Shown: piece by piece, positions 1 to 32,103 of the stretch
How the letters are laid out: the number at the start of each line of letters is the position of its first letter
Position numbering within the stretch: position 1 is the stretch's first letter
Origin: Melioribacteraceae bacterium
Lineage (GTDB): Bacteria > Bacteroidota > Ignavibacteria > Ignavibacteriales > Melioribacteraceae
Reading direction: 5' to 3'
Length of the DNA: 32,103 nucleotides
Assembly (NCBI GenBank): GCA_015493615.1
Contig: WGCV01000006.1
Location: forward strand, 1-32,103
Made by a program: the position numbers and the translations under genes
Notes under the pieces: generated by a model
The model's database searches: none
What the model was told of the DNA's origin: nothing
What the model saw: only the letters and a program-made list of their open reading frames with translations

Positions 1-117
1 TTATTCCCCGATTTTTACCTGACGGAAGGAAGAAACTCCGAGACGAGCTCTTGGCTCAAGGTTGGTTCCTTCTACTTCCGTAAGAAAATATTTTTCCCAT
101 TTTTTCAAAGAACTTTA
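1..117 (-). other. Imperfect palindrome with a short open minus-strand tail at the left edge
   Basis: Positions 22-28 (ACGGAAG) and 75-81 (CTTCCGT) are complementary. The pairing continues inward with a two-base bulge and one G-U pair, giving a roughly 15-bp stem around a loop of about 28 nt. On the minus strand one frame is open from a stop at 115-117 down to a TAA at 1-3. It encodes about 37 codons ending LEPRARLGVSSFRQVKIGE, which looks protein-like but has no ATG; only a TTG (106-108) could start it. I do not recognise the product. It may be the frameshifted tail of a decayed gene, or a structured repeat whose reading frame is incidental. Confidence 0.3.
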
Positions 118-327
118 TTATATTTTTCCCGCTCTTTTAACATACAAGGTTTATTAGAAGGTAAATTCATTTTTTGCTATCGATTACTATTTCAAAACAG
201 ATTAATACACTATTTCAGAAATATTATTCCTTCCTCGTAATTTAAAACCTTCTGAAAATTTTTTTATTTTAATCGTATTGGTCTAAATTTATGTGTAAAA
301 ATATTTTAACAATAAAAGAGGATAAAA
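118..327. other. AT-rich leader region, no gene seen
   Basis: This stretch is very AT-rich and precedes the first clear gene. I see no RNA gene or strong repeat in it. The ribosome binding site of the next gene, AGAGGAT, lies at its end around 317-323. The promoter of that gene is probably here, but I cannot choose between several AT-rich hexamers. Confidence 0.4.
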
Positions 328-783
328 ATGATGATCGAAGAAAAGTTAAACGAACTCGGATTCAAACTTCCCGAAGCTCCAACTCCGCTTGCCGCTTATG
401 TGCCTGCGCTTGTTTCCGGAAACTTGGTTTTCACAGCAGGACAAGTCCCTGTTTCGGAAGGGAAACTTTTGTATGCAGGGAAAGTCGGGAAAGATATTTC
501 ACCCGAAGAAGGAATGAAAGCCGCTGAGGTTTGCGCTTTGAATTGCCTAAGTGTAATTAAAAAAGAAATCGGAGATTTGGAAAAAATTAAACGAGTGGTT
601 AAAGTTACTGTTTTCGTAAACAGCGCAAATGGTTTTACTGAACAGCCTAAAGTAGCAAACGGCGCCTCGGAGCTTCTTGTTAAGCTTTTTGGAGATAAGG
701 GGAAGCATGTGCGGAGCGCTGTCGGCGTAAACGAACTTCCGATTGATGCCGCAGTTGAAATTGAAATGATAGTTGAAATTTGA
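328..783 (+). CDS. RidA family (YjgF/YER057c/UK114-like) protein
   Basis: A 151-residue protein of the RidA superfamily, small trimeric enzymes that hydrolyse reactive enamine/imine intermediates from PLP enzymes. The fold is visible as N-terminal strands around GNLVFTAGQVP (residues 31-41), the central helix with LNCLSVIKKEIGDLEKI (71-87) and the C-terminal strand AAVEIEMIVEI (141-151). R129 in KHVRSAVGVNELP matches the arginine that binds the substrate carboxylate in active RidA members. It is longer than classical RidA (about 130 residues) because of an N-terminal extension, EKLNELGFKLPEAPTPLAAY, typical of the subgroup whose genes stand alone. Start: ATG at 328, with AGAGGAT seven bases upstream; ATG 331 would be almost equivalent. 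Enzymatic activity is inferred from the family. Confidence 0.88.
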   Translation: MMIEEKLNELGFKLPEAPTPLAAYVPALVSGNLVFTAGQVPVSEGKLLYAGKVGKDISPEEGMKAAEVCALNCLSVIKKEIGDLEKIKRVVKVTVFVNSANGFTEQPKVANGASELLVKLFGDKGKHVRSAVGVNELPIDAAVEIEMIVEI

Positions 784-827
784 GTTGTGTGATATTTTAA
801 CATTCACTTGCTAAATATTCTGACTTT

Positions 828-998
828 GAGATTCTTCTTCCCGACTTTGTCGGGACTCAGAATGACAATATTTAACCCCAGCTAACATCTGTCATTCTGA
901 ATGGAGCGAAGCGAAGTGAAGAATCTCATATCCTGCACCGATGTCAGTTCTAACTTAGAGATTCTTCTCCAGCTCCGCCCTGGCGGAGAAGAATGACA
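828..998. repeat. Three tandem-clustered GTCATTCTGA/GAATCTC dispersed repeats
   Basis: Three copies of one short repeat lie in alternating orientation: 828-867 (GAGATTCTTC to AGAATGACA), 890-927 (TGTCATTCTGA to GAATCTC) and 958-998 (GAGATTCTTC to GAATGACA). The ends are conserved while the interior varies and often forms its own hairpin, such as CCCGAC/GTCGGG near 840-854 and CTCCGCC/GGCGGAG near 973-988. The same ends recur at 28148-28393 and 31876-31983. The spacer 784-1025 holds no gene. Repeats with these ends are familiar as intergenic repeats in many bacteria; their function is unknown to me. Confidence 0.85.
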
Positions 999-1025
999 AA
1001 AAGAGATGCAGTTAAAACAACACAA

Positions 1026-1538
1026 TTATTTCTCAACTTCGGTAAATAACGCTTTAATGCATTCCTTGCGAAAGCAAAAACCGGGAGTGGTTTTCATGTA
1101 GTCGATATACTCCTTCCCGAATTTTTTTATCGCTTCCGGTTCTTCCATTAATTTTATCATTATTATCATAAACAGAGCTTCAACGGGGGCAACAAATAAA
1201 ATGAATGTAGGAGAGCCGAGAATGAATGCAAACGATAGCGGGAAGAAAAGCAGCCCTAAGTGCATCGGATGGCGCATATATCGATAAACTCCTTCTTTTA
1301 CCAGAACATTTGTTTCCATTCGTTCTACTTTTCCTTTTCTTCCGTATCTCGCCAAAGTTCTACCGGTGTTACGACTTATCGCCATTACCGATTTTATTAA
1401 TACAATCCCGATAAAGAAACTCGCAACATGCCAAATGATGTTTGAAAAAAGAGAGGGGAAATAAATCAAATCGGTGTAAACCGAAACGATGCCGCCGCCC
1501 ACGATCATTAAAATCCAAACTGCAATTCTGAAAAACAT
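1026..1538 (-). CDS. Isoprenylcysteine/phospholipid-methyltransferase-like integral membrane protein
   Basis: A 170-residue membrane protein with hydrophobic segments around residues 3-22, 33-52, 95-112 and 113-130. The motif VYRYMRHPMHLGLLF (about 88-102) followed by LMEEPEAIKKFGKEYIDYMKTTPGF (about 130-154) is the signature of the ICMT/PEMT methyltransferase superfamily. There the RHP segment and the late glutamate-rich segment bind S-adenosylmethionine at the membrane face. The substrate cannot be read from sequence; bacterial members methylate lipids, thiols or unknown small molecules. The gene diverges from the hemerythrin gene across 73 bp. Its 3' spacer holds dispersed repeats rather than a clear terminator. 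The start at 1538 puts the first membrane helix at the N-terminus. Confidence 0.75.
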   Translation of the reverse strand: MFFRIAVWILMIVGGGIVSVYTDLIYFPSLFSNIIWHVASFFIGIVLIKSVMAISRNTGRTLARYGRKGKVERMETNVLVKEGVYRYMRHPMHLGLLFFPLSFAFILGSPTFILFVAPVEALFMIIMIKLMEEPEAIKKFGKEYIDYMKTTPGFCFRKECIKALFTEVEK

Positions 1539-1611
1539 AATTTTTTAGTTTTATTATTACAAATTTTATTAAGTTAAATTAATATAAAAAATTAACATTA
1601 GGATAAAAATT

Positions 1612-2070
1612 ATGAAACGCCACGAAGCCATTATTCCTCTTTCACACGACCACCATCAAGCTTTGAGATTTGCCACCGCGATGAAGAAAAACGCATCACC
1701 GACAAAAAGGGCTTTGCAATCTTTGGAAGAAAAATTAGCCGATGCAAAGCGAACTTACGAAATTGAACTGGTTCCCCATTTTGCGCATGAAGAGGAGGTT
1801 CTGTTTCCCGTCGCTCGGGGATATTCAGCCGAGCTTGATAAAATGCTTGACGATATAATTGAGGAGCATCGCATAATTCGCGAAGCGTTTGAAAATATTG
1901 AGGAAGGTAACCTTGAGGATAATCTGGATAGGATTGGGAATCTTGTGGAAAAGCATGTTCGTACTGAAGAACGGAGTTTATTTGAAAAGATTCAAGAAGT
2001 AGTTCCGGATGAAAAATTAAAGGAAATAGTAGGTAAAATCTCTCCGGTTAAAGACAGTTGCGATATTTAA
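1612..2070 (+). CDS. Hemerythrin/HHE-domain protein
   Basis: A 152-residue all-helical protein. Metal-ligand motifs appear in order: SHDHHQAL (residues 12-19), the HFAHEEEVLFP segment (about 57-67), EEHRIIRE (about 85-92) and EKHVRTEERSLFEKI (about 114-128). These His and Glu residues match the carboxylate-bridged di-iron site of hemerythrin-like cation-binding domains (PF01814). It is cytosolic, with no signal peptide. Members bind oxygen, sense redox state or protect iron-sulfur clusters; which applies here is unknown. The ATG at 1612 is preceded by AGGATAAAA. The gene sits just ahead of a cytochrome operon, but the 93-bp AT-rich gap suggests a separate transcript. Confidence 0.88.
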   Translation: MKRHEAIIPLSHDHHQALRFATAMKKNASPTKRALQSLEEKLADAKRTYEIELVPHFAHEEEVLFPVARGYSAELDKMLDDIIEEHRIIREAFENIEEGNLEDNLDRIGNLVEKHVRTEERSLFEKIQEVVPDEKLKEIVGKISPVKDSCDI

Positions 2071-2163
2071 TTTTTAAAATATTTTCAAACAAAAATTTTA
2101 CAATTTTATTATTTTGATTTTTATTAATTAATTATTTCATATTCACAATAAAAAGGTGTAAAT

Positions 2164-2724
2164 ATGCTTTCCAAAAAGTTACTAAACATTTTTGTTATGG
2201 CTGTTTTCTTGTTTATTTCGTCATCTTCATTATTGGCGCAGCATAAATATGTTGGCGCAAAAAAATGCGGAATGTGCCATAAAAGCGCTAAGATTGGGAA
2301 ACAATACAAAATCTGGAAGAAAACCGCGCATGCTCATGCATTTAAAACTTTGCAGACAAAAAAAGCTGATGAAGTCGCCAAGAAAGCCGGTTTCAAAACC
2401 AAAGCCGCTGAAACTCCCAAATGCTTAAAATGCCATGTTACGGCATACGGCGTCGATAAATCTTTGCTGAAACATTCATTCAAACCAAAAGACGGCGTTC
2501 AGTGCGAATCATGTCACGGAGCCGGAAGCGATTATGCTAAGATGAGTATTATGAAAAGTACTTCCAAGTCGGTCGCCAAAGGATTGAAGATTTACGATCA
2601 CGATAAAGCCAAAATTAAAGCTATGTGCGTTACCTGCCACAACTCTGAAAATCCTACTTTCAAAGGTTTCGATTTTGAAAAATCTTGGGCGAAGATCAAG
2701 CATTATATTCCTAAGAAAAAATAA
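2164..2724 (+). CDS. Periplasmic tetraheme cytochrome c (c554-like)
   Basis: A 186-residue exported protein. The signal peptide spans residues 1 to about 25, with cleavage expected after LLA before QHKYVG. Four CxxCH haem-binding motifs are seen at C35-H39, C87-H91, C114-H118 and C155-H159. The start of the mature protein, YVGAKKCGMCH followed by IWKKTAHAHAF, is the pattern of the cytochrome c554 family, in which a helical histidine supplies a distal haem ligand. It lies 21 bp upstream of the heptaheme membrane cytochrome and is probably cotranscribed, so it likely shuttles electrons in the periplasm to or from that partner. SD-like AAGGTG precedes ATG 2164. The terminal acceptor is not identifiable here. 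Confidence 0.9.
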   Translation: MLSKKLLNIFVMAVFLFISSSSLLAQHKYVGAKKCGMCHKSAKIGKQYKIWKKTAHAHAFKTLQTKKADEVAKKAGFKTKAAETPKCLKCHVTAYGVDKSLLKHSFKPKDGVQCESCHGAGSDYAKMSIMKSTSKSVAKGLKIYDHDKAKIKAMCVTCHNSENPTFKGFDFEKSWAKIKHYIPKKK

Positions 2725-2745
2725 TCACTTAACAGGATAAAAAAA

Positions 2746-4236
2746 ATGGAATTACCAAAATCATTTAACAACAAAACAACAAAGTGGGGAATTTATCTTT
2801 CCGTAATTGCTTTTATTGTTATTTTGGGATTGCTTATTTTCGCGGGAAATATTGACGAGTGGAGTGTTGCCGGAATTCTATCATTCGTCGGTTTGGTTAT
2901 AGTCTGGATAGTCGGATTGATAATGATTCCGCTGGGAATGAGCAAGACGGAAAAGAAAAGTTCTCCCGACGGAAAATCTTCCATCCTTAATTTGACTAAT
3001 CCTAAATACCGTAATGCGTTTTATGTTTTCGGACTGGTTTTTATTGTATTTTTGTTGGTAACTACAGCCGGCGCATATAAATCGTATCACTATATGGAAT
3101 CGGTAAAGTTCTGCGGAACTACTTGCCACGTTACCATGGAACCTGAATATACGGCTCACGCAAAAATGGCTCATGCCGACGCCAAGTGTGCCGATTGCCA
3201 TATCGGAGAAGGGGTTACGGGATTTCTCGCCTCTAAGGTTGAAGCGTCAAAAGAATTAATTGCAATTGTTACCGGAACCGTTCCTCATCCGATTTATGCC
3301 AACGAAGGAATTCATGAAGTAGCAAAAGAAGCTTGTTCGCATTGTCACTGGTCTCAGAAGTTTCAGCCGGACAGAGAACTGAAGCACATTCATTTTCTTC
3401 GCGATGAAGATAACACCGAATGGGATATTGACATGACGATGCATCTTGCAGCCGGAACAGAGCCGCTCGGTTTGCAGAAAGGGATTCACTGGCACATGAA
3501 CAAGGATGTTAAGATTGAGTATGTCGCCACAGATAAGGATAATCAAGTTATTCCCTGGGTAAAATATACCAATCTTAAAACCGGCAAAGTTACTATTTTT
3601 GAAAGCGACGACGAACCTTTGGAGAAAGCCGCTTTCGATACTTTAACTGTTACGCAGATGTCCTGCCTCGATTGCCACAGCCGTCCCGCACATGACTTTA
3701 AGCCTGCCGAAGAGTTTATCAACAGCAGATTTGTAACCGGCGCAATTTCAAAGGATTTGCCGGAATTCAAATCAGCCGCTATGGCTGCTTGCGTTGAGGA
3801 GTACGGAACCGCGGACTCTGCAAGAATGATGATTCCGAGAAAAATTAAATCTTTCTACGAGGAAAATTATCCGGAAGTTCTGAAAGATAAAAAGGATGAA
3901 CTGAATAAATCAATTGCCGCTGTTCTTGACGGTTTTACCAAAAACGTTTTCCCGGATATGAAAGTTCGCTGGGATAAGTACTACAACAATTTGGGACATA
4001 TGAAAAGCAACGGTTGTTTCCGCTGTCATGATAATCATCACGTAGCTAAAAACGACGAAGTGATTCCGAAAACTTGTACTACATGCCATACTTTTAACGC
4101 TCAGGGAACTCCCGGTGAAATGCAGTTTGCAACAGCCGGACAGCTTATGGAATTCAGACATCCGGGCGAAGATGTGGAACCTGAAGATTGGCAGGAAGGA
4201 TTATGTTCCGATTGTCATGCCGGAGTTGGTCCGTAG
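2746..4236 (+). CDS. Inner-membrane heptaheme NapC/NirT-family cytochrome c, ImcH-like
   Basis: A 496-residue protein with three predicted membrane helices (about 14-35, 43-64 and 90-112) and a periplasmic multiheme domain. Seven haem sites: an unusual CX3CH at C123-H128, then CxxCH at C148, C197, C307, C424, C444 and C487. The NapC/NirT core is FCGTTCHVTMEPEY (122-135) plus CADCHIGEG; M131 is placed like the haem-ligand methionine of NrfH. NapC/NirT proteins oxidise membrane quinol and pass electrons outward. Three helices plus seven haems and a CX3CH recall Geobacter ImcH more than four-haem NrfH or NapC; that comparison is from memory. The gene follows the tetraheme gene and ends at a strong terminator. 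No nitrite reductase gene is adjacent. Confidence 0.85.
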   Translation: MELPKSFNNKTTKWGIYLSVIAFIVILGLLIFAGNIDEWSVAGILSFVGLVIVWIVGLIMIPLGMSKTEKKSSPDGKSSILNLTNPKYRNAFYVFGLVFIVFLLVTTAGAYKSYHYMESVKFCGTTCHVTMEPEYTAHAKMAHADAKCADCHIGEGVTGFLASKVEASKELIAIVTGTVPHPIYANEGIHEVAKEACSHCHWSQKFQPDRELKHIHFLRDEDNTEWDIDMTMHLAAGTEPLGLQKGIHWHMNKDVKIEYVATDKDNQVIPWVKYTNLKTGKVTIFESDDEPLEKAAFDTLTVTQMSCLDCHSRPAHDFKPAEEFINSRFVTGAISKDLPEFKSAAMAACVEEYGTADSARMMIPRKIKSFYEENYPEVLKDKKDELNKSIAAVLDGFTKNVFPDMKVRWDKYYNNLGHMKSNGCFRCHDNHHVAKNDEVIPKTCTTCHTFNAQGTPGEMQFATAGQLMEFRHPGEDVEPEDWQEGLCSDCHAGVGP

Positions 4237-4288
4237 ATTTTAAGATTTACGGTTTACATAACAATTAAAAAGTAAGTGTGTTTTGAAA

Positions 4289-4321
4289 ATAACCCGTGGA
4301 AAAATTCGCGGGTTATTTTTT
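4289..4321 (+). terminator. Rho-independent terminator of the cytochrome operon
   Basis: ATAACCCG (4289-4296) pairs with CGGGTTAT (4309-4316) across a 12-nt loop and is followed by a T run reaching 4321. It lies about 50 bp past the heptaheme gene stop. Confidence 0.8.
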
Positions 4322-4351
4322 TTGTGAATTTACTGTTGTTGGCGATTTACT

Positions 4352-4388
4352 AAACCTCCGAAGTTTTTAAAACTTCGGAGGTTTTTTT
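4352..4388 (+). terminator. Perfect 16-bp palindrome with T tract (second terminator or repeat)
   Basis: The arms 4352-4367 and 4369-4384 (AAACCTCCGAAG... / ...CTTCGGAGGTTT) are perfectly complementary around one central base, and Ts continue to 4388. It can act as a back-up terminator on the plus strand. Its perfection and AT/GC layering also fit a dispersed palindromic repeat. The rest of 4389-4498 shows no gene. Confidence 0.65.
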
Positions 4389-4501
4389 ATAAGCAGAATG
4401 CGGTTATCCGCTTTACGGATAATCATTATGATTTACTTTTTTGCTTTCTTTATTTATAAAAAATGTTCAAGGGAAGGTATTACACGGCAATTTTAAAACA
4501 A

Positions 4502-4531
4502 CAAAAGGCTGCCCAACCGAGCAGCCTTTTG
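4502..4531 (-). terminator. Terminator of the hsp20-dnaK-hsp20 operon
   Basis: CAAAAGGCTGC (4502-4512) pairs with GCAGCCTTTTG (4521-4531), an 11-bp stem with an 8-nt loop. On the minus strand it is followed by TTGTTTT. It lies 27 bp beyond the stop of the last gene of the heat-shock operon. Confidence 0.8.
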
Positions 4532-4557
4532 CTTTTGAATAAGCCGATTCTTATTTG

Positions 4558-4953
4558 TTATTTAATTTCAATAGTCTTCGGTTTAATTCTTTCATGTTTC
4601 GGAAGAACAACCGTTAAGACGCCGTTTTTCATTTCAGCTTCAATTTTCGAATCGTCAATACTGTCTGTTAAGTTGAACTTGCGGTAGTAATTTCCAAATT
4701 CGGTTTCCTTAACAATGTATTTCATTTCCTTTAATTCATCGTATCTGTCTAATCTTCCCATCAGCGTCAAATAGTTATCTTCCATTTTTACTTTGGCGTT
4801 ATCTTTTGATACGCCGGGCATATAAGCCATCAGAACAAAGTGGTCCTCGGTTTCCAAAATATCAACCAAAGGCGCTATCCAAGCTTCGTTGTTAAAGGAT
4901 TCTTCCCACGCTTTGTTCTCTTTAACTTCTACGAGATCTTTAGTCTTTTCCAT
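4558..4953 (-). CDS. Small heat-shock protein, Hsp20/alpha-crystallin family (downstream copy)
   Basis: A 131-residue ATP-independent holdase that binds unfolding proteins. The alpha-crystallin domain covers about residues 26-120: it opens with PLVDILETEDHFVLMAYMPGVSKDNAKVKMED and closes with the NGVLTVVLPK motif (about 109-118). The C-terminal tail IKPKTIEIK ends in an I-x-I type motif used to link oligomers. It is the third gene of the operon, 21 bp after dnaK, with an SD GGAGGAAG just before its ATG. It differs clearly from the upstream Hsp20 in this operon and has an acidic N-terminal arm, so the two probably form different oligomers. Confidence 0.92.
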   Translation of the reverse strand: MEKTKDLVEVKENKAWEESFNNEAWIAPLVDILETEDHFVLMAYMPGVSKDNAKVKMEDNYLTLMGRLDRYDELKEMKYIVKETEFGNYYRKFNLTDSIDDSKIEAEMKNGVLTVVLPKHERIKPKTIEIK

Positions 4954-4974
4954 GGCTTCCTCCTTTTATTTTGA

Positions 4975-6915
4975 TTATTTATTATCTTCTTCATCAACAA
5001 CTTCATACGAAGCGTCTTCAACTTGGCCATCCTCTTTCGGGGCTTCTCCCGTTGTTTGCTGACCGGTAGCGCCTGCACCTGCATTTTGATCAGCTCCGGG
5101 TTGTCCCTGAGGCGCGCCTTGCTGATAGAGCTTCGGTGCAATCTCGTTCCATGCTTTGGTTAAGCTGTCTGTTGCGCTCTTAATCTGGTCGATGTTGTCT
5201 GCTTTAAGAGCGTCTTCAACATTGCGGATTTCATTTTCCAGACGGGCTTTATCGTTATCTTCCAGTTTGTCTTTCATCTCTTCCATCTGTTTCTTTGTCT
5301 GGAATACAAGATTGTCCGCAGTGTTTTTAATTTCAACCATTTCTTTGCGTTTCTTATCTTCGTCAGCATGTTCCTGAGCTTCGCGTTTCATTTTTTCAAC
5401 TTCGTCTTTCGATAATCCGCTAGAGGATTCAATTCTGATGCTCTGTTCTTTTCCTGTTGCTTTATCTTTAGCAGATACATTCAAAATACCGTTAGCGTCG
5501 ATGTCGAAAGTAACCTCAATCTGAGGAACTCCTCTCGGCGCCGGCGGAATACCATCCAAGTGGAACTTGCCGAGAGTTCTGTTATCTGCCGCCATCGGAC
5601 GCTCGCCCTGCAGTACATGAATTTCAACAGAGGGCTGATTGTCGCTTGCGGTCGAGAATATTTCGCTCTTGCGTGTCGGTATTGTTGTGTTAGCGTCGAT
5701 TAATTTCGTCATAACTCCGCCCATTGTTTCAATACCGAGCGAAAGAGGAGTTACATCAAGTAAGAGTACGTCTTCAACGTCTCCGGCAAGAACTCCGCCC
5801 TGAATTGCCGCGCCGATAGCGACAACTTCATCGGGGTTAACGCCTTTGTGCGGCTCTTTTCCGAAGATGCGTTTAACAACTTCCTGAACTTTCGGCACTC
5901 TTGTTGAACCGCCGACCAGGATTACTTCGTCAATCTGAGATGCACTAACGCCTGCGTCTTTCATTGCGGTTTCGCAAGGGCCAACGGTTCTTTCGATTAA
6001 GTCGTCAACCAACTGTTCGAATTTTGCGCGAGTAATCGTGATGTTCAAGTGTTTTGGTCCTTCCTGCGTTGCAGTAATAAATGGTAAGTTCACATCTGTC
6101 TGCATCGAGGAAGAGAGTTCAATCTTAGCTTTCTCGGCGGCTTCTTTCAGTCTCTGTAAAGCCATCGGGTCTTTTCTTAAGTCGATTCCTTCCTGTTTCT
6201 GGAATTCATCTGCAAGGTAATCAATCAATCTTTGGTCAAAGTCGTCGCCGCCAAGGTGCGTATCGCCGTTGGTCGATTTAACTTCAAATACTCCTTCTCC
6301 GAGCTGGAGAACGGAAATATCGAAAGTACCGCCGCCTAAGTCGTAAACTGCAACCAATTGTTCTTTGTGCTTTTTATCCAAACCGTAAGCCAAAGCTGCG
6401 GCTGTAGGTTCGTTGATAATTCTGCGTACATTTAATCCTGCAATTTCGCCTGCGTCTTTTGTAGCCTGACGCTGTGAGTCGTTAAAATATGCAGGAACAG
6501 TAATTACGGCTTCGTTAACCGATTGACCTAAATACTCCTCTGCCGTTTTTTTCATTTTCTGCAGAATCATTGCAGAAATTTCGGGAGGAGAATATAATTT
6601 CCCATCTATTTTAACTCTTGCAGATCCGTTATCGCCCGAAACAACTTCGTAAGGGACTTCGTGAATTTCATTTGAAACTTCGTCGTATCTGCGTCCCATA
6701 AATCTTTTGATTGAAAAGATTGTGTTGTGCGGGTTGGTAACAGCTTGGCGTTTTGCCGGCTGTCCCACCAGGCGTTCCCCGTTTTTGGTGAACGCAACAA
6801 CTGAAGGCGTTGTTCTCCCGCCTTCGGAATTAGGAATTACAACCGGCTCATTGCCTTCCATTACGGCAACGCAAGAGTTTGTTGTTCCTAAGTCGATTCC
6901 AATAATTTTTCCCAT
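4975..6915 (-). CDS. dnaK: Chaperone DnaK (Hsp70)
   Basis: A 646-residue Hsp70 of normal bacterial length. The nucleotide-binding domain (about 1-385) carries [14 protein letters not shown], the phosphate loop [13 protein letters not shown] and [14 protein letters not shown]. The interdomain linker [15 protein letters not shown] is followed by the beta-sandwich substrate domain with NTTIPT and the helical lid. A Gln/Gly/Ala-rich tail precedes the acidic end EVVDEEDNK. It refolds client proteins in an ATP cycle normally driven by DnaJ and GrpE; neither partner gene is next to it here. It is the middle gene of a three-gene operon between two hsp20 genes, which suggests handover from holdase to foldase. 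GGAGAG precedes the ATG at 6915. Confidence 0.98.
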
Positions 6916-6940
6916 TTTCTTCTCTCCTTTTTATATGAGA

Positions 6941-6964
6941 CAAGCGACTTTAATAAGTCGCTTG
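6941..6964 (-). other. Intercistronic hairpin between hsp20 and dnaK
   Basis: CAAGCGACTT (6941-6950) pairs with AAGTCGCTTG (6955-6964), a perfect 10-bp stem with a 4-nt loop. On the minus strand it lies in the 77-bp gap between the upstream hsp20 and dnaK. No T run follows, so full termination is unlikely. It could be an RNA processing or stability element that sets different levels of the two mRNAs. Confidence 0.5.
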
Positions 6965-6992
6965 CCGTTTAGTTAAATTTTCAATTTTTAAT

Positions 6993-7427
6993 TTATTTTA
7001 CTTTAATTACTTTCTCTTTTGCTTCTTTCGGCTCAACTTTTTTAAGCGTTATATGAAGAACGCCATCTTTGAATTGAGCGTCGATTTTATCCGGATCTAC
7101 ATTTTCCGGTAATGTAAAGCTTCTCTTGAATGAACCGTAAATTCTTTCGGTTCTGTGAGTATCGTTTTCTTTACGTTCGTCTAAAATTTTCTTTTCACCT
7201 TCTACCGTCAAAATGTTATCTTGCAATGTTATTTTCAGATCTTTTTTATCAACGCCCGGAATTTCGGCATCGATAAAGAGATTTTTGTCGTTCTCTGAAA
7301 TATCAACACGCGGCGAAAAAGTTTGAGGTAAATCTAAGCCAAAAGTCGGAAAATCGCTGAACAATGACTGTAAATGATTTTGTAAACTTTCAATTTCACG
7401 GAAAGGTTCAAATTTTACTAGTGTCAT
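6993..7427 (-). CDS. Small heat-shock protein, Hsp20/alpha-crystallin family (upstream copy)
   Basis: A 144-residue sHSP of the class common near bacterial heat-shock operons. The N-terminal arm VKFEPFREIESLQNHLQSLF is followed by the alpha-crystallin domain: SPRVDISENDKNLFIDAEIPGVDKKDLKI (about 43-71), the RTERIYGSFKRSFTLPENVD segment (about 92-111) and DGVLHITLKKVEP (about 120-132). The end KVIKVK supplies the I-x-V type linker motif. It is the first gene of the hsp20-dnaK-hsp20 operon, with a strong SD (AGGAGG) just before ATG 7427. A sigma-54-like site lies about 57-72 bp upstream. Confidence 0.94.
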   Translation of the reverse strand: MTLVKFEPFREIESLQNHLQSLFSDFPTFGLDLPQTFSPRVDISENDKNLFIDAEIPGVDKKDLKITLQDNILTVEGEKKILDERKENDTHRTERIYGSFKRSFTLPENVDPDKIDAQFKDGVLHITLKKVEPKEAKEKVIKVK

Positions 7428-7476
7428 GGCTAACCTCCTTTTTTTATTTTTAATTTTTTTATTTTCATTTTCGCCA

Positions 7477-7499
7477 ATTATACTACAAACCGCGTGCCA
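7477..7499 (-). promoter_or_regulatory. Candidate sigma-54 promoter of the heat-shock operon
   Basis: On the minus strand the bases at 7499-7484 read TGGCACG-CGGT-TTGTA. This matches the -24/-12 consensus TGGCACG-N4-TTGCW at every fixed position but one (T in place of the -12 C). A TATAAT follows at once (7482-7477), but no -35 lies at a proper distance from it. No CIRCE inverted repeat is present. Direct copies of ATTGTC at about 7584 and 7596 further upstream could be activator sites; that last point is speculation. Confidence 0.4.
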
Positions 7500-7655
7500 A
7501 AATGATATTTTAGTCGTAACTTATTATTTTTTAATGATTTACAAAGATTTTTGTGAATTTAATGGCGGATGAATATTTTGCGCATTGTCAGACTAATTGT
7601 CGCACTGCGTAGGAATTGACAAACAATAGGAAATATTTTCATACAAGGAGTAAAC

Positions 7656-8432
7656 ATGTTTAGTCTTGAAAAATTTGATATAAAACTCGATACGGAATAT
7701 ATCGGACGAAATTTTTATTATCTTGAAGAAGTTGATTCAACAAACGACTTCATTTTAAAATCACATGAAATTACCGAATACGGCTCTGTTGTGCTTGCAG
7801 AAAATCAGAAGGCGGGAAAAGGGCGGCTGGGAAGAACTTGGGCAAGCGTAGAGGGGAAAAATCTTACTTTCTCAATTTTATTGAATGAGGATCTGGATAA
7901 AATTAACATTTCATTAATAAATTTTGCTGCCTCGCTTTCGGTTGGCAACGCTTTGGAAAACTTATATCAGCTTGATGTTAATCTTAAGTGGCCTAACGAC
8001 GTGCTTGTCGGGAAAAAGAAGATAGCTGGCATTTTAACCGAGACGGTAAGCAGAAGCAACAAAGTTGAAAAAGCGGTAATAGGAATCGGAATAAATGTGA
8101 ACCAACCGGTTTTTCCGGAAAAATTTGAAATCGTTCCCACTTCGGTTAGAATTGAGCTGAAAAGGGAAGTAAGCAGAGAAAGATTGCTGAGTGAAATTCT
8201 GAATACATTTGAGGAAAATCTGACATTACTGAGATACAACCCCGCGGAGGTATTGGAGAGCTGGCGCAATAAATGTAAGTTGATAGGCTCGAAAGTTAAA
8301 GTAAAACAAGGCGAAAATATTATCGTAGGCAAATTTATTGATATTGACGAAAATGGAGCTTTGGTTTTGCTTCGTAATGAAAAGGAAGAAAAAATTCATT
8401 ACGGCGATGTGGTTACATTAAGGGAACAGTAA
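7656..8432 (+). CDS. birA: Biotin--[acetyl-CoA-carboxylase] ligase (monofunctional BirA)
   Basis: A 258-residue biotin protein ligase that makes biotinyl-5'-AMP and transfers biotin to the carrier-protein lysine. The catalytic domain shows the YLEEVDSTNDF start (about 22-32), the biotin/ATP loop GKGRLGRTWAS (about 56-66) and KWPNDVLVGKKKIAGILTE (about 109-127), whose lysine is catalytic. The C-terminal SH3-like domain runs from about residue 205. There is no N-terminal winged helix, so unlike E. coli BirA it should not act as a repressor. ATG 7656 follows AAGGAG. It is divergent from the heat-shock operon across 228 bp. Confidence 0.95.
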   Translation: MFSLEKFDIKLDTEYIGRNFYYLEEVDSTNDFILKSHEITEYGSVVLAENQKAGKGRLGRTWASVEGKNLTFSILLNEDLDKINISLINFAASLSVGNALENLYQLDVNLKWPNDVLVGKKKIAGILTETVSRSNKVEKAVIGIGINVNQPVFPEKFEIVPTSVRIELKREVSRERLLSEILNTFEENLTLLRYNPAEVLESWRNKCKLIGSKVKVKQGENIIVGKFIDIDENGALVLLRNEKEEKIHYGDVVTLREQ

Positions 8433-8590
8433 CTGTTTTATGCGGCGGCTCATCATAGTTTCCGTCATTGCAAAGAAGAAGTTTGTAACGACTGAAGCTC
8501 CGCCTTGGCTGAGAAGGGAAGATGGAAAACGGGGTGTGAAAATTAACTAAATGCAGTAGATTAAAGTAAGTAGTCTGTGTTATTAATTGT

Positions 8591-8719
8591 CTTGAACTTT
8601 GATTTTTTTGATTATCTGATTGACTATGATTATCTGCCTTACTTTCTCTTTTTGACTTGAATTGCAATTTGTTCAAAAATCATAGTCCATCATTTTATCA
8701 TTTGTAATCATAGTTCAAG
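8591..8719. repeat. Inverted-repeat element without a gene (MITE-like)
   Basis: The left arm 8591-8631 starts CTTGAACTTTGATT and the right arm 8678-8719 reads as its reverse complement, starting CTTGAACTATGATT. Both arms end with GACTATGATT next to a 46-nt centre. The words TGATT/GACTATGATT recur at roughly 10-nt intervals inside each arm. Nothing in the centre looks coding. The rest of the birA-lhgO spacer (8433-8590 and 8720-8863) holds only decayed repeat fragments such as CCGTCATTGCAAAG near 8460 and GCAATCCGCCATGGC near 8729. Confidence 0.65.
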
Positions 8720-8863
8720 AATATTCGCAATCCGCCATGGCAGACTGTGTGTAATTTCAGTGTAATTACGACAGCGTCGAATGCGGAGGAAGCAAGCTCA
8801 CTAGAAAACACGAAGTTGCTGAATGTTCATAAAGCGGTTTAACGGCTAAGGTTGAATACCGGT

Positions 8864-8909
8864 GAGATTGCCACACCAATCCGCTATTGCGGATTGTCTC
8901 GCAATGACA
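8864..8909. repeat. GAGATTGCC...GCAATGACA dispersed repeat with central hairpin
   Basis: The ends GAGATTGCC (8864) and GCAATGACA (to 8909) enclose AATCCGC (8878-8884) and GCGGATT (8889-8895), a 7-bp stem with a 4-nt loop. It is a second family, distinct from the GTCATTCTGA type but built on the same plan. It sits just past the lhgO stop and could help to end transcription of the polysaccharide operon, although no T run is present. Confidence 0.7.
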
Positions 8910-8938
8910 GTGTGTTTTTTGCTAATGAGATAAAAGTT

Positions 8939-10132
8939 TTAACTTAAATCAATATAGGAAGCGATTGTTTCACCGATTGCCAAACTTGCGGTTGCCGCAG
9001 GAGATGGCGCATTTAAAACATGAATAACTCGTCTTCCTTTCTCGATTGAGAAATCATCAAGCAGTCCGCCATGTTTGTCGCAGGCTTGCGCTCTTATTCC
9101 ACTGCCTCCCGGTTCAAGGTCGTCTCCTGTAATTTCCGGCAACAATCTTTGGAGCGCTTTTACGAATGCCGGTTTATAGTAGGAGCGGTAAAACTCTCCC
9201 ATTCCCATCTTCCAATATTTTTTCGCAACTCTGATAAATCCCGGCCAAGTGAAAGTTTCGAGAGTGTCGTTTAAGTTAAAGTCGGTCTTTTTGTATCCTT
9301 CCCGTTTGAATGAAAGTACGGCATTAGGTCCTGCCTCAACGCTACCGTTAATCATGCGTGTAAAGTGAACTCCGAGGAAAGGAAAATTTGGGTCGGGGAC
9401 TGGATAAATTAGATTCTTAACCATCTCTTTTTTTGAATCTTTAATTTTGTAATACTCGCCTCTAAAGGGAATAATTTTGACCGGAAGCTGCGGATTAGTC
9501 AATCGCCCGATCTTATCGGATTGCAAACCGGCGCATGAAATAAGGTAGCCGCCGATGTGAACATCGTTCTGCGTTATTACTTCAACCGAATCCGTTTTTT
9601 CGGAAATACTTTCAACTTTGTGATTGAAAAGAATTTCACCGTCGTGGGCAAGGATAAATTCAGCGTATTTTTCAGCGACTGTTGTGTAATCAATTATTCC
9701 TGTTTGAGGCACATAAATTCCTTCAAGTCCGGTTGTGTAAGGTTCATGTTTTCTGATTTGTTCGGGAGTGAGAAGCTCCAGATTTTCCAGTCCGTTCTGC
9801 GCTCCGCGTTTGTAAAGTGTTTCAAGGTAAGGGAGCTCTTCTTTTCTTGTAGCAACAATTACTTTTCCGCAGAGGTCGTAAGGAATTTCATTCTGATTAC
9901 AGAAATTAATCAGTTTTTCGTATCCTCGCCGGCAGTTTGTAGCTTTCATACTTCCCGGTTTGTAGTAAATTCCGGAATGAATCACGCCGCTGTTGTGTCC
10001 CGTTTGATGAGCCGCAACTCGGCTCTCTTTTTCCAGAATCAAAACTTTTATGCCGGGATGTTTTTCAATTAAATTTACTCCGGTTGCCAGACCGACAATT
10101 CCGGCGCCGATAATGATTACATCGTTTTTCAT
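8939..10132 (-). CDS. lhgO: L-2-hydroxyglutarate oxidase (FAD-dependent, LhgO family)
   Basis: A 397-residue DAO-superfamily flavoprotein, probably oxidising L-2-hydroxyglutarate to 2-oxoglutarate. The N-terminal FAD-binding motif is IIGAGIVGLATGVNL (about 7-21), followed by LEKE (33-36) and the family signature QTGHNSGVIHSGIYYKPGSMKA (about 42-63). The C-terminus has GSGIRAQACDKHGGLLDDF and a final flavin-contact segment HVLNAPSPAATASLAIGE. Length and motifs fit LhgO. It is the last intact gene after the polysaccharide operon, with 125 bp between it and a glycosyltransferase fragment. Its 5' 117 bp are duplicated at 10613-10729. Why an lhgO should close a polysaccharide operon is unclear; electrons may go to the quinone pool. 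Confidence 0.92.
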   Translation of the reverse strand: MKNDVIIIGAGIVGLATGVNLIEKHPGIKVLILEKESRVAAHQTGHNSGVIHSGIYYKPGSMKATNCRRGYEKLINFCNQNEIPYDLCGKVIVATRKEELPYLETLYKRGAQNGLENLELLTPEQIRKHEPYTTGLEGIYVPQTGIIDYTTVAEKYAEFILAHDGEILFNHKVESISEKTDSVEVITQNDVHIGGYLISCAGLQSDKIGRLTNPQLPVKIIPFRGEYYKIKDSKKEMVKNLIYPVPDPNFPFLGVHFTRMINGSVEAGPNAVLSFKREGYKKTDFNLNDTLETFTWPGFIRVAKKYWKMGMGEFYRSYYKPAFVKALQRLLPEITGDDLEPGGSGIRAQACDKHGGLLDDFSIEKGRRVIHVLNAPSPAATASLAIGETIASYIDLS

Positions 10133-10257
10133 TTTAGTCTCTTTTTCTCAAAATATAAGTGGTTACTTCTTCTTGAAAATCATTAGAAATTTTTAACTAA
10201 AACAGATATTATTACAAATCAAAAACAGTTGTCATTACACAGAAGCGCAGTTGATTC

Positions 10258-10620
10258 TCAGCCGTTGCTTTTAGTAATATCTTTTAGAATATCCAAATAA
10301 TTTTTTGCTAATTTATCTCTGTTAAAATTCTTCTCAACGAAAGTTCTCCCTTTTTCACCGGCATCTTTCAGCCATTCGGGGTCGTTGTATGTTTCCAGAA
10401 TCTTTGCGGCAAGATCATCCGGATTTTCCGGCTCGGCAAACTTTCCGACTTCTGCATTTTCCACGAGCTTTTTGGCTTCACCTTTCACGGTAATGATAAT
10501 CGGTTTTTTCATTGATAGAATTTCAAATAACTTTGAAGGTAAGGCGCTGTCAAACAAAGGAAGATTTCTAAGCGGAACGAGCATTACAACGGCTATTGAA
10601 TAATACTTTCTTAACTCGGA
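10258..10620 (-). pseudogene. C-terminal fragment of a GT4 glycosyltransferase
   Basis: This is the tail of a GT-B glycosyltransferase. The frame opens at the junction with an lhgO fragment and reads SELRKYYSIAVVMLVPLRN, then LPSKLFEILSMKKPII, the acceptor-glutamate region that binds the sugar nucleotide in GT4 enzymes, and ends in the usual C-terminal helix KNFNRDKLAKNYLDIL. The N-terminal domain and most of the C-terminal Rossmann domain are missing. An internal ATG at 10584 could start a 108-residue peptide, but it would lack a working active site. Base composition is close to lhgO rather than to the AT-rich genes on the other side, so I read it as a remnant of the original gene that stood before lhgO. 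Confidence 0.85.
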
Positions 10621-10729
10621 TTTCTTTCTCTAGAATTAATACTTTGAAGCCGGGATCTTTTTCAATTAAATTTACTCCGGTTTCCAGAGCGACAATTCCT
10701 GCTCCGGTAATTATTGTATCTAATTTCAA
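10568..10729 (-). pseudogene. Duplicated 5' end of lhgO, truncated
   Basis: The minus strand from TTG 10729 encodes LKLDTIITGAGIVALETGV and continues as a clear copy of the first 38 or so residues of the intact lhgO product, up to LILEKEIRV. By ungapped hand alignment 10613-10729 matches 10016-10132 at 96 of 117 positions (about 82 %). Similarity stops at CCGAGTT (10613-10619), a heptamer shared with the real lhgO and with the glycosyltransferase tail that follows. The frame then runs out to a TAG at 10568. The copy begins 4 bp after the stop of the membrane GT2 gene, with no ATG. It is the head of a second lhgO cut off by recombination. Confidence 0.88.
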
Positions 10730-10733
10730 GACA

Positions 10734-11906
10734 TTACCTTGCTGTTGATTGCCACTTTGCAGAATGTGAGTTTGTCATAAATTTCCAAATGCCAATTAAC
10801 ATCGCATAATTAGTAATTATAAAATAGTATATAATCAAAAATATTTTAGAATTTATTTTTAATAATGATAATAGTTTTCCTAAAATTCCGGCTAAGAGAA
10901 ATATTAATTCAGCAACAAAAAAATACAAAAAGTACAAATTTGTGTATGCCAACAATCCACTTAATACAAATATTAAAAGTAGAAAAATCGGAGAAAACCA
11001 ACGTAATATTTTGTGTGACCAAAGAGCAAAAGCCACTAGTCCAAAAGTTGGTGATAACAACTTTTTTATTCCTCGAATAGTAGATAAATCAATGGAATTG
11101 TTTCTTACTTTTCTTTTCAATTCAGATTGAATTGATGGTGCAGTCTTTTCATAAGCAAGTGCATTTTCTTCATAAACTACTTTTTTATGCTTTTCTAGCA
11201 CCTTCAATATTACAAAAAAATCATCCATTACGGGATATTCCGTAGGAATTTTTGCATAAAGTTCTCTCCTTAAACTGTATATGCCTCCATTTGCTCCGAT
11301 CAAAATTCCAAGATTTCCTTCTGCTTTTTTTATGAAATACTCTAAATTCCAATAAAGCGTTTCTTGTGTTCCGGAATTTATTGATTCTTCAGAATCCGTT
11401 AAAATTAGCCTGCCTGAAACTGCACCAACACTCTTATCCGAATAATATTTTATTAACAATTTTATGGAATTTTCTGCAAATATTGTATTTGCATCGCTTA
11501 AAATTAAAATCTCATTTTTTGCTTGTTTAACAAGGTCATTCAAAACAGGTCCCTTTCCTCGCTGAACAGAAAACGGGAAAAACTTAATATTTGAGTACTT
11601 GTGAGATAATCTATTCATTATTTCATTAGTCCTATCGGTCGAAAAATCGGATCCGATAATAAACTCTACTTTTTCCATTGGATAATTAGAGTTCATAAAA
11701 TTTCTGATTGTATTTTCAATAACTTTCTCTTCGTTATAAGCCGATATTATGATAGACACAGTTGGTTCAAAGTGAATATCTTTATGTATAATCATGCTTT
11801 TCCCGAATAACTTTGAAAAAATGAGGATAATTATCGGATAAAAAAGATAAACATGTAAAATGATTAAAACTGAAACGAAGAATAGACTTTCTAATAAAAC
11901 GTTCAT
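10734..11906 (-). CDS. Membrane-bound family 2 glycosyltransferase
   Basis: A 390-residue processive-type GT2. An N-terminal membrane helix (about 5-32) is followed by a cytosolic GT-A domain with VSIIISAYNEEKVIENTI (about 49-66), the GSDFSTDRT segment (about 84-92), the metal-binding LSDANTIF (about 135-142) and a late RGKGPVLND. The acid VMDDFFV (about 224-230) fits the catalytic base position, and RKVRN (about 263-267) stands where QxxRW occurs in cellulose-synthase-like enzymes. Three to four helices fill residues 290-375. It probably adds one sugar to the lipid-linked repeat unit. It is the last intact glycosyltransferase of the operon and follows the previous gene by 4 bp. The donor sugar is not predictable. 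Confidence 0.85.
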   Translation of the reverse strand: MNVLLESLFFVSVLIILHVYLFYPIIILIFSKLFGKSMIIHKDIHFEPTVSIIISAYNEEKVIENTIRNFMNSNYPMEKVEFIIGSDFSTDRTNEIMNRLSHKYSNIKFFPFSVQRGKGPVLNDLVKQAKNEILILSDANTIFAENSIKLLIKYYSDKSVGAVSGRLILTDSEESINSGTQETLYWNLEYFIKKAEGNLGILIGANGGIYSLRRELYAKIPTEYPVMDDFFVILKVLEKHKKVVYEENALAYEKTAPSIQSELKRKVRNNSIDLSTIRGIKKLLSPTFGLVAFALWSHKILRWFSPIFLLLIFVLSGLLAYTNLYFLYFFVAELIFLLAGILGKLLSLLKINSKIFLIIYYFIITNYAMLIGIWKFMTNSHSAKWQSTAR

Positions 11907-11910
11907 AAAC

Positions 11911-12810
11911 TTATTGAGTAAACAACTCTCTCCAATATAATTTCAAGATTTTTTTATAATTCTCAGATTTTAGATTTTCATGCTTAATTTTAGTGATTAA
12001 AAAATTTATCAAAAATAACTTAAGATTAATAATTATAAAAATAGTAGAAATAAACTTATTCCTATTCTTTTTATAATAGTGTATTAAACCTTTATTTCGA
12101 TTTTCAAAAAGGAATATATTTTCAACAAACTCATGATTTTTGCCAAGATGAATAATTTTGCTTTCTGCGTAAAGGAAATTCCTATAACCATGTATTCTAG
12201 ATTGAACTGAAATATCAACATCTTCAACATACATAAAATAGAACGTGTCAAATTTTCCTATCTTTTCAAAAACATCTTTGCTAACCAAGAAAAAAGCTCC
12301 TACTATTGAATCTATTTCAAAAAAGTTAGAGGTTCCTGTTTTAAGATCTCGATAAAATTTTTTAAAGAATTTTTTCATTCCTGTAAGTTCTACAATTCGC
12401 TTTGTGACTGAAGGAAAACTGTAAAAGGATTCTTGTTTCGTCATATCAGAGTTCAAAAGTTGCGCTCCAAGTAAACCAATATTTGAAGTATCTTTATAAA
12501 ACTGCAACATTTTTTCTGTGGGATCATCTATGAGAATAACATCACTATTTACAAAGAACAAATATTCACTTTTTGCATTTTCCATCCCTATGTTATTTGC
12601 TTTTCCAAAACCCAAATTAGTGTTATTTTTTATCAAAACAACGTTGGGAAAATTTTGCTCTATCATTTTAATATTATTTTCCGTGGACGCATTATCGACA
12701 ACAATTATTTCGTAGTTTGTTGACTTAATGTTATCTATCAAACTTTTAAGTGTTTGTTTAAGCATTTCAGGTTTGTTGTAGCTAATTAAAATTAGTGAAA
12801 ATTCGATCAT
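11911..12810 (-). CDS. Family 2 glycosyltransferase (rhamnosyltransferase-like)
   Basis: A 299-residue soluble GT-A enzyme. Motifs: FSLILISYNKPEMLKQTL (4-21), IIVVDNASTENN (about 35-46), LGFGKANNIGM (about 66-76), and the metal-binding segment FFVNSDVIL (about 85-93). A later MYVEDVDIS (about 193-201) gives the acidic residues of the acceptor side. This arrangement resembles WbbL-type rhamnosyl or related transferases. The C-terminus has a hydrophobic stretch (about 250-272) that may touch the membrane. TAAATG links it to the preceding gene with no gap, and 4 bp separate it from the next. It is very AT-rich, like its neighbours. Confidence 0.85.
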   Translation of the reverse strand: MIEFSLILISYNKPEMLKQTLKSLIDNIKSTNYEIIVVDNASTENNIKMIEQNFPNVVLIKNNTNLGFGKANNIGMENAKSEYLFFVNSDVILIDDPTEKMLQFYKDTSNIGLLGAQLLNSDMTKQESFYSFPSVTKRIVELTGMKKFFKKFYRDLKTGTSNFFEIDSIVGAFFLVSKDVFEKIGKFDTFYFMYVEDVDISVQSRIHGYRNFLYAESKIIHLGKNHEFVENIFLFENRNKGLIHYYKKNRNKFISTIFIIINLKLFLINFLITKIKHENLKSENYKKILKLYWRELFTQ

Positions 12811-13680
12811 TTATTTCTCCGATGAATATTTGCCATATTTGTTTAAAATGAAGTGTAAATTACCTATTATCATCATTTTTAGCTTGTTAAATTTATCATC
12901 TTCAAAAAAGATTACCTTTAAAGAATCAGTAGCCGTCATTCTTAGAATATGAAAAACATAAGATGGAAATTTAAAGATGTAATTTTTCGTAATAAAAAGT
13001 CGGTTACGAACACGATAATAAAGCCTTAAAGCGGAATGATTTGTTACAGAAATTTTTTTCCCAAGAAATTTTTTCTCAATCAAATTACCCAAATTATGAT
13101 CTAAAACAGCTGTATTTAACTGAATAATTTTATAATTATTCAATTTAAGACGAAGACAAAATTCAATATCCACATAATCTATAAAGAGTTTTTCAATAAA
13201 TCCCCCAACCTCTACTGCCGCTTTGATATTCACCAAATTTCCAGAAGTTGCCACCGCAATTAATTCTTCAGTTTCAATATTTTTATTTGGCAGTTTATAA
13301 CCTTTATGATTATGAAATGGGGTCAGAATCCCAACTTGAGAAAAATCAGTTTTGTTTGCAAATTCAATCATTTTAGCTACCATTCCTTCGGAAGCAAAAC
13401 TATCCTGATCGAAAGTAAAAAGCAAATCAGAACCATTTTCTTCGGCAGTTTTCAAGCCAATATTTAGCGCTTTTGCAATTCCTAAATTTTCACCCAAACA
13501 AATGTATTGAATTTTTCGCTGATCAAAATTTGAAAGTAATTCCAGATTTGAATTCTCTGAATTATCAACAACTATCAATAATGAAATCTCTGAAAAATAA
13601 GATTTTATATTATCGACAACTTTTTGATCCGGATTGTAAAAAACAACAACTGCAGCAATATTCTTTTTTGGGAAACTCAT
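12811..13680 (-). CDS. Family 2 glycosyltransferase (rhamnosyltransferase-like)
   Basis: A 289-residue GT2. The N-terminus IAAVVVFYNPDQKVVDNI (8-25), the LLIVVDNSENSN segment and GENLGIAKALNIGLK (about 63-77) lead to the metal-binding FTFDQDSFA (about 88-96). GGFIEKLFIDYVDIEFCLRLK (about 157-177) is the acceptor-side signature typical of RfbF/RfbN-type rhamnosyltransferases. Its ATG overlaps, as ATGA, the stop of an out-of-frame GT4 tail remnant just upstream. Translation may therefore once have been coupled to a gene that is now mostly deleted. Donor and acceptor are inferred only at family level. Confidence 0.86.
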   Translation of the reverse strand: MSFPKKNIAAVVVFYNPDQKVVDNIKSYFSEISLLIVVDNSENSNLELLSNFDQRKIQYICLGENLGIAKALNIGLKTAEENGSDLLFTFDQDSFASEGMVAKMIEFANKTDFSQVGILTPFHNHKGYKLPNKNIETEELIAVATSGNLVNIKAAVEVGGFIEKLFIDYVDIEFCLRLKLNNYKIIQLNTAVLDHNLGNLIEKKFLGKKISVTNHSALRLYYRVRNRLFITKNYIFKFPSYVFHILRMTATDSLKVIFFEDDKFNKLKMMIIGNLHFILNKYGKYSSEK

Positions 13681-13808
13681 TTTTCATGCGCTATTTTTTG
13701 ATAGATTTCATAATATTGTTTGAAAGTATCTTCGATATTAAATTCCTTTTCAGCAACCGTTCTGCATCTTTCAGAAATTTTCTCGATTTTATATATTTTG
13801 CTGCTATC
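13677..13808 (-). pseudogene. C-terminal tail of a deleted GT4 glycosyltransferase
   Basis: In the frame ending with TGA at 13677-13679 the minus strand reads KISERCRTVAEKEFNIEDT and then FKQYYEIYQKIAHEK. This is the same kind of tail as the intact GT4 gene just upstream (IREKCKQVVQKEFNLDDAI...). The frame is closed by a TAG at 13809-13811, so only about 40 codons remain. The TGA overlaps the ATG of the next gene as ATGA, which shows that this was the original reading frame of a real gene. The head to which it is joined is a GT2 in another frame. Confidence 0.75.
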
Positions 13809-13948
13809 CTAATCGTATCATCACTTGAACTGTCATCAATAATTACAATTTCAAAATTTTTAAATGTTTGATTTAAAACAGATTGTAATTGAGTATTGAT
13901 AAAATCTTTACCTTTATATGTAGCCATTATGACTGAAGCTAAAGGCAT
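13691..13948 (-). pseudogene. N-terminal fragment of a family 2 glycosyltransferase, fused out of frame
   Basis: The ORF begins MPLASVIMATYKGKDFINTQ and contains FEIVIIDDSSSDDTIRIAAKYI, the first half of a GT2 nucleotide-binding domain. From about residue 48 similarity ends and the frame runs through the GT4 tail in the wrong frame (residues after about 52 are basic and lack GT2 features). The metal-binding DxD and acceptor regions are missing, so it cannot be an active transferase. It starts 6 bp after the stop of the upstream GT4 gene, as an intact operon gene would. Confidence 0.8.
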
Positions 13949-13954
13949 TGGGAA

Positions 13955-15136
13955 TTATTTAAGTTTCAAATAAATATTAAAATAACTATTAATTGCATCA
14001 TCAAGGTTAAATTCTTTTTGAACAACTTGTTTACATTTTTCTCTTATATTTTTAGATTTTAGAAGATTTAATATCTGGGTCAAAGCAAAGTCATAATTAT
14101 TCTCATTTAGAATTACACCAACTTTATACTTACGAATTATCTCCTCAGTGTCACCAACATTCGGACTTACAACTACAGGAAGTCCAGCAGCCAAATACTC
14201 TACAAGTTTTATTGGAGCACTTACAAAATTACCAGGGTATGGATTTAGCAGTACTAAACCTATATCAGAATTAACTAATTCTTGAGGTACTTCGTTAGAA
14301 AGAAAAGTACCGATTGATATTTTATCTTCTATATGTAAAAATCTTTTTTTTATTAGTTCATAAAAGGGGTTTTCATCTTGATATGTAAGTATTTTAAGTT
14401 TACAATTTATATTTTTACTTACAACAAAGTCGAAAAATTTGAATATACTAACTACATCGTATTTAGCAGTAAAATGGCCGGCATAAACGAAAGTAATTTC
14501 TGAATCATCTTTTGGGAGAGTTGGCGATAAATGATATTTTCTTAAATCAGGACAATTACGAATTAAAATATTTTTCTGGCTAACATTGTATTTGCTAAAT
14601 CTATCATTAACAAATTCCAAGTGTTTTTTTGAAACTGAAATTGTAACATCTGCATATTTAACATATATCTTTTCTAAAAATTTTTCAGTTTTGTGAGCTA
14701 TGGAATTTTTCCTAATAACATTCGAATCTACGAGTTCATCTACATAAATTCCTCTCATATCAAAAACAACTTTTGTTTTGAAAATTAATTTTTCAAAAAG
14801 CGCCAGAAACATTGGAGGATAACTCCTTGTTTGGATTATATCAGGTTTTTCTCTAAGCGTTGAAAAAGTAACTTTTATTATTCCCAACAACCAAAACCAA
14901 AGCCTGCCGGAAGGGAATGTTATTTGGGGAAGTTTGATGGGCACATGGTGAATATTCCTATCTAAAATATATTTCCTATATTTTAAATAATTTTTACTAT
15001 TTGCTTCTTTATTTGTCTCAATCGTAAAAAGGAAGAATTTTATCCCTTTCTTTGAGTTTTCAATAAGATGTGGAAATCCCTGTGAATGCAATATTGGATT
15101 AGTAATACTTCCATTACTAATAAAAAAAACTTTCAA
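13955..15136 (-). CDS. Family 4 glycosyltransferase
   Basis: A 393-residue GT-B enzyme. The N-terminal domain starts MKVFFISNGSITNPIL and includes PDIIQTRSYPPMFLALF and VVFDMRGIYVDEL. The C-terminal domain has ITFVYAGHFTAKYDVVSIF (about 218-236) and SAPIKLVEYLAAGLPVVVSPNVGDTEEII (about 316-344), the nucleotide-sugar site with its conserved glutamate. The start appears to be TTG at 15136: it overlaps the stop of the preceding gene as TTGA, and the next ATG would remove the first Rossmann strand. No signal peptide. It transfers a sugar at the cytosolic face of the membrane; specificity is unknown. Confidence 0.87.
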   Translation of the reverse strand: MKVFFISNGSITNPILHSQGFPHLIENSKKGIKFFLFTIETNKEANSKNYLKYRKYILDRNIHHVPIKLPQITFPSGRLWFWLLGIIKVTFSTLREKPDIIQTRSYPPMFLALFEKLIFKTKVVFDMRGIYVDELVDSNVIRKNSIAHKTEKFLEKIYVKYADVTISVSKKHLEFVNDRFSKYNVSQKNILIRNCPDLRKYHLSPTLPKDDSEITFVYAGHFTAKYDVVSIFKFFDFVVSKNINCKLKILTYQDENPFYELIKKRFLHIEDKISIGTFLSNEVPQELVNSDIGLVLLNPYPGNFVSAPIKLVEYLAAGLPVVVSPNVGDTEEIIRKYKVGVILNENNYDFALTQILNLLKSKNIREKCKQVVQKEFNLDDAINSYFNIYLKLK

Positions 15137-16281
15137 TTCTTCTTCTCAATTGTTCTATTGTAAATGTTTTCCAAAGATTTTATCAATAAACTTTGATTAA
15201 AATTATTAATAATATGATTTCTTGCTGAGTTCCCGAAGTCCTTTAATATACTCGAATTGTTTATAAGAAATTCAATTTTTTCTGCGAGTAACTTACTGTT
15301 TCTTTCTTCAACTAAAAATCCGGAAACCCCGTCTATTACTACTGAAGGTATATCTGCGTGTAATGTTGAAATTACCGGAAGTCCTACTGCAGCTGCTTCA
15401 GTAATTCCTACAGGGGAACCTCCTTCATTATCACCATCTTCAGCTGTAACACTCGGATGAAGAAAAATATCACTTTTCATCATTTCTTCTATAGTTTCTC
15501 TATGAGATTTTTTTCCTAAAAATTTAACATTGTCTTCAATACCCAATTTTTTAGCTAGATCAACTAATTTTTGTTCTACTTCTAATGAATCACCTGCTCC
15601 TATTAGCCTAAATTCAATACTATAATTATTTTCTCTAAGTTTAGAAATTGCTTCTAAAGAATACTCTATTCCCTTTTTTTCTCTAAATGTTGATACCTGT
15701 AGTATAACAAATTTAGAATTTGGTGTCTTCTCCAAATATTGTTTTGGGGGATAATTTTCAATGTTTACACCTAATTTTTGAACAACTACTTTCTCTTCCG
15801 GACAACCTAAATTGACCAATTGTTGTTTTAAATAAGGTCCTTCAGCTAAAAAGAGAGCGCCATATTCAAATAAATCTTGATATTTATTAAGCCAATAAGG
15901 AATTTTACCAAGTTTAGAAACATCTTGACCATAGAAAGTAGTTACTAAAGGTAATTTTATTTTTTTTATAAAGTTTAGCCATCTTACTGCTTCAAATCCC
16001 ATATGGGCATGAAATAAATCCGGTTTGATTTGATATATATATTTATTAAAAAACAATCCATATTCATCAAAAAATTTTCTATTAATTTTATTTATTAATT
16101 GCTTGAGATAATGTTGGTCTTCGATGCTAAAAACATTTTCTAAAGGAAATTGATCAATATTTTCTCTTCTTTGAGTAAAGACAAAATGTTCAAGTTCTCT
16201 GACTCCTTTAATTTGTGAGTAAATCCAAGAACCAGTGTGAAACAAATATGGGGTAACTAAATGTACAATTTTATTTTTCAT
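15133..16281 (-). CDS. Family 4 glycosyltransferase
   Basis: A 382-residue GT-B enzyme starting MKNKIVHLVTPYLFHTGSWI. I prefer ATG 16281 to the longer frame at 16329, because the first 16 residues of the longer form are not family-like and overlap the polymerase gene; 16281 leaves an 11-bp overlap. The N-terminal domain contains PDLFHAHMGFEAVRW and PLVTTFYGQDVSKL. The C-terminal domain contains FVILQVSTFREKKGIEYSLEAI, IFLHPSVTAEDGDNEGGSPVG and ITEAAAVGLPVISTLHADIP, the GT4 donor site with its E-x7-E-like acids. The GDNEGGSPVG stretch resembles colanic-acid WcaL-type transferases. It is translationally close to both neighbours. Confidence 0.88.
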   Translation of the reverse strand: MKNKIVHLVTPYLFHTGSWIYSQIKGVRELEHFVFTQRRENIDQFPLENVFSIEDQHYLKQLINKINRKFFDEYGLFFNKYIYQIKPDLFHAHMGFEAVRWLNFIKKIKLPLVTTFYGQDVSKLGKIPYWLNKYQDLFEYGALFLAEGPYLKQQLVNLGCPEEKVVVQKLGVNIENYPPKQYLEKTPNSKFVILQVSTFREKKGIEYSLEAISKLRENNYSIEFRLIGAGDSLEVEQKLVDLAKKLGIEDNVKFLGKKSHRETIEEMMKSDIFLHPSVTAEDGDNEGGSPVGITEAAAVGLPVISTLHADIPSVVIDGVSGFLVEERNSKLLAEKIEFLINNSSILKDFGNSARNHIINNFNQSLLIKSLENIYNRTIEKKN

Positions 16282-17653
16282 CAATAAGCTTTCTTCTTTC
16301 GAATTCAACATAAGCAAAAATAATAGCATATAAGAGGTTCAACTTATATCCAATTAAACTTGCAGAAAAAAAACCGTAAAAAATAAATGACATAAAACTA
16401 CTAATTATAACAACTATCATTTCTTTTGTCTTTTTTGATTTTGTGTTTTTTAGAATCTTAAAAGAAATTTTTAGAAAACGGTAGAAAAGAAAAAAGTATA
16501 AACCAAACCCTATCACTCCTCCTTTCCAAAGAAAGTATAAAAACGAATTATCAATAAAAGATACTTTAGTGTTTCCGAAAAAATGAAATTTCACAATCGA
16601 ACCATACCCGCTGCCTATAACCGGATTTTTTAAAAATTCTATAAAAGCAAAATAAGAAATTTCAATTCTCATTAAAAATGAATGATCTTCAAGAGGTTTT
16701 GTAATATCCTCAACTCTCTGTCTGCTTTGTTTTGATTCATGAGTAAATACATTTGATTTCAATAATACACCACCTAAAACAACACTAAATAATACCAAGG
16801 TAAAAATAATTTTTAAAATTATTTTTTTTGTATTTTTCTTAAAAGATTCTGAATCATACATATAGAAAAAAAAGAGTATTGCTCCGGTAGTAATAAGGTT
16901 TGTTATCCATAGCAACCGGGTTTCTGTCATAATCGAGCTAAGCCAAATAAATAAATAAGCTATGAAAAAAATTGTTTTATGGAGAATAAATCTACTTTTA
17001 AGAAATTTCAGCAATACATATCCCAATAAGAATGGAACGAAGACATTGTGATAGGTTGTAAATCTATAATTACTCACAAGATTAACTACAAAATATTGTA
17101 TTGAAATTAAAGCAATAACAAAAAAAATAGTAGAAAAAATAATTCGATATTGCTTCTCACTTGTTAAGATGGCTCCGAAAGGTATTATCAAAAAATAATA
17201 AAAAGATTGATAGAACTCTTGAAAAGCCAAAACATTTCTTCCGTTAGTTAAGATTCCTTTTAGGAACAAAATTACAGAATAAGATATTACGAGAGCTACT
17301 GCAAAATTTAACGATTCTTTGGAGAAAGTGTCTTTTTTAGCAGTTAACAAAGTCACGAAAACACCAAAAAAAGTAAGAAAATAAAGCGGAGTATCTTGAA
17401 TTAAAATCCATTTTAAGTTTCGACTAAAATTAAACTGCAGAACTGCTAGTGTCAAAATGGAGATTAATATTAAGAGGTAATTGATATCCTTAAATGTAGT
17501 GTAATTTATAAATACTAGAACTGGTATAAGCGTAAAAACTATTAATAAAGGAATTATTTCAGTTGCTACGAACAGTGAAGAAAGAAACAAAGTGAATAAT
17601 AGCACTAAAAAGATACTGAAATAATTAATATTTGAGTTACTACGGAATGTCAT
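16271..17653 (-). CDS. O-antigen/capsule polymerase or ligase family membrane protein (Wzy-like)
   Basis: A 460-residue protein made almost entirely of membrane helices, about 11-12 from residue 10 to 450. A large extracytoplasmic loop around residues 300-375 contains RQRVEDITKPLEDHSFLMRI, the NPVIGSGYGSIVKFHFFG segment and SFIDNSFLYFLWKGGVIG. The pattern of a Wzy_C (PF04932) domain, with arginines and a GxG...N-S motif, fits polymerases that join lipid-linked repeat units in the periplasm. Waal-type ligases share the fold, so ligase activity cannot be excluded. Its position directly after the flippase, with an ATGA overlap (17650-17653), favours the polymerase. Confidence 0.8.
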   Translation of the reverse strand: MTFRSNSNINYFSIFLVLLFTLFLSSLFVATEIIPLLIVFTLIPVLVFINYTTFKDINYLLILISILTLAVLQFNFSRNLKWILIQDTPLYFLTFFGVFVTLLTAKKDTFSKESLNFAVALVISYSVILFLKGILTNGRNVLAFQEFYQSFYYFLIIPFGAILTSEKQYRIIFSTIFFVIALISIQYFVVNLVSNYRFTTYHNVFVPFLLGYVLLKFLKSRFILHKTIFFIAYLFIWLSSIMTETRLLWITNLITTGAILFFFYMYDSESFKKNTKKIILKIIFTLVLFSVVLGGVLLKSNVFTHESKQSRQRVEDITKPLEDHSFLMRIEISYFAFIEFLKNPVIGSGYGSIVKFHFFGNTKVSFIDNSFLYFLWKGGVIGFGLYFFLFYRFLKISFKILKNTKSKKTKEMIVVIISSFMSFIFYGFFSASLIGYKLNLLYAIIFAYVEFERRKLIDEK

Positions 17654-19092
17654 TTTGTTTTAAGTAATCCCTTTATTTCATCGATAAATTTTTTCTCAAA
17701 AATAAACATCTGCATAAAATAAATAATTACACAAACTGAAAATTGCAATGAAATAAGAAGATAATAATTATGTAATTGAATTCCTTTAAAAATAAAGATA
17801 CTTATTAACATACTCATTCCAAAAAGAAAACCTTTTATTATTGCCTTATAATATTCTCTAAAAACACTACCAATAAATGGTTTAACCAAAAATAAATAAT
17901 TTGGAAAGAATAACAATACTTGTAAGGTCAATAAAGCAAGAGCTATTCCTATGGGACCAAAAAATACACCAGTAAAATAAACACTCGGAAGAGTGATGAT
18001 AGTTAAAACAAAATTCCATTTAAATCCCAAGTCAGCTCGTCCTTTTGCCAAAATTAAGGATCCTACAGGATTGGCAATACTTCTAAGATAAGCTACACCA
18101 CTTAATATTTGTATCAATATAATACTGTCCTGCCATTTTTCGCCGAAAAACAAAGGGACAAATAAAGGAGCTAAGATAAATATCAACCAATAGATTAGAG
18201 AATTAATATTAGAAATCACTTTGACCAATTTTAAGTATGTTGATCGCAATTTATCAGTTTTATCCTGTATTTTGGCAAAGAGCGGAAAAGAAACGTTTGT
18301 AAATATTGGGTTTAAAACTGAGACTGGTTTTGAAATAAGATTCAAAGCAAAATTATAATAACCAAGAGCTTCAACACTAATTAAAGCTCCAACAAGAACT
18401 TGATCTAATCGTTGATTCAAAATATTAAAACTTTTTTCTCCTATTTGATAAAAACCGAATTTCAAATATTCATTCACAATTTTGAGGTTAAAATAGAAAT
18501 TAATTCTATAAGCAAAGAATCCTTTAACTGTAAGAATAAAAGATTTCACGAATATTTTAGTGAGTTGCCCAAATACAAAAGACCATACTCCGAAATCCCT
18601 TATTGCAAAAAAAATCGCAACAAAAACTCCAATTATAGTTGATATTATTTCAGTGACAGACAAAAAAGCAAATTCCATATCTTTTTGTAGAAGATTTTGA
18701 AATAATATTCCTGAAGCAGACACGGGTAAACTTAATGCGGAAACTATAAGCAAATGTTTTTGATTTACTTCACCAAAAATTGATAATATTAATGGTGAAA
18801 AAATCCAAATTACAACAAATAAGAAAGCACTTGTTAAAATATTTATCCAGAATAAAGTTGAAAGTTGTTTTTTATCTGTATTCTGAAAATGAATAACAGA
18901 AGCAGAAATTCCTAAATCTGAAAATACCGTAGCATAAAAAATAACCATATTAACAATTGCCCACAAACCAAAATCAGTAGCATCCAACAATCTTGATAAA
19001 ACCAAAAGTTGAATAATTTGCGAAATAGCAATGATAAAACTTGAGGCAGAAGTCAATTTAAATCCCGTAATGGCTTTTTTCTTTAGATCCAT
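17650..19092 (-). CDS. Polysaccharide repeat-unit flippase (Wzx, MOP/PST superfamily)
   Basis: A 480-residue membrane protein with about 12-14 helices. The start LKKKAITGFKLTSASSFIIA and LLDATDFGLWAIVNMVIFYATVFSDLGISASVIHF (about 35-69) are typical of WzxC-like PST transporters. GEKSFNILNQRLDQVLVGALISVEALGYYNFAL (about 217-249) is the second-half repeat. It should flip undecaprenyl-linked repeat units to the periplasmic face, in step with the overlapping polymerase gene. The family is recognised by topology and motif; substrate is unknown. The gene is 12 bp after the acyltransferase stop and is among the most AT-rich parts of the window (a sampled line at 18.6 kb has 27 % G+C). Confidence 0.88.
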   Translation of the reverse strand: MDLKKKAITGFKLTSASSFIIAISQIIQLLVLSRLLDATDFGLWAIVNMVIFYATVFSDLGISASVIHFQNTDKKQLSTLFWINILTSAFLFVVIWIFSPLILSIFGEVNQKHLLIVSALSLPVSASGILFQNLLQKDMEFAFLSVTEIISTIIGVFVAIFFAIRDFGVWSFVFGQLTKIFVKSFILTVKGFFAYRINFYFNLKIVNEYLKFGFYQIGEKSFNILNQRLDQVLVGALISVEALGYYNFALNLISKPVSVLNPIFTNVSFPLFAKIQDKTDKLRSTYLKLVKVISNINSLIYWLIFILAPLFVPLFFGEKWQDSIILIQILSGVAYLRSIANPVGSLILAKGRADLGFKWNFVLTIITLPSVYFTGVFFGPIGIALALLTLQVLLFFPNYLFLVKPFIGSVFREYYKAIIKGFLFGMSMLISIFIFKGIQLHNYYLLISLQFSVCVIIYFMQMFIFEKKFIDEIKGLLKTK

Positions 19093-19104
19093 AATATTTA
19101 CCTT

Positions 19105-19695
19105 TTAACTAATATCATGGATTAATTGTTTTATCTTAACTGCTGGATTTCCTGCGTATAAAGAATAGCTTTCTGTTTTGTCTTTTAATAATGAATGAGC
19201 TGCTAAGACGGATTTGTCATTTAATATGCTTCCTGCTAACATTGTAGCTCCAAAACCAACCCAAGCACCATTTTTAATTATTACTTCTTCACATTTTCTG
19301 GGAAATATTTTCTCTAAATGTTCAGATCTATTACAATCTGAATGCGTAATTAATGATACTTTTCCTGACAAAACAGCATTATCTTCAATTATTATTTTAT
19401 TTGAAAGATCAAAATAAACAGCATCGCCTATATAGCAATTATTGCCAATTTTTATATAAGAAAAATCACCCTTTGAATTTTGATCTTCATAAGCGTTATC
19501 AATGAATAATGATCTTTTAATTGTAACTTTTGAGCCAATTTTTGCCCCAAAATACTTTAGTAAACGAACTGTAATTTTGGGATTTGGATTTCTTAAATAT
19601 GAAATAACATAAGAAATTCCCAAAATCCAAGACAATATTACAACCTTAATAAAAATTGGAAATAAAATAACTTTATTGATAATCCTCTTTATCAT
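19105..19695 (-). CDS. Left-handed beta-helix acyltransferase (CatB/WbbJ-like)
   Basis: A 196-residue protein. An N-terminal hydrophobic helix (about 10-35) precedes hexapeptide repeats from about residue 50: IGSKVTIKRSLFID, IKIGNNCYIGDAVYFDLSNKIIIEDNAVLSGKVSLITHSD (about 81-120) and IIKNGAWVGFGATMLAGSILNDKSVLAAHSLL. The histidine in ITHSD is the likely catalytic base of O-acetyltransferases of this fold, and the end YAGNPAVKIK is the family's closing motif. It probably acetylates a sugar of the repeat unit. It overlaps the upstream aminotransferase by ATGA (19692-19695). Confidence 0.85.
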   Translation of the reverse strand: MIKRIINKVILFPIFIKVVILSWILGISYVISYLRNPNPKITVRLLKYFGAKIGSKVTIKRSLFIDNAYEDQNSKGDFSYIKIGNNCYIGDAVYFDLSNKIIIEDNAVLSGKVSLITHSDCNRSEHLEKIFPRKCEEVIIKNGAWVGFGATMLAGSILNDKSVLAAHSLLKDKTESYSLYAGNPAVKIKQLIHDIS

Positions 19696-20840
19696 CCCAA
19701 AATTTCAATTAATGAATCAATTACGTCTTGTACATCCTGATCTGTTAATTTTGAAGAAAATGGAAGCGATAAAGTTCTTTCAGAAATAAATTCAGCATTA
19801 GGGAAATCACCCAATGAATAGTGGTAAGTATTTTGGTAATATGGATGAAGATGTAGGGCAATATAATGAACACCTGTTCCTATATTCTTTTTATGTAATT
19901 TTATTAATAATTCATCTCGGGTTATTTTAACTTTATCGGTATCTAGTAAAATAGTGAACAAATGGTAAGCATGTCGTGTATTTTCATCTGGTTCAATGGG
20001 TAAAAATAATGGTAGTTCTTTCAAACCATCTTTATATCGTTCCCAAATTTCTCTTCTTCTAACTGAATTTTGTTCTATTTTTTTTAATTGATGAATACCA
20101 AGTGAAGCTTGTAAATCTGTCATATTATATTTAAAACCTGGATATATTACTTGGTAATGCTTATAACCATCGTCTGAAAATCTTTTCCAAGCATCTTTAC
20201 TCATACCATGTAGAGCATAAATCTTGATTTTTTCTGCTATTTCATCATCATTTGTGGTAACCATTCCGCCTTCAGCAGTAACTAAGTTTTTTGTTACATA
20301 AAAACTAAAATTAGAAATATCGTCAAGTGTCCCAATTTTTTTCCCATGATACTCAGTTTCAACAGCGTGAGCAGCATCATTAATAATCTTTAAATTATAT
20401 TCTTTAGCTACTTTATATATTTCATCCATTTTACAGGTTCTACCTGCAAAATGAACAGGAAGAATAGCTCTTGTTTTTGATGTAATTTTTCGTTTAATAT
20501 CGTCAATATTAATTGTCATATCAAACTTATTTACATCAACTAAAACAGGTTTTGCTCCTGTATGAATAACCGAATTTGCTGAAGCAGCGAAAGTCATTGT
20601 AGGAACCAATACTTCATCTCCAGAACCAATACCAAGGGCAATCATTGACAAATGCAATCCAGCAGTACAAGAGCTAACAGCTATGGCATGTTTTACACCA
20701 ATATAATCTTTAAAATCATTTTCAAATTTATTTACCTTTGGTCCTGTTCCAATCCAGCCTGATTTTAATGTACTTACAACTTCTTCTATTTCAATTTCAG
20801 AAATATCAGGACTACCAAAAACCAAATACTCATTTCTCAT
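19692..20840 (-). CDS. DegT/DnrJ/EryC1/StrS family PLP-dependent sugar aminotransferase
   Basis: A 382-residue fold-type I aminotransferase that makes an amino sugar from a nucleotide 4-keto sugar. SGWIGTGPKVNKFE (27-40) and SSCTAGLHLSMIALGIGSGDEVLVPTMTF (56-84) bind the substrate and phosphate. D155 in INDAAHAVETEYHGKKIG contacts the pyridine ring, and K184 in FYVTKNLVTAEGG is the internal aldimine lysine. Length and motifs are complete. The dTDP-4-keto-6-deoxyglucose made by RfbB upstream is a plausible substrate, which would place a 4-amino-4,6-dideoxy sugar in the polymer; the following acyltransferase could modify it. That assignment is inference. It abuts wzz directly (TAAATG). Confidence 0.9.
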   Translation of the reverse strand: MRNEYLVFGSPDISEIEIEEVVSTLKSGWIGTGPKVNKFENDFKDYIGVKHAIAVSSCTAGLHLSMIALGIGSGDEVLVPTMTFAASANSVIHTGAKPVLVDVNKFDMTINIDDIKRKITSKTRAILPVHFAGRTCKMDEIYKVAKEYNLKIINDAAHAVETEYHGKKIGTLDDISNFSFYVTKNLVTAEGGMVTTNDDEIAEKIKIYALHGMSKDAWKRFSDDGYKHYQVIYPGFKYNMTDLQASLGIHQLKKIEQNSVRRREIWERYKDGLKELPLFLPIEPDENTRHAYHLFTILLDTDKVKITRDELLIKLHKKNIGTGVHYIALHLHPYYQNTYHYSLGDFPNAEFISERTLSLPFSSKLTDQDVQDVIDSLIEILG

Positions 20841-22028
20841 TTATACTTTCCATTTGAATAAATTTTTACGAATAAATTTTATCTTTTCGGATTTTCTAAT
20901 ATTTTCATTTTCTTTAATCAAAATCAAAATAAACACTAAGAAAAATACTCCAAATCCAACAGCTAAAGTCAGTAATATCCTCGGAGGATATACTTTTACT
21001 TCTTCAGGAATAGCTTTGTCTATTACTTGAAGAATCGGTAGCTTTTTTTGTTCATCATATTTTGCTTGTTCATACAATGGCCAAATAAATTTAAGCATTG
21101 CTTGATTGATTTCAATATTTCTATAATATCTATAGTATTCCAATGATTTTTCGGGGATAGAACTATAAGGGATAAATACCGAATTAGTTTGTCCTCTAGC
21201 CTTTAAATTATTGAATTTTGATTGAAACAATTTGACTTCTTCATTAATGCTTTTTAATCTTGGAGAATCTTTAGAATAAATTTTTTCCAAAACACCTTGT
21301 TGAATTTGTAACAAAAATAATTTTTGCTCTAAAGTCCCATATGCTGTTACCAAATTCTTTATCTGTTCTTCAGGGATTAAAAAACCTGTTTTTTCTTGAA
21401 AATTTTTAAGAGAATCTTCAGACGAAGCCAATTTGTGTTTAATATCATCAAGTCTCTTTTTGAGAAAAATTTTGTTATCTTTAGCTTTAGTTACTTTAAG
21501 TAAAATTATTTTATTATTAATATATTTAACTAAAAAGTTTGTTATATCCGAAGATAAATATGGATTGTTTGTTCTAACTGTAATTGTAAAAGCCCCGTCA
21601 TCAGTTTCTTCAGCACTAATACTTTGGCTTACTGCTTCTCTTATTCTTTTTACGTCTTTAGGTTTATTCTTGTTAAGTTTATATACTTTCCAAAGATCAA
21701 ACCTATTAATAACTGTATCAATTGTTGTTCTACTTGAAATAATAGTGTTATAAAGCCCAACCTCCGGATTTGAACTTCCCCCTGTGATATCAAAAGGTAA
21801 ATTATTTAATCCACCTAATAGACCAGAAAGTCCTGACATTGAACTTTCTTGAGATGGGATAATAATTGCAGTTGAATCAAACTTTTCGTCAACAAAAAAA
21901 TAAACTAATAGATAGAAAATAACCATACCTAAAACGGTTGCACCAATTAAAATTTTTTTATGTTTTATAAAAATTATTATTAAATCCAGTATTGAAATAT
22001 TTTCTTTATTAACTTTAATGTTTGTCAT
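20841..22028 (-). CDS. Wzz-type chain-length determinant protein
   Basis: A 395-residue inner-membrane polysaccharide co-polymerase. The first transmembrane helix is about residues 25-46 and the second about 347-369. Between them lies the periplasmic domain with a coiled-coil stretch (about 180-275). The proline-rich entry to the second helix, AIPEEVKVYPPRILLTLAVGFG (about 337-358), is the Wzz/GumC signature. It ends 25 residues after the second helix with no Walker motifs, so there is no built-in tyrosine kinase. It should set polymer length together with Wzy and the outer-membrane Wza. It follows a chimeric wzz-wza remnant by 23 bp and may be the incoming copy after a locus exchange. Confidence 0.88.
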   Translation of the reverse strand: MTNIKVNKENISILDLIIIFIKHKKILIGATVLGMVIFYLLVYFFVDEKFDSTAIIIPSQESSMSGLSGLLGGLNNLPFDITGGSSNPEVGLYNTIISSRTTIDTVINRFDLWKVYKLNKNKPKDVKRIREAVSQSISAEETDDGAFTITVRTNNPYLSSDITNFLVKYINNKIILLKVTKAKDNKIFLKKRLDDIKHKLASSEDSLKNFQEKTGFLIPEEQIKNLVTAYGTLEQKLFLLQIQQGVLEKIYSKDSPRLKSINEEVKLFQSKFNNLKARGQTNSVFIPYSSIPEKSLEYYRYYRNIEINQAMLKFIWPLYEQAKYDEQKKLPILQVIDKAIPEEVKVYPPRILLTLAVGFGVFFLVFILILIKENENIRKSEKIKFIRKNLFKWKV

Positions 22029-22051
22029 ATACTTATTCTCTTAAATTATTT

Positions 22052-22342
22052 TCATGCTATAATAATTAAATATAGTGTTGTCACTACAACTTCAGCTGCA
22101 GTAACAGTAGTATTGTTATGGCAACGCCACCCACCTATTATTCCGACTAATTGCCGATGTTCTTCCGAGAAAAATCCGAAGTTTTTGGGACGCTCTTTCT
22201 TTGCATATATGAAATCTCCAGGCTCTATTTTGTAGTTTGCATCCGAAATAACAATCACGGTTGTAAAAAGAATAAATAAAAACTTCTTCCACTGCAAAAT
22301 AATGCTGAGAAAATCGCTGAAACTATATTTTCTTTCGTTCAT
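22052..22342 (-). pseudogene. Chimeric remnant: wzz 5' end joined to wza 3' end, with frameshift
   Basis: Residues 1-31 (MNERKYSFSDFLSIILQWKK then a hydrophobic stretch) are the start of a Wzz-type protein. From about residue 33 the frame becomes YKIEPGDFIYAKKERP...VGIIGG, which matches the last 50 residues of the intact wza product (YKIEPGDFIYAKKNQP...VGIIGG). After IIGG a tandem CACC-CACC at 22128-22135 shifts the frame. Reading the other frame restores VAITILLLLQLKL and a TAG at 22084-22086, against VATTILLLLQLKIK in wza. So it is an in-frame fusion (junction about 22249) that later took a 4-bp duplication. No function is likely. Confidence 0.85.
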
Positions 22343-22360
22343 AAAAATTTTACTTACAAT

Positions 22361-23845
22361 TTATTTTATTTTCAGTTGTAATAACAAAAGTATTGTAGTT
22401 GCTACACCGCCGATAATACCTACAATCGCAGAAGTACGCCGTAAGAAGAAATCGAAACCAACCGGTTGGTTCTTTTTAGCATAAATAAAATCACCAGGTT
22501 CTATTTTATAATCAGATTGAAAGTGAATATCAACACCAGTTATTGGAATTGATATTTCACCAATGCTCACCCAATCTCTTGTTTTTCCTTTAATTAAATA
22601 CAAATCACTTTCACCGTAGGCAATTTCAGAAAAACCGCCGGCTTCTTGAATGTAATCCTTCGCTGTTTTATCTGGAGAGTATTGATAATATCCCGGATTT
22701 TTCACTCCGCCCCAAACATAAATGTACTCTTCTTTTCGTGGAACAATTATCACATCGCCGTTTCTGACCAAGAAATTTGCTTCAACGCTTTTGGAGCTGT
22801 CAAGTTTTCTAAAATCCAAATTCGGACTGTAATCAAGTAGGCGAAGCGAGTTATCGATATTAAACATCAACGTGTCTTCCAAACGCAAATTTGCCGTCCG
22901 GTACATTCTTAAATATTCCAATGTTCGGGAGTTGAGCAGCTTTTCTTTTTCTTCGGGAGTTAGGGGATAACCTTTAAGATTTTCGAGCGTTGCTTTTTTT
23001 CTGAGAGAAAGCTGGTCGTCGTACTTGCGGATAAGCTGCGCAAACTTTAGCGATGCGTTGGAGGTAAAGCCCCCCGCTTCGGTAATTACATCTTTCAAAG
23101 TTGTGTTTACGGGAGTAATGGGAACCCAGCCAGGTGTGCGGACTTCGCCGATTACCAAAACCTTGTAATCCTTCCTGAAGTTCTCGTCAAAAAGCACTCT
23201 GACTCTGTCGCCGCGTTGCAAAGGGAAATTATCATTTAAGTTAACGATAATTTTTTCTGTTGAAGTTCCGTCTTTTGTAATTCTGACAATTTCAGCTTTT
23301 GTTAAATTATTAAAAGCTTTGTTCAAACCTCTTGCAAAAAATAACGCTGTCTGTAGATTGTCTCCTTCAACAAATTGAAATTTAACATTTTTATTTACAG
23401 CACCCGAGACCGCAACAAAGTTACGCTCTAAATCGAGAGGAGGGAAAATTAAAATATCTCCGTTTTTTAGATATGGGTTATTCTTAAAATTTCCGCTCAA
23501 TCTGAATTTAGCCAAATCGATGATTTGTTTTGTACCGTCGGCGTGTTTTAATACTATATTTCGTTCGGCGTATTTTTCATATTTTTCTCTGAACTGAACT
23601 AACGCTGCGTCGTTTTTTATTCCGCTGAGCATTACGCCTCGAGCCGTATTATAAACTCGTGTTACAAATTGATCAACCCGTTCCGTCGAAGATGCGGGGA
23701 ATGTGCCGTTTGTAATAAACTCTCCTCCGATTGTAACTGAGATTTGCATTAAGCTAGCTTGTGAAATTAGATTTTGCGTATTGTTATCCTGTGCAAAACC
23801 GACTGTCGATAAAAACATCACGATAATAAATATTTTAAGTTTCAT
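22361..23845 (-). CDS. Polysaccharide export protein with SLBB domains (Wza-like)
   Basis: A 494-residue secreted protein. I choose ATG 23845 because the next 18 residues (MKLKIFIIVMFLSTVGFA) form a signal peptide with AAGGTG upstream; the frame extends ten codons further without support. After a poly-export-like entry (VTIGGEFITNGTFPASSTERVDQFV), SLBB-type repeats follow: VAVSGAVNKNVKFQFVEGDN, VLVIGEVRTPGWVPITPVNT...ITEAGGF and IYVWGGVKNPGYYQYSPDKTAK...IQEAGGF. YKIEPGDFIYAKK and a C-terminal hydrophobic segment (last 20 residues) close it. It probably forms the periplasmic/outer-membrane exit of the polymer with Wzz. The 5' half looks less AT-rich than the 3' end, so recombination inside the gene is possible. 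Confidence 0.88.
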   Translation of the reverse strand: MKLKIFIIVMFLSTVGFAQDNNTQNLISQASLMQISVTIGGEFITNGTFPASSTERVDQFVTRVYNTARGVMLSGIKNDAALVQFREKYEKYAERNIVLKHADGTKQIIDLAKFRLSGNFKNNPYLKNGDILIFPPLDLERNFVAVSGAVNKNVKFQFVEGDNLQTALFFARGLNKAFNNLTKAEIVRITKDGTSTEKIIVNLNDNFPLQRGDRVRVLFDENFRKDYKVLVIGEVRTPGWVPITPVNTTLKDVITEAGGFTSNASLKFAQLIRKYDDQLSLRKKATLENLKGYPLTPEEKEKLLNSRTLEYLRMYRTANLRLEDTLMFNIDNSLRLLDYSPNLDFRKLDSSKSVEANFLVRNGDVIIVPRKEEYIYVWGGVKNPGYYQYSPDKTAKDYIQEAGGFSEIAYGESDLYLIKGKTRDWVSIGEISIPITGVDIHFQSDYKIEPGDFIYAKKNQPVGFDFFLRRTSAIVGIIGGVATTILLLLQLKIK

Positions 23846-23861
23846 TTTCACCTTATAATTT

Positions 23862-24293
23862 ACCACAAAGACCACAAAGGAGGCACAAAGTCAGAGAATG
23901 ACTCTTCTTATTCCATCTTTGAGTCTTGCGACATTAAAGTTTATTAATAATCCCAATTTTATATTTGATAATTTCAAATATATTAAAATTTGTGCAAGAT
24001 GTACATTGTTTAATGTTTCAACAGCTTTTAATTCGATTAATAATTTATTTTCAACTAACAAATCTATTCTATAGCCAATATCCAATTTAACTTCTTCATA
24101 AATTAATGGCAAAGCTTTCTGTTTTTCTACAAAAAGTTCGGCTTGATTAATCTCATAAAACAAAACTTCTTCATAAGCAGATTCCAATAATCCGGGACCT
24201 AATGCTTTGTGAACTTTAATTCCTAAACCGATTACAATATTAGAAAGCTCATTTTCATTCATTTCTTTGTGACTTCTTTGTGTCCTTTGTGGT
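23862..24293. mobile_element. GxxExxY cassette bounded by inverted CACAAAG arrays
   Basis: CACAAAG occurs at 23864-23870, 23873-23879 and 23884-23890. Its complement CTTTGTG occurs at 24265-24271, 24276-24282 and 24285-24291. Counting inward from either end the spacings are 9 then 11 nt, so the two arrays are mirror images. The outer words also agree (ACCACAAAG on both sides). The 432-bp unit contains exactly one gene, and its stop codon touches the inner heptamer. It interrupts an otherwise tightly packed operon between rfbB and wza. No transposase and no clear target-site duplication are seen. Confidence 0.6.
23891..24262 (-). CDS. GxxExxY protein (PDDEXK_3 family, nuclease-like fold)
   Basis: A 123-residue protein. 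The name motif is G24-L-L-E27-S-A-Y30 in LGPGLLESAYEEVL. A PD-(D/E)XK-type core follows: YRIDLLV with D67, then IELKA with E77 and K79, and a helix with Q91 in LAQILIYLKLSN. The end NFNVARLKDGIRRVIL is the standard family ending. Members (PF13366) are common as isolated short genes; their biochemical role is not established to my knowledge. All putative catalytic residues are kept, so the gene looks intact. It lies between rfbB and wza inside symmetric CACAAAG arrays, so it is probably an insertion and not part of polysaccharide synthesis. Confidence 0.92.
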   Translation of the reverse strand: MNENELSNIVIGLGIKVHKALGPGLLESAYEEVLFYEINQAELFVEKQKALPLIYEEVKLDIGYRIDLLVENKLLIELKAVETLNNVHLAQILIYLKLSNIKLGLLINFNVARLKDGIRRVIL

Positions 24294-25306
24294 TATCTTT
24301 TTTTGTACTGTTTTTCATAATATTTCAAATAATCGCCACTAATAATACCTTCCCACCAACTGCGATTGCCTTTGTACCATTCCACCGTTTTAACAATAGC
24401 GTCTTCAAACCGGAATTCAGGTTTCCAGCCAAGTTCGTTTTGAATTTTTGAAGAGTCGATTGCGTAACGCCTGTCGTGTCCCGGACGGTCCTTAACGTAC
24501 TCGATTAAATCTTCCGATTTACCGAGTATTTGGAGTATCAATTTTACTATTTCAATGTTCGTCATTTCCTGACTTGCGCCTACATTGTAAACCTCGCCAT
24601 CGCCGCCGTTTTCCAAGGCGAGTTCAACAGCGCGGTTGTGGTCGATTACATAAATCCAATCGCGAACGTTCATGCCGTCCCCGTAAATAGGGAGTTTTTT
24701 GTTGTGAAGAGCGTTTATAATCATTAGCGGAATTAATTTTTCGGGGAACTGCAGCGGACCGTAATTGTTGGAACAGCGTGTAATCGTTACCGGCAATCCG
24801 TACGTGTGATTGAACGAAAGCGTCGCCATGTCCGCTCCCGCTTTACTTGACGAGTACGGGCTGTTGGGAGAAAGAGGAGTAGTTTCGGTAAAAAGTCCCG
24901 TAGCTCCGAGCGAGCCGTAAACTTCGTCCGTGGAAACCTGCAGGAACTTATCAACATTATGATTTCTCGACGCTTCGAGCAGAACAGCCGTCCCGACCAC
25001 ATTTGTCCGGTAAAAAACTTCCGAGCCGAGAATGCTTCTGTCCACATGAGACTCTGCGGCAAAATTTATAACATGATTAATTTCATATTTATCAAAAAGA
25101 TAATCGAGAAGCTCTCTGTTGATTATATCTCCTTTTACGAAAACGTAGTTTGGGTTATCTTCCACTTCTTTAAGATTTTCAAGATTTCCCGCGTATGTTA
25201 ATTTATCCAAGTTAACAATAAAATAATCGTCTCTTGTTTTCAAAATATGATTAATAAAATTGCTCCCGATAAATCCTGCTCCTCCGGTTACTAAAACTTT
25301 CTTCAT
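24293..25306 (-). CDS. rfbB: dTDP-glucose 4,6-dehydratase
   Basis: A 337-residue extended short-chain dehydrogenase that converts dTDP-glucose to dTDP-4-keto-6-deoxyglucose with bound NAD. Visible: the NAD motif VTGGAGFIGSNF (6-17), AAESHVDRSI (about 83-92), the STDEVYGSLG segment with its catalytic acids, YSSSKAGADM with the catalytic tyrosine and lysine, TRCSNNYGPLQFPEKLIPLM and the GDGMNVRDWIYVIDH substrate motif. Length is normal. AAGGGG before the ATG overlaps the stop region of the preceding gene 9 bp away. No rfbA, rfbC or rfbD follows here; the product more likely feeds the DegT aminotransferase downstream or enzymes encoded elsewhere. Confidence 0.96.
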   Translation of the reverse strand: MKKVLVTGGAGFIGSNFINHILKTRDDYFIVNLDKLTYAGNLENLKEVEDNPNYVFVKGDIINRELLDYLFDKYEINHVINFAAESHVDRSILGSEVFYRTNVVGTAVLLEASRNHNVDKFLQVSTDEVYGSLGATGLFTETTPLSPNSPYSSSKAGADMATLSFNHTYGLPVTITRCSNNYGPLQFPEKLIPLMIINALHNKKLPIYGDGMNVRDWIYVIDHNRAVELALENGGDGEVYNVGASQEMTNIEIVKLILQILGKSEDLIEYVKDRPGHDRRYAIDSSKIQNELGWKPEFRFEDAIVKTVEWYKGNRSWWEGIISGDYLKYYEKQYKKR

Positions 25307-25315
25307 AAAAACCCC

Positions 25316-26035
25316 TTATAAAACAAATAAGCCGACCATAATTCCGGCGTTAATAAAAAATGATTGTGAATTAAGATTCGACGGAACGCCGCTTAAATCT
25401 ATTCCGTCAAAAGCAGTAAAGCTTTCGCCGACCGCAAATTGATAACCGGCGCCGATTCGTAGCGCCGCAAAGCGACTGAGCAGAATTTCTCCGTTTATCG
25501 ATGGAGAGAAAAGGAAAAAATTCGATTTAATACTGTAGCTTTTTGCTTCGGATGAGGAATTAAAATCGTTCCAAATTTGACTCCATGAAGCAACAGATTT
25601 TCTGCTGTGAATATCAATTTCCGTTGAACCTCCCCCGAGTGTCGCTCCAACTGAAAGCTGCATAAACTTAATCTGTGGAAAAGTATATTCAATCGTAACT
25701 CCGCCGCCACCGATGTGATACTCTGCGGATTTGTAATAATTATTTACTACATTGCTTACAGATTTACTTCCTCCGAATCCGACTCCGCCGATTCTTACAT
25801 TCGGGATAAAAAGAATGTAAGAGTAACCGCCGCCTCCGTATGTTAAAATTCCGTTTTTCATTTCGGGTAAGCCGCTTTGCGTAAGAGCGCTGTTTAATCC
25901 GGAAAAGTCAGGCGCAAAGTAAAAAACTTCAAATCCGCCCGCGCCGCCGAACTTGGAAAGAAGCACATTATTGCTTTGCGCATTCAGTAAAAAAGGGAAG
26001 AGAAAAAATAGGGATATTGCTAAAAATTTTTTCAT
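25316..26035 (-). CDS. Exported, probably outer-membrane beta-rich protein of unknown function
   Basis: A 239-residue protein with a clear signal peptide, MKKFLAISLFFLFPFLLNAQ, cleaved near residue 19. The mature part is rich in Gly, Ser and aromatic residues with alternating strands (FGGAGGFEVFYFAPDF, YGGGGYSYILFI, VRIGGVGFGGSKS, LRIGAGYQFAVGE) and ends in the hydrophobic FINAGIMVGLFVL. That layout suggests a small outer-membrane barrel or surface protein, although the last residue is Leu rather than Phe. I do not recognise the family. It is the first gene of the polysaccharide transcription unit, 9 bp before rfbB. A role in surface assembly is inference from position only. Confidence 0.7.
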   Translation of the reverse strand: MKKFLAISLFFLFPFLLNAQSNNVLLSKFGGAGGFEVFYFAPDFSGLNSALTQSGLPEMKNGILTYGGGGYSYILFIPNVRIGGVGFGGSKSVSNVVNNYYKSAEYHIGGGGVTIEYTFPQIKFMQLSVGATLGGGSTEIDIHSRKSVASWSQIWNDFNSSSEAKSYSIKSNFFLFSPSINGEILLSRFAALRIGAGYQFAVGESFTAFDGIDLSGVPSNLNSQSFFINAGIMVGLFVL

Positions 26036-26257
26036 TAATTGTCTGTCTTTTAAATAATAAATACTTAATTATTGTTACAATCCAAATGTTTTACAGTAAA
26101 AGTTTGTGAACTGATAAAACAAACCTTTTTAGAATTTAAGCTAATAAATTTAAGAAAAAATTGATAAAAATTAATTGAAAAGATTATAATGTGATTTGAA
26201 GTATAAGCCTATCGCGATTAACCGCAATGTTCAGAGGATATCAAAAGGGAAACTGCT

Positions 26258-26335
26258 ACCTTTAAGGTACTTGTTCCTTAAAGGTTCGATGCTTGTTTAT
26301 TTTTACCTTCAAGGGGCAAACGCCTTGAAGGTAAA
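26258..26335. repeat. Two related palindromes in tandem
   Basis: ACCTTTAAGG (26258-26267) pairs with CCTTAAAGGT (26276-26285), loop 8 nt. TTTACCTTCAAGG (26302-26314) pairs with CCTTGAAGGTAAA (26323-26335), loop 8 nt. The two share the core ACCTTYAAGG and the same loop length. The spacer 26036-26573 otherwise shows no gene. It separates the divergent polysaccharide operon and glutamine synthetase gene, so their promoters must lie in its two flanks. Confidence 0.75.
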
Positions 26336-26573
26336 TTACTCCGGGAAAAATCATAATAAAATCAGCATCCTATAAAAATTAGTACTCTTGCTACCACAAT
26401 TTGCATCGCTACCGCTCTTAAATTTTCACCGGTTTAAAATCAGTAAAAAAGCCGATTTCTCTATTGCATGCCCAAATTTTCTGATTTCACCATAAAAAGT
26501 TCATTGCTAATAGTATTTTCTTGATTAATTTAATCTTTATAATTTTATTTTTTAATTGATAAAGGAACGTGAA

Positions 26574-28082
26574 ATGAGAGAATACGAAGTTGCATTGAAC
26601 CAGAATTCCCTTGTGAAATATTTGAGAAAACCTGCCAAGGAGTTTACGCGGCATGATATAATCAGATATATTGAAGAAAATGAAATTGAACAGGTTAACT
26701 TTCATTACGTAAACGAAGCGGGTAAAATTAAAACTCTGAATTTTGTAATTACTTCAAAAGCTTATTTGGATGCGATTCTTTCAACCGGCGAGCGCGTTGA
26801 CGGCTCGAGTCTTTTTTCCTACATTAACGCATCCACCAGCGATTTGTATGTTATCCCTAGGTTCAAAACGGCGTTTGTAAATCCTTTCTCGGAAGTTCCT
26901 ACAATCGATTTGTTCTGTTCCTTTTACACAAAGGAAGGTTATCCGCTGGAAAGCGCTCCGGAAAATATACTGCGCAAAGCAAGCCGGAGATTTACTGAAG
27001 CGACGGGATACAAAGTTAAAGCTCTCGGAGAACTTGAATATTACATAATTGCCGATAAAGATGTAAATGTGGATTATCCCGCCGAAGATCAAAAGGGTTA
27101 TCACGAATCAACTCCTTTCGCAAAATTTGAATTTATCCGCACCGAAGCGATGAGATTAATCGCCAAGTGCGGCGGTAAAATAAAATATTCCCACTCCGAA
27201 GTAGGCAATTTTACGACCGAGGAGCATTATTTTGAACAGCACGAGATTGAGTTCAATCCTGTTGACGTTGACGAAACCGCCGATCAGCTTGTTTTGGGGA
27301 AATGGATTTTGAGAAATCTTGCTTACAAGTATGGAGTTGAAATCAGCTTTGCTCCTAAAATCACAGTCGGTAAAGCGGGAAGCGGTTTACATATTCACTA
27401 CATGATTGCCGACGAAAACGACAACAACATAATGATTGAAAACGACGAACTGAGTCCCGTTGCGCTGAAATCAATCGCCGGAATTTTAGATAAAGCAAAA
27501 GCTCTGACTGCGTTCGGAAATACAATCCCGACTTCCTATTTAAGATTGGTGCCGCATCAGGAAGCGCCTACAAATGTTTGCTGGGGCGAGACAAACCGTT
27601 CCGCGCTGGTCAGAATTCCGCTCGGGTGGACGCTTAAAACCGAGATGATTAAAAACGCAAATCCTTTTGAGATTGCGGAAGTCCCTTATATTCCGGGAAA
27701 ACAGACAGCCGAGTTCCGCGTGCCTGACGGCTCTGCCGACATTTATCACCTGCTTGCTGGAATGGTAATGGCGATGCAGCATGGGATTGAAATGGAGAAC
27801 GGTTTGGAGCTTGCGGAGGAACTTCGCATTGAGGAGAACTTGTTTAATAACCGGGAGCTGGCGGATAAACTGGAGCAGCTTCCCGCCTCATGTTCGGAAT
27901 CAGCCGATGAATTGGAAAAGGAGAAGGAATTCTTTAACTCGGATAATGTTTTTCCTCTTGGAACTTTGGAGAGATTTATTTCGATACTCCGTTCATACAA
28001 CGACAGAAACTTGAGCGAGGAACTTTATCAGAACGACAAAGAAATTATGAAATTGGTTAAACGCTTCTTAAATTACGCTTAA
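26574..28082 (+). CDS. Glutamine synthetase family protein
   Basis: A 502-residue class I-like glutamine synthetase, expected to make glutamine from glutamate, ammonia and ATP. I choose ATG 26574 (AAAGGAA upstream) rather than an upstream TTG frame. The N-terminal beta-grasp domain contains NFHYVNEAGKIKTLNFVI. The catalytic domain contains ALGELEYYI (metal-binding glutamates), HEIEFNPVDVDETADQ, GSGLHIHYMI, the ATP/phosphate motif WGETNRSALVRIPLG and TAEFRVPDGSADIY. Where enterobacterial GlnA has the adenylylated tyrosine in NLYDLPPEE, this protein has ENLFNNRELADKLEQLP, with no tyrosine. Control by adenylylation is therefore unlikely. A relative acting on another amine substrate cannot be excluded. 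Confidence 0.85.
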   Translation: MREYEVALNQNSLVKYLRKPAKEFTRHDIIRYIEENEIEQVNFHYVNEAGKIKTLNFVITSKAYLDAILSTGERVDGSSLFSYINASTSDLYVIPRFKTAFVNPFSEVPTIDLFCSFYTKEGYPLESAPENILRKASRRFTEATGYKVKALGELEYYIIADKDVNVDYPAEDQKGYHESTPFAKFEFIRTEAMRLIAKCGGKIKYSHSEVGNFTTEEHYFEQHEIEFNPVDVDETADQLVLGKWILRNLAYKYGVEISFAPKITVGKAGSGLHIHYMIADENDNNIMIENDELSPVALKSIAGILDKAKALTAFGNTIPTSYLRLVPHQEAPTNVCWGETNRSALVRIPLGWTLKTEMIKNANPFEIAEVPYIPGKQTAEFRVPDGSADIYHLLAGMVMAMQHGIEMENGLELAEELRIEENLFNNRELADKLEQLPASCSESADELEKEKEFFNSDNVFPLGTLERFISILRSYNDRNLSEELYQNDKEIMKLVKRFLNYA

Positions 28083-28147
28083 ATTATTTTGGATTATGTT
28101 TGAAGTGTGAGAATGATTATTATAAGGCTTTACATAACCCAGTAATA

Positions 28148-28393
28148 TGTCATTCTGATCCCGCCGTGGCGGGAGAAGAATCTCCTTACCTACAACTGCG
28201 CAATTTTTAATTTTGAGATTCTTCGCTATCGCTCAGAACGACAAAGATTATTTTAGCTAAATTGATAACTTGTCATTCTGAATCCCGCTACATGCCGGAG
28301 AAGAATCTCAGAACCGGTAATTATACCGAATTTAGAGATATTTCGGTCGGCTACACTCCTCCGCCTTGGCGGAGTGGTGAACTCAATATGACA
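28148..28393. repeat. Cluster of four GTCATTCTGA-type repeats downstream of glutamine synthetase
   Basis: Four repeat units fill the spacer: 28148-28184 (TGTCATTCTGA to GAATCTC with a CCCGCC/GGCGGG hairpin), 28215-28243 (GAGATTCTTC to GAACGACA), 28271-28309 (TGTCATTCTGA to GAATCTC) and 28335-28393 (GAGATATTTCGG to AATATGACA). The last two are joined by ACCGGTAATTATACCGAAT, and this joined form returns in inverted orientation at 31876-31983. No gene is present in 28083-28444. Confidence 0.85.
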
Positions 28394-28444
28394 ATTCTAT
28401 GTTTTGCAAAGGTCTCGATAAAAAAATAAATAGCTTGAGATGAA

Positions 28445-29389
28445 ATGGAAATAATTATTTTTACACTGAACATAGTCGCGCCGATTTTTCTTCTTATTTT
28501 GCTTGGGATTTTTCTTAAACGAATCGGATTTGTTAATCAAACATTTATTTCGCAATCTTCCGCGTTTGTTTTTAATGTATCGCTTCCCGCGTTAATTTTT
28601 CTGAAGATCGCGACGGTTAAAATTACGAAAGCTTTTGATGCCGAGCTAATAATTGTTTCACTCTTAATTGTTTTGCTGATTGCTGCGATAAGCTGGGCGC
28701 TGTCTAAAGTGTTCGCTAAAACCCCGAGAGAAAAAGGCGTTTTCATACAAGGAAGTTTCAGAAGCAATTTCGCTATTATCGGATTGGCTCTGATAGCTAA
28801 TTTGCTTGGGGAAGGGGAGTTGGGACGCGCGTCGCTTGTACTGGCGTTTGTGATGCCGCTTTACAACGTGCTTGCAGTAATTGCCCTTACTGTTCCTTTC
28901 AGAAAAGAAAGAGAAAGCGACATAGTCAAAATGATAAGAACGATTGCTACAAACCCTCTGATTCTTGCCGCGGTTATTGCGGCGCCGTTTTCTATTTTTG
29001 AAATTCCGCTTGGCTCAATCACTACGGTTACTTTAACTTATCTCGCTAAAATCTCGCTTCCTCTTGCTCTTGTCAGTATCGGAGCTTCACTTAATCTGCG
29101 TGAGTTGAAAGAAGCTTCCAAAGTTTCTGTTTTGGCGGCGTTCAATAAAATTGTGCTGTTCCCCGCAATTGCGGTTTTAATTGGAATATTGCTCGGATTG
29201 GGTAAAGTTCAGCTTACGATTTTGTTTGTATTGTTTGCAAGTCCGACTGCCGTTGCCTCCTTTGTTATGGCGGATGCAATGGGCGGGAACTCCAAATTGG
29301 CAAGCGACATAATTGTTCTTACTACGCTTTTTTCAGTTGTAACTTTAAGCGCCGGAATTATTTTCCTTAAATATTTCGGACTGATTTGA
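28445..29389 (+). CDS. AEC family transporter (auxin efflux carrier/malonate-type permease)
   Basis: A 314-residue inner-membrane protein with about ten helices in two five-helix halves. The N-terminus IVAPIFLLILLGIFLKRIGF and the segment VFNVSLPALIFLKIA (about 43-57) with its broken-helix proline, then GSFRSNFAIIGLAL (about 102-115) and in the second half SLPLALVSIGASLNLRELKE (about 204-223) and FASPTAVASFVMADAMGG, are the AEC (PF03547) pattern. These carriers move organic acids or amphipathic solutes; the substrate is not predictable. It follows repeat-filled DNA and is not in an obvious operon. The initiation region TTGAGATGAAATGG has a weak SD-like GAG. Confidence 0.88.
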   Translation: MEIIIFTLNIVAPIFLLILLGIFLKRIGFVNQTFISQSSAFVFNVSLPALIFLKIATVKITKAFDAELIIVSLLIVLLIAAISWALSKVFAKTPREKGVFIQGSFRSNFAIIGLALIANLLGEGELGRASLVLAFVMPLYNVLAVIALTVPFRKERESDIVKMIRTIATNPLILAAVIAAPFSIFEIPLGSITTVTLTYLAKISLPLALVSIGASLNLRELKEASKVSVLAAFNKIVLFPAIAVLIGILLGLGKVQLTILFVLFASPTAVASFVMADAMGGNSKLASDIIVLTTLFSVVTLSAGIIFLKYFGLI

Positions 29390-29400
29390 AAGAGCATTCA

Positions 29401-29460
29401 ATTATAAATTTCAAATTTCAAATTCCAAATTATAAATTCCAAATTATAAATTATAAATTC
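29401..29460. repeat. AT-rich simple repeat
   Basis: About 60 bp built from AAATT joined to TC, CC or ATA, giving an irregular 7- or 14-nt period immediately after the permease gene. It is probably a slippage-prone microsatellite; no hairpin with a T run is formed. Confidence 0.75.
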
Positions 29461-29481
29461 TAAAATAAGGATTGTAGATGT

Positions 29482-29526
29482 TGAATCCGTGAGGATCTGC
29501 ATTTTCCGTGTCATCTGTGTTCTATG
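29482..29526. repeat. Degenerate CACAGATGACACGGA-type periodic array
   Basis: Read on the minus strand this segment contains ACACAGATGACACGGA, then CAGATCCTCACGGATT, words repeated at about 10-nt steps. The style matches the CACAAAG arrays around the GxxExxY gene, and from memory such strings occur beside members of that gene family. No gene is attached here. Confidence 0.4.
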
Positions 29527-29618
29527 AATTTCACCTTTTTGATGTTTTATTAAGAATGTGTAAATTAGAACGTCTTGTTTCTTTCTCTCCAAAAATAAAT
29601 TAATAAACGGAGATTAAA

Positions 29619-30512
29619 ATGAAACGAAAATTATTTGTTACATTGGTTTTATTCTTCTTTGCTTTTTCCTTTTGCTACTCACAAGACATGAATTCGGATA
29701 CTTCGCGCGATATGGTTTTAATTTCCGGCGGGGATTTTTTAATGGGTATCGATTCCACACAGCTTCCCGATTTAGTGAAAATGGGAAAAGATGTTCCACA
29801 TATGTCTTATAATCTTGCGTTAACTTTTTTCGGAGATGAAATTCCTCGCCACAAAGTTCACGTCGATTCATTTCTCATGGACAAATATGAAGTTACTAAT
29901 CAGGAATACAGAAGGTTTGTAAAAGCAACGGGATACAAAAGCGAAGGTGATTGGGAAAAATATGCATGTAAAGAAAGGGACAATCATCCCGTTGTAAATG
30001 TAACATGGTCAGACGCAGCCGCTTACGCCAAATGGGCAGGTAAAAGACTTCCAACCGAAGAAGAGTGGGAATATGCGGCTCGCGGCGGAGCGGAAGAAAC
30101 TTTCTTTCCTTGGGGCAATACTATGGAACCGGACAAAGCGGACTACATGCATCAGGGCGAATCATTTCTATCGGGAGTTTGGCGGCTGCTGGGACTTAGA
30201 AAAATCGGGACGAAGCCGGTAGGAAGTTACGCGCCCAACGGATTCGGTTTATTCGATATGATTGGAAATGTTCGTGAATGGACTAAGAGCGATTACCGCT
30301 TGTACAAGGGCGCCCCCGCCGGAATTAGCCTAAATGAATTAACTTACATCGAGAATGGAAAAACAAAGTATAAAAAAGTTATTCGCGGAGGCGGCTGGGA
30401 AACACCTAATCCGGTTTTTTTGAGGATAACTTGCCGGCATGGAATCAAGCCGGGACGGTTTGATTTTGATCTCGGGTTCAGATGTGTGAAAACAGTTAAC
30501 AGTCGGCAGTGA
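29619..30512 (+). CDS. Exported SUMF1/FGE-sulfatase-domain protein
   Basis: A 297-residue protein with a signal peptide, KRKLFVTLVLFFFAFSFCYS, cleaved near residue 21. The SUMF1 (PF03781) fold is complete: MVLISGGDFLMG (32-43), HVDSFLMDKYEVTNQEYRRF (81-100), HPVVNVTWSDAAAYAKWAGK (123-142), RLPTEEEWEYAARGG (143-157), GSYAPNGFGLFDMIGNVREW (202-221), VIRGGGWETP (254-263) and DLGFRCV (284-290). True formylglycine-generating enzymes have a cysteine pair shortly before the final GFRC. Here I see only C272 in ITCRHG, so sulfatase activation is doubtful. Non-enzymatic SUMF1 proteins often sit in the envelope, including gliding and secretion lipoproteins. No sulfatase gene is in the window. Confidence 0.88.
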   Translation: MKRKLFVTLVLFFFAFSFCYSQDMNSDTSRDMVLISGGDFLMGIDSTQLPDLVKMGKDVPHMSYNLALTFFGDEIPRHKVHVDSFLMDKYEVTNQEYRRFVKATGYKSEGDWEKYACKERDNHPVVNVTWSDAAAYAKWAGKRLPTEEEWEYAARGGAEETFFPWGNTMEPDKADYMHQGESFLSGVWRLLGLRKIGTKPVGSYAPNGFGLFDMIGNVREWTKSDYRLYKGAPAGISLNELTYIENGKTKYKKVIRGGGWETPNPVFLRITCRHGIKPGRFDFDLGFRCVKTVNSRQ

Positions 30513-30521
30513 ACAGCGGTC

Positions 30522-30815
30522 AGTTATGAGTAATGCGTAATCTGCCGAGGCGGAGTAATCATTTATCAGCAAACAGTTTACAGTGGTGAATTCAAATTGT
30601 GAATAGAAAGAAAAATCTGAGAATGAGAAAATCATAATCAATCATGAAAAATCAGCGTCCTATTTTTCTTATGGTAATCCGTAAACTCTGTGTTGTCCGT
30701 GTCCTATTCAACTGTGAGTTGTGAAAAATAAATACTAACAGTTTACAGAAATGGGCATCTCATCACTCATAACTCATTACTCATAACTCCGCCTCAGCGG
30801 ATCACTTATTACTAA
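30522..30815. repeat. Repeat-rich spacer with inverted and direct words
   Basis: AGTTATGAGTAATG (30522-30535) is repeated in inverted orientation at 30775-30788, each beside a GCCGAGGCGG or CCGCCTCAGCGG hairpin. AACAGTTTACAG occurs twice in direct orientation (30572-30583 and 30737-30748). AATCAGCGTCCTAT near 30656 resembles AATCAGCATCCTAT near 26359. No gene is visible in 30513-30892 apart from the ribosome-binding area of the next gene. Confidence 0.65.
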
Positions 30816-30892
30816 TTCCGAAAATAATTTATGAATAAGAAGAAAAATTTTTAGATTTGATTTATTAATATTCAACAATAGGACACGGAAAT

Positions 30893-31795
30893 ATGAAACC
30901 GACTTTAGTTATACTTGCAGCGGGAATGGGCTCGCGCTACGGAACATTGAAACAAATTGACGGAATTGGTCCGAACGGTGAAAGAATAATCGATTATTCA
31001 ATTTACGATGCTCTCCGCGCCGGATTCGGTAAGGTGGTTTTTATAATCAGAAAAAATATCGAGAAGGAATTTAAGGAGACTATTCTCGGCAATCTTCCCG
31101 AGTCTGTTTACACCGAGTTTGTTTATCAGGAACTTGACGCGATTCCCGAGGGACTTTCCTATTCACCCGAAAGAGTAAAACCGTGGGGAACGGGGCACGC
31201 AATGCTCGTTGCCGCGCATCATGTGCATGAGCCTTTTATTGTAATTAACGCAGATGATTTTTACGGCGCCGGTTCCTATAAGATCGCGATTGAGTTTTTA
31301 AAAAATAACGCGAACCCGTTTGAGTACGGCTTAATCGGCTACAGACTTAAAAACACTCTTTCCGATTTCGGCTCTGTTTCGCGCGGAATTTGTGAAGTGA
31401 ATGAGCAAGATTATCTTAAGTCGATTGTTGAGCATACTAAGATAATGAAGCAGGATTCAAAAATAATATCCGTTCAGGATGAGGGCGTGGAAATTGAGCT
31501 TACCGGAGAGGAAACGGTTTCGATGAACATGTTTGCTTTTAATCCTTCTATTTTCGATTTTTTGGATAGAGACTTTAGGGACTTCATTAAAAATAATTAC
31601 GATAATCCGAAAGCCGAGTTTTATATTCCCACGGTTGTGGATAATCTTATTAATTCCGGCGAGGCAAAAGTAAAAGTAAAACGTAGCGACGAAAGCTGGT
31701 TCGGATTAACTTACAGCGAGGACAAGGAATTGGTTGAAAAGAGAATTGAAGAGCTAATTGCGAAGGGTGTTTATCCTGCTAAGTTGTGGGAATAG
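30893..31795 (+). CDS. Sugar-phosphate nucleotidyltransferase-like protein (NTP_transferase superfamily)
   Basis: A 300-residue GT-A type nucleotidyltransferase. The N-terminal nucleotide-binding signature LVILAAGMGSRYGTLKQIDG (5-24) uses G-M-G-S-R in place of the G-x-G-T-R of RmlA and GlmU. The motif PWGTGHAMLVAAHHV (about 97-111) and the metal aspartates in FIVINADDFYG (about 114-124) are present. The rest, with SMNMFAFNPSIFDFL and ESWFGLTYSEDKELVEKRI, is conserved in a group whose exact substrates I do not know. It is cytosolic. It could activate a sugar or polyol phosphate for surface glycans, but it is 5 kb from the polysaccharide operon on the other strand. Not RmlA by motif. Confidence 0.82.
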   Translation: MKPTLVILAAGMGSRYGTLKQIDGIGPNGERIIDYSIYDALRAGFGKVVFIIRKNIEKEFKETILGNLPESVYTEFVYQELDAIPEGLSYSPERVKPWGTGHAMLVAAHHVHEPFIVINADDFYGAGSYKIAIEFLKNNANPFEYGLIGYRLKNTLSDFGSVSRGICEVNEQDYLKSIVEHTKIMKQDSKIISVQDEGVEIELTGEETVSMNMFAFNPSIFDFLDRDFRDFIKNNYDNPKAEFYIPTVVDNLINSGEAKVKVKRSDESWFGLTYSEDKELVEKRIEELIAKGVYPAKLWE

Positions 31796-31875
31796 AAAAT
31801 TAAAAGAAGAACAAATAGCTGAATTTATTTTGTACCCATAGAATTACTAAAAGAAGGCTTTGCAAAACCTAAATT

Positions 31876-31983
31876 TGTCATATTGAGGACGGTGTAAGCC
31901 GTCCGAAATATCTCTAAATTCGGTATAATTACCGGTTTTGAGATTCTTCTCCCGCTCCGCCTTGGCGGAGGATCAGAATGACA
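31876..31983. repeat. Mosaic GTCATTCTGA/GAATCTC repeat, inverted relative to the 28.3-kb copy
   Basis: Two units lie back to back: 31876-31915 (TGTCATATTGAGG to GAAATATCTC, with a GGACGG/CCGTCC hairpin) and 31940-31983 (GAGATTCTTCTCC to AGAATGACA, with a CTCCGCC/GGCGGAG hairpin). The segment 31903-31951 is the reverse complement of 28298-28346 with one mismatch in 49 nt. The remaining spacer (31796-31875 and 31984-32082) holds no gene. Confidence 0.88.
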
Positions 31984-32096
31984 AATAAATTTGGTTATGC
32001 AAAGGCTTCTAAAAATTTATATATAAATTTTCAAGTTTCCATAAACTTCAATATATTTGAAAAATCTCCTCAAAAAATATAAATGAGAGGAACTCT

Positions 32097-32103
32097 ATGG
32101 TAC
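32097..32103 (+). CDS. Possible start of a gene cut by the window edge
   Basis: ATG at 32097 follows GAGAGGA (32085-32091) at a good ribosome-binding distance, but only two codons remain. ATG at 32083 in another frame would read MRGTLWY to the edge. That recalls the beginning of cold-shock proteins but lacks an SD. Sequence beyond the window is needed to decide. Confidence 0.3.

Follow-up and report, generated by a model that had tools for sequence, protein, structure and literature searches.

A GxxExxY gene framed by inverted CACAAAG arrays: a candidate REP/RAYT-like cassette with a predicted PD-(D/E)XK nuclease

Introduction

According to passages of two papers (PMC2817692, PMC8266576), the REPtrons of the REP/RAYT systems consist of a single gene located between two inverted cognate repeats, the repeats and the protein coevolve, and cognate repeats without a gene are scattered with an abundance tied to the gene. 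In the stretch of 32,103 nucleotides analysed here (the window; Melioribacteraceae bacterium, GenBank assembly GCA_015493615.1, contig WGCV01000006.1, positions 1 to 32,103), a GxxExxY gene is likewise framed by two inverted cognate arrays. The word and the protein diverge together, and gene-less GxxExxY arrays are scattered and linked to the presence of the gene. RAYTs, however, belong to the HUH tyrosine transposases and use single-stranded hairpins as substrates. The GxxExxY enzyme is instead of the PD-(D/E)XK type, and its sites are arrays of tandem 7-mers, the two arms of which hardly pair rank by rank. By analogy, the GxxExxY cassette works like REP/RAYT but is not a member, because it has another enzyme and apparently another type of site.

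The Coxiella 23S rRNA IVS is 428 nt long, has complementary ends and one ORF, and is excised by RNase III; its stem is 28 bp with one mismatch and a bulge (passages of PMC4990558). The cassette is similar in being a unit of about 430 nt with one small ORF between complementary ends. The IVS differs in its location in 23S rRNA, its unrelated protein (S23p) and its stem instead of tandem words, whereas the window cassette is located between rfbB and wza and encodes a PDDEXK_3 protein. The Rpn nucleases (PF04754) are PD-(D/E)XK proteins proposed as promoters of DNA mobility, and RpnA has little if any sequence specificity in vitro (passages of PMC5350276). The likeness lies in PD-(D/E)XK proteins tied to DNA mobility; in contrast to the GxxExxY case, no cognate arrays are named in these passages (PMC5350276). 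TAACTGA direct repeats of Beggiatoaceae, some Bacteroidetes and Cyanobacteria have been proposed as translational sites (passages of PMC4679880). They are also short intergenic heptamer arrays, but they are direct repeats of another word, with no gene framing described in the same passages (PMC4679880).

The GxxExxY family is barely mentioned in the open-access literature searched; one mention, in a passage of its source, is an annotation aside. No earlier description of an array-framed GxxExxY cassette was found in this literature, and searches with the array sequence strings gave nothing on GxxExxY arrays. The CACAAAG in a passage of a P. gingivalis MITE paper was rejected as a candidate, being part of an unrelated end.

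Results and discussion

Cassette in the window

The features of the cassette are summarized in Table 1. The CACAAAG words start at 23864, 23873 and 23884 on the forward strand and at 24285, 24276 and 24265 on the reverse strand, and the steps inward from either outer end are 9 and then 11 bp. The earlier note had described three words on each side, inverted and spaced in this manner around one intact GxxExxY gene, and the coordinates confirm the description. CACAAAG was observed 13 times in the window against 3.43 expected, and 13 was reached by none of 100 shuffles. The two-word array pattern CACAAAGN{1,6}CACAAAG has four matches in the 3.15-Mb genome, all at the window locus, and the reversed pattern has none.

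Table 1. Features of the GxxExxY cassette and its neighbours (window coordinates)
Feature	Position	Strand	Basis or remark
5' array (gene start side)	24265..24294	-	AACC + 3x CACAAAG, spacing 9 and 11
3' array (gene stop side), inverted	23860..23890	+	TTACC + 3x CACAAAG, spacing 9 and 11
GxxExxY gene, 123 aa, predicted minimal PD-(D/E)XK nuclease	23891..24262	-	TIGR04256, PF13366, AlphaFold2 + Cas4 SSO0001 match
rfbB stop codon TAA, also start of the element-end consensus TAACC	24293..24295	-	
Codon of residue 122 (Ile), predictor of CAC rather than CGC words	23897..23899	-	Word covariation
Codons of E77-x-K79, ExK part of the putative active site	24026..24034	-	Aligned-protein conservation
Codon of D67, putative active site	24062..24064	-	169/169 aligned proteins
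Codon of E27 (E of GxxExxY)	24182..24184	-	168/169
rfbB-like flanking gene (NAD-dependent epimerase/dehydratase)	24293..25306	-	PF16363, PF01370
wza-like flanking gene (SLBB), start placed at ATG 23845	22361..23845	-	PF10531, PF22461

The cassette is a 432-bp unit within a polysaccharide cluster. The stop codon of rfbB contains the beginning of the first array (TAACCACAAAG), and the opening of the array as TAACC at this stop codon is common to all three occupied loci of the genus (the window, L150 and L151). The start of wza is probably the ATG at 23845, not the automatic GTG start inside the array (window 23845-23875). A Pfam scan of 15 ORFs of the window revealed no transposase. Between the arrays there is no DDE, DEDD, Tyr or Ser transposase, the sole gene there matching PDDEXK_3 only; in this respect the cassette differs from a classical insertion sequence. 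Thus, the location between rfbB and wza and the lack of an own transposase, as first described, are correct. CRISPR genes were absent from the window ORFs scanned, and no Rfam match was obtained in the window.

The genome of the window has four further GxxExxY genes. As judged by eye, three of them are bounded on either side by inverted words of different kinds, and the fourth (L001) shows no array.

Predicted nuclease

The GxxExxY protein scores 137.9 bits against TIGR04256 (cut-off 35) and 132.9 bits against PF13366 (cut-off 22). PF13366 is PDDEXK_3 of Pfam and the only Pfam family matched. Rpn (PF04754) is absent from the Pfam matches at E 0.001, which distinguishes the protein from the Rpn nucleases, and an HUH tyrosine transposase was not matched in the Pfam scan. 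The motif corresponds to G24, E27 and Y30, kept in 169, 168 and 168 of the 169 aligned proteins, respectively. The nuclease-like triad D67, E77 and K79 pointed out in the earlier note is present and conserved (169, 168 and 169 proteins), as are Q91 (166) and Y95 (167).

The AlphaFold2 model has a pLDDT of 93.5. Its top PDB structure match is Cas4 SSO0001 (4ic1; Z 9.8, rmsd 4.3, 100 residues; Foldseek probability 1.00, E 6e-3), and the further fold matches are mostly PD-(D/E)XK enzymes with Z of 8.1 and below. Foldseek gave no match of the model at E 0.001, and no clear PDB relative was found by sequence (best E 0.76). The Cas4b PADLOC model matched the protein at E 0.021, a marginal sequence relation. 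According to the model, the GxxExxY fold is that of a minimal PD-(D/E)XK nuclease, nearest to Cas4, and nuclease activity is predicted. The protein resembles the Cas4 and lambda exonuclease type in the best fold match and in the conserved E27, D67, ExK, Q91 and Y95, whereas it is much shorter and its sequence relation is marginal.

Selection and gene context

The dN/dS ratio was calculated for 20 pairs of copies, and nine pairs with dS undefined or above 2 were excluded from the pooled ratio. The pooled dN/dS over the 11 usable pairs is 0.081; nine of them lie at 0.02-0.14, and the others at 0.34 and 0.58. Several pairs are located in the same gene context (by eye). The low ratio and the shared context indicate that the protein is kept by selection where it is located. 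Such values point to strong purifying selection on the copies and would not be expected of a resident transposon that evolves neutrally. Damaged GxxExxY copies were also found. A phage origin was rejected: no match was obtained in 50,697 phage records, and two peptide patterns gave one in IMG/VR. GxxExxY matches are present in eight plasmid records.

According to simple ORF calling, the upstream neighbour is co-directional with the GxxExxY gene in 51 of 65 cases and the downstream neighbour in 59 of 64, compared with 117 of 173 control pairs. Both this placement and the strong purifying selection fit an alternative explanation: a domesticated, host-serving protein binds the flanking and scattered arrays and so regulates its own operon, chromosome structure or repair, past moves were due to host recombination, and the nuclease is not mobilising. 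The scattered gene-less arrays described below also agree with it. However, an array is present after the stop codon too, where it is unneeded for an operator. Moreover, up to 12 copies and several word classes per genome look like spread, and broken copies exist. We regard a domesticated binder as unlikely.

Inverted arrays and word classes

The loci comprised the best 80 of 358 relatives, 35 loci of the window genome and relatives (34 placed; L126 was dropped as not placed, and the same gene was recovered as L179) and 60 additional stretches. Flanks were compared at 111 loci of the first two groups, three of 114 being dropped for a flank shorter than 60 bp, and 169 loci were used for the tree and class analyses, five of 174 being dropped for a flank shorter than 100 bp.

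The best ungapped inverted flank match is at least 12 in 56% of the 111 loci. The same score is found in 1% of 333 dinucleotide shuffles and 13% of 550 between-locus swaps, but in none (0%) of 103 pairs of flanks taken 800 bp farther from the gene. A survey of this kind had been suggested for the family, and it shows that matched inverted word arrays are not confined to the window. Direct flank matches of equal size (at least 12) are found in 24% of the same 111 loci, and clustering of the arrays in both orientations would explain them. In the predicted orientation, words of the form CRCNRAG have a density of 17.0/kb on the upstream side and 18.9/kb on the downstream side, where shuffles give 0.76 and 0.62; in the opposite orientation, the densities are 6.0/kb and 6.2/kb.

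The word classes are A (CACAAAG), B (CACGGAT), C (CAGAATC), D (TCATGATT) and E (CGCTAATTCGCG); their naming is post hoc, since the class expressions were drawn up after inspection of the flanks. Class A arms have two to four words each, and one arm has eight. For the first two steps, 9+13, 9+11 and 9+12 are most frequent, and the outer consensus ahead of the first word is TTAACC.

The tree of the 169 proteins is based on a short alignment of 128 columns, and many of its forks are unresolved. On this tree, the word class changes six times among the 74 labelled copies, those of the window genome included and 23 of the 169 loci without a class excluded. With shuffled labels 34 changes are needed (minimum 28), and with labels shuffled within genomes 29 (minimum 20). 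At least two word classes are present in 20 of the 23 genomes having at least two labelled copies. Over all pairs, the 6-mer content of the flanks is correlated with protein identity (Mantel 0.34, 0/199 permutations; far flanks -0.03). The raw 6-mer content within genomes showed no significant correlation with protein identity (81 pairs, rho 0.14, p 0.21), and the word-class tree test took the place of this correlation. As read from the tree, the array word class follows the protein clade, even inside single genomes.

Residue 122 and the second letter of the word

Class A words with CAC and with CGC differ in their second letter, and this letter is concordant between the two arms (rho 0.91, 64 loci). 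In a scan of the alignment columns, residue 122 is Ile with CAC and Val with CGC. The CAC:CGC counts of the discovery set are 47:2 for I122 and 4:36 for V122, with mixed CAC/CGC loci (5 I, 3 V) and five A-122 loci omitted. With the left arm alone, the counts are 37:1 and 4:28. As the link holds for this arm, the DNA of the codon, located at the opposite gene end, cannot be the cause.

The rule for residue 122 was recorded beforehand, and 105 further loci were then fetched, 104 of them with a protein new to the set and some from genomes sampled earlier. For I122, CAC was found at 21 of these loci and CGC at one; for V122, CAC at four and CGC at 20. These 2x2 counts omit mixed loci (11 I, 3 V) as well as loci with A (five), K (one) and Y (one) at this position. 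In either set, residue 122 ranks first among the columns. Of 40 disjoint nearest pairs taken from both sets, 32 show the change from I to V together with that from CAC to CGC, none shows the opposite, and eight are uninformative; the next best columns have a surplus of eight. A strict tree test restricted to well-supported branches gave 2.5 of five contrasts for and none against the rule, which is not significant with too few contrasts. The predicted exceptions (Y/F-V-L ends) matched only some of the exceptions in the new set.

The word class tracks the clade, and one letter of the word can be predicted from residue 122. Recognition of its own arrays by the protein is therefore very probable. 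This recognition had been proposed in the earlier note and is strongly supported at the level of sequence. The protein would bind the tandem words in double-stranded DNA, with a distance of about 20-22 bp, or two helical turns, from the first to the third word. Residue 122, near the C-terminus, would help to tell CAC from CGC, as the covariation suggests. We consider this mode of binding, with residue 122 aiding the discrimination, to be highly likely.

Four-helix-bundle cassettes

Four-helix-bundle genes (TIGR02436) of the same genomes also have flanking inverted arrays, with words unlike those of GxxExxY. The TIGR02436 model is presumably that of the 23S rRNA IVS protein (23S-IVP/S23p) family. 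An inverted score of at least 12 was obtained for 50% of 18 loci. The share was 3% among 306 swapped pairs and 0% among 17 pairs further out; 12 of 30 loci were left out of this control as no suitable ORF was placed. Examples of such array loci are L393, L395, L399, L401, L414 and others of L390-L419. Two or more unrelated proteins thus share the design, which makes it harder to argue that movement is due to the nuclease activity itself.

Binding site or paired stem

Words within one arm agree at position 2 with a frequency of 0.864, compared with 0.500 at random. Between the arms (103 loci), the agreement at position 2 is 0.919 for words of the same rank and 0.886 for those of different rank, and at position 4 it is 0.659 and 0.625. 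The between-arm agreement of the spacers is 0.415 for the same rank and 0.408 for different rank, compared with 0.304 for other loci. A stem needs complementarity rank by rank, which separate binding sites can do without. Therefore, the nearly rank-independent agreement favours protein binding over a stem.

These data bear on an RNA-level explanation, in which the arms pair in the transcript as in the 23S IVS, RNase III excises the cassette, and the spread is RNA-based or by recombination. The size is similar to that of the 428-nt Coxiella IVS (passage of PMC4990558), TIGR02436 genes carry inverted arrays, and the placement is co-directional. The window arms are able to pair (-28 kcal/mol), and duplexes of the real arms are slightly more stable than those with shuffled spacers (mean z -0.68, 30 loci). 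However, same-rank agreement is hardly above different-rank agreement, and the common origin of the arms would also yield the small excess in duplex stability. With hardly any rank-specific complementarity between the arms, the RNA-stem reading is mostly rejected, and we consider it quite improbable. As to a hairpin substrate, little rank-specific arm pairing was found, yet the arms can pair and the gene-less copies are often inverted pairs.

Gene-less arrays

Of the 247 genomes sampled in the phylum, 122 have GxxExxY genes, and the copy number reaches 12 per genome. Strict class A arrays (three-word pattern) are present in 58 of the 247 genomes, and the reversed-pattern control gave 0 in every genome. 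The gene was found in 54 of the 58 array-bearing genomes and in 68 of the 189 array-free genomes (Fisher p 1e-15, with the kinship of genomes ignored and the two genome lists matched by hand). Arrays equally common without the family, the outcome that would speak against a link, were not observed: class A-type arrays are present in four of 125 genomes without GxxExxY genes, compared with 54 of 122 with the family. Among the 58 nearest genomes, the gene is present in 20/20 array-bearing and 27/38 array-free ones (p 0.01). With the looser two-word pattern, it is present in 31 of 34 array-bearing genomes.

In 30 array loci fetched with the strict pattern, a GxxExxY gene is located within the stretch in seven. 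Many gene-less array loci are tail-to-tail pairs around GGTTAA..TTAACC. At L249 and L267, a GxxExxY gene is not just enclosed by two half arrays but has a complete palindromic unit (<<<>>>) as its neighbour on one side or on each. Strict arrays number 15 to 23 in each of four genomes (G081, G215, G249, G264), the listed ones being mostly uniform CGCAAAG, which suggests amplification of gene-less arrays. At L248:1786-2389 (G011:C155), two small genes resembling a Phd/RelE-type toxin-antitoxin pair (by eye) are located between class A inverted arrays.

The small share of array loci with a GxxExxY gene in the stretch (7/30) and the toxin-antitoxin-like pair in L248 would fit generic intergenic repeats, that is, an independent repeat family near which GxxExxY genes landed by chance. 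This explanation is disfavoured and hardly credible because the class follows the clade within genomes, the arms agree, the letter can be predicted from residue 122, and few genomes that lack the gene have arrays (4/125).

Occupied and empty junctions

Thirty wza loci were fetched, and rfbB is located close upstream in 20 of them. The cassette is present at three of these 20 junctions, all in the genus of the window, and one of the genes is decayed. The other 17 are gene-free. Sixteen of these are arrayless, with at most one word inside rfbB or immediately before wza; in the remaining one, L164, an inverted array is present on its own. In L156, of the same genus as the window, rfbB abuts wza directly. 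The empty rfbB-wza junctions sought in relatives therefore exist, and a gene that is always present without arrays was not seen. In L163, a GxxExxY gene is located upstream of wza and rfbB is absent there. The GxxExxY genes before wza in L163 (another genus) and L151 (the same genus) are 61% and 80% identical to that of the window, respectively.

Similar pairs of sites were found elsewhere. In Sphingomonas parapaucimobilis, a GxxExxY gene splits fabD and fabG, with 464 bp between them, and the fabD-fabG gap is roughly 14 to 32 bp in five fetched records of other Alphaproteobacteria. In Bacteroides finegoldii, a GxxExxY gene is located between radA and the gene of an FAD protein. The radA-FAD junction is 13 bp in Parabacteroides distasonis and holds other DNA, with no GxxExxY match, in Phocaeicola massiliensis. 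The empty sites are too diverged from the occupied ones to define a target-site duplication. According to the occupied and empty junctions (rfbB-wza, fabD-fabG and radA-FAD), the gene and the arrays mostly act as one unit, as had been supposed for the window. As occupied sites are scarce, we infer the direction of change, gain or loss. From these comparisons, the cassette is probably a mobile unit.

Proposed mechanism

The gene and its arrays are probably gained and lost as one unit at gene ends in operons, mostly along the direction of transcription. The nuclease may nick or cut at the arrays and so help to move or copy the cassette, with host repair joining the ends, and it may act in trans on the scattered gene-less array pairs of the same genomes. 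That the protein cuts the arrays and moves the cassette, and the gene-less pairs in trans, has in our estimation an even chance of being right. For the cassette as a whole, we lean towards a self-recognising, REP/RAYT-like mobile unit on an unrelated PD-(D/E)XK nuclease, its movement being perhaps driven by the protein.

The earlier note had called the cassette a selfish element, and half of this view holds: the gene and array unit is gained and lost, but purifying selection acts strongly on the copies (pooled dN/dS 0.08, 11 pairs). Both this selection and the occurrence of the same design around four-helix-bundle genes speak against a simple selfish transposon. Since many copies are kept by selection after insertion, array binding probably serves the host to some extent.

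Tentatively, and with chances somewhat short of even, array-framed small-ORF cassettes may form a category of mobile DNA by design, in which a small protein reads the tandem word at the ends of its own gene and the word and the protein co-diverge. The GxxExxY lineage would cut double-stranded arrays, moving itself and gene-less pairs, and the four-helix-bundle (IVP-type) cassettes would be a second, unrelated lineage.

Conclusions

If cutting of double-stranded arrays moves the cassette, it would be a categorically new kind of element and would supply a PD-(D/E)XK-based counterpart to the REP/RAYT systems. The GxxExxY family would gain a concrete role, namely clade-specific word recognition with a one-residue switch (I122/V122) for CAC/CGC. 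One class of intergenic repeats, in Bacteroidota as well as in other phyla, could be accounted for by the cassettes, and the word-by-clade code could give many small sequence-specific DNA binders.
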